The notes beneath the pieces were generated by a model. That model saw only the letters and a program-made list of their open reading frames with translations, made no database searches and had not been told where the DNA came from. From contig NZ_CP104900.1 in assembly GCF_025449215.1 (NCBI RefSeq), positions 186,001-250,000 of the forward strand: a stretch of DNA of 64,000 nucleotides, read 5' to 3'. Below, one piece after another: positions 1-64,000 of the stretch (the stretch's first letter is position 1; each line of letters starts with the position of its first letter). This stretch comes from Shewanella seohaensis. Its GTDB lineage: Bacteria; Pseudomonadota; Gammaproteobacteria; Enterobacterales; Shewanellaceae. A program made the position numbers and the translations under genes.

Positions 1-858
1 GATGCCTTCTTACCTATCGCGGGCGGGATTGAGCTAAAAGCCATAGTGACGCTCAACCTGTGGGACCAAACCCATCCCGCCGCAGCCGTAATGCTCGCCG
101 CCGTGCTACTCACAGGCTTACTCTGTAAACGCGCCTTTTGTGGCTGGGCCTGTCCATTAGGGCTTGCCGGCGAATATCTCTACGCCTTACGCAAGCGCTT
201 TATCAAGGCCGAACTGGCGCCACCCGCATGGTTAGACTGGCCACTGCGGATGCTGAAATACTTATTGCTGCTGGGGCTGTTTTACATCGTTATCGGTATG
301 CCTAGCGAATCGATTCCCTATTATCTGCAGGGCAACTACCACAAGATTGCCGACCTTAAGATGGCGCTGTTTTTTGTCACGCCTGGCCTCATCACCTTAG
401 CCTGCTTTGCGCTTATCCTCGCCTTAGCGGCGTGGCGTCGCCAAGGATTTTGCCGCTACTTGTGTCCCTATGGCGCCATGCTTGGGATCTTAAGTTTTGC
501 CAGCCCGCTCAAGATCCGCCGCAATACTCAACATTGCCTGATCGAAGCTAAAGGCATGAAGTGCGACAAATGTACCCGCGCCTGCCCAGCCAACATCATA
601 GTGCACACCAAAACCACGGTACGCAGCGACGAGTGCCAAGCCTGTATGCGCTGCGTCGCCGCCTGCCCTAAATCGGCGGCGCTCGGTTTTAGCCTAAAAT
701 CTGGCCACAGCGTTAGCCATAAGGACTTGTTAGTCTTGTTATTATTGGCACTCTTTGCCCTGCCACTCGGCGCCTATTTAGCCGGATTCTGGCACAGCCA
801 AACACCGGACAGTATCCGCATGGAGCTTATCCAAGTGATTGACCGAGTCGGCCATTAA
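1..858 (+). CDS. NapH/CcoG-like 4Fe-4S membrane protein (5' truncated by window edge)
   Basis: The frame is open from base 1, so the gene begins upstream; 285 residues are visible. Several hydrophobic membrane segments are interspersed with two cysteine clusters facing the membrane, CKRAFCGWACP and CRYLCPYGA, typical of the NapH/NosR/CcoG polyferredoxin domain. A C-terminal ferredoxin-like part follows with two CxxCxxCxxxCP clusters (CDKCTRACP and CQACMRCVAACP), then one last membrane helix. This family passes electrons between the quinone pool and periplasmic or membrane redox partners. The specific partner cannot be told because upstream genes are outside the window. A GTG lies at 46, but homologous-looking sequence continues before it, so it is not taken as the start. 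Confidence 0.8.
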   Translation, partial: DAFLPIAGGIELKAIVTLNLWDQTHPAAAVMLAAVLLTGLLCKRAFCGWACPLGLAGEYLYALRKRFIKAELAPPAWLDWPLRMLKYLLLLGLFYIVIGMPSESIPYYLQGNYHKIADLKMALFFVTPGLITLACFALILALAAWRRQGFCRYLCPYGAMLGILSFASPLKIRRNTQHCLIEAKGMKCDKCTRACPANIIVHTKTTVRSDECQACMRCVAACPKSAALGFSLKSGHSVSHKDLLVLLLLALFALPLGAYLAGFWHSQTPDSIRMELIQVIDRVGH

Positions 859-884
859 CTATCTTATTTGTTGATAAGTAGACA

Positions 885-917
885 TAAAAAAGGTGCTGCC
901 CAAGCTGCACCTTTTAT
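885..917. terminator. bidirectional Rho-independent terminator
   Basis: Hairpin AAAAGGTGC (888-896) / GCACCTTTT (907-915) lies between the convergent ends of the ferredoxin-like gene and katG. A-rich and T-rich flanks on either side let it serve both strands. Confidence 0.8.
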
Positions 918-944
918 GTTCACAATAAGCTTAAACGCTAGTGA

Positions 945-3431
<2,487 letters not shown>

Positions 3432-3460
3432 AAAAAAACCGCACATTAATGTGCGGCTTT
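3432..3460 (-). terminator. Rho-independent terminator of the SDR-cupin-ADH operon
   Basis: Stem CCGCACATTAATGTGCGG (3439-3456) is followed on the minus strand by a run of seven T. It lies just beyond the stop of the alcohol dehydrogenase gene. Confidence 0.85.
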
Positions 3461-3481
3461 ATTTGATTAAGTGTCGAGCAA

Positions 3482-4543
3482 TTAGCTGAGCGTCTCTAGC
3501 TCGCCATTTCGCCAAGGCTCTATCACAACTTTAATATGTGGATTCGATTGCATTAATTGCTTGAATGCCCCCGATACCCCATCCATACCCACTTTACCCG
3601 TGAGCAGCTTACGCCAAGGAATAGTGCCTTGGGCTAGTTCCGCTAAACAGGCGGCAAATTCCGCCGGCTGATAATAGTAGGAGAAGCGCATATCCAATTC
3701 TTTGACCGTGGCATAGGCGTAATTGATATTAGCATTGGCAGTGTGAATGCCCGTCACCACTATCGTCGCCTTGGCGGGTGCACGCTGCACAAAGCCTTCG
3801 ATAAGCCTATGGATCCCGACACATTCGAATATCACCAATCGCTTACCCGCCGCAAGCTCGGCGGCGAAGGCGACTTCGTCCTGCTCACTGGGGTTCACCG
3901 TATGAGTCGCCCCAAATTCACGGGCTAATTGCAATTTATCGCCCTGTAAATCCGCCGCCACTATCTTTGTCACGCCTTGTAAGTGCAGCGCGGAGATCGC
4001 CGCCAGACCAATAGGGCCGCAGCCCACAACCAGCGCCACATCCTCGGCCTGCATATCACCCCGATTCACCGCATGCAATCCCACGGCTAAGGGTTCAGTC
4101 AGTGCCACGGCCTCCGGCGGTAAATGTTCAGGCACAGGCATCAATAGGGCTTCATCGAGAATAAAATATTCAGAATAGGCCCCATTCACCCCAGGAGTGA
4201 CTCCTACTCCCGCACCATTTTGGCTCATCAGAATGGGAACAGACGTCACCCGAGTGCCAAGCGCTAAGGCCTGTTGGGTCTGTGGACCAAACTCGACAAT
4301 TTCGGCACAAAACTCATGGCCAAGCATCACAGCGGCATGATTATCAACACCTTCGGGCATGACCCCAAGCTTACGATAAAAATCAAACACTTCGCTGTAG
4401 TGACGAGTGATATGAATGTCCGAGCCACAGATCCCACAGGCGAGGCTACGCACTAACACTTGGCCCGCCTGCGGCTTAGGTTGCTCGACCCGTTGCAGGC
4501 TGACGTCACCATCCTGCATCACAATGGCATTCATCATGCTCAT
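3482..4543 (-). CDS. zinc-type alcohol dehydrogenase (MDR family)
   Basis: 353 residues. The GroES-like N-terminal half carries the catalytic-zinc residues CGICGSDIH (about residues 36-44) and GHEFCAEIVEFG. The Rossmann half has the dinucleotide motif VGCGPIGLAA. The loop that normally holds the four structural-zinc cysteines lacks them, so only the catalytic zinc site is expected. It probably oxidises a secondary alcohol or polyol with NAD(P). The start at 4543 has AGGAG seven bases upstream. It is the third gene of an operon after the SDR and cupin genes (9 bp gap to the cupin) and opposite the AraC regulator, so it likely acts in the same catabolic route. The substrate is unknown. Confidence 0.85.
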   Translation of the reverse strand: MSMMNAIVMQDGDVSLQRVEQPKPQAGQVLVRSLACGICGSDIHITRHYSEVFDFYRKLGVMPEGVDNHAAVMLGHEFCAEIVEFGPQTQQALALGTRVTSVPILMSQNGAGVGVTPGVNGAYSEYFILDEALLMPVPEHLPPEAVALTEPLAVGLHAVNRGDMQAEDVALVVGCGPIGLAAISALHLQGVTKIVAADLQGDKLQLAREFGATHTVNPSEQDEVAFAAELAAGKRLVIFECVGIHRLIEGFVQRAPAKATIVVTGIHTANANINYAYATVKELDMRFSYYYQPAEFAACLAELAQGTIPWRKLLTGKVGMDGVSGAFKQLMQSNPHIKVVIEPWRNGELETLS

Positions 4544-4552
4544 AGCGGGCTC

Positions 4553-5059
4553 CTATTCTGCATCGCTCATGCGGGCTAAGGCTCCGGGCTTGATGTAGCG
4601 TGGATTAATCCCCTGCGCTTTTGCAGCCGCCAAGAGCGCCTGCTCAATCCAACCTGAATCCATAATAAACATTAAGTTACCATCATCATCAAAGTTAATA
4701 TTCGCCCCAGTAATCACCATCACCCCATCGGCCCCCTCAGAATCCGCGGGGCAATGGAAAGTGTGGATTGAACCGCCTGGCTCATACAAGTAGCTGCCCG
4801 CTGTTTGCGGTTGGTCTGGGTATTCAACATAGTTCCAGCGCCCCGCTAGAGTATAGAAATGCACCACACCCGTGTGAAAATGCTTTGGCAAGGTGATGCC
4901 CGGCTTAAACTTGGCACGGATCACCCAAATTCCATTTTCAGGGTCTAAAAATAACGGGTACACATCGACGCCAGGTAGGGCATCTTTGATGATCTGTTCT
5001 TCGTTGGTATTGAGGGTTAATAAAAAGTCTTGATGATTAATCACTTCTGGTAGAGCCAT
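4553..5059 (-). CDS. cupin protein, 2,4'-dihydroxyacetophenone dioxygenase-like
   Basis: About 168 residues from the ATG at 5059, which has GAGGA seven bases upstream; a GTG at 5107 would overlap the SDR stop and has no such site. It is a single-domain cupin with a probable metal site in KHFHTGVVHFYTLAG and a second motif GGSIHTFH. The usual cupin glutamate is replaced by His in the HxHx4H pattern, as in the 2,4'-dihydroxyacetophenone dioxygenase-like family. Such proteins bind Fe or Mn and often cleave C-C bonds oxidatively, but many are uncharacterised. Its position between an SDR and a zinc dehydrogenase suggests a step in carbonyl or polyol catabolism; this is inference. Confidence 0.75.
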   Translation of the reverse strand: MALPEVINHQDFLLTLNTNEEQIIKDALPGVDVYPLFLDPENGIWVIRAKFKPGITLPKHFHTGVVHFYTLAGRWNYVEYPDQPQTAGSYLYEPGGSIHTFHCPADSEGADGVMVITGANINFDDDGNLMFIMDSGWIEQALLAAAKAQGINPRYIKPGALARMSDAE

Positions 5060-5106
5060 GTTTGCATTCCTCATTGTTGTTATAGTGTTTATGGGTCGAG
5101 CTACCA

Positions 5107-5868
5107 CTACCCCAGCAGTGGATATTTAAAGTTTTCAAAACCGTCGGAGGCGTTCACTGTGCAACCATTGATGCAGTTGGCTTCGTCACTGACGAGAAAT
5201 GCCACCACATCGGCAATCTCATTCGGTTGGGTAAATTCTTGGCGCATTTGTTCTTTACGAATGTGTTCCCACAGCCCGAGCGCTTCGTATTGGCGCAGCA
5301 TAGGCGTATCGACGCGGCCCGGCGCCACGGCGCAGACCCGCACACCAAGCGGCGCATACTCCAGCGCGGCGCATTTGGTCATCATGTCGACGGCCGCTTT
5401 ACTGACGTTGTAGGTGAAGGTCATTTCTGAGGCGAGCTGCGCGTAAACTGACGAGGTATTTAAAATCACGCCCCGAGTACCTTGGGCTTGGAATTGACGG
5501 CCACCGGCGAGGATGCCGTGGTACACGCCTTTTTGGTTCACATTGGTGACAGGTTCAAAATCATTAATAGGATCATGCTGTAACAGCGGCTTAGCCAAAC
5601 CGATGCCGGCGTTATTGATCAGAATATCGAGCTGGCCAAACTGCTTGGCCGCCTGCTTGACCATGGCCTCCACTTGGTTGTAATCAGTCACATCGACACT
5701 AAAAGTAGCGAGCTTGTCGCTGGGAACATCGTTAAACACCTTGAGCGCATCGGCAGACAAATCGGCGGCGACAACCCTAGCCCCTTCGGCGAGCAGTTTA
5801 CGAATAATGGCCTGCCCTATGCCCCCGGCAGCCCCCGTCACCACGGCGGTTTTATGTAATAAACGCAT
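5107..5868 (-). CDS. short-chain dehydrogenase/reductase
   Basis: 253 residues from the ATG at 5868, chosen over 5895 because AGAGGA lies just before it. It shows the classical SDR layout: TGAAGGIGQA nucleotide-binding glycine motif near the N-terminus, NNAG in the middle, and catalytic YNVSK with an upstream Ser (TSSVY). The acidic residue after strand 2 (AADLSAD) favours NAD(H). It is the first gene of the SDR-cupin-ADH operon, divergent from the AraC regulator with 138 bp between the starts. It probably oxidises a hydroxyl or reduces a keto group in the same pathway; the substrate is unknown. Confidence 0.9.
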   Translation of the reverse strand: MRLLHKTAVVTGAAGGIGQAIIRKLLAEGARVVAADLSADALKVFNDVPSDKLATFSVDVTDYNQVEAMVKQAAKQFGQLDILINNAGIGLAKPLLQHDPINDFEPVTNVNQKGVYHGILAGGRQFQAQGTRGVILNTSSVYAQLASEMTFTYNVSKAAVDMMTKCAALEYAPLGVRVCAVAPGRVDTPMLRQYEALGLWEHIRKEQMRQEFTQPNEIADVVAFLVSDEANCINGCTVNASDGFENFKYPLLG

Positions 5869-5942
5869 AGCTGTCCTCTGTTTGTATTTATTCATTTAAT
5901 TATTAAGACGATGTTAATTTAGACGCTTAATTACTCAGCATC

Positions 5943-5978
5943 TTGACTTTTTACGAGCCAAATTTGATATTTTACGAG
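5943..5978 (+). promoter_or_regulatory. probable sigma-70 promoter with AraC-type direct repeats
   Basis: TTGACT (5943-5948) and GATATT (5966-5971) are separated by 17 bp on the plus strand, a plausible promoter for the regulator at 6007. The nonamer TTTTACGAG occurs at 5949-5957 and again at 5970-5978. The 21-bp repeat period is two helical turns, the geometry used by AraC-family proteins. The repeats lie between the divergent regulator and the SDR operon and could control both. Confidence 0.6.
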
Positions 5979-6006
5979 TCTTATAACAAAGTGAACTAAG
6001 CGTCCC

Positions 6007-7014
6007 ATGTACCTAGTCCGAAGTGGTGCCGTCGCTCAATTTGAGCAATTAGTCCTAGAATTGGGGCAAAACCCCATCGAAATGATCCAGCAAGCGGGGC
6101 TGCGGCAGGCGCAGTTTCGCGATCCTAACACCTATATCGCCTATATACGCTTAGCCGAATTATTGGAAATTGCCGCCCAGCGCTGCCAGCAGCCCTTGTT
6201 TGGCTTAATGCTGGCGCAGCGGCAAACCTTGCATGTACTAGGGGATCTGCCGATGTTGGTGTCGCACACGGCCACAGTGGCCGATGCCCTTGCCCGAGTG
6301 AATGACTATCTGTATTTACACGCCTCTGGGGTGTCATTGCAGCTACAGCCACAGACTGACATCGTGCGACTGGCACTGTCGATCAATGTCCACAGCCCAA
6401 GTGGCATAGAACAACTGATGCAAATGAGCGTGGCGCAGCTGGCGATGTTTGTCTCGAGCCTGCTCAATATGAATATCAGCAACATTCCTTTGTATTTGTG
6501 CCAAAACAAACCTAGCGGCCCAGAGCCACAACGCTTTATCCAGCCAGTGCGTTTTCGCGAAGCCTTTGATGGCGTGGTGCTCAAAACCTCACAACTCTTG
6601 GGGCGTAACTATCACGATGAAGAGGCACTTAACCGCCACCTCCAGTCACATCTACAATATTTACAGAGCCGCTACCCCGACAACCTTGCCGACCAAGCAC
6701 GGGACTTAATCCATCGGTTGCTCCCCACGGGAGAGTGTTGTATCGAACGAGTATCGACGGCGCTGGGTTTACACGAACGCACCCTACAAACGAGGCTGAA
6801 AGAAACGGGTCAAAGCTATCGCCACTTGCTACAGGATGTCAGGCAAAACATCGCCCAGCAGCAACTCAGTTATGGCACGCAAACCATCACCGAACTCGCA
6901 CTGCAACTCGGGTATGCCGAAGTCGCCGTATTTAGTCGCCACTTTAAAACTTGGACAGGATTTTCCCCTAAGCAATGGCAACTGCAGTATCGTAAGGGAC
7001 AAATTGAGGATTGA
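6007..7014 (+). CDS. AraC-family transcriptional regulator
   Basis: 335 residues. The N-terminal two thirds look like the Arabinose_bd-type sensory domain found in OruR/ArgR-like regulators. The last about 90 residues form the AraC double helix-turn-helix (RVSTALGLHERTLQTRLKETG, then TITELALQLGYAEVAVFSRHFKTWTGFSP, here given as two separate helices). It is divergent from the SDR-cupin-ADH operon and is probably its activator. The direct repeats at 5949 and 5970 are likely binding sites and overlap its own promoter, suggesting autoregulation. Start ATG at 6007. Confidence 0.9.
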   Translation: MYLVRSGAVAQFEQLVLELGQNPIEMIQQAGLRQAQFRDPNTYIAYIRLAELLEIAAQRCQQPLFGLMLAQRQTLHVLGDLPMLVSHTATVADALARVNDYLYLHASGVSLQLQPQTDIVRLALSINVHSPSGIEQLMQMSVAQLAMFVSSLLNMNISNIPLYLCQNKPSGPEPQRFIQPVRFREAFDGVVLKTSQLLGRNYHDEEALNRHLQSHLQYLQSRYPDNLADQARDLIHRLLPTGECCIERVSTALGLHERTLQTRLKETGQSYRHLLQDVRQNIAQQQLSYGTQTITELALQLGYAEVAVFSRHFKTWTGFSPKQWQLQYRKGQIED

Positions 7015-7072
7015 AGCGCGTAGCGTAGGCTGTTAAGTTACTTAAATCGCAGCCAAATTGTTAGGAAAACAT

Positions 7073-7288
7073 ATGCACAAGCGAAAGGATTTTTGGTTTT
7101 GGTTCGGGCTAATTCTTGGCCCCATTTTAATTATGCTAGGGCTATTTAATGTGGGTTATTTACTCGCTGGTGCCGCCTATTCTTCAATCATATCCACAGA
7201 GAATCATTATCGAGAGTTTATTTTACTGATCTCAAGCACCATCTGCGGCGTTGCCATTTTGCGCCACGCACTAAAAAGAAAATCCTAA
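7073..7288 (+). CDS. small two-helix membrane protein
   Basis: 71 residues from the ATG at 7073, preceded by TTAGGAAAA; the earlier TTG at 7058 lacks a site. Two hydrophobic stretches, FWFWFGLILGPILIMLGLF and FILLISSTICGVAIL, are separated by a short loop and flanked by lysines and arginines. No family was recognised. It stands alone between the AraC gene and typA and shares a terminator with typA. Confidence 0.6.
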   Translation: MHKRKDFWFWFGLILGPILIMLGLFNVGYLLAGAAYSSIISTENHYREFILLISSTICGVAILRHALKRKS

Positions 7289-7310
7289 CAACTCCGCTCA
7301 AATACAGCAT

Positions 7311-7347
7311 AAAAAAGCCCCGCTAAGTTGCCTTAGCGGGGCCTTAT
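7311..7347. terminator. bidirectional terminator between small membrane protein and typA
   Basis: GCCCCGCTAAG (7317-7327) pairs with CTTAGCGGGGC (7332-7342), with six A before and a T-rich tail after. It is placed between convergent genes. Confidence 0.9.
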
Positions 7348-7389
7348 TCATTCACTGGGCAGTCACTTTACGCGACCACACAACCACCA

Positions 7390-9201
7390 TTAGCCGCGGC
7401 TAGCGCGCTTACGGTCGTTTTCAGTTAAGTGTTTCTTACGAACACGGATGCTCTTAGGTGTTACTTCAACTAATTCGTCATCATCGATAAACTCAAGCGC
7501 TTGCTCAAGAGTTAAGGTGATTGGCGTAGTCAGTACCTGAGCTTCGTCGGTACCAGAGGCGCGCATGTTAGTCAGCTGCTTACCTTTCAGACAGTTCACT
7601 GTCAGATCGTTAGCACGAGAGTGGATACCCACTACCTGGCCTTCATAAACCTCGGCAGCGTGGCCGATAAACAGACGACCGCGGTCCTGCAGACCGAACA
7701 GTGCGAATGTCAGCGCCTTACCGGTCGCGTTAGAGATCAATACGCCGTTAGCGCGTTGACCGATATCGCCACCTTTGTGAGGACCGTAGTGATCGAATGA
7801 GTGGTAAATCAGACCAGTACCAGAAGTAGCAGTTAAGAACTCAGTTTGGAAACCGATTAAGCCACGGCTTGGGATGATAAAGTCAACGCGAACGCGACCT
7901 TTACCGTCAAGCTGCATGTCTTTCATTTCGGCTTTACGGATACCCAGTTTCTCAATCACTGTACCTTGATGTTCTTCTTCAACGTCAACGGTCAGGGTTT
8001 CGTATGGCTCACACAGTTCGCCATCGATGGTTTTTAAGATAACTTCTGGGCGAGAAACTGCTAATTCGTAGCCTTCACGACGCATGTTTTCGATCAGGAT
8101 AGACAGGTGTAATTCACCACGGCCCGATACCGCGAAACGGTCTGGGCTGTCAGTTTCTTCGACGCGCAGTGCCACGTTGTGCACTAATTCCTGCTGCAGA
8201 CGCTCAAGAATGTTACGTGAAGTGACGTACTTACCTTCTTTACCTGCAAATGGAGAGGTGTTGACCTGGAAAGTCATGGTCAGTGTTGGCTCATCAACTG
8301 ACAGTGCAGGCAGTGCTTCAACGCTACCGGCAGCACACACAGTATCAGAGATTTTCAGCTCGCCTAAACCGGTAATAGCAACGATGTCGCCAGCGTTAGC
8401 TACGTCAACTTCGGTACGATCTAAGCCCATGTAACCTAATACTTGGCCCATTTTGCCGTTACGCACTTTACCGTCGGCACCGATCACGCTCACCTGTTGG
8501 TTTACCTTGACGCTACCACGCTTGATACGGCCAACGCCGATAACGCCTACATATGAGTTGTAGTCCAGCTGAGAGATCTGCATCTGGAATGGACCTTCAG
8601 CGTCAGCTGCAGGTGGAGAAACTTTTTCAACGATAGTTTGGAACAGTGGCGTCATATCTGCGCTCACTTCATCCGGATCTAAAGTTGCAAAACCGTTTAA
8701 TGCCGAGGCATAAACGATTGGGAAATCTAATTGCTCATCGGTCGCGCCTAAGTTGTCGAACAGATCGAATACCTGGTCGATAACCCAATCAGGGCGCGCG
8801 CCTGGACGGTCGATTTTGTTGATCACTACGATAGGCTTTAAACCTTGTGCGAAAGCTTTCTTGGTCACGAAACGTGTCTGTGGCATTGGACCATCGACCG
8901 CATCAACTAGCAGTAACACTGAGTCAACCATAGACAATACACGTTCAACCTCACCACCGAAGTCGGCGTGACCTGGGGTATCAACGATATTAATACGATA
9001 ATCGTTCCACTTGATGGCAGTATTCTTTGCCAGAATCGTGATTCCACGCTCCTTCTCAAGATCGTTGGAATCCATCACCCGCTCAGTAGCCTCTCCTCGA
9101 GTTGCAAGGGTTCCTGATTGCGACAGCAACTTATCAACCAGGGTCGTTTTACCATGGTCAACGTGCGCAATAATGGCGATGTTACGTAAATTCTCTAACA
9201 C
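7390..9201 (-). CDS. typA: translational GTPase TypA/BipA
   Basis: 603 residues from the GTG at 9201 (start [19 protein letters not shown]), the usual BipA length. AAGAGG precedes this GTG by seven bases; a longer frame to 9240 adds residues not seen in the family. G motifs: [31 protein letters not shown] and SALNG, followed by the EF-G-like domains. This ribosome-associated GTPase helps ribosome assembly and stress adaptation. It is transcribed away from glnA, the common gammaproteobacterial arrangement. Confidence 0.96.
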
Positions 9202-9937
9202 GGATAAACCTCTTACCATCAAAAAAATAGGGTATTTCAATATTCGTTATAGCAATCTACGTTGAGTCGCCATAAAAAAGCGTGACATTCTACTCCAGAG
9301 CGGCCTCGCCGCACAGGATTATTTTTGAACACTTATAAAACAATTTTTTGAGCACAGTGCTCAAAAGGTACTCTCTTGCCCAAGTCAAATAGCCTAAATG
9401 CACCGTTAATGCGCAGGCGATTCGCCAGTTTATCTTGTCATCAACTAAGCTAAGCAGCTGAATTCACTGTTTTTCACTCAGTGCAGCTTTTGCTGCCCAG
9501 CCCAAAGCCGCCATAAGTATAGTCAATCCACGCCATCAAGCCGTGATGCGCCAGAGTGAGCCATAAAAATAAGCGCCTCAGGCATCAATTAGCGGTTTCT
9601 GCGGATGACTTTGGCCTCAGTTTCAACAAACTCTATTCCACATTGTGAACAACGACATTAACGCCATGAAAATTAAGCACTATTCAATATTTCCAGCAAT
9701 AACCGCCCCGCGAAAAACAGCTTAGGTTGCCACAGTTTTGTGACATTATTACGGGCGATTGAAATAGTGAGCTTGTACGGTTATCTCGCCTCACTAATGT
9801 GCTAAATTCGTTGTGCTTTGTTTGGTTTCGAATCTTGTCAAAAGCCAGAATTGAGATATCAATCCGGCTTGCCTCTGAGCTTAATGGGCCGACGAGTTCG
9901 GGATAAATGGGCGTTGCGAGATTGCACTCAAGTTGCT
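9202..9937. other. typA upstream / distal glnA upstream region, no gene
   Basis: No open frame with coding character was seen. It contains a perfect odd-centred palindrome at 9346-9366 (arm TTTTGAGCAC) about 145 bp upstream of typA. It must hold the typA promoter; the rest is unexplained. Confidence 0.5.
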
Positions 9938-10056
9938 TGCACTAAAATGGTGTTGTAACGGTGCGCACCAAAATGGATTAATGCACCAAAATGCCACATG
10001 CAAACGCACCAACATAGTGCAGCAAGATATAAATTGTTGTGCACTAAAATATATAG
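9938..10056 (+). promoter_or_regulatory. array of five NtrC-like binding sites upstream of glnA
   Basis: Five 17-bp matches to the NtrC consensus (TGCAC-N7-GTGCA type): TGCACTAAAATGGTGTT at 9938, CGCACCAAAATGGATTA at 9964, TGCACCAAAATGCCACA at 9982, CGCACCAACATAGTGCA at 10005 and TGCACTAAAATATATAG at 10040. The first and fourth match in both arms; the others match strongly in the left arm only. All lie 30-150 bp upstream of a sigma-54 promoter, as expected of enhancer sites. NtrC itself is encoded at the right end of the window. Confidence 0.85.
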
Positions 10057-10084
10057 CCTTTTATTATCAACACCTTAAATTGTT

Positions 10085-10100
10085 GGCATAGATATCGCTA
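10085..10100 (+). promoter_or_regulatory. sigma-54 promoter of glnA
   Basis: TGGCAT-N5-TCGCT matches the -24/-12 consensus (TGGCAC-N5-TTGCW) with the invariant GG and GC at correct spacing. Transcription would start near 10112, giving a leader of about 75 nt. Confidence 0.75.
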
Positions 10101-10185
10101 CATAGCTTGTAAGTTTGGCTCAAGCGCGACTTGAGTTAAAAGATTATAGAAGGGACATCCCTTTACCCTACTCGGAGACTTTAGA

Positions 10186-11595
10186 ATGTCAGTTGAATCA
10201 GTTTTAAAGCAACTAGAAGAATTAGAAGTTAAGTTTGTTGATTTGCGTTTTACCGATACTAAAGGTAAAGAGCAGCACGTTTCTATCCCTACTCATCAGG
10301 TTGATGCCGATTTCTTTGAAGACGGTAAAATGTTCGATGGTTCATCTATTGCTGGCTGGAAAGGCATTAACGAATCAGACATGGTACTGATGCCAGACCC
10401 AACGACCTTCGTATTAGACCCGTTCACCGAAGAAACCACAGCGCTGATCCGTTGTGACATTCTTGAGCCAGGCACTATGACTGGTTATGACCGTGACCCA
10501 CGCTCTATCGCTAAGAAAGCCGAAGAGTACTTACGCTCTACTGGTATCGCCGATACCGTATTAGTTGGTCCTGAGCCAGAGTTCTTCCTGTTCGACGACG
10601 TACGTTTCGGCACAGACATGTCTGGCTGTTTCGTGAAAATCGACGCTAAAGAAGCGGCTTGGAACTCAGGCACTAGCTACGAAGGTGGCAACACTGGTCA
10701 CCGCCCATTCGTTAAAGGTGGTTACTTCCCAGTAGCACCGGTTGACTCTTCACAAGATCTTCGTAGCGCCATGTGTCTGGTACTGGAAGAGATGGGTCAA
10801 GTAGTTGAAGCGCATCACCACGAAGTGGCGACTGCCGGTCAGAACGAGATCGCAACTCGCTTCAACAAGCTGACTAAGAAAGCCGATGAAATCCAGATCC
10901 TTAAGTATGTGGTTCACAACATGGCCCACGCTTACGGCAAAACAGCAACCTTCATGCCTAAGCCAATCGTTGGCGACAACGGTAGCGGTATGCACGTTCA
11001 CCAATCTCTGGCAAAAGACGGTGTTAACCTCTTCTCTGGCGACAAATACGCCGGTCTGAGCGAGACAGCACTTTACTACATCGGCGGTATCATCAAGCAC
11101 GCTCGCGCGCTGAACGCTTTCACTAACCCAAGCACTAACTCGTACAAGCGTCTAGTACCTCACTTCGAAGCACCTGTCATGCTGGCCTACTCGGCACGTA
11201 ACCGCAGCGCTTCAATTCGTATCCCAGTAGTACCAAGCCCTAAAGGCCGTCGTATCGAGACTCGCTTCCCAGATCCACATGCAAACCCATACTTAGGTTT
11301 CGCAGCGCTGCTGATGGCGGGTATCGATGGTATCCAAAACAAGATCCATCCAGGCGAAGCTATGGATAAAGACTTGTACGATCTGCCAGCTGAAGAAGCG
11401 GCTGAAATCCCACAAGTAGCGACTTCATTAGAAAACGCGCTTGAAAACCTGCAAGCTGACCACGAGTTCTTAACTCGCGGCGGTGTATTCAGCGAAGATT
11501 TCATCCAATCTTACATTGCACTGAAATCTGCAGAAGCTGAGCGTGTAAGCCGTACAACTCACCCATTAGAGTTCGAGATGTACTACAGCCTGTAA
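10186..11595 (+). CDS. glnA: glutamine synthetase type I
   Basis: 469 residues, standard for the dodecameric GSI-beta enzyme that makes glutamine from glutamate, ammonia and ATP. Visible family motifs include the early [11 protein letters not shown] loop, [10 protein letters not shown] with metal-binding glutamates, [10 protein letters not shown], and NRSASIRIP. The adenylylation tyrosine is present in [10 protein letters not shown] near residue 398, so GlnE control is expected. GGAG precedes the ATG. Expression is probably driven by the upstream sigma-54 promoter and NtrC array. Unlike the enteric glnALG operon, glnL and glnG are about 50 kb away. Confidence 0.98.
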
Positions 11596-11628
11596 TGGCT
11601 AACGGCATCGATTAGCAGCACAAAATCT

Positions 11629-11665
11629 AACAGCCCCGACGGTCTTCTGTCGGGGCTGTTTTGTC
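11629..11665 (+). terminator. glnA terminator
   Basis: AACAGCCCCGAC (11629-11640) pairs with GTCGGGGCTGTT (11649-11660), followed by TTGT. A strong GC stem. Confidence 0.9.
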
Positions 11666-11806
11666 TCTATCGCTCTGTGACTCCCAAGTATTCCCCTGCC
11701 TATTCAACCCCTCTACAACCATAAACCCCGACCTCTCGTTGTATCTGTCCATTTGTTGTCGCCTCGTGATTTGGGGTGCGTAAAAAAGTAAAGGCTTTGT
11801 AAATTC

Positions 11807-11830
11807 AATTAAGAACGATTCTCGATTGCA
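11807..11830. promoter_or_regulatory. Fur-like box upstream of TonB receptor
   Basis: AATTAAGAACGATTCTCGAT lies within 11807-11830, an imperfect palindrome close to the Fur motif of gammaproteobacteria. It is about 175 bp before the receptor start. The match is weaker than that at 31797. Confidence 0.45.
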
Positions 11831-12000
11831 ACTATAATAATGCGTCTTTTTTGGAGCCAAACACGGAATACTCTCCATTCATATTCAGTTAGCGCATTGA
11901 ATTCAAACCATTAAAAACGCTTTCTGGGTCGCGAGGAAATGGCACCACAGTGCAGTCCTTTTGGCTTCTCATGTACCTGTTGTTTTTGATGGAGAATACT

Positions 12001-14238
12001 ATGCCTAAGTCTATGGGGCCGATAAACCTAGTCGCCGCCGCAGTTATCTGCCAACTGGGGCTTGTTAATGTGGCAACAGCCGCTGAAAACGATATGGAGC
12101 GCATGGTGGTCTCCGCCACCCGCTCACCGACCCAAATCAGCGATCTCTCCAGCACTGTGTGGATCATTGATGAAGCCAGCATTCGCGAGCAAACCGATAG
12201 CGGCAAAGGTATTAAGGAAATGCTCGCCGCCTTAGTGCCGTCGATGGATGTATCCAGCCAAGGGCGCACCAACTTTGGCCAGAATATTCGCGGTCGCGCC
12301 ATGGTGGTCCTAATCGATGGCGTGTCGATGAACACCTCCCGCAGTATCAGCCGCCAGCTCGACAGTATCGATCCATTCAATATTGCCCGCATCGAAGTGC
12401 TTGCTGGCGCGTCGGCTATCTATGGCGGTGGCGCACTGGGCGGTGCCATAAATATTGTCACTAAAAAAGCAGCTGACAGCAGTGATACCTTCGAAGCCGA
12501 AGCGGGATTCAAGTCCGGCTTTAATAGCAGTGAGGATGTAGATTACCGCACCGCGCTGGCGGTGACCGGAGGCAGCGATTCGCTTAAAGGGCGCTTCAGT
12601 GCCGCTTGGCAGGAAAACGGCCAATGGTTTGATGGCAGCAGCAACCCTGTGATGCTGGACATTACCCAAACCGGAATGCAGTACACCCAAGGTTATGATT
12701 TAATGGCGAATATGGATTGGCAGCTTGCCAATGACGCTAACCTCAGCGCCATGGCGCAATACTATCGCAACGGTTCAGACGATGAACATGGTCTGTATAT
12801 GGGTGAGAACTTCTCCGGCGTCACTGGCGATGCCTCAGTGCTCGAAACCCGTAAGGGATTAGACGCTGACCGCAGCCCCGCCACCGAGCGCACTTTGCTG
12901 AATCTGTCCTACTCACAGAATGAGTTTCTTGGTCAAACCCTGTATTTACAAGGCTTTTATCGCAAAGAGAATCTGGACTTCCACCCGTTCCCCTATGTCA
13001 ATGAAACCAGCGGCGTCTACAACTTCTCAGCATCGGCCCAAAACACCAGCATCTATGGTTTGAAGGCGGTCGTTGAATCCAAGCCCGTCGATAGCCTCAC
13101 GCTCACTTGGGGACTGGATTGGGATAAAGAAAGTTTTGATTCGAGCCAAATGAGCTTCGACCTCGATGCCGCCAACCAACACGGCGGCTTAGTGATGCGC
13201 GAGCTGTTCACTACCGGCCGTTATGTCGACTTTTCGGTCGAATCCATTGCTGCATTTGTCCAAAGCAGTTGGGAGATGAATAGCTTTTTGGTGCTAAACG
13301 CAGGCTATCGTTATCAACACATGGAAAACAGTGTTGATGATTTTATCGGTTATAACCAACAGGTGGCGATCGCCTCTGGCAAAGCCACAGGAGCCGATGC
13401 CATTAAAGGCGGCAGCACCGACTATAACATAGGTTTAATCAACCTCGGCTTGGTGGCTAAGTTAAGCCAAGACCAACAACTCTGGCTTGCCTATTCCCAA
13501 GGCTTTGAACTGCCAGACCTATCGAAATACTATGGCCGCGGCACCTACAAGGCCGATGCCGACGGTTACTTACAGTTGCAAAACAGCATCAATATCAATG
13601 ATACTCGCCTTGATGGGATCAAGACCGACTCCATGGAGCTGGGATGGCGTTATCTTGCAGACCGTTGGCAGGCGCAAGCCAGCGTCTATTATGCCGTGTC
13701 TGACAAGGTCATTGAGGTCAACAGCAAAGATCTGACCATCAATGTCAAAGACCAAGACAAGCGCAGCTATGGCCTAGAGGCACAACTGAACTTTGATATC
13801 AGCTCCGACTGGCAAGTCGGCACCAATCTGCATCTGGTGCGCAGTGAAGTGAAGGATGAGAATAACTGGATCGATGAAACCGTCACTTATGCCTCGCCCT
13901 CTAAGGCCACCGCCTTTATTGGCTGGCGCGGCGACACACAGAAGATCCGTTTACAGGCTGAGCACAGTTTCAGCGCCGAATCTGACTATCGCTTCAAAAC
14001 CAACGATGGCCTAGCGAGTGAGCTTGATAGCTACACGACGCTGGATTTACTGGGCTCTATCGATTTACCGGTCGGCACCTTGAGCTACGGCATCGAAAAC
14101 CTGCTCGATAAAGACTACAGCACCCTGTGGGGCCAAAGAGCGATGTACTTCTACAGTCCGACCTACGGTCCTGAGTCTATGTTCGACTACCATGGCCGCG
14201 GTCGCACCTTTGCCCTCAATTATCAACTGAGTTGGTGA
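12001..14238 (+). CDS. TonB-dependent outer-membrane receptor (siderophore type)
   Basis: 745 residues from the ATG at 12001, preceded by GGAG at 11991; an in-frame start at 11950 lacks a site and precedes the signal peptide. N-terminal signal peptide ending ...VATAA, then the plug domain (MVVSATRSPTQISDL as TonB-box/plug start, YGGGALGGAINIVTKK as the plug core), then a long beta-barrel ending in an aromatic residue (LSW). It imports a ferric siderophore or similar ligand using TonB energy. A Fur-like box lies upstream. It stands alone, so the ligand cannot be inferred. Confidence 0.92.
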   Translation: MPKSMGPINLVAAAVICQLGLVNVATAAENDMERMVVSATRSPTQISDLSSTVWIIDEASIREQTDSGKGIKEMLAALVPSMDVSSQGRTNFGQNIRGRAMVVLIDGVSMNTSRSISRQLDSIDPFNIARIEVLAGASAIYGGGALGGAINIVTKKAADSSDTFEAEAGFKSGFNSSEDVDYRTALAVTGGSDSLKGRFSAAWQENGQWFDGSSNPVMLDITQTGMQYTQGYDLMANMDWQLANDANLSAMAQYYRNGSDDEHGLYMGENFSGVTGDASVLETRKGLDADRSPATERTLLNLSYSQNEFLGQTLYLQGFYRKENLDFHPFPYVNETSGVYNFSASAQNTSIYGLKAVVESKPVDSLTLTWGLDWDKESFDSSQMSFDLDAANQHGGLVMRELFTTGRYVDFSVESIAAFVQSSWEMNSFLVLNAGYRYQHMENSVDDFIGYNQQVAIASGKATGADAIKGGSTDYNIGLINLGLVAKLSQDQQLWLAYSQGFELPDLSKYYGRGTYKADADGYLQLQNSININDTRLDGIKTDSMELGWRYLADRWQAQASVYYAVSDKVIEVNSKDLTINVKDQDKRSYGLEAQLNFDISSDWQVGTNLHLVRSEVKDENNWIDETVTYASPSKATAFIGWRGDTQKIRLQAEHSFSAESDYRFKTNDGLASELDSYTTLDLLGSIDLPVGTLSYGIENLLDKDYSTLWGQRAMYFYSPTYGPESMFDYHGRGRTFALNYQLSW

Positions 14239-14307
14239 TAACAGGCTAAAAGGCATCAATCACTTGTGTCAGCCTTCCCTTAAAGCGGGTTGAGCAAATG
14301 CCACAAA

Positions 14308-14341
14308 CAAAAAACGGTCCCCAAGTGGACCGTTTTTTATT
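14308..14341. terminator. bidirectional terminator
   Basis: AAAACGGTCC (14311-14320) pairs with GGACCGTTTT across a short loop, with A and T tracts on both sides. It separates the TonB receptor from the convergent cupin gene. Confidence 0.9.
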
Positions 14342-14468
14342 CGGAAAATCAATCAAGCTTCAGATGTGAATATCACGATAAGCCAGCTAAGCGCGACTCA
14401 ACAACACCTACCAAATCGTGAGTTAATACAAATTCATTTTTATCTGTGCTTAGGTTGAATTACGCTAA

Positions 14469-15212
14469 CTAGTTTTTGAAAAATTGTTCGTTGGTACCGT
14501 ATGGGCCTAGGTTTAAATCGCGTTTACGGATGGCATCTACGCGGTCAAAGGCTTCTTCGGCCACCCGTAGATTTTTAACATCTTTACGCCAGTAGTATTT
14601 AAATCCATCAAAGTGGGCGTTGTTTGGATACCAGTAAAATACACCTAAACCTTCTTTATTGAGGATTGGGGTATTGTGGATATGGGCACCAGGAATATAG
14701 AAATATTGACCTTTGGCCAGAGTTTCAAATTTATTGTTTGCCAGTGTCTTGCTGGTGCCGTTGACTACGTAGTAACACTCTGGTTGACCATGGAAATGTG
14801 GCTCATGGTCTGATTTCAACCCATTAGTGATACCAATTACGACAGGGCTATCTGATAGCTCTTTCCAGATATAACCCACAGGTGAGTTTTTAGGATCGCA
14901 GTTTTTGGCTTCGAGCACGTTACCGTGGTCATCCAAAGTTTTACAAAAACGTTGGTCTGCGGCAATGCTGTCATTGGGTTTGATGGTGTTAAAGTCGATT
15001 TTGCCAGCTTCCCAATCGGCAATGTAGGCCTCGATTTCGGGGTTACGGCATTGCTCTGGCATAGTGTTTTGCGGCACATAGGGCGTGCTGTCGTACGGCA
15101 CTGGCGTCATTTGTTGATAGGGTAGTTGCGCGTGATTACATTGTGGGCCTTGAGCCATAACAGCTGTTGAAGTCAGTGCGGCTAATCCGAAAAGCATTTT
15201 TAATTTCATCAT
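14469..15212 (-). CDS. secreted cupin protein, DMSP-lyase-like (short DddY-like)
   Basis: 247 residues with a clear signal peptide (cleavage after AVMA), so periplasmic. The cupin metal site HFHGQPECYYVVNG fits the DMSP-lyase pattern HxHxxxExYxxxxG exactly. The second motif GQYFYIPGAHIHN supplies the last His. DddY is the periplasmic member of that superfamily and cleaves DMSP to dimethyl sulfide and acrylate. DddY proteins are usually near 400 residues; this one lacks an equivalent N-terminal part, so it could be a short form or a relative with another substrate. It lies at the end of the flavin-reductase module and has its own copy of the module operator upstream. Function in acrylate release is inference. 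Confidence 0.6.
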   Translation of the reverse strand: MMKLKMLFGLAALTSTAVMAQGPQCNHAQLPYQQMTPVPYDSTPYVPQNTMPEQCRNPEIEAYIADWEAGKIDFNTIKPNDSIAADQRFCKTLDDHGNVLEAKNCDPKNSPVGYIWKELSDSPVVIGITNGLKSDHEPHFHGQPECYYVVNGTSKTLANNKFETLAKGQYFYIPGAHIHNTPILNKEGLGVFYWYPNNAHFDGFKYYWRKDVKNLRVAEEAFDRVDAIRKRDLNLGPYGTNEQFFKN

Positions 15213-15337
15213 TCCAATCCTATTTTTACATCGCTTAATGGCGATATTCTGTTGGTTATGTTGTTACGTGACTAACAATAAAGTGATTGGTTAATGGTAA
15301 AGGTGAATTGGATCACGGCATGTTTTGAGTGGCAAAC

Positions 15338-15363
15338 TTATTCGTGACTTTACTCGCGAATAA
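15338..15363. promoter_or_regulatory. palindromic operator, copy A (before cupin gene)
   Basis: A 26-bp imperfect palindrome beginning TTATTCGTGA and ending CGCGAATAA, about 125 bp upstream of the cupin start. It is identical at 21 of 26 positions to the sequence at 19728-19753 in front of the flavin reductase. Likely bound by the divergent TetR-family protein (inference). Confidence 0.65.
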
Positions 15364-15382
15364 TCTTACCGTCCGAGCCGTT

Positions 15383-16464
15383 TTAGAGCTGCAATTGTAT
15401 GCTTAACTGCGCGTAGTTGGACTTTCCCTGCTGCGCATTGGGATGGGCAGAGCTGTTGTTATCCTCAATTTGATAGCGGCCAACTTCAATACCTAGAGTG
15501 AGTGCTTGGGTCAAGTTGGTAAACAGATTCACACCAAAGTGACTGCGATCCGTTTGTTCCCTCTCTGTACTGGTGCGCCCAAAAAGATTGTCGAGCGGGC
15601 GTAGTCAGTCCAAAAATGTCGGTAGGCAAACATGGCCGACGTCGTGGTTTCTAATTCTCCTTGGATGATATCGCGCGCGGCATCGGTGCCAACATAACGA
15701 CCTAGGTGACCATAGTGCAATTGTAGGCGTAGATCATCTTGGCCAAAGGTAAAGAGTTTGGCAGCAAGGGAGAGCCCACCAGCCCATTGCGACGTGCCCG
15801 CTGGATCTAAATAACGCACTAAGCCAGAGAGAGACACATTGCCCCATTCGCCTGATTGGTTGTAGCGGGCAATCATGTCTGGGATGTAATCATGACTGGT
15901 ATCAATCCAGTTAGGTTTTGCTGTTGTAGCCTTGGTTTGCCCATCCGTTTCGGCTTGGGTGCCGTAACTGTAGGGATTTTCGAGGGCGAACTGCCATTGT
16001 TCGGTGCAATAGCGGATAAGTGCTTGTCTTACCATGGCTTGTCCAACTAATGGCCCGCCTAAATCGGCAGTTTCGGCAAAGGTACTGGTATTGACTAAGG
16101 TTGACCAAGTTTGTCCGGCGGTGATGCCTTGATAACTGATATAGGCATGCCTAAGCCGTGGACTGTAGGAGTTGGAGATAATCGGATTCCCTTGGCTGGA
16201 GCCGACAAAATCGATTTCGGCAAAGGCTTTGGCTTCATCGGTGTTGAGCGACAGGTTAAAGCGGCTTTCTTGGGCGCCAAATTGGGTGCGTTTGCTGTGT
16301 TCGACAACCTCGCCTCCTCCTGTCCAACTGTCTTGAAAGGCCACGTTGCCTTCAACAAAGCGGGTGTTGGCCTTAATAAATCCGCCTAACTGTACATCGG
16401 CAGCATACAGGGAGGATGAACAGATAAAATAAACGGCAAGTGTAGGTAAAGATTGTAGTTTCAT
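15383..16464 (-). CDS. outer-membrane porin, DcaP-like (one frameshift)
   Basis: About 360 residues when joined. Signal peptide MKLQSLPTLAVYFICSSSLY then AADVQLGGFIKAN, typical of porins with an early beta strand; the C-terminus is LSIQLQL. The first frame runs to 15529; the remaining about 65 residues, including GVNLFTNLTQALTLGIEVG, lie in another frame. One extra base in the A5 run at 15581-15585 joins them. Frequent alternating aromatic and polar residues support a beta-barrel. It lies in the accessory respiratory module and probably lets the substrate enter the periplasm. Frameshift may be a sequencing error. Confidence 0.7.
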
Positions 16465-16484
16465 CGTTCACTCTATGGGGAAAA

Positions 16485-16514
16485 CGTAAAAAAAGCCCTA
16501 ACGAATAGGGCCAA
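16485..16514 (-). terminator. terminator with TTCG loop between the two porin genes
   Basis: On the minus strand GCCCTA-TTCG-TTAGGGC is followed by seven T. The stem with a UUCG-type loop is a textbook intrinsic terminator. It lies only about 20 bp before the start of the second porin, so the downstream part depends on read-through or another promoter. Confidence 0.85.
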
Positions 16515-16570
16515 AAAGGTATAGCAGTCTAAAACGGCAGGGAGGATGGACGTCCTAAACTGCGCAAATA

Positions 16571-17706
16571 CTAGAAGTAGTAACCAAAGTTGATGTTGAT
16601 ACGTTTATCCCAATCGTTACCGACTTCTGGTAGGCCAACGTGGTCGTTATTGGCGGTTGAGAAGGTCATGTTTTTACCCATGACAAAGTCAATCATGGTG
16701 TACGTTGGGCCAGCAGAAATCGCCATACCGGTGACGTTTTGCATGCTGTTGTCGTAGCTATCGTCATCAACATCAGGCGTCATTAAACCAAAGTCGTTAT
16801 AAAACTTAATGCTGCCCCAATCTGTGTTAACGGTTTTGGCAATGTTGATGTTATAGGCTTGGCCTTTTGAGGCGATTTCGTATTGCCAGCTCACCACCGA
16901 TACGCCAATTTTGTTGTCGTCGATAGCATCTGCAGCATTGTATTCATACTGCATGGCTTGCATTTGTAGGTTCCAGCCGTTGTAACTGCTGTCTAAATGC
17001 AGGGCTACAGCATAGCGGTCGCCATTATTGCCGGTTTTGCTGTTATAGATTTGGCCGACCTGTACTGAGCCACCAAAGGTGGTTGCGCCACCTTCGTATT
17101 CAGCGGTGTAGGTTTGGCGCACGTTGAGTTGGTTTGTTTCTTCGTTATTGTATTCCGTGCCGTTGATGGTGCCGGTATACAAGTCAGTTGAATAACGCTT
17201 GTTTTCAGTTGGGCCGTATTCGGCATTTTTATAAAACGCTAAATCGGTGTGCCAGCCGTTTTTCTCATAGGTCGCTTTTAAGCCGATGTCGTGGTCATCT
17301 TCAAAGCCTAAATAGTAAGGCAGACCAAACCACCAACTGTTAGAGATAAACTCGCGGTTACCAAAGGGTACTTTGTTGATACCAAATTGCAGTTGCCAGT
17401 CTGGGTCAATGTTGTAGTAGCCATAACCATACTTGATGTAGTTAGTGCCTGAGGTAAAACGGTATTCTGCCGCTAAACCGAAATCGCCTTTTTTCCATCG
17501 AATTTAATTGCCGCCATGTCGAAGTTAAAGTCGCCGCCTTTATCCTTCGATTTTTCATCATAATCACGATAGCCATAGTTAACGCGCACAGCACCGCCAA
17601 TATTGATGCCATCTTCTTGCACTGCGGCAAAGGCGTTAGTTTGAGATAGTGCGATAGCGGTTGCCACCATGGACAACATAAACCGGGTGGATTTTTTCAT
17701 CATCAT
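16571..17706 (-). CDS. outer-membrane porin, phosphate-selective porin-like (one frameshift)
   Basis: About 378 residues when joined. Signal peptide ends ...SQTNAFA; the protein ends INFGYYF with the terminal Phe of outer-membrane barrels. The first frame breaks at 17473 and the rest (DFGLAAEYRFTSGTNY onward) continues in another frame to 16571. One extra base in the T6 run at 17489-17494 restores it. It lies 34 bp after the tetraheme cytochrome gene, so it is co-transcribed with the reductase. A role in substrate uptake is inferred. Such porins often accompany flavocytochrome c genes in Shewanella. Confidence 0.7.
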
Positions 17707-17740
17707 TACCTTTCTTAAGTTTTTGTATTATAAAATTAAA

Positions 17741-18112
17741 TTACATTTCTTTGAACCAAGTACGGTGACACTCAGCGCACACGGGAGCCTTTTTCTCATG
17801 CTCGCCGTGGCAGGCTAAGCAGCTGGCGCCTTCGTTGTAGTGCAGCGATTTATGTGGATGGGCTTCAGGGATGGCAAGTTTGGACTCATCAACCGGAATA
17901 CTGGTGATTTCGCCATGACATTCAACGCAGGCTGCATCGGTGGCATTTTGTTTACCCGAGCCTTGGTGGCATCCTTTACAGCCATCTTGGTAGATAAATT
18001 CGTGGTTGGTTCTGCCTTGGGTGCTGCCTTTCATCTTGACAAGGTCTCCGGCATTGGCTGCGCCAGTGAACAGTGTTGCAACAACCAGTGTGAGTAGTAA
18101 TGTTTTCATCAT
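17741..18112 (-). CDS. periplasmic tetraheme cytochrome c
   Basis: 123 residues with a signal peptide (cut after GAANA) and four heme motifs: CKGCH, CVECH, CLACH and CAECH. Size and motif spacing match the small tetraheme domain fused to the flavin domain in flavocytochrome c fumarate reductase. Here it is a separate subunit, starting 3 bp after the reductase gene with its ribosome binding site inside that gene's end. It should receive electrons from the inner-membrane quinol oxidase CymA (known in Shewanella) and pass them to the flavoprotein; this is inferred from family and position. Confidence 0.93.
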   Translation of the reverse strand: MMKTLLLTLVVATLFTGAANAGDLVKMKGSTQGRTNHEFIYQDGCKGCHQGSGKQNATDAACVECHGEITSIPVDESKLAIPEAHPHKSLHYNEGASCLACHGEHEKKAPVCAECHRTWFKEM

Positions 18113-18115
18113 GAT

Positions 18116-19635
18116 TTAAGCCTGCATGTCAGATTTGATGGTTTCAGCAACGATAATTCCCATCGTTAAGCACTCCAGGCAAGCTGTTGAACTTAAACGG
18201 GTTCCACCGTGAGTACCGCCAGTTGCTTCACCAACGGCATAGAGATTTTTCATCGGAGCTAGGGTTTGACTATGCAGCACTCTCGCGCCTAAATCGGTTT
18301 TTAAACCGCCCATGCAGTAGTGCACTTTTGGCCAAATCCGCGACACAATAAACGGCGGTTTAAGCTCGACAGCCGTATCCATCATGCGGCCAAACAAGGG
18401 GTCAATGCGCTGTGGCACTTGCTTGTTGTACTCGGCAACAGTTTGTTTGAGCGGTGCAAGTGGAATATTGAATTGCTTAGCTAATTGCTCAAGGCTATCG
18501 ACTTTCCAAGCGATTTGGTCACGCACTGCGCGGGTCACTTCTTCTGCACCAACATGATCGTCATGGTTAAAAAACACCACAGGATAGGCGGGTGAGCCAT
18601 CAGGGTTACGATTTTTCATAATGGCGTCGGAGCAGGTTTTTCTATCGGCGCGTTCATTCATAAAACGCTTACCGTCTAACACATTGACTGAAATTCCTTT
18701 ATGGAAACCAATCGAGAGCAGAGCATTTGACCAGCCAAAGCCGCCTTCATCTGGCGAGCCCCAGTGACCTGTTTGAATAAAGCTCATATGAACCGGGAAA
18801 GCACCGTGGGCCATAGCCGTTAGTGTGACTTCACCCGTTGCGCCTAGGGCATTGGTACAATCTAAGGTTTTATCTAATGCAGGGTCGACCAGTTCACGTA
18901 GTACTAAGTTACGTGAGAAACCACCGTGGGCAAGGATAACGGCCTTATTGGCTTTGATGTAGATTGTTTTACCGGTTTTGAGATCCGGGAAACGATAATT
19001 TTGACGCACTTTCAAGCCAACAATCTCTTGGCCATCCATGATGAAGTCTTCAACATAATGTTGCAGACGGTACTCAACGCCTTCTTTTTTACCAGCTTCA
19101 TAGAGTTTTGTGGTGATATCGCCACCGACGCCATGCAGAGTACGGATAGCTCGCGCTTTATTGTGGCCGCCCACTTGTTGGTTAAAGCCCTCACGGAATT
19201 TTACCCCTGTATCAATACACAGCTGATAAGCATCTAGGGCACGATTAGCGATTTGTCGTAGCATGTCGGTATTTTGCATACCGCGGCCGGAGATAATTTG
19301 ATCTTTTACTAGCTCTTCGGGTGAGTCATCGTTGATCCCTTGAGCTAATTGGATTGGGTTTTTAGGGATAGCTAACCAGCCCCCGTTGATCGCTGAGTTG
19401 CCACCGATCACCTGCATTTTTTCTAATACCAGTATCGAGCCTAGACCTTGTCGCTTAGCATTTAGTGCGGATGACAGCCCCGCAAAACCTGACCCCACGA
19501 CAATAACATCACGAGTTTCATCCCATTTAATGTTTGAGGCGCATTCAGTGGCTAATGCTGAACTTGGCAATACCGCTGCGATACCGCCTACCGCAGCACC
19601 AGCACCTAGCTTTAAAAACTTCTTCTATCATGCAT
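18116..19635 (-). CDS. Tat-exported FAD-dependent reductase, fumarate-reductase-like (frameshift in signal peptide)
   Basis: About 507 residues when joined. The ATG at 19635 (GAGGG upstream) opens MHDRRSFLKLGAGAAVGG, a twin-arginine signal, only if one base is added to the A5 run at 19614-19618. Without it the frame starts at the TTG at 19570. The body has the FAD motif VIVVGSGFAGLSSALNA and EKMQVIGGNSAINGGW. Equivalents of the FccA active site are present: Arg in RFMNERADR, His in KVHYCMGGL and Arg in THGGTRLSS. This family reduces activated C=C bonds such as fumarate, urocanate, acrylate or cinnamates. The substrate here is unknown. It is the first gene of the operon. Confidence 0.85.
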
Positions 19636-19727
19636 TTTGTTAACCCTCTATGTCTGTTGCAAACAAGATAGAGGTTATGAACGGCGTCTAAGGAGAAGTG
19701 AGTCACGACTTTTTTTCAGTGACAATT

Positions 19728-19753
19728 TTATTCGTGAGTTATCTCGTGAATAT
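19728..19753. promoter_or_regulatory. palindromic operator, copy B (before flavin reductase)
   Basis: A 26-bp imperfect palindrome beginning TTATTCGTGA and ending CGTGAATAT, about 95 bp upstream of the reductase start and 220 bp from the TetR gene. It matches copy A at 15338 at 21 of 26 positions. An inverted repeat TGTGATTT-N6-AAATCACA also lies at 19833-19854 in the same region. Confidence 0.65.
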
Positions 19754-19970
19754 TTTTTCTTTGGGAATTGACCGGAGGTAATACAGGTTAAATGAACAAA
19801 ATTTAACTTATGACAAATTCCTGTTGATTAAATGTGATTTTGAAGTAAATCACAAAGATTAAAATTTAAAACTCTGTGATGTGAGCTTAATCCCGATTAT
19901 TCGTTTATTGGCTATGTCTCATATTTGTGCGCAATCCATAATTTACTTTTCGGTATACAGGAATAAGTAA

Positions 19971-20764
19971 ATGAAATGCCCCACTGACTCACTATCTATT
20001 TTGCGTTGTAATCAGATATTGGATGCAGCAGAAAAGCTGATTGAGTCACAAGGTGTTGTGTCTTTTAAATTTTCTCAACTTGCTCATGAGGTTGGATGCT
20101 CTACAGGAACCTTATATAAGTTTTTTGAACGTAAAGAAGATGTGTTGGTTTGTTTATTCTTAAGAAGTGCGACATCAAATCACTTACCCATTTTTATCCA
20201 TAAGAATCCAGATTTAACAGCACAAGAGAAAGTGCTCTTACCCATTTTTTTTACCTTTGAAACCATTAAGCGTAGTAGTAGCTTTTTTACACTGCGTTCG
20301 GTGTCAGTCAATACAATGGTTTGGAAACTCGCGAGTGATGAAAAAGTGGAGCGGTTTAAAAACGCATTAATGCCTTTTGGGGTTGGTTTACAGACGCATT
20401 AAATTTAGCGGTTGAAAATGGTGAGTTAGTCGCAACCCCATTAGAAATAAAAGAACTTGTTCAAGGGATTACCTTTTATTTGACAGGATCTTTGACACAA
20501 TTTGAAAGTCAGCTCATAGCCCCTGAGTATTTATCTAATCGCCGAGAAACCTGTTATCGACATTTAGCAAACCTGATGGAACGATACAAATGGCAAAAGC
20601 CCTTAACCCTTGCGCTTTTTGATTCATTAGAGGCGAGAACCACTGCGTTTTTTGACCAACACTATCGTGATCATATGACCTGTGCGGCTTGTAGTGCACT
20701 ATCGAATAAAAGCACTCATGAGTTATCAAACTGTACACGCAATAGCTTAACTTGCGACATATGA
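19971..20764 (+). CDS. TetR-family regulator with Cys-rich tail (one frameshift)
   Basis: About 264 residues when joined. The N-terminal helix-turn-helix domain reads QILDAAEKLIESQG then STGTLYKFFERKEDV, typical TetR. The frame breaks at 20402; one extra T in the T4 run at 20374-20377 continues it as MPFWGWFTDALNLAVENGE to 20764. The C-terminal tail has several cysteines (CAACSALSN, ELSNCTRNSLTC), unusual for the family and possibly redox- or metal-sensing. It is divergent from the flavin-reductase operon and is its likely repressor. Base composition is AT-rich compared with the flanking core genes. Confidence 0.75.
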
Positions 20765-21130
20765 AAACAACTAACACGAATATTAATAGATTACTTAAAC
20801 AACGTAACTCATAAAAATATTACAAAGCTATTCATTTAAAATTTCGCGATTAGATTTAATACACTAAACTCAATCAGCAATATATCTTAACCAATCCCAA
20901 TCACGCTACAAAACCTATGAACTCTAGGATCCACTATGGTTATTTCCAGGGTTTGGCTTGCTATAAAAATGAAAATAAAAAGTGAACAAAATATAGAAAG
21001 CACCTTGTTTAGCACTTTCTATCGTTCTGAGTATAATGCTCTCTAAGCATTAAAAATAAATAATGAATACAATCCCATAGTGCATTGATAAACAGTAATT
21101 ATCTGCAACGACCAAGGCGCGACCCCGTGG
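20765..21130. other. AT-rich intergenic region, no gene seen
   Basis: 366 bp without a credible frame. It contains a weak hairpin AGAAAG...CTTTCT near 20996-21021. Marks the right edge of the AT-rich accessory block. Confidence 0.45.
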
Positions 21131-21277
21131 TCATGACTTTGTTGCAATCTTTTTGCTGACTTTCTTCTCGGCGCTGCTTGCTACCGTCGAATCGGTATCA
21201 GTATCACTGACCGAGGCGCAGCCACTCAAGCCTAATACGGCAACGGGTAACAATATCGCAATCCATTTTTTTAGCAT
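21131..21277 (-). CDS. small lipoprotein (48 residues)
   Basis: MLKKWIAILLPVAVLGLSGC is followed by ASVSDTDTDSTVASS and a lysine-rich end. This is a clean lipoprotein signal with lipobox LSGC (Cys20), so it should be anchored in the inner or outer membrane. The start at 21277 has AGGA eight bases upstream; an ATG at 21286 is less well placed. The mature part is only 29 residues. It is unrelated to its neighbours and its function is unknown. Confidence 0.7.
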   Translation of the reverse strand: MLKKWIAILLPVAVLGLSGCASVSDTDTDSTVASSAEKKVSKKIATKS

Positions 21278-21681
21278 TTGATTCATCCTGATTAACTAGT
21301 AATTTTGGCCTTGGGTGTTTGCATAAAACCCAGACTGCGTAAGCTAATCAATAAACGAACGAGGCACAACGTTACAAACGAGCCTAACTAGGTAAATACA
21401 CCTTTCTACTGACGTGCTTTCGCCGTGCGGCTAATACACCTAAACAGAAGCTGTCGCGTTAACAAAAGTCACATCGTCCGAAATCAGATGCTGAATAGGC
21501 TCAAGCACGCTTGTTAACCGTTACCCCAAACCAAAAAAGAGTTTATTTCCAATCCCTTCTTGCGCTTATGCGAATGACTCGCTAGCTTGAGCATGTCCAT
21601 GCTGCATGATTGACTCCTCTCATTTGGGCGTTCCTACTGACTCTCCAACACAATGATAAAAATAACAATAGGCGCTTAGCT
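21278..21681. other. intergenic region between small lipoprotein and symporter
   Basis: 404 bp. An in-frame TTG at 21610 could extend the symporter but lacks a ribosome binding site. No gene or clear regulatory motif was recognised. Confidence 0.4.
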
Positions 21682-22884
21682 ATGTGGCAAAAACTTAAAC
21701 CCTATCAAGACTCAATTGTGCTGCTCAGTGCATTATTACTTGGCGGCATGATCGGCATCTATTGGCCATCCTTGGCACTCAAGCTCAAGCCCCTAGGGCA
21801 AATCTTTTTAAATCTGTTGTTTATGATTATCGTGCCCTTAGTGGCGATCAGCGTAACCTCATCGATTGCCCGCATGACGGACTTAAAAAAGCTTGGGGCG
21901 ATTTTAGTGTCGATTATGGGCGTCTCGATTCTGATGGCGATTATTCCCGCCGTCGGCATCACCTTACTGGCACTGATGTTTGATCCAGCCCAAGGCGTGA
22001 CCCTCGATCTTAATCAAACCGTTAGCGACACCTCGGGGAAGATGGATTTTGTGGCGCTGCTGACCACCAATGACTTTTCTGGATTACTCTCCAAATCCAA
22101 TATCTTGGCGCTTATTATCATGTCGGTGATTGCCGGAATCGCCATAGGTCAATCGGGTGAAGATGGCCGTAAAGTCTCGGCACTGCTCGACAGTTTTAAT
22201 ACCGTCATCATGAAGATAGTCGCCATTATTATGCTGGCCGCCCCCGTCGGCCTTGGCGCTTACTTTGCCTCCACCATGGCGAGTCAAGATCCGCAGCTTG
22301 TGGTGACCTTTGCCCGCGCCGTGGGATTATTTTTAGTAGCCTGTTTTATCTACCTCACCGTCGGCTCCACCTTTTATGCCTGGCTAGGCGGCGGCATGCA
22401 CGGAATTAGACAATTTTGGCGCCACGCCCTCGAACCCGCAGTGACCGCATTAGGTACGACTTCCTCCCTCGCAACCCTGCCAGTTACCTTAAGGGCCGCC
22501 CTGAAGATGGGGATAAAACCCGAAATCGCCGATATCAGCCTGCCGCTGCTGGTGAATTTGAATAAGGGCGGCGCATCCATTATCACCGCACTGAAGATTG
22601 TGTTTATCTACTCTCTGCTCGGTTTAGATTTCACGGTCGATGTGTTTATGGTAACCATACTCATCTCCGTCCTATCCGCCTTCATCATTGGTGGCGTGCC
22701 GGGCGGCGCCTTCCTTGGGGAGATTTTTATCGTCACTACCTTAGGATTACCAATGGAAACCATCCCCATTCTGGTGGTGATAGGCGCCATTACCGACGCA
22801 CCTTCCACCGTGATAAACGTCGTCCACGATCTAAATGCTAGCCAGATTGTTGAACGCCTCAACCGTAAAAGGCTTGAGCCATAG
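21682..22884 (+). CDS. dicarboxylate/amino acid:cation symporter (DAACS family)
   Basis: 400 residues from the ATG at 21682 (MWQKLKPYQD). About eight membrane helices plus two re-entrant loops: a serine-rich element (TALGTTSSLATLP) and the cation/substrate motif LPLLVNLNKGG, followed by a terminal GAITDAPSTVINVVHD segment. These are the hallmarks of the GltP/DctA/SstT family that imports glutamate, C4-dicarboxylates or small amino acids with Na+ or H+. The substrate cannot be fixed by eye. No operon partner. Confidence 0.9.
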   Translation: MWQKLKPYQDSIVLLSALLLGGMIGIYWPSLALKLKPLGQIFLNLLFMIIVPLVAISVTSSIARMTDLKKLGAILVSIMGVSILMAIIPAVGITLLALMFDPAQGVTLDLNQTVSDTSGKMDFVALLTTNDFSGLLSKSNILALIIMSVIAGIAIGQSGEDGRKVSALLDSFNTVIMKIVAIIMLAAPVGLGAYFASTMASQDPQLVVTFARAVGLFLVACFIYLTVGSTFYAWLGGGMHGIRQFWRHALEPAVTALGTTSSLATLPVTLRAALKMGIKPEIADISLPLLVNLNKGGASIITALKIVFIYSLLGLDFTVDVFMVTILISVLSAFIIGGVPGGAFLGEIFIVTTLGLPMETIPILVVIGAITDAPSTVINVVHDLNASQIVERLNRKRLEP

Positions 22885-23057
22885 GGCTGTAATTGCCGAA
22901 TAATTGACAACGAAACTCATCTGATTAGAATGCCAAACCATTGAAACAGAGCACATTTGTGCCGAGTAAAATCCGCAATACCAAAACGCTGAGTCGATCA
23001 AACGAGTCAGCCACATGGAAGCGATGCGGTTTTTCAAACATAAACAATGGAGTGGTT

Positions 23058-23381
23058 ATGCGTTGGTTGGCTTGGTTAGTTGTATGCGGGTATCTCAGTG
23101 GATGCGCAGCGGTAACATCGAGAATGGGAACAGATTCAACCTGGGGCCACTCATTTTCGAGTGTGCAAACAGCTGTCGATAATGGCGAGGAGTGTGTGGT
23201 GATATCCGCGATATCCGCTCCGCCTCTACTGCTGTTTACTGTCCCACTGACACTGGTGGATATGGGCGGCTCACTGGTAGTAGATGCAGTGATGCTACCC
23301 GTCGATTTGGCGATCACCCCAAGCAATCCAGAGCTTCGCACCCCACGGTCTATGTTCTGCCGCTATAACTACAGTATTTAA
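23058..23381 (+). CDS. YceK/YidQ-family lipoprotein
   Basis: 107 residues from the ATG at 23058, with GGAG six bases upstream; a longer frame from 22941 has no site. Lipobox YLSGC, then AAVTSRMGTDSTWGHSFSSV and a C-terminal PLTLVDMGGSLVVDAVMLPVDL segment, the conserved end of the YceK/YidQ (DUF1375) family. Such proteins are small outer-membrane lipoproteins of unknown role. Monocistronic. Confidence 0.8.
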   Translation: MRWLAWLVVCGYLSGCAAVTSRMGTDSTWGHSFSSVQTAVDNGEECVVISAISAPPLLLFTVPLTLVDMGGSLVVDAVMLPVDLAITPSNPELRTPRSMFCRYNYSI

Positions 23382-23404
23382 ACATATTCGCCAGCCATAA
23401 ATTA

Positions 23405-23431
23405 CCTTAGCCTCAACCCGTGAGGCTAAGG
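23405..23431. terminator. hairpin between convergent genes, possible terminator
   Basis: CCTTAGCCTCA (23405-23415) pairs perfectly with TGAGGCTAAGG (23421-23431). Neither side has a T tract, so termination would be weak or Rho-assisted. Confidence 0.5.
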
Positions 23432-23517
23432 GGTAATGTCATATCGGCATAGGGGTGCAACTAGGTCGCCTAGCGCACCCCATTCGTAGCCGCTTCGAGC
23501 AAGCCCTGTTCAATCCG

Positions 23518-24642
23518 TTAACGATGGGCTTTTATCACCTCTAGCAACTTCGCGATATCGGCCTCATCGTTATAGATATGCGGCGATACGCGTATTCCTA
23601 AACTGCGGGCATCGACACTGATATTCGCCTCCGCCAACGCCGCCATGATGGGTGCTTGGCGCTCGCCAAATTGCAGGATCAAGGTGCCACTGCGCTTATC
23701 GGCTTCCCGTGGCGAGACCAACTCATGCTCCAATGTCTGGACGACACTTTCCATCAACTGCAAGTTATGTTCACGCATCGCCTGCGAGCCAATATTGGCA
23801 AAATATTCAATGCTGTGGGCAGCAATCGCATAGGGCGCGATAGAAGGCGTACCGCCCCAAAACCGCAGCGCAGTTGGGTGATAGCGGAAATCATGGATAT
23901 CAAACTCGAAGGGATTCTCATGGCTAAACCAACCCACATCCTGCGGCTGACACTGGGGCAAAATAGCCGGATTGACCCACAGATACGCAGCCCCAGGGCC
24001 TGAGCATAACCATTTCACACTCGAACCAATCATAAAGTCCGGCTGTAGCTTGGCTAAATCCAGCGGTAAAATCCCAGCCGATTGCGCTACATCCACGAGA
24101 CTCAAGCAGCCACGCTCACGGGCAAGGGGAATGATCTGCGCCAATGGCGCCTGCTGACCAGTATTAGAATAGGCATGGCTGACAAAGACTACATCGACAT
24201 CGGCACAAATATGCGCGTCCCATACATTGGGGTCGGTGACATCTAAGCCCTTGGGAATAAAGCGCAGTTCACAGCTTGCGGGCAATGCCTTTTTCAGGGC
24301 AAACCCCATGCTGGGAAAATCAATCTCGCTCATCAGCACCACGGCGCCGCCATCCCGCGTTAATCTATCGAGGGACATCACAATTTTGGTCAAAGCGCTC
24401 GATAGATTCACCTGCGGGCAAAAGTCCTGCGGCTGACCATTAAATAGGCTCGCCAGCGCCGCGGTAAAGTTATCAATAACGCCCAACCATTGACCCCAAG
24501 GCTCGCGGCCAGACTCCTGCCAAGGCGCAAAAAATGCCTGCTTGAACGCCTGCTCGGTCGATTTGAGTGGCCGCCCCACTGAATGGTTGAGCAGATAGCC
24601 TGGGCCTGCGAGGCAAAAGTCTTGTTTTACGTTTAGCAGCAT
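23518..24642 (-). CDS. kynureninase-like / class V aminotransferase PLP enzyme
   Basis: 374 residues. Fold type I PLP enzyme with VDVAQSAGILPLDL (Asp binding the PLP ring nitrogen) and the Schiff-base lysine in MIGSSVKWLCSGPGAAYLW. The sequence after the lysine and the FRYHPTALRFWGGTPS segment are kynureninase-like. It follows the PrnB-like gene by 4 bp, so both are translated from one message and probably act on consecutive intermediates of an indole or kynurenine-type substrate. It is shorter than typical kynureninase (about 415), so the reaction is not certain. Confidence 0.8.
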   Translation of the reverse strand: MLLNVKQDFCLAGPGYLLNHSVGRPLKSTEQAFKQAFFAPWQESGREPWGQWLGVIDNFTAALASLFNGQPQDFCPQVNLSSALTKIVMSLDRLTRDGGAVVLMSEIDFPSMGFALKKALPASCELRFIPKGLDVTDPNVWDAHICADVDVVFVSHAYSNTGQQAPLAQIIPLARERGCLSLVDVAQSAGILPLDLAKLQPDFMIGSSVKWLCSGPGAAYLWVNPAILPQCQPQDVGWFSHENPFEFDIHDFRYHPTALRFWGGTPSIAPYAIAAHSIEYFANIGSQAMREHNLQLMESVVQTLEHELVSPREADKRSGTLILQFGERQAPIMAALAEANISVDARSLGIRVSPHIYNDEADIAKLLEVIKAHR

Positions 24643-24646
24643 GGCC

Positions 24647-25825
24647 TTACCTTAAACTGTCTTTGAGTTTTTTCAGATCGTGATAACGGGTACGAATATC
24701 GTGTCGCAACACCGCGGCGCGTCTATCCCTTAAGCGCTCGAGGGAGCCGAGAAGTACATGCAACGGTGGGCCGCTGGCGGTGACCTTGGCTAAATGTTGC
24801 TGCTCCATATTCACCGAAGGCTCGGCAATGTATTTAGTCACCAACTCATTGTGGTGTTGAATGGCGGTTTCGCCATGCAATTCACAGACTTCGATAAACA
24901 GCTTAAGGTTTTCCTGATACCAGTCCTGCTGCACGCTGGCCTTTGACTGTAAAAAGTCATCCATCAAATTCGGACGGCGCATACACTCCCGCAGGATTTG
25001 TTGATCCTCTGGCATCATGTATAAAAACTTATCCACCAGCATTTGCGAATAGGCCGATTCGTTGGCAAAACATAGACCTAGGGTTAAATCGATAACGTTA
25101 ATTCCGGCAAAGTCGCCAGCATTGGCGCCGCGATACACCACTGAGCCAACCCGATAGGGTTTGTAATAGGGGCGCACACAATAGAAGAAGCGGTCGGTAT
25201 CTAACCGCTTGAATAACTGCTGGTTTGACTCAATCACATCCTGCAATGCCTGCTTGGCCACCCGCAGTAAATCGTGGCTAATAGGATGAGAGATCCCCAA
25301 GGGCTGAATTTTTAATAAGGCATCGCTGGCGCGCTTATAAGCCAAGATGCCCTTAGTGTTGTAATCCACAAACAGCTTCTCGTCGGACAAATCGGTAAAG
25401 CGTTTGTAGATACCATTGTGGGCACGGTTATGGGTGGTCAAATGAGCAGTAGCAAAGCGTGGCGTCACACCGATGGAGGCGCCGATATGCATAGCGAGCG
25501 CCGAAGCCTCGACCAGTGGCGAAGTGGTTTCCCGCGTAGGCTCGGTAATCTCGTGGCGACGACAGGCAGCCATATACAGGCCGACATTTCCTAGCAGATC
25601 GAAGGCACTGTCGAAGCCTTCATCAGTATTACCTTCATCGAGCAGCGCCTTAATCAGCTCACGCCCTTCACTTTCTAATGTTTGCTTAAGCTCGGTGCCG
25701 ATATCTAGCACATTGGCGCGATCGGTCTGCTGGTAATAAAGCTGTTCGAGCTGGGAGTTGAGTTCCACAAAGCGACTGCGGATCCACTCATCGAAAGCTT
25801 CGGTGTTATAGGTGGCAGGTTTCAC
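24647..25825 (-). CDS. PrnB-like (DUF1864) heme dioxygenase-superfamily protein
   Basis: 392 residues from a GTG at 25825 with AGGA eight bases upstream. The overall sequence, with segments RFFYCVRPYYKPYRVGSVVYRGANAGDF and GLCFANESAYSQMLVDKFLYMMP (each part of longer conserved blocks), resembles the PrnB family (DUF1864), heme proteins of the indoleamine dioxygenase superfamily. In Pseudomonas, PrnB rearranges 7-chlorotryptophan in pyrrolnitrin synthesis. No halogenase or other prn gene is present here, so this homolog must do something else, probably with the adjacent kynureninase-like enzyme. The heme ligand was not assigned. Confidence 0.75.
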   Translation of the reverse strand: MKPATYNTEAFDEWIRSRFVELNSQLEQLYYQQTDRANVLDIGTELKQTLESEGRELIKALLDEGNTDEGFDSAFDLLGNVGLYMAACRRHEITEPTRETTSPLVEASALAMHIGASIGVTPRFATAHLTTHNRAHNGIYKRFTDLSDEKLFVDYNTKGILAYKRASDALLKIQPLGISHPISHDLLRVAKQALQDVIESNQQLFKRLDTDRFFYCVRPYYKPYRVGSVVYRGANAGDFAGINVIDLTLGLCFANESAYSQMLVDKFLYMMPEDQQILRECMRRPNLMDDFLQSKASVQQDWYQENLKLFIEVCELHGETAIQHHNELVTKYIAEPSVNMEQQHLAKVTASGPPLHVLLGSLERLRDRRAAVLRHDIRTRYHDLKKLKDSLR

Positions 25826-26108
25826 TTGGACATCCTTGGAAATTGTTATGGTTATTTTTACCGGAGCAAGTACTGATAGACGCGTTTTTACTTGGCTACT
25901 CGCGTCTTTAGCGTATCCGAGTTAACAAGAATGCAACTTATACTCGCGCGTTTCTAGCGCTAGCTCAAATTTATGAAAAATCCAATGCCACTTTTTATTT
26001 ACACCTTGCGCCAGCGCAAGTTCTCAAATCCATTCCCCTCGCACAATAGCGCCAAATAAAGCTAGTCCTAATGCAAATCGCGCGGCAGGTTCCGCAGGGG
26101 TGAATCAA

Positions 26109-27452
26109 ATGATTTTAATGGAGTTTATTGTCGTACTCGGCTGTTTACTGCTCGGTACCCGTTATGGCGGTATGGGGCTAGGACTGATAAGTGGTATTGG
26201 CTTATTTTTACTGACATTTGTGTTTGGTCTCGCGCCCGGAAAACCGCCCGTACAGGTGATGCTCACCATTCTTGCGGTGATCGGCTGTGCCTCGGTGTTA
26301 CAAACCGCAGGTGGTTTAAATGTGATGATGCAGTTTGCCGAGCGTTTACTGCGCCGCCATCCACAATACATCACCATTCTGGCGCCGCTCACCACCTGGA
26401 CCTTAACCTTTTTATGCGGAACTGGCCATGTGGTTTACACCATGTTCCCGATCATCTCCGATATCGCCCTGAAGAAAAATATTCGCCCAGAACGCCCGAT
26501 GGCAGTGGCATCAGTCGCCTCGCAAATGGCGATTTGCGCTTCTCCGGTATCGGTCGCCGTGGTTTCTATGGTATCGATTTTGGCGGCGCAGCATGGTGTC
26601 GGCCATGCCTACAGCATGCTAGAAATTTTAATGGTGTCTGTACCAGCTTCTCTTTGCGGCGTATTAGTAGCGGCACTCTGGAGCCTGCGTCGTGGTAAAG
26701 ATTTAGATAAGGACGAAGAGTTTCAGGCGCGAATTAAAGATCCCGAACAAAGGGCGTTTATCTACGACAAGAGCGAGACTCTACTGGATCAAACCTTTCC
26801 TAAGGAAGCCTATTGGGCGACGGGGATTTTCTTCACCGCTATCGCCGCCGTAGTGTTACTCGGCTCCTTTAGCGAACTGCGCCCTGTGTTTGAGGTGAAG
26901 GGCAAACTGGCGCCGCTATCGATGAACTTAGTGATCCAGATGATGATGTTGATCGCTGGTGCTTTTATCTTAATGAGCTGCAAAGTCAAACCCACAGAAA
27001 TTGCCAACGGCCCAGTATTTAAGGCTGGCATGGTAGCGATTTTCTCGGTATTTGGCGTGGCTTGGATGAGTGATACTTACTTTATCAGCCATATGGATGT
27101 ACTGAAGGAAAACCTCTCCCATGTGGTGCAAAACCAACCTTGGACCTATGCCTTAGTGCTGTTTTTAATCTCAAAACTGGTCAACAGCCAAGCGGCGGCG
27201 CTCACGGCTATCGCGCCCATGGGCTTGGCCTTAGGCGTCGATCCTAAGTTGTTGATTGCCTTTTTACCCGCGAGCTATGGTTACTTTGTGCTACCCACTT
27301 ATCCAAGCGATTTGGCCTGTATCGGCTTCGACCGAACAGGGACCACCAAAATTGGTAAGTTCATCATTAACCACAGCTTTATTATTCCAGGATTGATAGG
27401 CGTGGGCACAGCATCGACCGTCGGCTACCTGCTGGCGACCACCTTACTGTAG
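26109..27452 (+). CDS. dcuB: anaerobic C4-dicarboxylate transporter, DcuA/DcuB family
   Basis: 447 residues from the ATG at 26109 (AGGGG upstream; a GTG at 26100 is also possible). Ten or more hydrophobic segments. Family-specific stretches include GTGHVVYTMFPIISDIALKK and RPMAVASVASQMAICASPVSV (part), and near the end PSDLACIGFDRTGTTKIGKF. Dcu carriers exchange fumarate for succinate during fumarate respiration. In Shewanella this would feed the periplasmic or export C4 acids. The assignment to DcuB rather than DcuA is not certain. Stand-alone, terminated by a strong shared hairpin. Confidence 0.9.
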   Translation: MILMEFIVVLGCLLLGTRYGGMGLGLISGIGLFLLTFVFGLAPGKPPVQVMLTILAVIGCASVLQTAGGLNVMMQFAERLLRRHPQYITILAPLTTWTLTFLCGTGHVVYTMFPIISDIALKKNIRPERPMAVASVASQMAICASPVSVAVVSMVSILAAQHGVGHAYSMLEILMVSVPASLCGVLVAALWSLRRGKDLDKDEEFQARIKDPEQRAFIYDKSETLLDQTFPKEAYWATGIFFTAIAAVVLLGSFSELRPVFEVKGKLAPLSMNLVIQMMMLIAGAFILMSCKVKPTEIANGPVFKAGMVAIFSVFGVAWMSDTYFISHMDVLKENLSHVVQNQPWTYALVLFLISKLVNSQAAALTAIAPMGLALGVDPKLLIAFLPASYGYFVLPTYPSDLACIGFDRTGTTKIGKFIINHSFIIPGLIGVGTASTVGYLLATTLL

Positions 27453-27476
27453 GCAGGGTTTGAAGTGATAAAACAC

Positions 27477-27514
27477 ATAAGGCCGATAACGTGAGAACAT
27501 TATCGGCCTTATGC
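27477..27514. terminator. bidirectional terminator between dcu gene and TetR gene
   Basis: AAGGCCGATAA (27479-27489) pairs with TTATCGGCCTT (27500-27510). Placed between convergent genes. Confidence 0.85.
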
Positions 27515-27530
27515 TAGAAATAAATGAAAG

Positions 27531-28142
27531 TTAAGCGCGATACATGGCGAGGAACATGCGGATATTGGCATCAATGATCTCTTGCCGCTGCTCATCGTGA
27601 TTTTTCAAATGGAACAATTTCGGCCAAAAGGCGAAGGCCTTAAACATGCCCCAAAACTGGGTTGCCGCCAGTGGAATATTATCGATTTTTAATGCCTTAT
27701 GAGCCACGGCCCCGGCAAGCCACGCTTCTAATCCACCTTCTTGCTTAGCTAATCGTTCCATGGCCTCGGTCGCTTGAATCGGTGAACGAATAAACTCGGC
27801 CATCACTACCCTTGCCACCCTCAGGAAATCCGGCTGCTGATACAACTCCCAGCAGCGGCGTGCAATCTGTTGCAATTGTGATTCGAGGCTCTGCTCAGGA
27901 TTAAATGCTAAGGTCGCCGCTTCCTTAGTGCGCGCCCACAGGTCACCGGTTGTCGCCTCGAATAACACTTCTTTGCTGGGGAAATGATTGTAAACAGTGC
28001 GCTTGGAGACATTGGCACGCTGGGCAATTCTATCCATGCTGGCGCCGGCAAAACCATTGACCATAAATTCTTCCTGTGACGCGTCGAGGATCGCCAAACG
28101 CTTCAGTTGGGAATGTGTCAGTTTTACTGCTTTTTCTGCCAT
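27531..28142 (-). CDS. TetR/AcrR-family regulator (AefR-like C-terminus)
   Basis: 203 residues. N-terminal helix-turn-helix with AILDASQEEFMVNGFAGASM, IAQRANVSKRTVYNHFPSKE. The C-terminal half (RVARVVMAEFIRSP, FWGMFKAFAFWPKLF) resembles the AefR-type ligand domain. It is divergent from the metallo-hydrolase gene and a perfect 25-bp palindrome sits between them. It very probably represses itself and that hydrolase. Confidence 0.9.
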   Translation of the reverse strand: MAEKAVKLTHSQLKRLAILDASQEEFMVNGFAGASMDRIAQRANVSKRTVYNHFPSKEVLFEATTGDLWARTKEAATLAFNPEQSLESQLQQIARRCWELYQQPDFLRVARVVMAEFIRSPIQATEAMERLAKQEGGLEAWLAGAVAHKALKIDNIPLAATQFWGMFKAFAFWPKLFHLKNHDEQRQEIIDANIRMFLAMYRA

Positions 28143-28207
28143 TGTGGTATGCCATCAAAATATTTGCCGAGATTTTACACTATTGAGTTTACTTTTGCAC
28201 AGCCTTG

Positions 28208-28232
28208 AGTAAACTACACTGTGTAGTTTACT
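28208..28232. promoter_or_regulatory. perfect 25-bp palindromic operator
   Basis: AGTAAACTACAC-T-GTGTAGTTTACT is symmetrical at all 12 arm positions. It lies between the TetR gene start (28142) and the hydrolase start (28248). Half-site-like GTTTAC occurs again at 28186 and 28241. A likely TetR binding site. Confidence 0.8.
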
Positions 28233-28247
28233 TTTATCAAGTTTACG

Positions 28248-29364
28248 ATGCGACTCAAAATCACCTTGGCCATACTGTTACTCGGGAGTGTTATTATGAC
28301 CTTAGATCCCAACACCATTCAAACTGCCCCAACTCAGGATCAACGCTTTCGTAATGAAGCGCCAAACGCTCACAGTGGTGAAGGTAATTTACCTGCTATT
28401 TTATGGCGTTACGTCACTGAACGTATTCCCGATAAGACTCCGAGCCAAGCGCTACCTATTCAGCCCATGCAACTGCCTGCTACGGCGGGGGCAACGCCTA
28501 TGCTGTATAAAATCAGCCACTCGACTGTGCTGTTACAGCTAAACGGCCAGTATTGGTTAACCGATCCTGTGTTTTCAAAGCGCGCCTCACCAAGCCAATG
28601 GTTTGGTCCAAAACGTTTTCACGCTCTGCCCATTGAGCTCGAGAACATTCCGCCACTCGCTGGGATTATCTTGTCCCACGATCATTATGATCACTTAGAC
28701 AAGCAAAGCGTAGTGGCGCTCGCTGCGCGCACTCAGAAGTTTATTGTGCCACTAGGTGTCGATAACCATTTGATTGCTTGGGGTATCCCGAAGGAAAAAT
28801 CGTCGCCCTCAACTGGTGGCAAGCAACCGAACATCAAGGTGTGCGCTTTACCGCCACGCCCGCACAACATTTTTCGGGCCGAGGACTGAAAGACAGAAAT
28901 CAAACCCTGTGGGCCTCTTGGGCTATTCAATCCCCTGAATTAAATATCTTTTTCAGTGGCGACTCAGGCTATTTTGATGGTTTTAAAAAGATTGGCGATA
29001 AACTGGGCCCCTTCGACCTCACCTTAGTCGAAACTGGCGCCTACGATGAGATGTGGGCCGATATCCACATGCAACCTGAGCAATCGCTGCGGGCACATTT
29101 AGATCTTCAAGGTCAATACCTTATCCCTATCCATAACAGCAGTTTCGACTTAGCGCTGCACAGTTGGTACGAACCCTTAGAGCGGATTGCCGCGGCGGCG
29201 AAAGCCTATGCCGTCCCCCTGCTGACTCCTGAATTTGGTCAGGGATTAACCTCAATGAGCTAGCCCACAGCCCAGCGCTCAATCAAGGGTGGTGGAAGTC
29301 ATTCTTGCCCAAAGACAGACCCGAGTTTGAAGTGGTTCCAGTCAAGCTCGCCTCCAACAAATAG
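28248..29364 (+). CDS. metal-dependent hydrolase, beta-lactamase fold (NAPE-PLD/UlaG-like; two frameshifts)
   Basis: About 372 residues when joined. An N-terminal hydrophobic segment precedes the domain. The metallo-beta-lactamase signature SHDHYDHLD is intact, with STVLLQLNGQYWLTDPVF before it and FSGDSGYFDGF after it, fitting the NAPE-PLD/UlaG branch that cleaves phosphodiester or lactone bonds. The frame breaks near 28787-28789 (CCC run) and near 29254 (AA); adding one base at each gives a continuous protein ending VPVKLASNK at 29364. No ribosome binding site is visible before the ATG, which lies 15 bp from the operator. The substrate is unknown. Confidence 0.75.
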
Positions 29365-29542
29365 TCATAGAAGTATCTCCTTAACGGCGCTTAATCAGTG
29401 CGCCGCTAAGGTTTAAGTACAACGAAAGCATTAAGCTCCCGGCAAGCAGTCAGTACGCCTAGACGTTTTTAGCGACATAAGCATACAATCCGACCTTGTA
29501 TCCTGCTGAATCAATTTATCTTTTGAGAATGTCGTACTAAAG

Positions 29543-30255
29543 ATGGTGAAAGGTTTTCGTTTATTGATACTCGCAGCGAGCCTAATCTGCGGCCTTGGTT
29601 ATCTCGGCTACCACGGTCTAACTCGTTATAACTTAAATACGGACTATCAAGTGGGTGATGTGCTCGACTCACTCAATGGCGTCGATATTTATTATAACGG
29701 CGGCGTCAACACTAACGAGGGGCGCAACCTCTCCCTCGACGGCTATAACCTGGGTATCAAATACCAATGCGTAGAGTTCGTTAAACGTTACTTTTACCTG
29801 CGTTATCAGCACAAAATGCCCGACAGTTTCGGTCATGCCAAAGACTTCTTCAATGACCTGTTGCCCGATGCGAGCTGGAATGAAAAACGCGCCCTACGGC
29901 AATATACCAATGGCAGCCAAAGCAAACCTATGGCTGACGACTTACTGGTATTCGCGCCATGGATGTTTAATCCCTACGGCCATGTCGCGATTGTCGCCAG
30001 CGTCACTGAGACCAGTATCGAAATTGCCCAGCAAAACCCCGGGCCTTTTGCGCCGTCACGGGAGGTTTTCCCTTAGTGCAACGTGAAGGCCTGTGGTATA
30101 TCGATGCCCCGCTCACTAAGGGTTGGCTACGCTGGGAAGCTCCTGCGACCATGATTGTGGCGGGAGAGGTTGAGGAGAGCGTAGGGGAGAGTGTTGAAGG
30201 AAGTACTGAGGGAAATACCCAAGCAAACCAACAAGCGACTCCACTTAAACGCTAA
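29543..30255 (+). CDS. CHAP-domain amidase/peptidase (one frameshift)
   Basis: About 237 residues when joined. An N-terminal membrane anchor or signal (LLILAASLICGLGYLGY) is followed by a CHAP domain with catalytic Cys in YQCVEFVKRYFY and His in PYGHVAIVASV. The family includes murein endopeptidases and the glutathionylspermidine amidase domain. The frame stops at 30076 but adding one G to the run at 30060-30062 gives GGFPLVQREGLWYIDAP and a Glu-rich tail ending at 30255. Followed at 16 bp by an unknown gene and then an M23 peptidase gene, suggesting a small cell-wall operon. Confidence 0.75.
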
Positions 30256-30271
30256 GGTTAGGAGAACAAAA

Positions 30272-30850
30272 ATGGGACTACTCGACTGGCTAAAACGACA
30301 CCTCGGCCCTAAGGCGAATACAGACTCACAGACTGCGGATCTCCGAGCGATTTTTAATGAGCCCTTACCTCACCTGCTTTTGCCCAGCCATCAAGTTTAT
30401 CCCATCGTCACCCCCGCGATGCAGCCCGATCTCGCCGCCTATCAAATACATTGTTTGTTGAGTAACCAAGATAAACAACGACTCGATGCCCTGCTCGCCG
30501 AGATGGCATTCGCGCCTGTTGTTGAAAAGGATGCAGCATCGAGTAAGCTGTTGCACCATGCCCAAGAACCAAGCCATGTTTTTCTACATCAATATGCTGA
30601 TTTTGCAGGAGTCTGCGTGCTACTCATCAGCAATGATATCGCGCTGCTGCAACGACTAATCGGCTTTAAGGCCGCGCCACCAGCACCGTGGGAAAGCTTT
30701 CCTCATGTCGATCCTGATACACTCGGTAGTTTGCAGGGCAATATTGAGTTTTGGTGCGATACGTTTTGGCGGCCTTACTGGTTATCACTCAGTGAGGCCG
30801 AGCGCAGTCAGTACCCCGCGAATTGGCATGAATTCAGTGAGTTCCACTAG
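30272..30850 (+). CDS. protein of unknown function in cell-wall hydrolase cluster
   Basis: 192 residues from the ATG at 30272, with GGAG (30261-30264) upstream. No family recognised. It begins with a basic amphipathic stretch (MGLLDWLKRHLG), has no signal peptide, and ends rich in Trp and aromatic residues (EFWCDTFWRPYWLSLSEAE). Probably cytoplasmic. Sits between the CHAP and M23 genes in the same direction. Confidence 0.75.
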   Translation: MGLLDWLKRHLGPKANTDSQTADLRAIFNEPLPHLLLPSHQVYPIVTPAMQPDLAAYQIHCLLSNQDKQRLDALLAEMAFAPVVEKDAASSKLLHHAQEPSHVFLHQYADFAGVCVLLISNDIALLQRLIGFKAAPPAPWESFPHVDPDTLGSLQGNIEFWCDTFWRPYWLSLSEAERSQYPANWHEFSEFH

Positions 30851-30871
30851 CAGCGTTATACGGAGGTCAAA

Positions 30872-31384
30872 ATGAAGCTCAAATTTATCACGCTCGCCAT
30901 GCTGCTTTTTATTCTTGCAGGATGCCTAGTGCCAGAACAGCCCATCATCCCAGTCAAAGGCGCCAGCAATAAGGATTGGAATAGCCAAACCTTTTGGTAT
31001 GAACCCTGGGGCAGCTCAGGCACCCACAAAGGAATTGATATATTTGCCTCGGCCAATACGCCCGTAATCGCACCAACGCCGTTGTTACTTCTGTATAAAG
31101 GGGAGTTTTTTAAGGGTGGCAAGGTGGTGGTAGGACTTGGCCCAAAATGGCAAATCCACTATTTTGCCCACCTCGATAGCCTTAACGCATCGACAGGGTT
31201 ATTTGCGGGACGCGGGGATGTGCTAGGTACTGTCGGCACAACGGGGAACGCCCAAGGCAAACCGCCCCATTTGCACTATTCCATTTTAAGCATGCTACCC
31301 AGACCTTGGTTAATCGACACTTCAACCCAAGGATATAAAAAGGCGTTTTACTTAAATCCAATCGACTATTTAGACCCTAAGTAA
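30872..31384 (+). CDS. M23-family (LytM) peptidase lipoprotein
   Basis: 170 residues. Lipoprotein signal with lipobox ILAGC. The LytM zinc-site motifs are present: HKGIDIFA (HxxxD) and HLHY near the end (HxH), with GTVGTTGNAQGKPP between. M23 enzymes cut peptidoglycan cross-links. Being a lipoprotein it would act at the periplasmic face of a membrane. Third gene of the CHAP cluster, 21 bp after the unknown gene. Confidence 0.9.
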   Translation: MKLKFITLAMLLFILAGCLVPEQPIIPVKGASNKDWNSQTFWYEPWGSSGTHKGIDIFASANTPVIAPTPLLLLYKGEFFKGGKVVVGLGPKWQIHYFAHLDSLNASTGLFAGRGDVLGTVGTTGNAQGKPPHLHYSILSMLPRPWLIDTSTQGYKKAFYLNPIDYLDPK

Positions 31385-31396
31385 AAGGTTGGTCGG

Positions 31397-31588
31397 TTAA
31401 GCATTCCCGTTGGCAATGAGCTCAGCGGGTTGTTCAACGGGTTGAGTCACCTCGGTTTCCGCCGCGATGGTCTGCGCCGCCCGCTCGGCTTTAGAAACGT
31501 ATTTAGGCTTATTGCTGCTATGCAACTTGGCATTGGCTTTTTTCGCCTTCTGTTTAAGCGTTTGGTTAATCTTCTTTTTACGGTTCAT
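31397..31588 (-). CDS. DUF2986 small basic protein
   Basis: 63 residues. The very basic N-terminus MNRKKKINQTLKQKAKKANA and KYVSKAERA match the DUF2986 family, found mainly in Shewanella and related genera. The tail is acidic and variable. Function unknown; the charge suggests nucleic-acid binding. Convergent with the M23 gene. Confidence 0.8.
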   Translation of the reverse strand: MNRKKKINQTLKQKAKKANAKLHSSNKPKYVSKAERAAQTIAAETEVTQPVEQPAELIANGNA

Positions 31589-31796
31589 ATCGGCACCAAG
31601 GCGAGAAAAAGGTCGCCATTATATTCTTCCTTCGACTCGGCAACAAATCGGCGGTTCAGCCTACGTGCAAACCCTTAATCTAAATGCACCTATATTGATA
31701 ACCGAGTCACAAGTTCAAGAAAGTGCCACTTTTTCCACGCATTTTATTTACAACTCGACTAGACAAGCCCAATTCACTTCCTTAAAATCAGCGGCA

Positions 31797-31818
31797 ATAA
31801 AAATCGTTATCATTTGCA
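31797..31818. promoter_or_regulatory. Fur box upstream of TonB receptor
   Basis: AATCGTTATCATTTGC (within 31797-31818) closely fits the Fur 7-1-7 motif, about 75 bp before the receptor start. Iron-repressed expression expected. Confidence 0.65.
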
Positions 31819-31892
31819 ATGTTGTTTAACGGAATAGTCTGATGCCAAGGATATCGGTGTAGCAAATTCACTCGCCCTTAGCAGGAAGTTAT

Positions 31893-34064
31893 ATGACGTT
31901 CAAAACCTCGTTTGTTGCCCTCGCCGTATTTGCCGCCCTCACCCAATCCGCAGTGGCTCAAGAAGCCCCAGATACGGGAACGAATAAGAATAAAGACATC
32001 GAAAAAATCACTGTCACCGCGAGCCGCATGGATAAATCGCCAAGCTCCATTCCCAATACAGTGACCATTATCGACCGCGTGCAACTCGAAGAGCAGTTCC
32101 GCACCACTAAAGATTTATCGACCATTATCGGCAACTTAGCACCTAGCTTTTCACCCAGCCGCCAGAAGATGAGCAACACGGGCGAAACCCTGCGTGGCCG
32201 TCCGCCATTAATAATGATCGATGGAGTCCCCCAATCCAACCCACTGCGTAGTGGTGGTCGTTCGGGACAAACTATCGACCCTGCGATGATCGAGCGTATT
32301 GAAATTATCCACGGCGCCAATGCGATGCACGGCTTAGGCGCACAGGGCGGTATCATCAACTACATCACCAAAAAACCAACGGGTGATAACCAACACGTCG
32401 TCAGTTTCGATGTTACTGTGCCCGACTCGCTCAAATCGAATGGTGTGAGTTTTGGTGCCAGCTATGCGTTTTCGGGCGAATCCGAGCTGATCGATATGTT
32501 GGGCTCGGTGAGCTATCGCAATAACGGCGTGTACTACGATGCAAACCACGATGTGATTGGCGTGGACACGACTCAAGGCGAGTCCATGGACAGCCAGAGC
32601 AAAGACTTCTTTATCAAACTCGGCCATAACTTTGCCGAGTCGCGCTTAGAGCTGATGGTTAACCATTACAACATGGAGAACAATGGCGATTGGATGCCAG
32701 TGAAAGGCGATATCACCACTGGCAAACCAACGGGCGCAATCGAAGAAAAACAACCTTGGGAAGCGGCCAACAACCAAGTCACGACGACTAGCCTCACTTA
32801 CACTCACGAGAATATTGCTGGTCAACAGCTGAGTATTCAGTTGTTTAATCAAGATTTTGAGGCCGTGTATGGCGGTGGCTGTAACAAGACGTTCTACGAT
32901 CCTGCATTTGCCAATAACGACAACCTAGTACAATGCGAAGGCCCTAAAGGCGAGAGTTGGTACTATGAGCAATCGCGTAACTCTTCGGTCAAATGGGGAT
33001 TAAAGACCTCGTTAATTGCCAAAAATATTGCCGATACGGGTATCGACGCCGCCTATGGTATCGACCTGTTCCGCGATACCACAGAGCAAGATTTAGTACA
33101 GACGGGCCTGTCGTGGGTGCCTGAAAGCACCTATGACAACTTCGCGCCCTATTTGCAGTTAGATTATGATTTAATTACCGATCTAACCCTATCGACCGGC
33201 GTACGCTACGAGCACGCTAAGCTCAATGTCGATGACTACAAGACGCTCTACGGCGCGGGAAATAAACAAATTGAAGGGGGCGAAGCGAGTTTCGACGAGA
33301 CCCTATTCAACATAGGTGTATCCTACAAGATCACTCCAGATATCCGCGTTTACACTAGCTATAACCAAGGCTTTGGTATGCCGGATATCGGCCGCATTCT
33401 GCGCGACGGTAACAGCTTCCCTGGAGCGAACCCAAGTATCAGCGACTCTCTATCCCTTGCACCAATTGTGACGGATAACGTGGAGTTTGGCGCCGATTAC
33501 CAAGGTGAATTCTTGAGCGCTAAGATTGCCTACTACCGTTCGGCCACCGATTACGGCGCCCGTTTAGCCTTAAACAGTGACGGTTTCTACGACGTTAAAC
33601 GTGAGAAGAGCGTGATTGACGGTATCGAAGCCAATATCACCGCCTACCTGACCAGCAACGACGATCTGGGCATGAATTTAGCGATTCAGCGCGGTGAATA
33701 TGATTCGAATGATGACAACAAAACGGATACCGATCTCGATGGTGCCAACATTTCACCGAATCGTATCAACCTGTTCTGGACCCATAATTTCGATAACGAA
33801 ATGTCGACGCGCGTACAGGCAAACTACTTTATGGACCGTGATTTCGAAGATGCCACAGGCGAGAAATATGCCGAGTTTAATGGCTACACCACTGTCGATG
33901 CGTCATTCTCAATGCCGCTCTACACTGGCACCTTAACCTTAGGCGTACAAAACCTGTTTAATAAGGATTATTTCAACTACTACTCACAAACTATGGGTAC
34001 TAATGATCGTTATTTCAAAGGCATGGGTCGCACCGCAACACTCGGTTATACAGTGGCTTTCTAA
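31893..34064 (+). CDS. TonB-dependent siderophore receptor
   Basis: 723 residues. Signal peptide ending LTQSAVAQ; TonB box/plug start EKITVTASRMDKSPSSIPN; plug core AMHGLGAQGGIINYITKKP; then a barrel ending GYTVAF with terminal Phe. AGGAAG precedes the ATG and a Fur box lies upstream, so it should import an iron chelate under iron limitation. A cysteine pair in an extracellular loop (GGCNKTFYD...LVQCEG) is probably disulfide-bonded. The ligand is unknown. Confidence 0.93.
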   Translation: MTFKTSFVALAVFAALTQSAVAQEAPDTGTNKNKDIEKITVTASRMDKSPSSIPNTVTIIDRVQLEEQFRTTKDLSTIIGNLAPSFSPSRQKMSNTGETLRGRPPLIMIDGVPQSNPLRSGGRSGQTIDPAMIERIEIIHGANAMHGLGAQGGIINYITKKPTGDNQHVVSFDVTVPDSLKSNGVSFGASYAFSGESELIDMLGSVSYRNNGVYYDANHDVIGVDTTQGESMDSQSKDFFIKLGHNFAESRLELMVNHYNMENNGDWMPVKGDITTGKPTGAIEEKQPWEAANNQVTTTSLTYTHENIAGQQLSIQLFNQDFEAVYGGGCNKTFYDPAFANNDNLVQCEGPKGESWYYEQSRNSSVKWGLKTSLIAKNIADTGIDAAYGIDLFRDTTEQDLVQTGLSWVPESTYDNFAPYLQLDYDLITDLTLSTGVRYEHAKLNVDDYKTLYGAGNKQIEGGEASFDETLFNIGVSYKITPDIRVYTSYNQGFGMPDIGRILRDGNSFPGANPSISDSLSLAPIVTDNVEFGADYQGEFLSAKIAYYRSATDYGARLALNSDGFYDVKREKSVIDGIEANITAYLTSNDDLGMNLAIQRGEYDSNDDNKTDTDLDGANISPNRINLFWTHNFDNEMSTRVQANYFMDRDFEDATGEKYAEFNGYTTVDASFSMPLYTGTLTLGVQNLFNKDYFNYYSQTMGTNDRYFKGMGRTATLGYTVAF

Positions 34065-34085
34065 TTAGCACACCCAATTTACCGT

Positions 34086-34120
34086 ATAAAAAAGCGCAAC
34101 CTTGGTTGCGCTTTTTTATT
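34086..34120. terminator. bidirectional terminator
   Basis: GCGCAACC-TT-GGTTGCGC flanked by A6 and T6 (34088-34118), between the TonB receptor and the convergent YqaE-like gene. Confidence 0.95.
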
Positions 34121-34129
34121 GAGGATTTA

Positions 34130-34297
34130 CTAATCTTTCGTCACCACCCAGAGTGCATGTAACAAACCGGGGAACCAGAAAAATAAACACAATACTATGT
34201 TGATTAATAAGTCCTTGCCCGCACCCGCCTTTAAAAATACCGCGACTGGAGGTAATAGAATCGCAATGATGACTAAGAGTAATTTGTTTGTATCCAT
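34130..34297 (-). CDS. YqaE/Pmp3-family small membrane protein
   Basis: 55 residues, two membrane helices. It reads MDTNKLLLVIIAILLPPVAV then FLKAGAGKDLLINIVLCLFF, with WFPGLLHALWVV at the end; the LPP and FPG...HA pattern is characteristic of Pmp3/YqaE proteins. AAGGA lies 12 bases before the ATG. Members affect membrane potential and salt tolerance in plants and yeast; bacterial roles are little known. Confidence 0.85.
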   Translation of the reverse strand: MDTNKLLLVIIAILLPPVAVFLKAGAGKDLLINIVLCLFFWFPGLLHALWVVTKD

Positions 34298-34454
34298 AGC
34301 AGGCTGTCCTTAATTGACCATATCTTTAACTAACTTCGCAGTTAGTGTGCAGGTTTGCAACTTTTTCATCGTCCACAGTTTTGTTTGAGTCGTATATACG
34401 TCCGCACAAACTGAAAAAGCCATCTATAGTTAAAGGAAAAAATGAACCCTAACC

Positions 34455-35630
34455 ATGGATCCTCAAGCCCTTTTACTGATTAAGTTTATCTGCCTGCTCA
34501 CGGGCACCGCCGCTATTGCTTGGGGATTAATCGCTCAACCGTTAAAAATCGCCACCCTAGCCAGCATGCGGTTTTCCCTCGCCAACCTTTTTGTGCTGTT
34601 TGGCATCATACTCAATACCCAACGGACAGAATCAAACAGTTATCTCTATTGGTTTTGCTCCGATATCATCATCTTGTTGGGATTTATCATGCTGCGTTGG
34701 GGGACCCAGTATCTCTTTCGCTTGAAGCACAGCACTAAGTTCGATCTAACCATTCTTACTATCACCGCAGTATTGATGTTAACGGTTCCCCCGAGCTCAC
34801 ACTCAGAGCCAGTGCTGGCCATGCTGTTTTCTGCCAATGCAGCCCTTACCTTTGTGATGCTGACTCGAGATAACTTTATTGCTATCAAGCCAGATGCTGG
34901 CAGCAAAGTCGCCACGGCAATGGTGCTGCCATTAGTCGCCATGGTCATTATCTTCACTCTTCGCTTCTTAATTGCCCTGCTTTCATCAAACGAAAACCAT
35001 GTCTTTATCGCCATCTATCGCGAGGAGGCAACACCCGTGCTGTGGTTTTATGTTGTCCTCGCCCTTATCATCAACATAGTAATGATTGGCAATGCGATAA
35101 CACGCCTTGTCAGCAAAATCAGAGTATTAGCCGAGCGAGACCAACTGACTGGGCTATGGAATCGGCGGGCGATGCAAAAGCGGCTTACGGTTATCCATCA
35201 ACGCTGGCAAAAAAATGCTGAGCCCTACAGCCTGATACTGCTCGATCTCGATCATTTCAAACAAATCAACGATCAATATGGCCACGCCGTAGGCGATCTT
35301 GCCCTACTTACGGCTGCAAGACTATTTAGCACTGTATTGAGGGAACATGACGTCCTATGCCGCCAAGGTGGAGAAGAATTTCTGGTATTACTGCCCGCCA
35401 CCAGCGCGTCCGCCGCCAGAACCGTCGCAGATAAGTTACATAGGGTGTTGAGGGAAAATCCGCTGCAATGCCAAGGGCAGGAGATCCAACTCTATGCCAG
35501 CATTGGTTACGCCACCATTTACCGAGGCTGTGAGCCAGACAAACTCTTAATCGAAGCCGACCATGCCATGTATCGCGCCAAATCAGAGGGGCGAGACAGG
35601 ATCTGCCAAGCCCTAACACCACAAGCCTAA
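34455..35630 (+). CDS. membrane-bound diguanylate cyclase (GGDEF)
   Basis: 391 residues. The first about 220 residues form six or seven membrane helices. The C-terminal GGDEF domain begins DQLTGLWNRRAM, with an intact catalytic GGEEF. The product-inhibition I-site is present as REHD five residues before GGEEF. It makes cyclic di-GMP from GTP. The gene overlaps the convergent pseudouridine synthase by 4 bp. Confidence 0.92.
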   Translation: MDPQALLLIKFICLLTGTAAIAWGLIAQPLKIATLASMRFSLANLFVLFGIILNTQRTESNSYLYWFCSDIIILLGFIMLRWGTQYLFRLKHSTKFDLTILTITAVLMLTVPPSSHSEPVLAMLFSANAALTFVMLTRDNFIAIKPDAGSKVATAMVLPLVAMVIIFTLRFLIALLSSNENHVFIAIYREEATPVLWFYVVLALIINIVMIGNAITRLVSKIRVLAERDQLTGLWNRRAMQKRLTVIHQRWQKNAEPYSLILLDLDHFKQINDQYGHAVGDLALLTAARLFSTVLREHDVLCRQGGEEFLVLLPATSASAARTVADKLHRVLRENPLQCQGQEIQLYASIGYATIYRGCEPDKLLIEADHAMYRAKSEGRDRICQALTPQA

Positions 35631-36313
35631 CGTTCGGGCCAGTCTAGTGACTCAGGGGCTTGCCACTGTTTAAGCGCCTCAGTCACACCCTGCATACTAA
35701 AGACCTCGCCCCGCTCGGGCATATCGAGATACGCATAATCCTGCCAGTGACCATCCTCATGTTGGTAACGAAAATGCAGACAATAGGCGTGCAGATAACA
35801 GCGGTCGGCGACATCCGAGCCATAGAGGGCATCGCCTAAAATCGGTACCCCAAGGCTTGCAAGCGCGACTCTTAACTGGTGGGTTTTCCCCGAGTGGGGT
35901 TTGAGTAAGTAAAGCCTAAGCCCTTCGCCAACACTGGTGGAGAAGAATTGGGTTATTGCGGGATTTTCTTTGGTTCGCAGCAACTTAAACATGCTGCGGC
36001 GGGATTTAGCCATATCGCCAATCACCCAGCCTTGCTTCTTCTTCGGCTTGCCTTTGGCGAGCGCAAGATAGTATTTCTGTACTTGATGGGCGCTAAAAAG
36101 CTCAGTTAACTGCCGCGCCGCCGCAGGATGTTTGGCTAACAGTAACAGCCCTGAGGTCGGCGTATCGAGCCGATGCACGGCAAAGAGTTTTATTCCTAAA
36201 TCCTGCTCCAGCTGCGCAACGACACCCGCAGTGCCATCTTGGCTGTGAAAATGCACATTCGGCGATTTAGAAATAACAAGAAAATCAGCCTCGTCGGCTA
36301 TGATTCGGTACAT
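35627..36313 (-). CDS. RluA-family pseudouridine synthase (TIGR01621 type)
   Basis: 228 residues. The catalytic motif HRLDTPTSGLLLLAK holds Asp50. There is no S4 domain, and HSGKTHQLRVALASLGVPILGD (in parts) marks the RluA fold. It isomerises uridine in rRNA or tRNA; the target site is unknown. It follows the sensor kinase gene on the same strand with a 33-bp gap. Confidence 0.9.
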   Translation of the reverse strand: MYRIIADEADFLVISKSPNVHFHSQDGTAGVVAQLEQDLGIKLFAVHRLDTPTSGLLLLAKHPAAARQLTELFSAHQVQKYYLALAKGKPKKKQGWVIGDMAKSRRSMFKLLRTKENPAITQFFSTSVGEGLRLYLLKPHSGKTHQLRVALASLGVPILGDALYGSDVADRCYLHAYCLHFRYQHEDGHWQDYAYLDMPERGEVFSMQGVTEALKQWQAPESLDWPER

Positions 36314-36345
36314 GGGGTTCTCAACACTGTCACGCGGATATTGGC

Positions 36346-37656
36346 CTAAAACTGAATGGTCACCACTAGGCCTGGATGATTATCCGAAAGAGTAATTTGC
36401 GCATTGTGCCGCGACATGATCGCTTTGACCATAGATAATCCTAAACCCGTGCCCTGCAAATGGCGGCTGGGGTCGAGACGCACTAATCGCTCAAACACCC
36501 TTTCCTTGCTGTCATCGGGGATCCCTGGGCCGTTATCGCAAATCTTAATTTGGGCGCCGGATTGAATAATATCGATGCGAGCGCCTTGGCCTGAGTACTT
36601 CATCGCATTGTCGACCAAGTTATATAAGGCTTGGAACAACAAATACTTGTCACCATAAATCTTATGGTCTGATAAGAGCGATAGACTCAAGGTTTGCTCA
36701 TTCGACTCGGCGACTGCGTCGGCCATGTCCAACAAATCGGTACATAGCTGCGCCAAACTCAGTTCCTGCAAGTCTAAGGTTTGCTGTCCTTCCTCGATGC
36801 GTGTTAGCGAGAGCATGGCATCGAAGGTCGCAAGACAGTGATCGAGCTCTTCGGTCAAAATCGCGCAACCTTCGCTAATTTCATCGGGGGATTTGGCCGC
36901 TAATTCCTCGAGACCGATGCGAATATGGGATAGGGGCGTACGCAAATCGTGGGCAATGTTATCTGTCACCCCGCGCACCGCCATCAGGTTATTCTCAAGA
37001 ATATCCAGCACGTTATTAAACTGCAGCGCCAGCATATCGAACTCGTCCTGACGCCAACTGAGCGGCAGACGCGTATCGTAATGCCCCCGCTCAATTTGCT
37101 CGCTCAAGCGGTTGTACTGCACTAAGCGGCGCAAAATAGCCTTAGAAAACAAATAGCCCAACGCTAAGGTTAACACTATGGTCAACATCACGGCCGTGGC
37201 CGCCGCACTGATAAATTTATCAATCAAGGTGGCTAAGTTATCGGTACGGGTGGCAATGAGCACAGGGCCATAGCGGGTCATCACTAGGCCACCAGTGAGG
37301 ATATGCAGCTTATCAGGGCCGCCAGTTAAAATGGGGAAATCCCGAGTTTGCGGCAGCATGGGCATGCCTTCTGGCATAAAGCTTAAGGCACCAACCATGT
37401 CATAACTGTTGCGCCAAGCGATGAGCGCCGTCTGCGGATCGGCGGCACGGATTTGCGCCGCAAAACTACGACGGTCCACAGTAAGAGCAAGCTGCTGATA
37501 GCGTTGGGTTTCTGACTCGAGATACTGAGTCACTTGGTACTGCTGTTCGATAATGAGCTGCCGATAAAGGGCAAACAGCAAAGCGCCTATGATCACAGTC
37601 ACTAAGGTCGAGAAGATAATAGTGATGCGCCAGGCGCTGCTTTGGTAAGGCTTAAT
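36346..37656 (-). CDS. OmpR-type sensor histidine kinase
   Basis: About 436 residues if started at the ATT at 37656, which overlaps the response regulator stop. The first canonical start is a GTG at 37602, but that would cut the first membrane helix (RITIIFSTLVTVIIGALLF) and has no ribosome binding site. Layout: helix, periplasmic sensor of about 110 residues, second helix, HAMP, H-box IAHDLRTPLSHIRIGLEEL, then the ATPase motifs NLVDNAMKYS, DNGPGIP and GTGLGLSMV. It phosphorylates the adjacent regulator. The signal is unknown; the neighbouring PepSY protein may modulate it. Confidence 0.88.
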   Translation of the reverse strand: MKPYQSSAWRITIIFSTLVTVIIGALLFALYRQLIIEQQYQVTQYLESETQRYQQLALTVDRRSFAAQIRAADPQTALIAWRNSYDMVGALSFMPEGMPMLPQTRDFPILTGGPDKLHILTGGLVMTRYGPVLIATRTDNLATLIDKFISAAATAVMLTIVLTLALGYLFSKAILRRLVQYNRLSEQIERGHYDTRLPLSWRQDEFDMLALQFNNVLDILENNLMAVRGVTDNIAHDLRTPLSHIRIGLEELAAKSPDEISEGCAILTEELDHCLATFDAMLSLTRIEEGQQTLDLQELSLAQLCTDLLDMADAVAESNEQTLSLSLLSDHKIYGDKYLLFQALYNLVDNAMKYSGQGARIDIIQSGAQIKICDNGPGIPDDSKERVFERLVRLDPSRHLQGTGLGLSMVKAIMSRHNAQITLSDNHPGLVVTIQF

Positions 37657-38329
37657 GCCTTTGGCGTAAGCGATAACCCGCTCCCCTTACGGTTTCGATC
37701 AATTCACCGTGGCCTAACTCTTCAAACTTACGGCGTAACTTGGCGATATGCACGTCGATCACATTAGTACGGGGATCGAAGTGATAATCCCATACTGCTT
37801 CGAATAATAGCGTGCGACTAATTACCTGATTGGCGTGTTCCATCAGATACTTAAGCAGTTGGAATTCTTTCGGTTGCAGCATTAAATCGTGACCATCTAA
37901 AGTCACATTGCGGGTGAGCAGCTCCATTTTTAAGCCGCCGACCACTAAATCTGTAGTAATAGGGACGGATTGACCCCGTTGCATCAACTTTTCGGCACGC
38001 ACGAGCAGCTCCGAAAAGGCAAAGGGCTTAGTCATATAATCATCGCCACCCGCACGCAGGCCTTTCACTCTTTCATCCACATGGGCCAGCGCCGACAGGA
38101 TAAGCACTGGGGTTTGATTGCCCGTAGCTCTGAGGGCGGCCAGCAGTTTCAAACCATCGAGTTGGGGCAACATGCGGTCGAGAATCAAGAGGTCGTACTG
38201 ACCACTCGTGGCTTGCAGCAGGCCTTGATGACCATCGCTGGCGGTCTCAATATTATGCCCCTGCTCAAGAAATCCTTTAACGATGTAGTCGATCGTTGTC
38301 GCATCATCTTCAACTAAAAGTATTTTCAT
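37652..38329 (-). CDS. OmpR-family response regulator
   Basis: 225 residues from the ATG at 38329 (MKILLVEDDATT). Receiver domain with phosphorylatable Asp51 in LLILDRMLP and conserved Lys in YMTKPFAF; C-terminal winged helix with DVHIAKLRRKFEELG. Purine-rich GGGGAG lies 14-19 bases upstream, rather far; a GTG at 38356 is the alternative. Translationally linked to the kinase by overlap. Confidence 0.92.
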   Translation of the reverse strand: MKILLVEDDATTIDYIVKGFLEQGHNIETASDGHQGLLQATSGQYDLLILDRMLPQLDGLKLLAALRATGNQTPVLILSALAHVDERVKGLRAGGDDYMTKPFAFSELLVRAEKLMQRGQSVPITTDLVVGGLKMELLTRNVTLDGHDLMLQPKEFQLLKYLMEHANQVISRTLLFEAVWDYHFDPRTNVIDVHIAKLRRKFEELGHGELIETVRGAGYRLRQRH

Positions 38330-38375
38330 CTGTATGCTGCGCTCCCCTGTCTTCACTTAGCGGTGATGCTCAGTG

Positions 38376-38897
38376 CTAATCCCACTTAAGTAAAGGTAGT
38401 TGCCGTAAATTTTCAATATCGAATGCCAATTTATACTTACCAGTATCATCCAGCAACTTTAACTCTAAGTAACTGATACCTAAGTCATGATCTAACTTTG
38501 CGTCGGTCAAAAAGGCCTTATGGTCCTTAGTCGCCATCGCAATAATGCCGGAGAAAGTTTGATGTTTAGTGCTGATAAGGCGCGCGGCTTCCACTTCACC
38601 AACATCGTCGGCAGTGACTTTGCCCGCTTTTTGTTTCAATAACTTACCATCTCGCGCCCGATATTCGAAACGGGTAATCGCATTCGCCAGCGGATTAATC
38701 AACTCAAACTGGTAGACCAATTCGCCTTCCTGCATTTCCATTTCAAACTCGGCAATCACGCCAGGAAAATCCTTCTCAATTTGCTGCATCACACTTAACG
38801 GCGGCTGATACTCACCACTCGAAAGCATCGAATACATGCTCTGGGCTGCGGTGGCAATCCCAGATACCAACATGAATCCTAGCAACCATAGTCTCAT
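38376..38897 (-). CDS. periplasmic PepSY-domain protein
   Basis: 173 residues with a signal peptide (cut near GIATAAQS). A PepSY-like repeat is seen in PPLSVMQQIEKDFPGVIAEF...LVYQFELINP. First gene of the PepSY-regulator-kinase operon (20-47 bp gaps). Such proteins are often targets or modulators of the linked two-component system. Confidence 0.75.
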   Translation of the reverse strand: MRLWLLGFMLVSGIATAAQSMYSMLSSGEYQPPLSVMQQIEKDFPGVIAEFEMEMQEGELVYQFELINPLANAITRFEYRARDGKLLKQKAGKVTADDVGEVEAARLISTKHQTFSGIIAMATKDHKAFLTDAKLDHDLGISYLELKLLDDTGKYKLAFDIENLRQLPLLKWD

Positions 38898-39305
38898 GGC
38901 TCCTCCATAAAAATCGGCTAAGTTTGTATCTTATGAGACAATCAGTTAGATGTCGATGGCATGCCAAAACCCCATCGTTTTTATCCCTGTTTGCCCATGA
39001 TGGCGCCTAGTTCATCACCCATGTGGATTGCTCAATCCGATTGATTCAGGCTCGGCAAGCACTGACGAATGTATTGAGTTTACCTAATACCTACTGAAAC
39101 ACCGATGGAAACAAGATTAAGCTTTGATCATCTAGGGATTTTGCAGCATGACCTTTACCGTAAAAAACCATCATTTAGCCATTTAAAATCACACTAATGA
39201 ATTTCAGCAGGTATTTTAGTGCATCTGTGTCGTCAAAAAGTACGATTGGCAATGCAATCCAGTTGTTCTAGAGTCAACTAAAAGGCCATTTGAATCGGAG
39301 TGCAT
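38898..39305. other. intergenic region, no gene seen
   Basis: About 400 bp between divergent genes. It must contain promoters for the PepSY operon and the 53-residue membrane protein. No clear operator or RNA structure was recognised. Confidence 0.4.
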
Positions 39306-39467
39306 ATGAAACTAATTACACGCTGGATTAGCTTAAGCTTGCTACTGGTAGCAGCATTAAGCGCTTACGCCTATGGCAATGCTACCAGTGCAATTACGTT
39401 CATATTATTTGGCATGCTGCTGGAAGGAGCATTTTGGATTGGATTGCTAGGTAAGAAACGTCATTAA
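39306..39467 (+). CDS. small two-helix membrane protein (53 residues)
   Basis: It reads MKLITRWISLSLLLVAALSA then YAYGNATSAITFILFGMLLE and GAFWIGLLGKKRH. Two hydrophobic segments with basic ends. CGGAG lies five to nine bases before the ATG. It ends one base before the convergent modC stop. No family recognised. Confidence 0.65.
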   Translation: MKLITRWISLSLLLVAALSAYAYGNATSAITFILFGMLLEGAFWIGLLGKKRH

Positions 39468-39468
39468 C

Positions 39469-40571
39469 TTACTCTAAAATATGAATTTGTTCAGATTTTA
39501 GCGCAACCGTGGTTTGCATCCCTTTGGTTAAACCAAGCTTTTGTGCAAGATGGAGCGACACTTCCGTATTAAGTTGCAACTCAGTCCCGGTGGCATAACA
39601 GACCACGCGCACCGACTCGCCCATCACCAGCAAGGAGTCGATGGTGACATCTAACTTATTAAAACTGCGGCATAAACGTCCATTTGAGATGGCGTTAAAT
39701 CTGATGCCTTGATTCGGGATCACCCAACGCACTTTACTGCCCACGCTGCGGTCTTTGCCAAAATCACTGGCGATCAGCTGCTCGCCAAATTTGAGCCAAG
39801 TAATGTCCTTAGTACGGTCTTGGAACACTACTTCGCCATCGAAAATATTTCTTAAGCCCATCTGCCGCGCAACCGCCTCGTTACGTGGACGCGATAACAC
39901 CTCAAACGGCGCGCCCTGCTGCAACATCTGACCTTGGCTAATCAAGATCATCGAATCGGCCAGCAGCAGCGCTTCGTTTAAATCATGGGTCACCATAATG
40001 ACGGGGCAAAGCAGTTGCTCTTTGAGGCGAGCAAGTTCGAGGTATAAACGCTCGCGGGTTTCTCTGTCCACTGCCGAAAAGGGCTCATCGAGTAACAACA
40101 CCGACGGTTCTCGGGCAAGGGCGCGAGCAAGCGCAACCCGCTGGCGTTGACCGCCGGAGAGATGCATAGGCAGTCTATCGGGCAATCCATGCAAATTGAC
40201 CCGTTCTAACCAGTCCTTCGCCCTCGCAATTCGCTCCGATTTGGGAATATGGTCAAGCCCTGCAACCACGTTCTCGAGCGCGGTAAGATTGGGAAATAGC
40301 CCAAAATGCTGTGGCATATAGCCGATATGGCGCTGCTGTGGCGTCAGTGCGGTGCGACTTTGATGGTCGAACCATGGCGTTTCACCAAACACAATACTGC
40401 CCGCATCGGGATGATTCAGCCCTGCGATCATCCGCAGTAACGTTGTCTTACCGCCCCCGAAGGCCCGACGACAGCCAACACCTCACCCGCCTTACAGCTA
40501 AATTCGGCGCTCAGTTTAATATGCTTTTGGTTTTGGATCTGGCAATGCAGATCAGCGATGATTTGCGCCAC
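39469..40571 (-). CDS. modC: molybdate ABC transporter ATP-binding protein ModC (one frameshift)
   Basis: About 367 residues when joined, from the GTG at 40571 with AGGAGG five bases upstream, overlapping modB by 20 bp. The frame breaks exactly in the Walker A motif: adding one C to the C5 run at 40454-40458 gives GPSGGGKTTLLRMIAG. The remaining part has the signature HLSGGQRQRVALARAL, Walker B VLLLDEPFSAVD and a switch His (MVTHD). A C-terminal TOBE-like domain binds oxyanion. It energises molybdate import with ModAB. As modAB and the rest of modC are intact, the break is probably a sequencing error. Confidence 0.88.
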
Positions 40572-41232
40572 GCTGACCTCCTAAACGCCGCGATAGACTG
40601 GTGGTGAGGGCCAATGCCGTAATCGCAAATAACAGCAATACCAGAGACATAGTACCTGCAGCACCAAAATCAAAGGCCTGAACACTGTCGTAGATGGAAA
40701 TCGAGATAGTCTTGGTCTCGCCGGCGATATTTCCGCCCATCATCAACACGACCCCAAACTCACCGAGTACATGGGAGAAACACAACACTAAGGCGGTCAG
40801 CACCCCAGGCCACACCATAGGCAATTCAATTTTCAGCAGAATTTTAAGTTTGCTCATGCCGCAACAGGCAGCAGCATCGCGCACATCGTGGGGAACCGCC
40901 TCAAAGGCTCGTTGTATCGGTTGCAGCGCAAAGGGAATATTCACCAGCACGGATGCCAGCACTAACCCCGAGAAATGAAACACTAACTGCTGCCCTGTTA
41001 GGCGCTCTAACCATTGTCCTAACCAGCTTTGGCTACCAAGCCCCACCAGCAAGTAATACCCAATCACAGTCGGCGGTAAGACTAAGGGCACCATGATTAA
41101 GGCCTCAACCCAGGACTTACCCACAAACTGACGATAGGCTAAGGCTCGCCCCGCTAGAATCGCCAGCGGGATTAACACCAATACTGTGATGCTACTGAGC
41201 TTGACCGATAACCAGAGTGCCTGCCAATCCAT
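40552..41232 (-). CDS. modB: molybdate ABC transporter permease ModB
   Basis: 226 residues, five or six membrane helices. The cytoplasmic coupling loop reads EAVPHDVRDAAACCGMSKLK, the EAA motif of type I importers, and LGEFGVVLMMGGNIAG follows as in ModB. Second mod gene, 8 bp after modA. Confidence 0.94.
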   Translation of the reverse strand: MDWQALWLSVKLSSITVLVLIPLAILAGRALAYRQFVGKSWVEALIMVPLVLPPTVIGYYLLVGLGSQSWLGQWLERLTGQQLVFHFSGLVLASVLVNIPFALQPIQRAFEAVPHDVRDAAACCGMSKLKILLKIELPMVWPGVLTALVLCFSHVLGEFGVVLMMGGNIAGETKTISISIYDSVQAFDFGAAGTMSLVLLLFAITALALTTSLSRRLGGQRGANHR

Positions 41233-41240
41233 GTCTGACC

Positions 41241-42044
41241 TTACCGAACGGGTAGACCAAATCCGTATTGCAGGAATACGGCTCTGGCGGCATCTGATTG
41301 AAGATATTGATAAAAACGCTCTGCGGTTGCTCCCGCTTTTGGCATCAACGCCATGCGTTGATTGAGTGGACCATGCAATTCTTCGGGCAAGGCAATCGCC
41401 TGACCTAAGGCCTTAAACTGTGGCGCTAAGGCAAGGGATAACGGAATAATACCGCCTTGGGTGGAGCCACTCACGGCAAATTGCGCCGCTTGGGAGGCAT
41501 TTTCGCCCAAGATTAACTTAGTTTGTAGGCCGTCCCACAAACCTAATTTTTGTAGGAGTTCGCGGGCACGCTCCCCATAGGGCGCATGTTCAGGGTTGGC
41601 AATCGCAAAGCGCTCCAACTTGCCTGCGGCGAGCAAGTTTTTTACGCCGTTCAGCTCGGCATCTAAGGTTAAGGGAGACTTATTTGGGGCCACTAAGGCT
41701 AGGCGACCGACCGCGTATTGCACGCCAGCATCGCGAGTAAAGCCAGCTTTTTGCAGCTCATGGATATAACGCTCATCGGCGCTGAGCAAGAGTTCAAACG
41801 GCGCACCATGTTGAATTTGCGCCACAAAATTACCCGATGAACCGTAGGATACTCGCACCTTAAGCCCGGTTTCGGCGCTGAAGTTTTTAACAATATCATC
41901 GAGGGCAAACTTGATATTGGCGGCGGCCGCAATCGCAGGCACAGTCTCGGCGCGGCTAATGGCAGGCATCAAGGCGACACAGCACGACAAGCCGAGAGCA
42001 AATACTAGGCTCCAGATTTTGCCTAACCCTGTCACACTGTGCAT
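41241..42044 (-). CDS. modA: periplasmic molybdate-binding protein ModA
   Basis: 267 residues with a signal peptide (cut near ISRAE). The oxyanion-site segments AAAANIKFALDDI, YGSSGNFVAQIQHGAPFEL and the later EHAPYGERARELL match ModA. It captures molybdate or tungstate for ModBC. It starts 42 bp after moaE, so Moco synthesis and molybdate uptake are probably on one transcript. Confidence 0.94.
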   Translation of the reverse strand: MHSVTGLGKIWSLVFALGLSCCVALMPAISRAETVPAIAAAANIKFALDDIVKNFSAETGLKVRVSYGSSGNFVAQIQHGAPFELLLSADERYIHELQKAGFTRDAGVQYAVGRLALVAPNKSPLTLDAELNGVKNLLAAGKLERFAIANPEHAPYGERARELLQKLGLWDGLQTKLILGENASQAAQFAVSGSTQGGIIPLSLALAPQFKALGQAIALPEELHGPLNQRMALMPKAGATAERFYQYLQSDAARAVFLQYGFGLPVR

Positions 42045-42086
42045 AAACTCACCCTCACTCTCGCCTACTACTGACTCAGTCTTACG

Positions 42087-42554
42087 CTAGTCTTTGTGTT
42101 GCCACAATTGCGCCGCTTGCTCATCGGCGTCCTTGGCTTCGACCCAATTCTTGCCCTTATCCCCGGCTTCTAATTTCCAGAAAGGGGCTTTGGTTTTCAA
42201 AAAGTCGATTAAGAATTCGCAGGCCGCAAAGGCCGCCTTGCGATGGGCACTGGTGACGCCAATAAACACAATTTGCTCACCCAGCGCCATAGTACCGACA
42301 CGGTGGATAACCGTAACTTTATTGAGCGGCCAACGCTCACGCGCTTCGGCCACGATTTGCTCGAGCACACGCTCCGTCATACCGGGATAGTGCTCTAAAG
42401 TCAGGTCCGTCACCACTGAACCGTCGTTAAAGTCGCGCACCTTGCCCACAAAGGTGACAACGGCGCCATCGCTATTGTCTTGGGCTAATTGGTGGTACTC
42501 ATCGGCCACATTAAAATCGACGGTTTGCACCCGCACATTTGGCAATAAACGCAT
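42087..42554 (-). CDS. moaE: molybdopterin synthase catalytic subunit MoaE
   Basis: 155 residues. VTFVGKVRDFNDGSVV, LEHYPGMTE and HRVGTMALGEQIVFIGVTSAHRK (in part) with KTKAPFWKLE are MoaE hallmarks including the active-site lysines. With MoaD it inserts sulfur into cyclic pyranopterin phosphate. GGAGG before the start lies at the end of moaD. Confidence 0.96.
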   Translation of the reverse strand: MRLLPNVRVQTVDFNVADEYHQLAQDNSDGAVVTFVGKVRDFNDGSVVTDLTLEHYPGMTERVLEQIVAEARERWPLNKVTVIHRVGTMALGEQIVFIGVTSAHRKAAFAACEFLIDFLKTKAPFWKLEAGDKGKNWVEAKDADEQAAQLWQHKD

Positions 42555-42555
42555 A

Positions 42556-42807
42556 TCAACCTCCGGTCACAGGCGGGAAGAAGGCGACTTCATCACCATC
42601 GCTCACTCGGGTATCCCACTGGCTGATGGTTTGGTTCACCGCCACCAGCAATTTGTCCGAGGCTAACACTTTGGCCCATTTATCGTCGGTGGCCGCGAGT
42701 GTTGCGCGTAATCCTTCTGCAGTTTGTGTCTGCTCACTCGCTTCAACACTCAGCTGGGCAGTTCCTAAAAGCTCACGAACTTGGGCAAAAAACAACACGT
42801 TAATCAT
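42556..42807 (-). CDS. moaD: molybdopterin synthase sulfur carrier MoaD
   Basis: 83 residues from the ATG at 42807 (MINVLFFAQVRELLG), preceded by GAGATAAGAAT. Ubiquitin-like fold ending in the essential C-terminal Gly-Gly (FFPPVTGG). Its thiocarboxylated end donates sulfur in molybdopterin synthesis. Confidence 0.95.
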   Translation of the reverse strand: MINVLFFAQVRELLGTAQLSVEASEQTQTAEGLRATLAATDDKWAKVLASDKLLVAVNQTISQWDTRVSDGDEVAFFPPVTGG

Positions 42808-42826
42808 ATTCTTATCTCGCTTTACG

Positions 42827-43306
42827 TTATTCAGCTTTAAAGTGTCCCGACTTGCCACCGCGTTTTTCGAGCAGGCGCACCTGTGAAATCACCATGTCTT
42901 TCTGCACGGCTTTGCACATGTCGTAAATCGTCAGCGCTGCGACAGAGGCCGCCGTGAGCGCCTCCATTTCGACACCGGTTTTACCTGATAATTTACACCG
43001 GCTAGTGATGCGCACGCGATTATGTTCAGGCTGAGCCTCGAGCTCGACTTCGACCTTAGTTAGCATTAGTGGATGACATAACGGAATTAAATCTGAGGTC
43101 TTCTTCGCTGCCTGGATCCCCGCGATACGGGCCGTGGCAAAGACATCCCCCTTATGGTGGCTGCCGCTCATGATCATCTCAAGGGTCGTGCTCGCCATCT
43201 CGATAAAGGCCTCGGCACGGGCTTCGCGCTCAGTAACCGCCTTCTCGGTGACATCCACCATATGGGCATTGCCATCGGCATTAATATGGGTAAATACATT
43301 GCTCAT
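42827..43306 (-). CDS. moaC: cyclic pyranopterin monophosphate synthase MoaC
   Basis: 159 residues. [38 protein letters not shown] and [22 protein letters not shown] (in part) are the signature blocks. It converts the MoaA product to cPMP. Located 112 bp after moaA and 20 bp before moaD. Confidence 0.96.
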
Positions 43307-43418
43307 TGAAGCGATCCTTTAAACTGATGCCAAATTCAAGCATAGGGAAGTTAAGCGCCATCGCGAAATCTAACCTAATGAAAGATAACGCGATAAGCAG
43401 ACTAAGACCTAAGTTAGA

Positions 43419-44399
43419 TTAACCGCCAATCGAGGCCAGATGTTGCGTCACGCCAGTAATGCCCTGATGCAGATAATGGGTTTCCTTCTTCTGCGCCAGT
43501 TGACCGTGTAACCGCTCGATTAATTCCGCTTGTTGACTCGGGTGTTGCAGTAGATCACGCAAATCGATGCCAGACTCGGTAAAGAGGCATAAGTGCAACT
43601 TACCCTTGGCCGAGACCCGCAAGCGATTACAGCTCGCGCAGAAGTTAGTGGCGTAGGGCATGATCAAGCCGATACGGCCCTTAAAGTCACTGTGGCTGAA
43701 GTTTTGCGCAGGGCCATCGTCGGCGCGAGGCGTATCCAATTGCCAGCCCTCAGCTTGCAGCTGCGCTTTGATATCGGCACCCGCCAAATGGTGAGCTTGG
43801 AAATACTCGCGGCCAAGGCCTGTTTCCATCAGCTCAATAAAACGCAGGTCGATGGGCGTGTGCTTAATCCAATTCAAAAAGCGCGGTAAATCTTTATCGT
43901 TCATACCCTTGAGCAATACCGCATTGACCTTCACGCGCTCAAAACCCGCGGATAAGGCGGCATCGATACCACGCATCACCTCGTCGAACTTATTTTCGCC
44001 AGTGATCTGGTAAAACATCTTAGGATCAAAGCTGTCTACCGACACATTGATACGGCGAAGCCCTGCGTCGAACCACTCTTGGGCATGCTTCTCGAGCCTA
44101 TACCCATTAGTGGTAGTAGCTACGGTATGAATACGAGGGTTGTCGGCGACTACTCGAATGATATCGGTAAAATCTTTACGCAGCGTGGGTTCGCCGCCAG
44201 TGATACGGATTTTTTGAGTGCCAACCTGGCTAAATGCGGACACAAGGTTTTCTATCTCACTGAGAGATAAAAACTGTTGTTTGCCATTCGGATGATAACC
44301 ATCCGGGAGGCAATAACTGCATTTGAAGTTACAAACGTCAGTGACTGACATTCGTAAGTAATGAAATTTACGACCAAAATTGTCTTGTAATTGAGACAT
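43419..44399 (-). CDS. moaA: GTP 3',8-cyclase MoaA (radical SAM)
   Basis: 326 residues from the ATG at 44399, with AAGGTG upstream as part of the leader RNA. Radical-SAM cluster CNFKCSYC (Cys23, 27, 30), second cluster cysteines in FCASCNRLRVSAKGKLHLC, and the C-terminal Gly-Gly (LASIGG) needed for activity. First enzyme of molybdenum cofactor synthesis. Head of the moaACDE-modABC gene set. Confidence 0.97.
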   Translation of the reverse strand: MSQLQDNFGRKFHYLRMSVTDVCNFKCSYCLPDGYHPNGKQQFLSLSEIENLVSAFSQVGTQKIRITGGEPTLRKDFTDIIRVVADNPRIHTVATTTNGYRLEKHAQEWFDAGLRRINVSVDSFDPKMFYQITGENKFDEVMRGIDAALSAGFERVKVNAVLLKGMNDKDLPRFLNWIKHTPIDLRFIELMETGLGREYFQAHHLAGADIKAQLQAEGWQLDTPRADDGPAQNFSHSDFKGRIGLIMPYATNFCASCNRLRVSAKGKLHLCLFTESGIDLRDLLQHPSQQAELIERLHGQLAQKKETHYLHQGITGVTQHLASIGG

Positions 44400-44525
44400 G
44401 ATCACCTTTCCAAGTGTGGGAGGCGAGTGCATTTCTTTACTCACCCCAGTGGCCTTATTGCCACGGCTACACCCCCATATCTGTTGACTTAGGTAGGCAA
44501 GCTCGGAGAACCGTCAACCGTGATT
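44400..44525 (-). ncRNA. probable molybdenum cofactor (Moco) riboswitch in moaA leader
   Basis: Read on the minus strand, the leader holds TTCTCCGAGC, the stem GCCGTGG...CCACTGGGG, the arms GGGTGAG...ACTCGCC and, next to the start, CCTCCCACACTTGGAAAGG, which includes the ribosome binding site. This order of elements is that of the Moco RNA motif found upstream of moaA in gammaproteobacteria. A GTTGAC/GTCAAC pair could form a basal stem. Ligand binding would mask the ribosome binding site. Exact ends are estimates. Confidence 0.7.
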
Positions 44526-44772
44526 ATAAGCCGAAAGTATTGCCTAGCTATACCCCCAAACAGGTATTTCTTGATCCGCTTCAAGTGGGCGTGAACAATC
44601 TGTGACAGCGCTCACCCAAAGATTTGTCATTATTTAGACTAAACAGCCCGCTTAGCCCCTGTGCCCTGCGGTGATTTTGAGGTAAGGTGGACATCAGCAA
44701 TAAAACGCCCGTTTACAAACAAACTACAACACCCGGTAAAAATCGGGGATATGCGAAGGAAGAGGTGAACTG

Positions 44773-46422
44773 ATGGAACGCGAATCAATGGAATTCGATG
44801 TTGTTATCGTCGGCGCAGGCCCAGCTGGCTTGGCCACTGCGTGTCGGTTGATGCAGATATCACAGAGTTCAGGCAAAGAAATTACCGTCTGCGTGGTAGA
44901 GAAAGGCTCCGAAGTGGGCGCGCACATTCTATCTGGCGCCGTATTCGAACCACGAGTGTTAGATGAGCTATTCAGCGACTGGCGCGATTCAGGCGCTCCC
45001 GTCACCACAGCCGTGACCCACGATGAAATCTATCTACTCAATTCCGCCACCGACAGCAAGCTGATGCCCAATGCGTTTGTGCCTAAAACCATGCACAACG
45101 AAGGCAACTATATTGTCAGCGTAGGTAACCTCTGCCGTTGGCTCGCGACCCGCGCCGAAGCGCTCGGCGTAGAAATCTTCCCTGGTTTTGCTGCCAGCGA
45201 ATTACTCTTCAATGAAGATAACAGCGTGAAAGGCATCCTGATTGGTGACATGGGCGTCGGTGCCGACGGCCAGCCGAAGGACAGCTTTATGCCCGGCATG
45301 GAATTACACGCCAAATATACCGTGTTCTCAGAAGGTTGCCGTGGTCACTTAGGCAAACAGCTGATCGCGAAATACCACTTAGATAATGGCAAGACACCAC
45401 AGCATTACGGCCTTGGCTTTAAAGAAATCTGGAAAGTCCCCGCCGAACAACACGAGCAAGGGAAAGTGGTGCACACAGGTGGTTGGCCATTAACCGATGG
45501 CGCATCGGGTGGCGGCTTCCTCTACCATATGGAAGACAACCAAATTGCCGTGGGGTTGATTATCGACCTCAACTACAAGAACCCACACTTAAGCCCGTTC
45601 GATGAGTTCCAACGTTATAAGACTCACCCAGTTATCGCCAAATACTTAACCGGCGGCGAGCGTTTGACCTATGGGGCTCGCGCAATCACTAAGGGTGGCC
45701 TGAACTCACTGCCGAAGATGAGTTTCCCCGGCGGCCTGCTGATTGGTTGCGATGCAGGTACCTTAAACTTTGCCAAGATCAAAGGCACCCACACCGCCAT
45801 GAAGAGCGGTATTGTCGCGGCCGAAACCTTAGCCAAAGCGATGCTGGCCGAGGTCGAAGGCGGTAAAGATCTGGATTGTTTCCAAACCCATCTGGAAGAA
45901 AGCTGGTTACACGAAGAGTTATATAAGTCGCGCAACTTTGGCCCAGCAATGCACAAGTTTGGCACTTTCCTCGGCGGCGCATTTAACTACATAGATCAAA
46001 ACTGGTTCGGCGGTAAGTTCCCTATCACCCTGCGTGATGAGCACCCAGACTATGCCCAAATGGCCCCAGTCAGCGCCTACAGCAAGATTGATTATCCCAA
46101 GCCCGATGGCAAACTCAGCTTCGATAAGCTCTCTTCAGTCTATCTGTCGAGCACTTATCATGAGGAAGACCAGCCTTGCCATCTGCGCTTAAAAGACAAC
46201 AGCATCCCGCTCGGGATAAACCTGACGCAATTTAACGAGCCAGCTCAGCGTTACTGCCCTGCCGGCGTATACGAAATCGTTGAAGAAGCTGGTCAGCCTA
46301 AGTTTGTGATCAATGCGCAAAACTGCATCCACTGCAAAACCTGCGACATTAAAGACCCGAGCCAAAATATTACTTGGGTGACGCCAGAGGGCGGCGGTGG
46401 TCCAAACTACCCAAATATGTAA
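44773..46422 (+). CDS. electron transfer flavoprotein-ubiquinone oxidoreductase
   Basis: 549 residues. N-terminal FAD motif VVIVGAGPAGLATACRL, EKGSEVGAHILSGAVFEP, mid-region GLGFKEIWKVP and quinone-site GCDAGTLNFAKIKGTHTAMK. The C-terminal 4Fe-4S ligands are in CPAGVYEI and CIHCKTCDIKDP, and the protein ends GGGGPNYPNM as in the family. It moves electrons from fatty-acid and amino-acid dehydrogenases via ETF to the membrane quinone pool. GAGGTG precedes the ATG. Monocistronic. Confidence 0.97.
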   Translation: MERESMEFDVVIVGAGPAGLATACRLMQISQSSGKEITVCVVEKGSEVGAHILSGAVFEPRVLDELFSDWRDSGAPVTTAVTHDEIYLLNSATDSKLMPNAFVPKTMHNEGNYIVSVGNLCRWLATRAEALGVEIFPGFAASELLFNEDNSVKGILIGDMGVGADGQPKDSFMPGMELHAKYTVFSEGCRGHLGKQLIAKYHLDNGKTPQHYGLGFKEIWKVPAEQHEQGKVVHTGGWPLTDGASGGGFLYHMEDNQIAVGLIIDLNYKNPHLSPFDEFQRYKTHPVIAKYLTGGERLTYGARAITKGGLNSLPKMSFPGGLLIGCDAGTLNFAKIKGTHTAMKSGIVAAETLAKAMLAEVEGGKDLDCFQTHLEESWLHEELYKSRNFGPAMHKFGTFLGGAFNYIDQNWFGGKFPITLRDEHPDYAQMAPVSAYSKIDYPKPDGKLSFDKLSSVYLSSTYHEEDQPCHLRLKDNSIPLGINLTQFNEPAQRYCPAGVYEIVEEAGQPKFVINAQNCIHCKTCDIKDPSQNITWVTPEGGGGPNYPNM

Positions 46423-46431
46423 CTCAACCGG

Positions 46432-46461
46432 AATAAGGCGCTCATTGAGCGCCTTATTTTT
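46432..46461 (+). terminator. ETF-QO terminator
   Basis: AATAAGGCGCTC pairs with GAGCGCCTTATT across a tiny loop, ending in a T5 tract (46432-46461). Confidence 0.9.
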
Positions 46462-46725
46462 GCTTGCCTTCACGCCACACTTTGGTCACAATTGCGCCAT
46501 AAAAATCACATGCTCCAAATCAGCAACTCATTTCCATCTATACTCTACATAACAAGATCTACCGCAAGAGCAACAGGTTAGGCCTAATAAATGTCTTGTA
46601 CGCTGTTTTATTCGGCATTCGACCTAAACAAAGGTTAACTTTTAACATTTCTGTCCGATACTTGTTATTGGCTAGAAAACGTCGACCGATATTTCTAAAC
46701 GTCTAACACAGGCATATTGATATTT

Positions 46726-48642
46726 ATGATATTTAATAACCTTACTATTAAGCAGAAAATCCTGCTGACAGTGACATTTGCTGTGCTGCTGTCGACCATA
46801 CTCGTGGGCGTCCTCAGCCAACGTAGTGCAAAAAGCGTGGTACAGCAGCGTATGCTCGGGTCGGAAATGCCCAGCCTAATGATGCAGATCCGCAACAAGA
46901 TTGAGCTAGATATTTCGAGCTTAATGAATGCCGCCGAACAACTCGCCAGCAGTCGTATGTTACTGCAATGGCTTGAAAACGGTCGTCCGCAGGAGCAAGA
47001 GCCGCAAGTCGTTGCCCAGCTGAAGGATATCACCCGCCAATATCATTTGGCTCAAGCCTCCTACGCCGATAGACAAACCGCCGCCTACTACACTCAGGAT
47101 GGTTTTTTACGTGTACTCACCCCAGCGCAGGACGGTTGGTTTTTTGGTTATCGCGACAGCGGCCAAGAGCGGATGCTTAACGTCTTTACCGAAGCCAATG
47201 GCGAGGTAAAACTCTTTATCAACTATCAGCAACCTAATGGCCGTGGACTCGTTGGCCTCGCCAAATCCCTCGATGATATGGTGCGTCTACTGGGCTCCTT
47301 TAAGATTGAAGAAACTGGCTTTGTTTACTTAGTCGATGCCAAAGGCGAGGTAAAACTGCATCCCGACGCCAGCCAAATTGGCAAGAGCAGCCTCAAGAGC
47401 TTGTACTCGGGCGCCAACATCAGCTCATTACTCAATCGTAATGATTTCAACCTGATCGATACCCAAATCCAAGGTGAAAATACCTTCGTAGCCAGCAGCT
47501 ATATTCCCTCCATGGATTGGTATCTCGTGGCACAAGTGCCCGAAGCCGAAGTGTTCGCCCTGCTAACGGATGCCGCCTACCAGATCTTAATTTGGACCTT
47601 AATCATTGCCGCAGGCTTTATCATGCTGGCGATTGTGGTGGCCGGTTCAGTAAGCCGCCCAATCGCACAAGTCGCGGCAATGTTCCGTGATATCGGCGAA
47701 GGTGAAGGCGATTTACGTCAGCGCCTCCCCGTTAAAGGTGAAGATGAGATTGCCCAACTGGCACAAGGGTTTAATAGCTTTATCAGCAAAATCCAAGACT
47801 CAGTGATTGAAGTTGCACAGACCAGCGAACAGCTCGGCTTCTCGGCGAAGGATGTGTCTAATCAGGCGCAGCAAACCCTTGAAGACAGCCATGAGCAAAA
47901 AGATCGCACTATGATGGTAGTGACCGCCATCAATGAGATGGGTGCCACTGTGAATGAAATCGCCAGCAACGCCGCCCAAGCTGCTGTTGCGGCGAAAGAT
48001 GCCGATACCGAATCCAATAGCGGCCAAGTGGTAGTGACCCGTGCTCGGGATACCATCAATCAGCTCTCTCAGGATGTGGAACAAGTTGGTGAAGTGATTG
48101 AATCCCTCGCGACTCATACCAAGTCTATCGGCGGCATTCTCGATGTGATCCGCGCGATTTCGGAGCAAACTAACCTGTTAGCCCTAAACGCCGCGATTGA
48201 AGCCGCACGTGCTGGTGAGGCGGGACGAGGCTTTGCCGTGGTAGCCGATGAAGTCCGTAATCTGGCATCGCGCACCGCCGCATCGACCAACGAAGTCCAA
48301 GGTATGATCGACAAGTTGCAATCCGAGGCCAGCCGAGCGGTGAATGCCATGGCCCAAAGCCGTGCGCGCTCCCACGAAGGGGTGGCCGCCGTCGATGAGG
48401 CCAGTCAATCTCTGGTAGGCATTAGTGACCGTATTGGCCTGATCAGCGATATGAACATTCAAGTAGCCGCTGCGACGGAAGAGCAATCGACCGTAGTGGA
48501 AGACATCAACCGCAACGTGACCGAAATTAACGAGATCACCCAGCGCACCGCCAGCACGGCACAGGCTGCGGCACAGGCGAGCTTAGCGCTAAATCAACTC
48601 GCCCACCGCTTAGACACCTTAGTGGCGAAGTTTAAGGTGTAA
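46726..48642 (+). CDS. methyl-accepting chemotaxis protein (Cache-type sensor)
   Basis: 638 residues from the ATG at 46726 (a TTG at 46717 is the alternative; neither has a strong ribosome binding site). N-terminal helix, periplasmic Cache-like sensor of about 250 residues ([32 protein letters not shown]), second helix, HAMP, and the MCP signalling hairpin with the core [20 protein letters not shown]. No CheR-binding pentapeptide at the end. It senses a small periplasmic ligand. Confidence 0.92.
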
Positions 48643-48667
48643 GCCCAAGAGGGATTGAAACCAAACA

Positions 48668-48706
48668 AAAACGCCTTAGCGAGTCTCTCCCTAAGGTGTT
48701 TTTTAT
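48668..48706 (+). terminator. chemoreceptor terminator
   Basis: ACGCCTTAG (about 48671-48679) pairs with CTAAGGTGT, followed by T6; one G-U pair in the stem. Confidence 0.75.
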
Positions 48707-48722
48707 TGAATCGCTTTAGCAA

Positions 48723-49079
48723 TTAGTTATCGGAAAGGAACTTAATCGTCAGCGGATAACGATACACTTGCCCTTCGCTCGCCTTAATGATCCCAAGGAT
48801 AGTGCAAACCAAGTCGAGGATACCGAGGATGATCAAGAAGACAAACCCAATGCCCACAAAGGCTAACAATCCGCTGATAATCACATAGATCAACAGACTT
48901 AATTTAAAGTTCAAGCAACTACGGCCGCATTGGTCGACAAAAGCCGACTCTTCACGTTTCATCAACCACATAATCAGTGGTCCGAGAATCGAGCCTAATG
49001 GCACTAAATAACCGATTAAACTGGAGGCATACACCAGTAAGCCAAAATCTCTTTCACTCTTAGTCACTGACTCTATCAT
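48723..49079 (-). CDS. DUF4870/Tic20-like membrane protein
   Basis: 118 residues, three or four helices. The pattern SLIGYLVPLGSILGPLIMWL, then SAFVDQCGRSCLNFKLSLLIY (parts), is typical of DUF4870. Function unknown. Ends in a cytosolic tail YPLTIKFLSDN. Upstream MOSC gene is on the same strand at 36 bp. Confidence 0.8.
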   Translation of the reverse strand: MIESVTKSERDFGLLVYASSLIGYLVPLGSILGPLIMWLMKREESAFVDQCGRSCLNFKLSLLIYVIISGLLAFVGIGFVFLIILGILDLVCTILGIIKASEGQVYRYPLTIKFLSDN

Positions 49080-49115
49080 TACACTTTCCCTGTATTATCG
49101 TTTGAAAAATAAAGT

Positions 49116-49811
49116 TTATTTACCTTTTGGCCCATATAAGCGCATCTGCCAATCTTCGACTTGCTGTGTCGCTAAGCGCCGCTGCAGGCTATTGACCCAG
49201 CTTTGTGCCAACCCTTCACAGGAGGCGAGTCTATCATAGGCTTTGGCATCGTATTCGGGTGAGAAGTACAACGCCATGGCCTCGGCAACACTGATATCGG
49301 TTTTACGCTCGACTAATTCTATCCTGTCGTTTAGCTGAATCACACCTGGGGCTAATACTCTGTAAAACCAACCGCATAGCTGACTCTGCTGCATGGCGAG
49401 GGCAAAATCTCTATGGCCAAATTGCAGGTTCAATTTAAAGCAAGGTGAACGCGGCTGAGTCACCTGCACTGTGACGGCACCGATTTGCAGGATATCGCCG
49501 ATATTGACCTCAGTTTCATTCAAACCAACCGTGCTGATGTTTTCACCCATGCTCGGCGCATCTTCAAGTTGGGTGATTAAATCCCAACGACGGTACTGAC
49601 CATAATGCTCGCGGGGAAAATGATGCAGCACTCGGTCGAGTCCGCCATGGTGCTTAGGATCGGCTTGCGCATCGCCTTCGACATGATCGACATTCACTCG
49701 CAACTGCTGCGCCGATTTTTTACCGTCGATGCCAGTAGAAACACCGTCAATCTCTTGCAGAACCGCCCCTAAATACAAACCCGATAATCTATTTACCAAC
49801 AAGGTCGACAT
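49116..49811 (-). CDS. MOSC-domain protein, YiiM-like
   Basis: 231 residues. VDHVEGDAQADPKHHGGLDR with the putative cofactor-site Cys in RSPCFKLNLQFG and the C-terminal 3-alpha domain are YiiM features. YiiM proteins carry molybdenum cofactor and reduce N-hydroxylated purines and amidoximes. It may use cofactor made by the moa genes in this window. Start ATG at 49811. Confidence 0.88.
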   Translation of the reverse strand: MSTLLVNRLSGLYLGAVLQEIDGVSTGIDGKKSAQQLRVNVDHVEGDAQADPKHHGGLDRVLHHFPREHYGQYRRWDLITQLEDAPSMGENISTVGLNETEVNIGDILQIGAVTVQVTQPRSPCFKLNLQFGHRDFALAMQQSQLCGWFYRVLAPGVIQLNDRIELVERKTDISVAEAMALYFSPEYDAKAYDRLASCEGLAQSWVNSLQRRLATQQVEDWQMRLYGPKGK

Positions 49812-49925
49812 TTATAACTCCTACTTCATCGCTATCCGTCACCGAACGCTGCCCGCACGGCTCAGCTACTAAACGCGGCGTTAAGCAAAACAATCCTTGG
49901 CAGATTTGGCCATCATAACAGCATA

Positions 49926-51383
49926 CTACTGATTGAGAACCACTTGATTGCGCCCCGCTTCTTTCGCCTGATACAAGGCGAGATCCGCTCGTTTAATCAA
50001 ATCTTCCGCTGGCTCAAGTTTTTGGTATTCGGCAACCCCAATACTCACAGTGATAGCGATGTGCACACCATTGACTTTTAATTCGCGCTGGAAAATTAAA
50101 TCACGGAAATGCTCGGCTAATTCAGCGGCATGACTTAGATCCATCTCAGGCAATAACACGATAAACTCCTCGCCGCCCCAACGGCAAAGTACATCCTGCT
50201 CTTTTAACTGACTACGCAGCAGGTTAGTGACGGTTTTTAATACTAAGTCACCAATGCTGTGACCATAGCTATCGTTCACTTTTTTAAAGTGGTCGATATC
50301 GACAAGGAGGATTGAAATCGCTTGTTTGGACAGCTTTGCCTTCTCTAATGCCTGATGGAAATACTCTTCAAACACTTGGCGATTAGCGGCGCCGGTGAGT
50401 TTATCGGTTGAGGCCATGACCTCCAGTTTGCGCTGATAACGACCTAAGGTCATGTTTGAAATCAGTAAAATCCCAATTGTCACCAATAAACTTAAGCCCA
50501 AGTTACCCCAAAAGGTATTCAGCAGCTCTTGCTCCTGCGGCACATCTTCCTGCTCAACGATAAGATACCATTTGAATTCAGGCACGAGGCGACTGTTTAA
50601 GTGGACCGTTTTACCGTTGCGTTGATAGCTAAAGGCCGCGCTCGGACTGGTTAAAATCCGCGTAGCCAGCAGCTCAAGTCCGGCGGTAGTCTGCAAAGAA
50701 TCGGCACCATCATATTCATCCCCATGGAGGGTGACGTTGCCCTGCCTGTCGGTGAAAAATACCCGGCGGTTGTAACGTTTCTGATAGAGCTCGATCAGCG
50801 CCTTGACCTTTTCAACCGCAAGGCCGACACCGGTGACGCCAATAAACTTACCTTCAAAATCAAAAACCTTGTAGTTAACAAATACGGTTGTCTTAGTCCG
50901 ATCCGCCGTATCGGCATCGATATTAATCTCGTAATGCTCTGACTCGGGTAACGAACGTACACGAAAATACCAGGCATCGTTTGGGTTGATATCTTGAATT
51001 TTCTTTAGGACTCCCGAAGAGTGGTAGTAATTACGGCTCTGCTCCGAGACAAAAAAACTTGTGACTGTATCGTATTTATCTTGGATTTCCTTGAGATAAC
51101 GGATCAGTTTTTCGGGTTCTTGTTCGTGGTTTAACATCCAGTCACGCACAAAGGTATCCTGCGCCATAAGCGAGGAGATAAAGATGGGACGAAGCAGATC
51201 CTGTTGAATTTCAGAATAAATATTGTCGCTGGTTAAGGGTAAAGTATTGCTCTCAATCTGCTGACTCAAAGAGTCATGGGCCACTTTATAACTAATGCCA
51301 CTAGTGACTAAAAAGGCCACCAGCAACAATACTGACAGCAACCAAATAAACTTCTTTTTATCATTCCAAACGTGATTGCCCAT
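49926..51383 (-). CDS. membrane diguanylate cyclase with periplasmic Cache sensor
   Basis: 485 residues from the ATG at 51383 (GGAG six bases upstream). First helix, a dCache-like periplasmic domain of about 280 residues (YYHSSGVLKKIQDINPND, FVNYKVFDFEGKFIGVTGVG), second helix, then a GGDEF domain beginning DKLTGAANRQVF with intact GGEEF. The I-site position reads KEQD, not RxxD, so product inhibition may be lost. Synthesises cyclic di-GMP in response to an external ligand. Confidence 0.92.
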   Translation of the reverse strand: MGNHVWNDKKKFIWLLSVLLLVAFLVTSGISYKVAHDSLSQQIESNTLPLTSDNIYSEIQQDLLRPIFISSLMAQDTFVRDWMLNHEQEPEKLIRYLKEIQDKYDTVTSFFVSEQSRNYYHSSGVLKKIQDINPNDAWYFRVRSLPESEHYEINIDADTADRTKTTVFVNYKVFDFEGKFIGVTGVGLAVEKVKALIELYQKRYNRRVFFTDRQGNVTLHGDEYDGADSLQTTAGLELLATRILTSPSAAFSYQRNGKTVHLNSRLVPEFKWYLIVEQEDVPQEQELLNTFWGNLGLSLLVTIGILLISNMTLGRYQRKLEVMASTDKLTGAANRQVFEEYFHQALEKAKLSKQAISILLVDIDHFKKVNDSYGHSIGDLVLKTVTNLLRSQLKEQDVLCRWGGEEFIVLLPEMDLSHAAELAEHFRDLIFQRELKVNGVHIAITVSIGVAEYQKLEPAEDLIKRADLALYQAKEAGRNQVVLNQ

Positions 51384-51523
51384 TTCCAACTCCAACAACG
51401 GCAGGCTTATTATTCTATTTCAACGAGATGCGTTGCCTGAATGTTAACGTAAACCCTCGCCAACCGCACAATATTTCCACAATATGAATGTTCGGTAACG
51501 GAATAACATTATTCGAGCTAAAA

Positions 51524-51552
51524 AAATGCCCCGTTGGGAAACGGGGCAAACA
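51524..51552 (-). terminator. terminator downstream of PfkB kinase
   Basis: On the minus strand GCCCCGTT-TCCC-AACGGGGC is followed by A then T7. It lies about 140 bp after the kinase stop. Confidence 0.85.
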
Positions 51553-51690
51553 TGCGAACCAACAAAATGGGAGAAAAGCACAAGAAAACGTTAAGGGACA
51601 AGAGCTATTCGTCACTGAACACACTCTAGCAAGCCTAGATGACAGAAAGATGACTTCCCTTGGACGTCACATTGAGGCTAATCAGCCATT

Positions 51691-52530
51691 CTAACCTTCT
51701 AAATAGTGTTTCAATGCTTCACCGGGGATAGAGCTGTCGGTGGCCACGGCAAATGCTGCCCAAATCGCGCCTTCGGCCATAGCTTCGGTAATGGTTTTTC
51801 CCGCACATAAGCCATGAATAAGCCCTGCGGCATAGGCATCTCCCGCTCCTGTAGTATCGACTACCTCAGCAGGCACAGCCGGCACATGCTGCACATCGTC
51901 TCGGGTATACACCTTAGCGCCACGCACACCGTCGGTGACAACAAAATAACGTAATGATTCTCCGCCAATGCTCACGCCATAATCCCAAGAAGCGACATCA
52001 CAGCGGCCATGCATATCACTCACAGAAGCCAGTAACACGTGGCAAGGGCGCGGCCTGTCATCCTTCGCCAGTTGTGCGATCACAAGGCAGTGATCCAGTG
52101 CGGTTTTCGCCCAACTGACCGTGCCCTCAGCCGAGGTATTAAAATACAGCGCATCCCAATGCTGCCATTTGGGTGGTACCGATAACTCAAAAACTGGCCG
52201 CTGCGGACGAATGATGGTGCGCTCACCATCGGGCGTCATCACCAGTAACATTTCACAGGTATTTCCCGCGCGGCGCTGCACTAAACGACAATCGAGCCCT
52301 TGAGTACTCGCCTCTGCGATGACCCAGTCGCCCATTTCATCCCGCCCGACTTGGCTCACCAGTGCAACTCTATGGCCCGCCCATACCAGTCCAAGCCCAG
52401 TATTGGCGCCACCACCACCTAGCCTTTGTCCGCCATCTTGATAATGAAAGCGCCCGCCCGTTTTCAATGGTTTATCGAGGATCAACACTCGGTCACAGTT
52501 AAGATTGGCCACCAGCAAAATATTTGCCAT
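51691..52530 (-). CDS. PfkB-family carbohydrate kinase
   Basis: 279 residues. The PfkB signatures are clear: GGGGANTGLGLVWAGHRVAL near the N-terminus and the catalytic VVDTTGAGDAYAAGLIHG near the end, with the base Asp in GAGD. It phosphorylates a sugar or nucleoside using ATP. It is shorter than ribokinase (about 305). No sugar transporter or isomerase is nearby, so the substrate is unknown. Confidence 0.88.
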   Translation of the reverse strand: MANILLVANLNCDRVLILDKPLKTGGRFHYQDGGQRLGGGGANTGLGLVWAGHRVALVSQVGRDEMGDWVIAEASTQGLDCRLVQRRAGNTCEMLLVMTPDGERTIIRPQRPVFELSVPPKWQHWDALYFNTSAEGTVSWAKTALDHCLVIAQLAKDDRPRPCHVLLASVSDMHGRCDVASWDYGVSIGGESLRYFVVTDGVRGAKVYTRDDVQHVPAVPAEVVDTTGAGDAYAAGLIHGLCAGKTITEAMAEGAIWAAFAVATDSSIPGEALKHYLEG

Positions 52531-52896
52531 GACAGGACTCCATAATGAAAGAACAGACCGCGCTAACTCTCGGCGATGACTCGGTTAAAAGAGCCCTCAA
52601 TCTAGACCAAAACCTCAGGTGACACAATCGCCGCTATCAAGGTGTTGAACCCCATCACGGCAGCCAATAGTAGTTTTTGCTGTAAGACTTTATCCATATT
52701 TGAATTCAGCGAGTTAACCCACCAGGCAACTTAAACGTTAAATGCAATCACCCAATCTATTGATAAATAATAAAAATATCCTTCGATGTGTGATTTTTAG
52801 ACATTTATTCATAAAAGTGTCATCAAATGCCATCCCACACTAGATTAGAAAAAGGTTAAGCTGGCGCTTCAAGGATGAAAGACGAAAGGAATTCGT
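52531..52896. other. intergenic region, possible very short ORF
   Basis: 366 bp. A 31-codon minus-strand frame (52602-52697) encodes a hydrophobic peptide but lacks a ribosome binding site. Otherwise AT-rich with no recognised signal. Confidence 0.35.
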
Positions 52897-53094
52897 ATGC
52901 TTATCGACTGGCTACATCAAGATATTGATGGACAAGAGCAACTGCGTCGTTATCGACAATGTTTAGAAGAGTTTAGCGAGTTGGAGTTTCATGACGCCTA
53001 TGTCGCGAAGATTCAGCATGAATATCAGTTATTAAAGGCGTTATTTGAGGAGCAGTCGGTTCAACACTTTGAGCCTAACTGCTCCGAACAATAG
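52897..53094 (+). CDS. small hypothetical protein (65 residues)
   Basis: MLIDWLHQDIDGQEQLRRYR then a helical, acidic sequence ending NCSEQ. AAAGGA lies ten bases before the ATG, supporting translation. Predicted soluble and helical. No family recognised. Confidence 0.7.
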   Translation: MLIDWLHQDIDGQEQLRRYRQCLEEFSELEFHDAYVAKIQHEYQLLKALFEEQSVQHFEPNCSEQ

Positions 53095-53102
53095 GATGTT
53101 GG

Positions 53103-53498
53103 TTAATCGATCATCTTAAAGGGAGAAAGCGAGGTAAACTTTACATCCAGTTGCCAATCTTGGATCACCATCTCCGAAGGTTGCCAACTGTCATCCACCC
53201 ATTCGTAAATGAGGCCAGGATCTTCCTCTGCGTTCACCAATAAACGACGACCATCTTTTAACACAACCGTATAATCAAGCCCTTGAGCATCAACACTTTC
53301 AATATCCCCCAAGACTTTGTGATGAATGCTTGAAATTGCGCCTGTCGCTTTCACTGCATCAGCTTCTTTCGCGCCGCTGTAAAATCTCAGTGCCTCATTG
53401 GTAGCGGGTTTATGAAATACAAACTCTTCAGTCACGCCCACAACGATCGACGGATCAAGCTCATACCAAGCGGGTATCCATAATGCGTTCATTGCCAT
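53103..53498 (-). CDS. hypothetical protein (131 residues)
   Basis: No signal peptide. Beta-rich looking, with many Asp, Glu and Trp (LIYEWVDDSWQPSEM). Convergent with the 65-residue protein, 8 bp apart. No family recognised; an alternative start is Met3. Confidence 0.7.
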   Translation of the reverse strand: MAMNALWIPAWYELDPSIVVGVTEEFVFHKPATNEALRFYSGAKEADAVKATGAISSIHHKVLGDIESVDAQGLDYTVVLKDGRRLLVNAEEDPGLIYEWVDDSWQPSEMVIQDWQLDVKFTSLSPFKMID

Positions 53499-53837
53499 CC
53501 CGTTATATCCTGCATAATAATTTTACGGACGAGAACATTCTGCCTTAACCTTGGCAGATAAAATACTGGTCAGGGATAAAATAATTTTAACCTTCAGCAG
53601 ACAATTCCCCTCAAGCTGTAACCCGCATAACTGCAATAAAAATGATGCCGATAAGGTCATATGCTGTACTTCGAGTTAATGATTGGAGCCATGCGGACTT
53701 TCTGTTAGCTTGAAAAAACAGCTCAATAACTGCCACATTTTGTTGATAGAGTGATCCAATAAACCCGCGCCACGTATTGAGCCTGACAACCCATAGCCAC
53801 CACTATGGCACCAGCTTGCCCTATGGAGAAATCGAAT

Positions 53838-55936
53838 ATGCCAGTTTTGCAAACACTCAAACTTACGGGTGAGAATGAGGCGCTGAAACGTCAAGAGCTT
53901 AAACAATACTTCAATCAAACTTGGGCACTCTATGAATCCCTCTTCGAGCTGATAAAGCATGACGAGGCTTATTACGTTAAAGCCGAACCACTGCGCCATC
54001 CGCTAATATTTTACTTTGGCCATACCGCCACTTTTTATATTAATAAACTCAAGCTGGGTAAGTATCTCGATGAACGAGTGAATGATCACTTTGAATCTAT
54101 GTTTGCCATCGGTGTGGACGAAATGTCTTGGGATGACCTCGACGAAACCCACTATCAATGGCCAAGTGTCGCAGAGGTAAAGAGTTATCGGGATCAAGTC
54201 AAACAGGTCGTCAATCAACTGATTGATACCATGCCAATCACTCTGCCGATCAGCCAAGACAGCCCCGCTTGGGTCATCTTGATGGGCATAGAACACGAGC
54301 GCATTCACTTAGAGACCTCTTCCGCCATTATTCGCCAGCTTCCATTAGAGGATGTGAGTGCTAATTCCCAGTGGCCAGAATGTCAGGATGTTGGTAGCGC
54401 CGAACCCAATCAACTGCTTGCCGTGGCGGGTAAAAAAATCACCTTAGGCAAAAAAGAGCAAGACAACACCTATGGCTGGGATAACGAATACGGTAATAAG
54501 AGTTTTAAAGTCGCCGACTTTAAAGCCTCAAAGTACTTAGTGAGCAATCAAGAATACCTAGCCTTTGTCGAAGCGGGAGGCTATCAAACTCAAGATTATT
54601 GGAATGAGGAAGGCCAAGCTTGGCTGGCGTATACCCAAGCCCAAATGCCGCGCTTTTGGCGTCGCCGTGATGATAAATGGTGGCAACGTAACCTCACCAG
54701 CGAAATCCCTTTGCCGCTCAATTGGCCCGTCGAAGTCAATCAACTCGAAGCTAAGGCCTTTTGCAATTGGAAGGCGCGCCAAAGCCAGAGCAATATTCGC
54801 CTGCTCACCGAGGCCGAGTGGTATATCTTGCGGGAAAATGTACCGAGCGATGCCCCCGATTGGCATGAAGTTCCAGGCAATATCTCGCTGGCTTATTACG
54901 CCTCTTCCTGCCCGGTGAACCGCTTTAAACACAATGATTTTTATGACATTGTCGGCAATGTCTGGCAATGGACTGAAACCGCTATCGACGGTTTTAATGG
55001 TTTTGCTGTACATCCGCTTTACGATGATTTTTCAACCCCCACCTTCGATGGCAAGCACAATCTGATTAAGGGCGGTTCGTGGATTTCAACGGGCAATGAA
55101 GCCATTGCAGCCTCACGCTACGCCTTTAGGCGTCACTTTTATCAACATGCCGGATTCCGTTACGTCGAATCGTTGCAAAATCCAGAACAAATGGCCGAGG
55201 TCAATGTGTACGAAACCGATGAACTGATTTCCCAGTATTTAGAATTCCACTATGGCGCCGAGTACTTTGGTGTGCCTAATTTTTGTGTTAATGGGGTACA
55301 ACAAGCACTCAACGAGATCCAACTTGAGCACACCACCAAAGCCTTAGATATAGGTTGCTCAGTCGGACGCGCTAGTTTTGAGTTAGCCAAAGTGTTCGAC
55401 CACGTGGATGGCATCGACTTTTCGGCGCGCTTTATCCAGCAGGCTTACGCTCTGACCGAACAAGGCGAAAAACGCTACACCATTCGCACCGAGGAGACTT
55501 ACAGGAATTCAAGAGTGCCAGCCTTGCTAAACTGGGATACCTTGGCGAAGCCAAAAAAGTCAATTTTATCCAAGGGGATGCCTGTAATCTCAAACCAATC
55601 TACACCGGATACGATTTGGTCTATGCCTCAAATCTCATCGACAGATTGAACGACCCTCAACATTTCCTCACCAGTATTGGACAACGCATCAACCAAGGAG
55701 GATATCTAGTTATCGCCTCGCCCTATACCTGGCTCGAAGACTACACGCCAAAGGATAAATGGCTTGGGGGGATTAAAGTCAAAGGGGAGAACTTCACTAC
55801 TTTGGATGGGTTAACCGAAACCTTGATAGGCCAATTTGAACTGGTCGCGGTGAAAGAAATCCCCTTCGTTATCCGCGAAACCAAGCGTAAATTCCAGCAT
55901 TCGATTTCAGAGATGACGATCTGGCGTAAGCGTTAG
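53838..55936 (+). CDS. ovoA: 5-histidylcysteine sulfoxide synthase / methyltransferase OvoA (one frameshift)
   Basis: About 700 residues when joined, from the ATG at 53838 with GGAG upstream. The DinB-like N-terminal part has the iron ligands HX3HXE in GIEHERIHLETS (about residues 152-158). A formylglycine-enzyme-like domain follows (NVWQWTETAIDG, GGSWISTGNEA), then a SAM methyltransferase (ALDIGCSVGRASFELAK). OvoA joins cysteine to histidine and methylates the product in ovothiol synthesis. The frame shifts at 55493-55494; one added G gives EGDLQEFKSASLAKLGYLG and runs to 55936. Monocistronic. Confidence 0.88.
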
Positions 55937-55960
55937 CTTTCAAGATTAATCGTCGCCCTA

Positions 55961-55996
55961 AAGAAAAAATCCGCCAGATAATCCTTTCTGGCGGAT
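55961..55996 (-). terminator. terminator of second chemoreceptor gene
   Basis: ATCCGCCAGA (55969-55978) pairs with TCTGGCGGAT (55987-55996); the minus-strand side continues as T6. Confidence 0.85.
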
Positions 55997-56083
55997 GCAT
56001 AACAAACGGCGCAGCAATAACAGTCATCCAGTTGCAAGAACGGCGAATGCTCGGCATTGCTTACCTATGCTTGGCACTGCGTT

Positions 56084-58038
56084 CTAGACCTTAAACTGAG
56101 CCGTTGTTAAACCAAGTTGGTTTGCTAGCCCTAACAGGCTGCGGGTGCTCGCGGCCACTTGGCTGATGGCCGCGCTATTTTCCTCCGCCGCCGCGCTGAG
56201 ACCTGCAATGCCTTGGGCTATCGTCGCCGACACTGTGGTTTGCTCCTCTGCGGCCGTTGCCGTTTGGACCATTAAGGCTTTGAGTGTTTCGAGCCGCATA
56301 GCAATATCATCCACCGCCGCTTGCATGCCTTCGGCATCCTCTGCCGTTTTAGATGCCTCAGACGAACAAGTCACACTATGCTGCGCCAGCACACCCGATT
56401 GCTGCTGGATCCCCTGCAATACCTTTCCAATGTCCTGCGTCGCCTCTTGTACCTTCACCGCAAGTTGCCGCACTTCATCGGCCACCACCGCAAATCCACG
56501 CCCATGCTCGCCTGCTCGGGCAGCTTCAATCGCCGCATTGAGGGCTAACAGATTGGTTTGCTCGGCAATCGCATTAATCACATCCAACACACTGCCGATT
56601 TTCTGGCTATCAGCCTCAAGATTTCCGACCTGCTGATGAATGGCGGCAAAACTTGCTAGTGTCACCTGTAAGCTTTGGCGAGTACTCGCAAGATTTTGTG
56701 AAAGAATGCCACTCGATTGAGTACAAGAGGCCACCTCGTCGGAGGATTTCAGTGTATTGGTACTGATTTCGGCGGCAGCATAACTCATTTCCTCTACGGC
56801 CGTGGCTAACATATCGGTCTCTTTCGCCTGCAATTGAATGCTGCAATCGGCTTGACACATAGCCGCAGAATTTTGCTCCGCGGCAGACTCTAGCTCGTGG
56901 CCCATCCCCACCAATTGGCTAATAATTTCCTTTAATTTGGTCTGCATCCTCGCCAGCCAGCTCATTAAATGATTATCGGCATGGGCGTGGGAGAGACTAT
57001 GGGTTAAGTCCCCGGAGGCGATAAGACTAGTCAAATGACACATATCCTCGGGCTCACCGCCCAGAGGTTTAAGCACAAAGCTGGTCACCAGTTTTGCCGC
57101 CGCGATCGCCAGTACCACAGACAAGGCACACACCATCAGCCCGATATACATCATATGATAGGCAGGCGCGGCAATTTCACTCACATCAATCTCGGCCATT
57201 AAGCCCCATTTGAGCCCCATTTCAATGACAGGCGAGTAGGCTGAGAGAACCAGATTATGATTGTAATCATAAACCTGCATAACCCCCTCTTTGCCAGCTA
57301 ACGCAGCTGTCACCGCCAGAGTGTCGACACCATTTTTAGCGACCGAGCCTGCAAAGGAGGCAGATACGGTACGATTGATGGGGTCAAGAAAAGAGTCAGA
57401 ACGCATTCGATTATCGGGGCCGATGAGATAGGTTTCCCCGAATCCCCCATCCCTTCGCGGATCTGCATCACGCGGTTGATCCGCTCAATAGAAACCTGTG
57501 CCGCCACCACAATATGCTGTCCATGGTATTGAATGCCTTGGCCAATAAAGGCGGCCGCTTGTCCGTTTGATGGTGCATAGGCGGAAAAATCCTGTAAAAA
57601 CACAGTGTCCGATGTCGCGAGCGCCTTATCGAAGAGTTGTGCAAGTCCTGAAGAACGATAGGGCCCTGTACGCAGATTGGTTCCGTAATCAGGCTCTTTC
57701 GCCACAGTATAAAAAACCGTACCGTCATCGGAGATGATAAACAGATCGTAAAAACCCAGCAGTTTGTTGAGGGATTTGAGCGTTGAGTCTAAATCGCTCA
57801 GGGTTTCTAGATTCGGCTGGCTGGCAATCACCGCGCTAACGGACTGTAAGTTATCTGAGAAATCTTGAAACATACCGTTGATCTGCCGCTGTTTAATCTC
57901 TCTAACGGCCACCAAACGGGATTGAGCCTCTGCAAATAACTCATTTTTGGCAAGATAGGTCACTATCGCTGTCGATAGGATCAGAGGTAACAGAACGATC
58001 AACAGACTAATCAGTTGAATTTTACGCGTAAATCCCAT
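56084..58038 (-). CDS. methyl-accepting chemotaxis protein (one frameshift)
   Basis: About 651 residues when joined, from the ATG at 58038 ([20 protein letters not shown]) with AAGGAG seven bases upstream. Helix, periplasmic Cache-like sensor, second helix, then the signalling domain with [20 protein letters not shown] core. The frame breaks in the sensor: adding one base to the C4 run at 57437-57440 gives [20 protein letters not shown], a well-known Cache motif. The tail LTTAQFKV resembles that of the first chemoreceptor (LVAKFKV), so both may be of related origin. Confidence 0.85.
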
Positions 58039-58349
58039 GGAGACACTCCTTGTCGCACTCAAGATTCCATAATTACTGGCAAAACAACTACCGTTAAAAC
58101 TATAGGTGAAGATTGAAACCTCAACCAAGTGAGACCATTTTTTTATTCAGTACGCAACTCGCTAATTGAATAACCATTAACCTTGCTCAGGTGCTTTTAT
58201 GCATATTTTATTGAAATGTATAAGCGGCAATAGAAATAGAGTTGTTAAGTGATACATGACGTTGACGATGAAAATTTTCACATTGACGAGAGAATAAAAA
58301 TCACATCAAATTGAATACAAATTCACATCTGCACAAATGGGAGCGTAAC

Positions 58350-58660
58350 ATGGAGTTAATCGAGCAAGTCTCAGTCGCGAAAAAGCCAATATTTACTTTG
58401 AGGGTAAAGTTGCCAGCCGCAGTGTATTTTTCAGCGATGGTAGCAAAAAGACCTTAGGCGTGGTTCTCCCTGGAGAATATGAGTTTTCCACCTCTCAAGG
58501 GGAAATCATGCAGGTTACCAGCGGCAGTTTCGAGGTGTTACTGCCAAATAACACAACCTGGCAAACCTTTAGCGAAGGCAGTCAATTTGAGCTCGCGGCC
58601 AACGTCAGCTTCAAAATCCGCAACAATGCGATAGCCGAGTATTGCTGTAGCTACCTGTAA
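58350..58660 (+). CDS. ppnP: pyrimidine/purine nucleoside phosphorylase PpnP (one frameshift)
   Basis: 103 residues when joined. GGGAG precedes the ATG at 58350. One extra A in the A5 run at 58380-58384 gives [20 protein letters not shown] and then [17 protein letters not shown], matching the PpnP/YaiE (DUF1255) family. The rest, [15 protein letters not shown] to the stop, is intact. PpnP is a small cupin that phosphorolyses many nucleosides. Likely a real gene with a base-call error. Confidence 0.88.
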
Positions 58661-58731
58661 TACTCTTGCTGAGGAATGCTTAACCAGCTTAGGCATTCCT
58701 TAATCGTTAGCGCTTTTGTGTTGATGCAAAC

Positions 58732-58754
58732 TAGACCACTAGACGACTGGTCTA
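58732..58754. promoter_or_regulatory. NemR-like operator, copy 1 (before TetR gene)
   Basis: Contains TAGACCA...TGGTCTA outer arms and, within it, CTAGACGACTGGTCTA (58739-58754). It lies 22 bp before the regulator start. Confidence 0.7.
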
Positions 58755-58776
58755 ATATACTTTATGATCCTTCGTC

Positions 58777-59373
58777 ATGAAAACTGAAACCCAATCGACG
58801 CGTCAGCATATTCTCGACGTTGGATACTCACTGATCCTCAAACAAGGCTTTTCGTGCCTAGGCTTAGCCCAATTACTCAAGGCCGCCCAAGTCCCTAAAG
58901 GCTCGTTTTATCATTATTTTAAATCCAAAGAGCAATTCGGTGAGGCCTTGTTAGCTGGGTATTTCGAGCAATACCAAGCTGAGCTTGATGGCCTGTTTAA
59001 CGAGACTCAACTCTCTGGCTTTGAGCGCCAAATACAATACTGGCAAAGATGGTTGCACGTACAGCAGGACGGTTGTGTCGATCAAAAATGCCTAGTCGTT
59101 AAGTTAAGTGCTGAGGTGGCCGATCTCTCTGAGGCCATGCGCCTTGTGCTTTTAAAGGGGTCGGCTGGCATCATTGAGCGCTTAACCCAGTGCATTCAAG
59201 TGGGGATTGCCGATAAATCCATCTGTGAGCAGGATGCCCAGGCAACAGCAGAGTTGTTGTATCACATGTGGCTCGGCGCCAGTTTGATGAATAAACTCGG
59301 CCATAGCCGCGCAGCTTTAGAGCGCGCCCTTGCAATGACCGAATCTATTTTAAAGACCAAAACCATGGGTTAA
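58777..59373 (+). CDS. TetR-family regulator, NemR-like
   Basis: 198 residues. Helix-turn-helix region LAQLLKAAQVPKGSFYHYFKSKEQFGEALL. The C-terminal half (WQRWLHVQQDGCVDQKCLVVKLSAEV) keeps two cysteines at positions where NemR-type regulators sense electrophiles. It lies just upstream of the yqhD-like gene, and both genes carry the same operator. It probably represses itself and yqhD until reactive aldehydes or quinones modify it. Confidence 0.85.
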   Translation: MKTETQSTRQHILDVGYSLILKQGFSCLGLAQLLKAAQVPKGSFYHYFKSKEQFGEALLAGYFEQYQAELDGLFNETQLSGFERQIQYWQRWLHVQQDGCVDQKCLVVKLSAEVADLSEAMRLVLLKGSAGIIERLTQCIQVGIADKSICEQDAQATAELLYHMWLGASLMNKLGHSRAALERALAMTESILKTKTMG

Positions 59374-59472
59374 TGCCAGCAACACTGGCACACCAATTAA
59401 TCCGCAACCCGTTAATGAACAATGAAATATCGCCTCTTCGGCTTGATTTATCATTTAGTAGCCAAACAAAAT

Positions 59473-59488
59473 CTAGACGACTGGTCTA
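59473..59488. promoter_or_regulatory. NemR-like operator, copy 2 (before yqhD)
   Basis: CTAGACGACTGGTCTA, identical over 16 nt to the site at 58739. About 37 bp upstream of the yqhD start. Confidence 0.75.
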
Positions 59489-59524
59489 CTAAAATCATTT
59501 TCCAACCATAGGACACATAGCAGT

Positions 59525-60682
59525 ATGTTCAATTTCGCCTACTACAACCCAACACGAATCCATTTTGGTAAAAACACCATTGCTGAAATTGATACTTTAG
59601 TACCAAGCAATGCCAGAGTCATGGTGTTATTTGGCGGTAGCAGTGCCAGACGCACTGGCACATTAGCCGAAGTCAAACATGCGCTTGGAGATCGTTTCGT
59701 GGTCGAGTTCGAGGGAATCGAACCTAACCCAACCTACGAAACCCTGATGCAGGCTGTAGAGCAAGTTCGTGAATTAAACATCGACTTTTTACTCGCAGTC
59801 GGCGGCGGTTCTGTGATCGATGGAACTAAATTTGTTGCGGCGGCAGCGGTATTTGAAGGCGAGCCTTGGGATATCCTCACCAACTGGGGCGCGAATGTGA
59901 CTAAAGCCATGCCATTTGGCTCGGTATTAACCTTGCCTGCGACGGGTTCAGAGATGAACAACGCCAGCGTGGTGACCCGTAAGTCGTTGAAAGCTAAACT
60001 GCCGTTCCGTAACGACTTGGTTTATCCACAATTCTCAATCCTCGACCCAACTAAGACCTTCACTCTGCCAGAAAGACAAGTGGCGAACGGCGTGGTCGAT
60101 GCCTTTGTGCATATCACAGAGCAGTACCTCACCTACCCGGTCAATGCGGCGGTGCAGGACAGATTCGCCGAAGGCTTGCTGCAAATTTTGATTGAACTAG
60201 GGCCACAGGCACTCACACAGCCAGAAGATTACGATATCCGCGCTAACTTGATGTGGGTCGCGACTATGGCACTCAATGGCACGATTGCGACGGGTGTACC
60301 GCACGACTGGGCAACACACATGATCGGTCATGAACTCACAGCCTTGTATGATATTGACCATGCCCGCACCTTAGCCATTGTATTACCAGCATTATTACGC
60401 TGCACTAAGGCCGCTAAGCGTGAGAAGCTACTGCAGTTTGCTGACAGAGTGTGGCACATCAACATCGGCTCGGAAGATGAACGTATTGAGGCCGCGATTG
60501 CGAAAACCCAAGCCTTCTTCGAATCCATGGGCATTGCAACCCACTTATCTGCCTACGATTTAGGTAAAGAAGCTGTCGATGCTGTCGTCACTCAGCTTAA
60601 GCAGCATGGCATGGTTGCCCTAGGCGAACATGGCAATATCGATCCCGCCATGAGCCGCGATATTTTAACCTTGGCGCTCTAA
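59525..60682 (+). CDS. yqhD: iron-dependent alcohol dehydrogenase / aldehyde reductase YqhD
   Basis: 385 residues, the YqhD length. NADPH site GGSSARRTGT and AVGGGSVIDGTKF; LPATGSEMNNASVVT; metal ligands from DAFVHITEQYL and GVPHDWATHMIGHELTALYDIDHARTL (parts). YqhD reduces short-chain and toxic aldehydes such as acrolein and methylglyoxal using NADPH. It is probably controlled by the upstream NemR-like protein. Confidence 0.95.
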   Translation: MFNFAYYNPTRIHFGKNTIAEIDTLVPSNARVMVLFGGSSARRTGTLAEVKHALGDRFVVEFEGIEPNPTYETLMQAVEQVRELNIDFLLAVGGGSVIDGTKFVAAAAVFEGEPWDILTNWGANVTKAMPFGSVLTLPATGSEMNNASVVTRKSLKAKLPFRNDLVYPQFSILDPTKTFTLPERQVANGVVDAFVHITEQYLTYPVNAAVQDRFAEGLLQILIELGPQALTQPEDYDIRANLMWVATMALNGTIATGVPHDWATHMIGHELTALYDIDHARTLAIVLPALLRCTKAAKREKLLQFADRVWHINIGSEDERIEAAIAKTQAFFESMGIATHLSAYDLGKEAVDAVVTQLKQHGMVALGEHGNIDPAMSRDILTLAL

Positions 60683-60700
60683 GCTTTCGTTACTGTCGTC

Positions 60701-60721
60701 AACGCACCATAGTGGTGCGTT
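60701..60721. promoter_or_regulatory. perfect palindrome, yqhD hairpin or NtrC-like site
   Basis: GCACC-N5-GGTGC with matching outer bases. It lies 19 bp after the yqhD stop, without a T tract, so it is a weak terminator candidate. It also fits the NtrC core and is 235 bp before the DUF4124 gene. Confidence 0.45.
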
Positions 60722-60955
60722 GACACTCCCTAAAAGAGGCAAACTCGCCTGCGCCTCAACATCCAAACCGCTCTCACCTTCATCCCACAAGATATTTGCC
60801 GCTAGAACCATGCTCGCTATAAAGTTGCAGGCATAAAATCAAACCCGCGATTATTCATACGCTAAACCTCAACCGAGCTGAATAAACACCATGATTTTTG
60901 GTGAAAAAACGACTAATCTTGTAGAACTTCATCTCCAAGGCAAAAGGACTTTCGC

Positions 60956-61488
60956 ATGCGTACATTCACCCTCATCAGCTTATTGCTGCTCAGCCTGTTC
61001 GCTCAGGCAACAGTGTACAAATGGGTCGATAAGGATGGAAAAGTCCATTACTCAGATGAGCCGCATCCCAATGCCGAGGTTGTTGAGTTAAAAGAGAAAA
61101 CCCTCAATCAAATTGCACTTCCCCCGTAAAAAATGACGCGGATGACTCGCAAGTGATCCAGCAAATCCAGTATCAAGTCGTCATCACCTCACCAGAAGAA
61201 GAGGAAACCGTGAGAGACAATAACGGCGACTTTCGGGTCACGGCCACTGTCACCCCGGAGATCAAAAGCCAGTATCTGATGGCACTAAAACTCGACGGTC
61301 AAACGGTCGGCCAGCCTCAAGTGGGTGGCATCTTCCAACTTAAGAACATCGACCGAGGTGAACACACCATTGTTGTCGATGCCATGACTCAAAACGGCAA
61401 AGTCTTTGCATCTAGCTCTCCACGAAAGATATTTCTTCATCAAGCGGCGATGAATCCAGTCCCGAAAAAACAACCTAAATCTAATTAA
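60956..61488 (+). CDS. DUF4124-domain periplasmic protein (one frameshift)
   Basis: About 177 residues when joined. Signal peptide MRTFTLISLLLLSLFAQA, then the DUF4124 core TVYKWVDKDGKVHYSDEPHP. The frame stops at 61129; one extra base in the C5 run at 61121-61125 gives ALPPVKNDADDSQ and continues with a beta-rich domain (VVITSPEEEETVRDNNGD) to 61488. DUF4124 genes are commonly placed between glnA and glnL in gammaproteobacteria. The function is unknown; the conserved place suggests a link to nitrogen control. Confidence 0.78.
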
Positions 61489-61557
61489 ACCATTTAATAA
61501 CAATTGATTAGGTCGTTTTTATTCAATCTAGCCGTTTGATGAAGTCGAGTTGCAGCA

Positions 61558-61587
61558 TGCACCAAATCGGTGCAACATAATGGTGCA
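61558..61587 (+). promoter_or_regulatory. tandem NtrC-binding sites before glnL
   Basis: TGCACCAAATCGGTGCA (61558-61574) has both NtrC arms fully matched. A second site, TGCAACATAATGGTGCA (61571-61587), shares four bases with it. They lie 23-52 bp before the glnL start, where in enterics NtrC-P limits glnLG transcription. Confidence 0.85.
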
Positions 61588-61609
61588 ACCCCATTTTCAG
61601 GAACGGTAG

Positions 61610-62656
61610 ATGGATAAAGAGACTCTGCTTAATCATTTAGTCACCGCGGTACTTGTCATCGATAAGGATCTTAAGCCTTGTTATGCCAACGCCGCAGCAG
61701 AGCAACTGTTAGGTGTCGGTAGCCATAGATTGGTCGAGCAAGCCCTGCCGGAGCATTATCAAATCCTTGGCGTTGATGCCCAATTACTGAGTGATGCGGT
61801 GAAAGCCGGCCAAGGCCTCACTGTTAATACGGCGACCTTAGTGACCTTAGATGCCCAGCACCATACCGTCGACCTAACGCTGATCCCGCTCGAAGACGAA
61901 GCACAATTGAGCCTACTTGAACTGAGACAAGTGGACCAACAACGCCGGATCCACCAACAACTCAGTCAAGATGCCCAGCAACAGGCGGCGCAATTTCTCG
62001 TGCGAAATTTGGCCCACGAGATCAAAAATCCCTTGGGCGGCCTACGTGGCGCGGCACAATTGCTCTCGCGGGAATTAGAGGATCCGGCACAAAAGGAATT
62101 TACCAATCTGATCATTGAGCAGGCCGACCGCCTGCGCAGCCTAGTGGACAGATTGCTCGGTCCGCAGCGACCGACCCAACATAGCCTGCACAACATTCAT
62201 CAAGTGGTGCAGAAGGTCTATAAACTCGTGGAAATGGCTCTGCCCGCCAATATTCAGCTAAAGCGCGACTACGATCCTTCGATTCCCGATATCGAGATGG
62301 ATCCCGACCAAATGCAACAAGCCGTGTTGAATATTTTGCAGAATGCGGTGCAAGCCCTTGAGCATACAGGTGGCGAAATCCTGATCCGCACCCGCACGCA
62401 ACATCAGGTCACTATCGGTTCGCAGCGCCACAAGCTCGTGCTGACCCTGTCCATTATCGACAATGGCCCAGGTATACCACCGGAGCTGATGGACACGCTG
62501 TTTTATCCCATGGTCACCAGTCGTGAGCAAGGTTCGGGGCTGGGCCTATCGATTGCCCATAACATTGCCAGATTACACTCGGGCAGAATCGATTGTGTAT
62601 CTAGCCCTGGGCATACCGAATTTATCATTTCGTTACCGATTTTAAGCGCCAAATAA
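61610..62656 (+). CDS. glnL: nitrogen regulation sensor kinase GlnL/NtrB
   Basis: 348 residues, soluble. N-terminal PAS domain (VTAVLVIDKDLKPCYANAAA), H-box NLAHEIKNPLGGLRGAAQLL with phospho-acceptor His136, and ATPase motifs NILQNAVQALEH, DNGPGIPPEL and GSGLGLSIAHN. It phosphorylates or dephosphorylates NtrC depending on PII protein. 37 bp before glnG. Confidence 0.96.
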   Translation: MDKETLLNHLVTAVLVIDKDLKPCYANAAAEQLLGVGSHRLVEQALPEHYQILGVDAQLLSDAVKAGQGLTVNTATLVTLDAQHHTVDLTLIPLEDEAQLSLLELRQVDQQRRIHQQLSQDAQQQAAQFLVRNLAHEIKNPLGGLRGAAQLLSRELEDPAQKEFTNLIIEQADRLRSLVDRLLGPQRPTQHSLHNIHQVVQKVYKLVEMALPANIQLKRDYDPSIPDIEMDPDQMQQAVLNILQNAVQALEHTGGEILIRTRTQHQVTIGSQRHKLVLTLSIIDNGPGIPPELMDTLFYPMVTSREQGSGLGLSIAHNIARLHSGRIDCVSSPGHTEFIISLPILSAK

Positions 62657-62693
62657 TCAAGACAAACCAACACATACCGTATGAGGAAGCAAA

Positions 62694-64000
62694 ATGCGAA
62701 TGAGTGAACAAGTGTGGATCCTCGACGATGACAGTTCGATACGTTGGGTGCTCGAAAAGGCGCTACAAGGCGCGAAACTCAGCACTGCCAGCTTTGCCGC
62801 GGCCGAATCACTCTGGCAAGCATTAGAGATTTCCCAGCCACGGGTCATAGTCTCAGATATTCGTATGCCGGGCACCGATGGCTTAACCCTATTAGAAAGG
62901 TTGCAAATCCACTACCCGCATATTCCCGTCATCATCATGACTGCACATTCGGATTTAGACAGTGCCGTCAGCGCCTATCAGGCGGGGGCATTTGAGTATT
63001 TACCCAAGCCCTTCGATATTGATGAAGCGATTTCCTTAGTCGAGCGCGCCCTAACCCATGCGACCGAGCAAAGCCCTGCACCTGCGGCGCAGGAGACGCA
63101 AGTCAAAACGCCCGAAATCATAGGTGAAGCGCCCGCCATGCAGGAGGTATTTCGCGCCATCGGCCGATTATCACGCTCCTCAATCAGCGTGCTCATCAAC
63201 GGCCAATCGGGTACGGGTAAAGAGCTGGTTGCAGGCGCATTGCACAAACACAGTCCACGCAAGGATAAGCCCTTTATTGCCTTGAATATGGCGGCAATTC
63301 CCAAAGACTTAATCGAATCAGAACTCTTCGGCCATGAAAAAGGCGCCTTCACCGGCGCGGCAAACGTGCGCCAAGGACGCTTCGAGCAAGCCAATGGAGG
63401 CACCCTGTTTTTAGATGAAATAGGCGATATGCCGCTGGACGTGCAAACCCGCCTGCTGCGGGTGCTCGCCGATGGGCAATTTTATCGAGTCGGCGGCCAT
63501 AGCGCAGTCCAAGTGGATGTGCGCATTATTGCCGCTACTCACCAAGATCTAGAGCAACTCGTACTTAAGGGAGGATTTAGGGAAGACCTATTCCATCGGC
63601 TCAATGTTATCCGCGTCCACTTGCCGCCGCTGTCACAACGCCGTGAGGATATTCCCCAACTGGCGACCCACTTTTTAGCCTCCGCCGCGAAGGAGATTGG
63701 TGTCGAGGCAAAAATCCTCACCAAAGAGACCGCAGCCAAGCTATCGCAACTGCCTTGGCCAGGGAACGTCAGACAACTCGAGAATACCTGTCGCTGGCTC
63801 ACGGTAATGGCCTCAGGGCAAGAAATCCTGCCCCAGGATTTACCCCCAGAGCTACTTAAAGAGCCCGCCAGTAATAATCCTATGGCAAAAGGCAGCCAAG
63901 ATTGGCAATCGGCACTCACAGAGTGGATTGACCAAAAACTGTCTGAGGGAAATAGTGATTTATTAACCGAAGTTCAGCCGGCCTTTGAACGTATTTTGCT
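62694..64000 (+). CDS. glnG: nitrogen regulator GlnG/NtrC (3' truncated by window edge)
   Basis: 435 residues visible from the ATG at 62694 (GAGG upstream); NtrC is usually about 470, so only the end is missing. Receiver with phospho-acceptor Asp55 in VSDIRMPGTDG and Lys in YLPKPFD; AAA+ domain with Walker A NGQSGTGKE, sigma-54 contact loop GAFTGA, Walker B LFLDEIGDM and R-finger region; then a linker leading to the C-terminal Fis-type DNA-binding helix, which is cut. It activates sigma-54 promoters such as that of glnA in this window. Confidence 0.96.
   Translation, partial: MRMSEQVWILDDDSSIRWVLEKALQGAKLSTASFAAAESLWQALEISQPRVIVSDIRMPGTDGLTLLERLQIHYPHIPVIIMTAHSDLDSAVSAYQAGAFEYLPKPFDIDEAISLVERALTHATEQSPAPAAQETQVKTPEIIGEAPAMQEVFRAIGRLSRSSISVLINGQSGTGKELVAGALHKHSPRKDKPFIALNMAAIPKDLIESELFGHEKGAFTGAANVRQGRFEQANGGTLFLDEIGDMPLDVQTRLLRVLADGQFYRVGGHSAVQVDVRIIAATHQDLEQLVLKGGFREDLFHRLNVIRVHLPPLSQRREDIPQLATHFLASAAKEIGVEAKILTKETAAKLSQLPWPGNVRQLENTCRWLTVMASGQEILPQDLPPELLKEPASNNPMAKGSQDWQSALTEWIDQKLSEGNSDLLTEVQPAFERIL

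Follow-up and report, generated by a model that had tools for sequence, protein, structure and literature searches.

A secreted cupin beside a split flavocytochrome in Shewanella seohaensis: a probable lyase-fed respiratory module

Since the locus described here encodes a secreted cupin together with a flavoprotein, a small tetraheme cytochrome and two porin-like proteins, the question arises what would join these proteins and which substrate they might serve. The stretch of DNA analysed, hereafter called the window, comprises 64,000 nucleotides of contig NZ_CP104900.1 of Shewanella seohaensis, a genome assembled as a single contig of 4.75 Mb. The gene block lies within 14469-20764 and consists of six genes, five on the minus strand in the order flavoprotein, small tetraheme cytochrome, porin B, porin A and secreted cupin, and one divergent TetR gene on the plus strand. 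All six had been listed correctly in the initial annotation, and they were confirmed in position as well as in their arrangement as a one-strand operon with a divergent regulator. The gene set, its conservation, the residue matches and the palindrome treated below can be read directly from the DNA. The features are the following:

14469..15212, minus strand: secreted cupin of 247 aa, predicted periplasmic lyase (signal peptide by eye; DddK is the best PDB relative)
15340..15361: palindrome ATTCGTGA-N6-TCGCGAAT, 5' of the cupin gene, probable TetR operator
15383..16464, minus strand: porin A, DcaP-like (one frameshift in the last fifth here; intact in relatives)
16571..17706, minus strand: porin B (one frameshift in the first fifth here; intact in relatives)
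17741..18112, minus strand: small tetraheme cytochrome c with four CXXCH motifs, probable electron donor
18116..19640 (end approximate), minus strand: flavoprotein of the flavocytochrome c family, predicted FAD enoate reductase (open frame 18116-19624)
19730..19751: palindrome ATTCGTGA-N6-TCGTGAAT, 5' of the flavoprotein gene, probable TetR operator
19839..19854: CRP-like site TTTGA-N6-TCACA in the divergent promoter region, its position kept in many Shewanella
19971..20764, plus strand: divergent TetR-family regulator (one frameshift near the middle here; intact in relatives)

The flavoprotein matches TIGR01813 (flavocytochrome c) with 568.8 bits against a cut-off of 285.45, and the cytochrome, with its four CXXCH motifs, matches Cytochrom_c3_2 above the cut-off. 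In the alignment, it is the flavoprotein that keeps the catalytic Arg/His/Arg residues of fumarate and urocanate reductases, and the tetraheme protein has a gene of its own, as in split enoate reductases of the Mrd/Mcc and FccAB type. A fumarate reductase like FccA is not indicated, as His365, which contacts the second carboxylate, is absent (glycine in the clade consensus) and no tetraheme domain is fused; the numbering of Arg401/402 and His364/365 in fumarate and urocanate reductases is that given in PMC7921117. The window's protein thus has the FAD_binding_2 fold and the Arg/His/Arg set in common with the fumarate reductase FccA and the urocanate reductase UrdA, but differs from both in the missing heme domain and in the replacement of FccA His365 (UrdA Tyr373) within the stretch IQTGHWGSPDEGGFG. 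A consensus IQxGxWxSPDExGFG takes the place of the His365 stretch in all four flavoprotein groups compared, namely those of the window (48 sequences), of the cupin2 type introduced below (22), of the DddY type (9) and linked to an ergothionase-like lyase (1). Judging from the alignment, the absence of His365 fits a substrate acid with one carboxylate.

With clades taken as identity groups, the flavoprotein belongs to a set of at least 50 proteins at 63-97% identity that stands apart, the next ones reaching 45% or less among the matches listed (120 of 651, from a database search with 8000 scored candidates). It is about 42% identical to the DddY-linked flavoprotein of the same genome, and the residues around the predicted substrate site differ between the two groups. 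Among the matches listed there is also a flavoprotein of Desulfuromonas versatilis (P0206), far outside Shewanella, that is 70% identical and may reflect transfer. Orthologues in three other Shewanella (G038:C9, G008:C18 and G001:C63) carry an internal stop or a split frame, so that the module may be lost in places.

By profile, the closest solved relative of the cupin is the DMSP lyase DddK, which is its best match in sequence and in structure. In this DMSP/DMSOP lyase of SAR11, His56, His58, Glu62 and His96 form the metal site, Tyr64 is described as the base and, like Tyr122, as essential (PMC10686828, PMC12582016). Apart from one glutamate, the equivalents of all six are conserved throughout the cupins compared, and those of Trp26 and Trp110 are also present in the window's cupin. 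In contrast to DddK, however, to which it is 23-26% identical over the aligned part, the window's cupin is secreted and carries an additional N-terminal part as well as a C-terminal helix. Its Cupin_2 score of 22.4 bits lies under the 27.2-bit cut-off, and DMSP_lyase (PF16867) is absent from its Pfam matches up to E 0.1; a PF16867 search of the genome returned only the DddY gene, itself under the cut-off. Homology to DddY was considered, as HxHxxxExYY and NTIH occur in both by eye, but was dropped because hhalign gave a probability of 2% over 15 columns, with profiles of low diversity and no significant match. Among named organisms, the nearest cupins come from S. decolorationis S12 (99.6% identical), Shewanella sp. 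PS-2 and S. xiamenensis. The cupin is likely a lyase of onium carboxylates, and DMSP itself may be among its substrates.

In 60 Shewanella genomes (59 relatives and that of the window), orthologues of the cupin (cupin1; 77% identity or more) occur in 19, and in none of 39 genomes from elsewhere in the order. Flavoprotein and cytochrome adjoin cupin1 in 18 of these 19; in the exception (G026) the contig ends and the flavoprotein is found elsewhere. Both porins are present too in most of them, with G014 and G001 being without and G050 having another order. A distant cupin2 (31-34% identity) is encoded in 11 of the 60 genomes, and in seven of its carriers directly adjoins the cupin1 module, inside a module built in a similar way. 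A wider scan with two peptide patterns and one genome per species yielded 49 loci and added Ferrimonas, Paraferrimonas, one record labelled Marinobacter, Falsirhodobacter and a Granulosicoccaceae bacterium. At the nine loci from Ferrimonas, Paraferrimonas and 'Marinobacter' (L100-L108), flavoprotein, cytochrome and cupin are found together, with porin B at six, and at those of Falsirhodobacter and the Granulosicoccaceae bacterium no other module protein was found in the 20 kb examined. In Falsirhodobacter sp. alg1 (L109:10001-12521), the cupin gene precedes that of a secreted PL7-type alginate lyase by about 250 bases, and no flavoprotein was found in the stretch examined. An SDF transporter, a TonB receptor and glnA were rejected as module members, as among all loci examined just those of the window, G039 and G045/S. 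decolorationis have them as neighbours. Within open-licence PMC papers, we found no description of this cupin module.

It had also been suggested that the block is more AT-rich than its neighbours, hinting at transfer. With a GC content of 46.7% from flavoprotein to cupin, 36.8% for TetR and the intergenic region and 49.5% in the window outside about 14.2-21.6 kb, this is strong for the TetR end only, and as a sign of transfer the AT-richness is weak. The patchy distribution together with the differing neighbours is arguably the better argument.

The regulator belongs to the TetR family (TetR_N, 34.1 bits against a cut-off of 24), and a palindrome, ATTCGTGA-N6-TCACGAAT, lies with one and two mismatches 5' of the cupin (15340) and of the flavoprotein gene (19730). 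As a degenerate pattern it has just two exact matches in the whole genome, both in the block; a single tolerated mismatch adds one more, and four are obtained with the reversed pattern as a control. Across 18 relatives there are 15 exact matches, each of them within the module locus, and the exact palindrome occurs in 13 of the 15 cupin-bearing relatives and in none of the three others. If up to three mismatches are allowed and rows with identical or short upstream DNA are dropped, it is present 5' of 32 of the 33 cupin1 genes from Shewanella and of 36 of the 37 flavoprotein genes of the same group, in the latter mostly 124-128 bases 5' of the twin-arginine codons; by comparison, 23 of 1000 random 400-base pieces taken from these loci match with three mismatches, real sites included. 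At this threshold it precedes none of 18 cupin2 genes and none of 21 cupin2-type flavoprotein genes. It is also absent from nine Ferrimonas/Paraferrimonas-type rows each for cupin and flavoprotein, and the DddY, ergothionase-like and cupin2 modules that were inspected showed no copy of it. The palindrome is probably the TetR operator, and we infer that the regulator binds it. The CRP-like site, with up to one mismatch, is found 5' of 27 of 46 same-group flavoprotein genes, as compared with 22 of 1000 random pieces, and before none of 42 cupin1 genes.

The same genome holds two further modules of this kind. One consists of DddY with a flavoprotein, a tetraheme cytochrome and porin B (acuI-, tetR- and lysR-like genes are seen nearby by eye), the other of an ergothionase-like lyase with its own flavoprotein and tetraheme cytochrome. 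The latter lyase, predicted to be periplasmic (L061:7346-10943, at about 3.55 Mb), has ergothionase as its best PDB relative (6s7j, E 2.3e-87) and adjoins the same flavoprotein and cytochrome types, but, unlike the window's cupin, is of the aromatic amino acid lyase family; its module is a candidate for the respiration of ergothioneine via thiourocanate. Sixteen further flavoprotein loci from other Shewanella comprise seven repeats of the ergothionase-like module (lyase at 74% identity or more), two with ammonia-lyase-like enzymes 37-39% identical to the ergothionase-like one and seven at which no such lyase was seen. The two distant ammonia-lyase-like modules are found at L208:4485-8020 and L209:4158-9225, of which L209 also has porin B. 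Among the 60 genomes, DddY and cupin1 are both present in 12, cupin1 only in seven, DddY only in ten and neither in 31, and they hence co-occur rather than replace each other (Fisher p 0.008, genomes counted without kinship correction).

A Shewanella cluster of DddY, acuI and fccA/fccB has been described earlier as a periplasmic DMSP lyase with a separate flavoprotein and a tetraheme cytochrome (PMC3338564), as found here. The combination of a periplasmic lyase with a split flavocytochrome is therefore already known. The window's module differs from it in that the lyase would be a 247-aa cupin without a DddY profile match, that the flavoproteins are about 42% identical, and that a TetR with its own palindrome is present and no acuI-like gene was seen adjacent. 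As the same genome holds two parallel modules of lyase, flavoprotein and tetraheme cytochrome, the cupin module, controlled by a TetR switch of its own, represents a new form of the DddY-FccAB arrangement. Mrd/Mcc of Geobacter sulfurreducens AM-1 likewise pairs a periplasmic flavoprotein with a separate tetraheme cytochrome and is reported to reduce acrylate or methacrylate, not fumarate (PMC4427408). In contrast to the present locus, neither 'cupin' nor 'porin' occurs as a word in that paper, and no lyase partner was seen in its account of the system. Its authors suggest that such a reductase evolved to cope with lyase-made acrylate (PMC4427408).

Porin A scores about 19-21.4 bits with DcaP (PF19577; gathering cut-off 27). 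For porin B, an intact relative gave no Pfam match up to E 0.001, and the N-terminal piece of the window gave a weak Porin_4 match only. The intact porin B of G039 shares 67% identity with the DddY-linked porin encoded in the window's genome and 81% with those of G019 and G058. Within 2.5 kb, a copy of porin B accompanies 17 of 19 cupin1, nine of 11 cupin2 and 18 of 22 DddY genes, and one of eight hand-picked flavoprotein genes without a cupin; 44 of the 76 copies found adjoin cupin1, cupin2 or DddY. As porin B also stands beside the ammonia-lyase-like enzyme of L209, it is not specific for DMSP, and the reading as a DMSP-specific porin was rejected.

The initial annotation had overlooked that four of the six genes are frameshifted in this assembly. 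One frameshift each interrupts both porin genes, the TetR gene and, at its start, the flavoprotein gene (signal peptide). All are intact in G039 and G045, where the flavoprotein starts with MHDRRSFLKLG, which we take to be a Tat-type start with a twin-arginine motif. Due to the frameshift this motif is out of frame with the flavoprotein here. Compared with G039, ten broken stretches of the window contain 12 frame-changing indels. Of these, 11 are single-base deletions, seven of which fall in homopolymer runs of at least three bases, and the remaining one inserts two bases. Four of the deletions lie inside the operon and seven in six other, unrelated genes. The latter (28248-30192, 39472-40571, 53805-57801 and 60956-61485), with seven single-base deletions and the two-base insertion, are probably assembly errors. 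From our point of view, assembly error is also the likeliest cause in the block, because the genes are intact in relatives and the same type of deletion recurs elsewhere in the window; the alternative is very recent damage. One could argue that this strain has a decaying module without function, given four frameshifts in 6.3 kb, where the rest of the window has about 0.12 per kb (p about 0.008). However, we regard this as quite improbable, and what argues against it as the main reading is the deletion bias together with the low dN/dS 3' of the frameshifts (0-0.008 for porin B, 0.02-0.05 for porin A and 0.09-0.14 for TetR), values which indicate that the downstream pieces are still under strong constraint. 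In addition, the window and G039 encode the same cupin protein without any difference.

The best explanation for the locus, and in our opinion a rather probable one, is a lyase-fed respiratory module in which an onium carboxylate is cleaved and the resulting enoate serves as respiratory electron acceptor. We infer the chemistry, the substrate and the electron path as follows. A small zwitterionic (onium) carboxylate would enter via the porins and be bound by the secreted metal cupin, with its carboxylate at the metal and its cationic group in an aromatic cage. Tyr147 of the cupin would then remove the alpha proton and the leaving group would be expelled, giving an alpha,beta-unsaturated acid, which the Tat-exported FAD reductase could reduce with electrons from the tetraheme cytochrome, itself presumably supplied by the menaquinol/CymA pool. 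The divergent TetR might repress only the cupin and flavoprotein transcription units, via the common operator, until substrate or product appears. That the cupin feeds an enoate to the flavin reductase had been proposed in the initial annotation, and the idea is supported by the DddK-like active site, the common private operator and the parallel DddY and ergothionase-like modules. Its simplest version, DMSP to acrylate, is less secure, since DddY with its own reductase is present, the two lyases co-occur and the reductases are about 42% identical.

DMSP or DMSOP, with acrylate as the enoate, and another onium carboxylate appear about equally likely as substrate. One possibility is a second, isofunctional DMSP/DMSOP module, in which the cupin would act as a new DMSP lyase of the periplasm and acrylate would be reduced to propionate under separate control. 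The DddK-like residue set, including the carboxylate-binding and cation-cage residues, points in this direction, as do the 67-81% identity of the G039 porin B to DddY-linked porins and the Ferrimonas cupins (47-49% identical to the window's), which adjoin a flavoprotein 56% identical to the DddY-linked one. Such redundancy is, however, opposed by the DddY that co-occurs with its own reductase, cytochrome and porin, by the separate flavoprotein clade with its different residues around the predicted substrate site and by the porin B beside an ammonia-lyase-like enzyme. One could tentatively suppose instead that another onium or beta-substituted acid gives another enoate, with one module per precursor (DMSP, ergothioneine and that of the present module). 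The presence of DddY in 12 of 19 cupin1 genomes, the separate clade and the private palindrome would be consistent with this, and the ergothionase-like module provides a precedent; yet no gene of the operon names the substrate, and the cation-cage residues are those of DddK. A third explanation, namely that the cupin is an isomerase or a sensing cupin, e.g., KdgF-like and acting on unsaturated uronates, and that the reductase uses an unrelated enoate, seems unlikely to us. The alginate-lyase adjacency in Falsirhodobacter would suit it, but is a single case, the Granulosicoccaceae neighbours differ, KdgF ranks under DddK in Z and the palindrome ties the cupin to the reductase in Shewanella.

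Within the lyase-fed reading, one may further speculate that the cupin represents a new family of periplasmic onium-carboxylate lyases, distinct from DddY and with a substrate other than DMSP, as part of a plug-in design of Shewanella. DddY, the cupin, cupin2, the ergothionase-like lyase and other ammonia-lyase-like enzymes would each produce, in the periplasm, an enoate fit for respiration and so feed their own flavoprotein and tetraheme cytochrome. If so, one more lyase family would join the enzymes that degrade marine osmolytes, osmolytes and antioxidants would become precursors of electron acceptors, and the making of an own electron acceptor by beta-elimination would be a general, modular strategy beyond DddY. 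The private two-site palindrome could offer a cheap route to the inducer and hence to the substrate.

Two observations concern related modules. In a cupin2 module, a small DUF3299 protein, exported by eye, is encoded between cupin2 and porin B at L046:6063-6521. In G004 and G021 (L147, L148), both neighbouring modules keep flavoprotein, cytochrome and porin A without cupin and porin B, as if the enoate were taken up directly.
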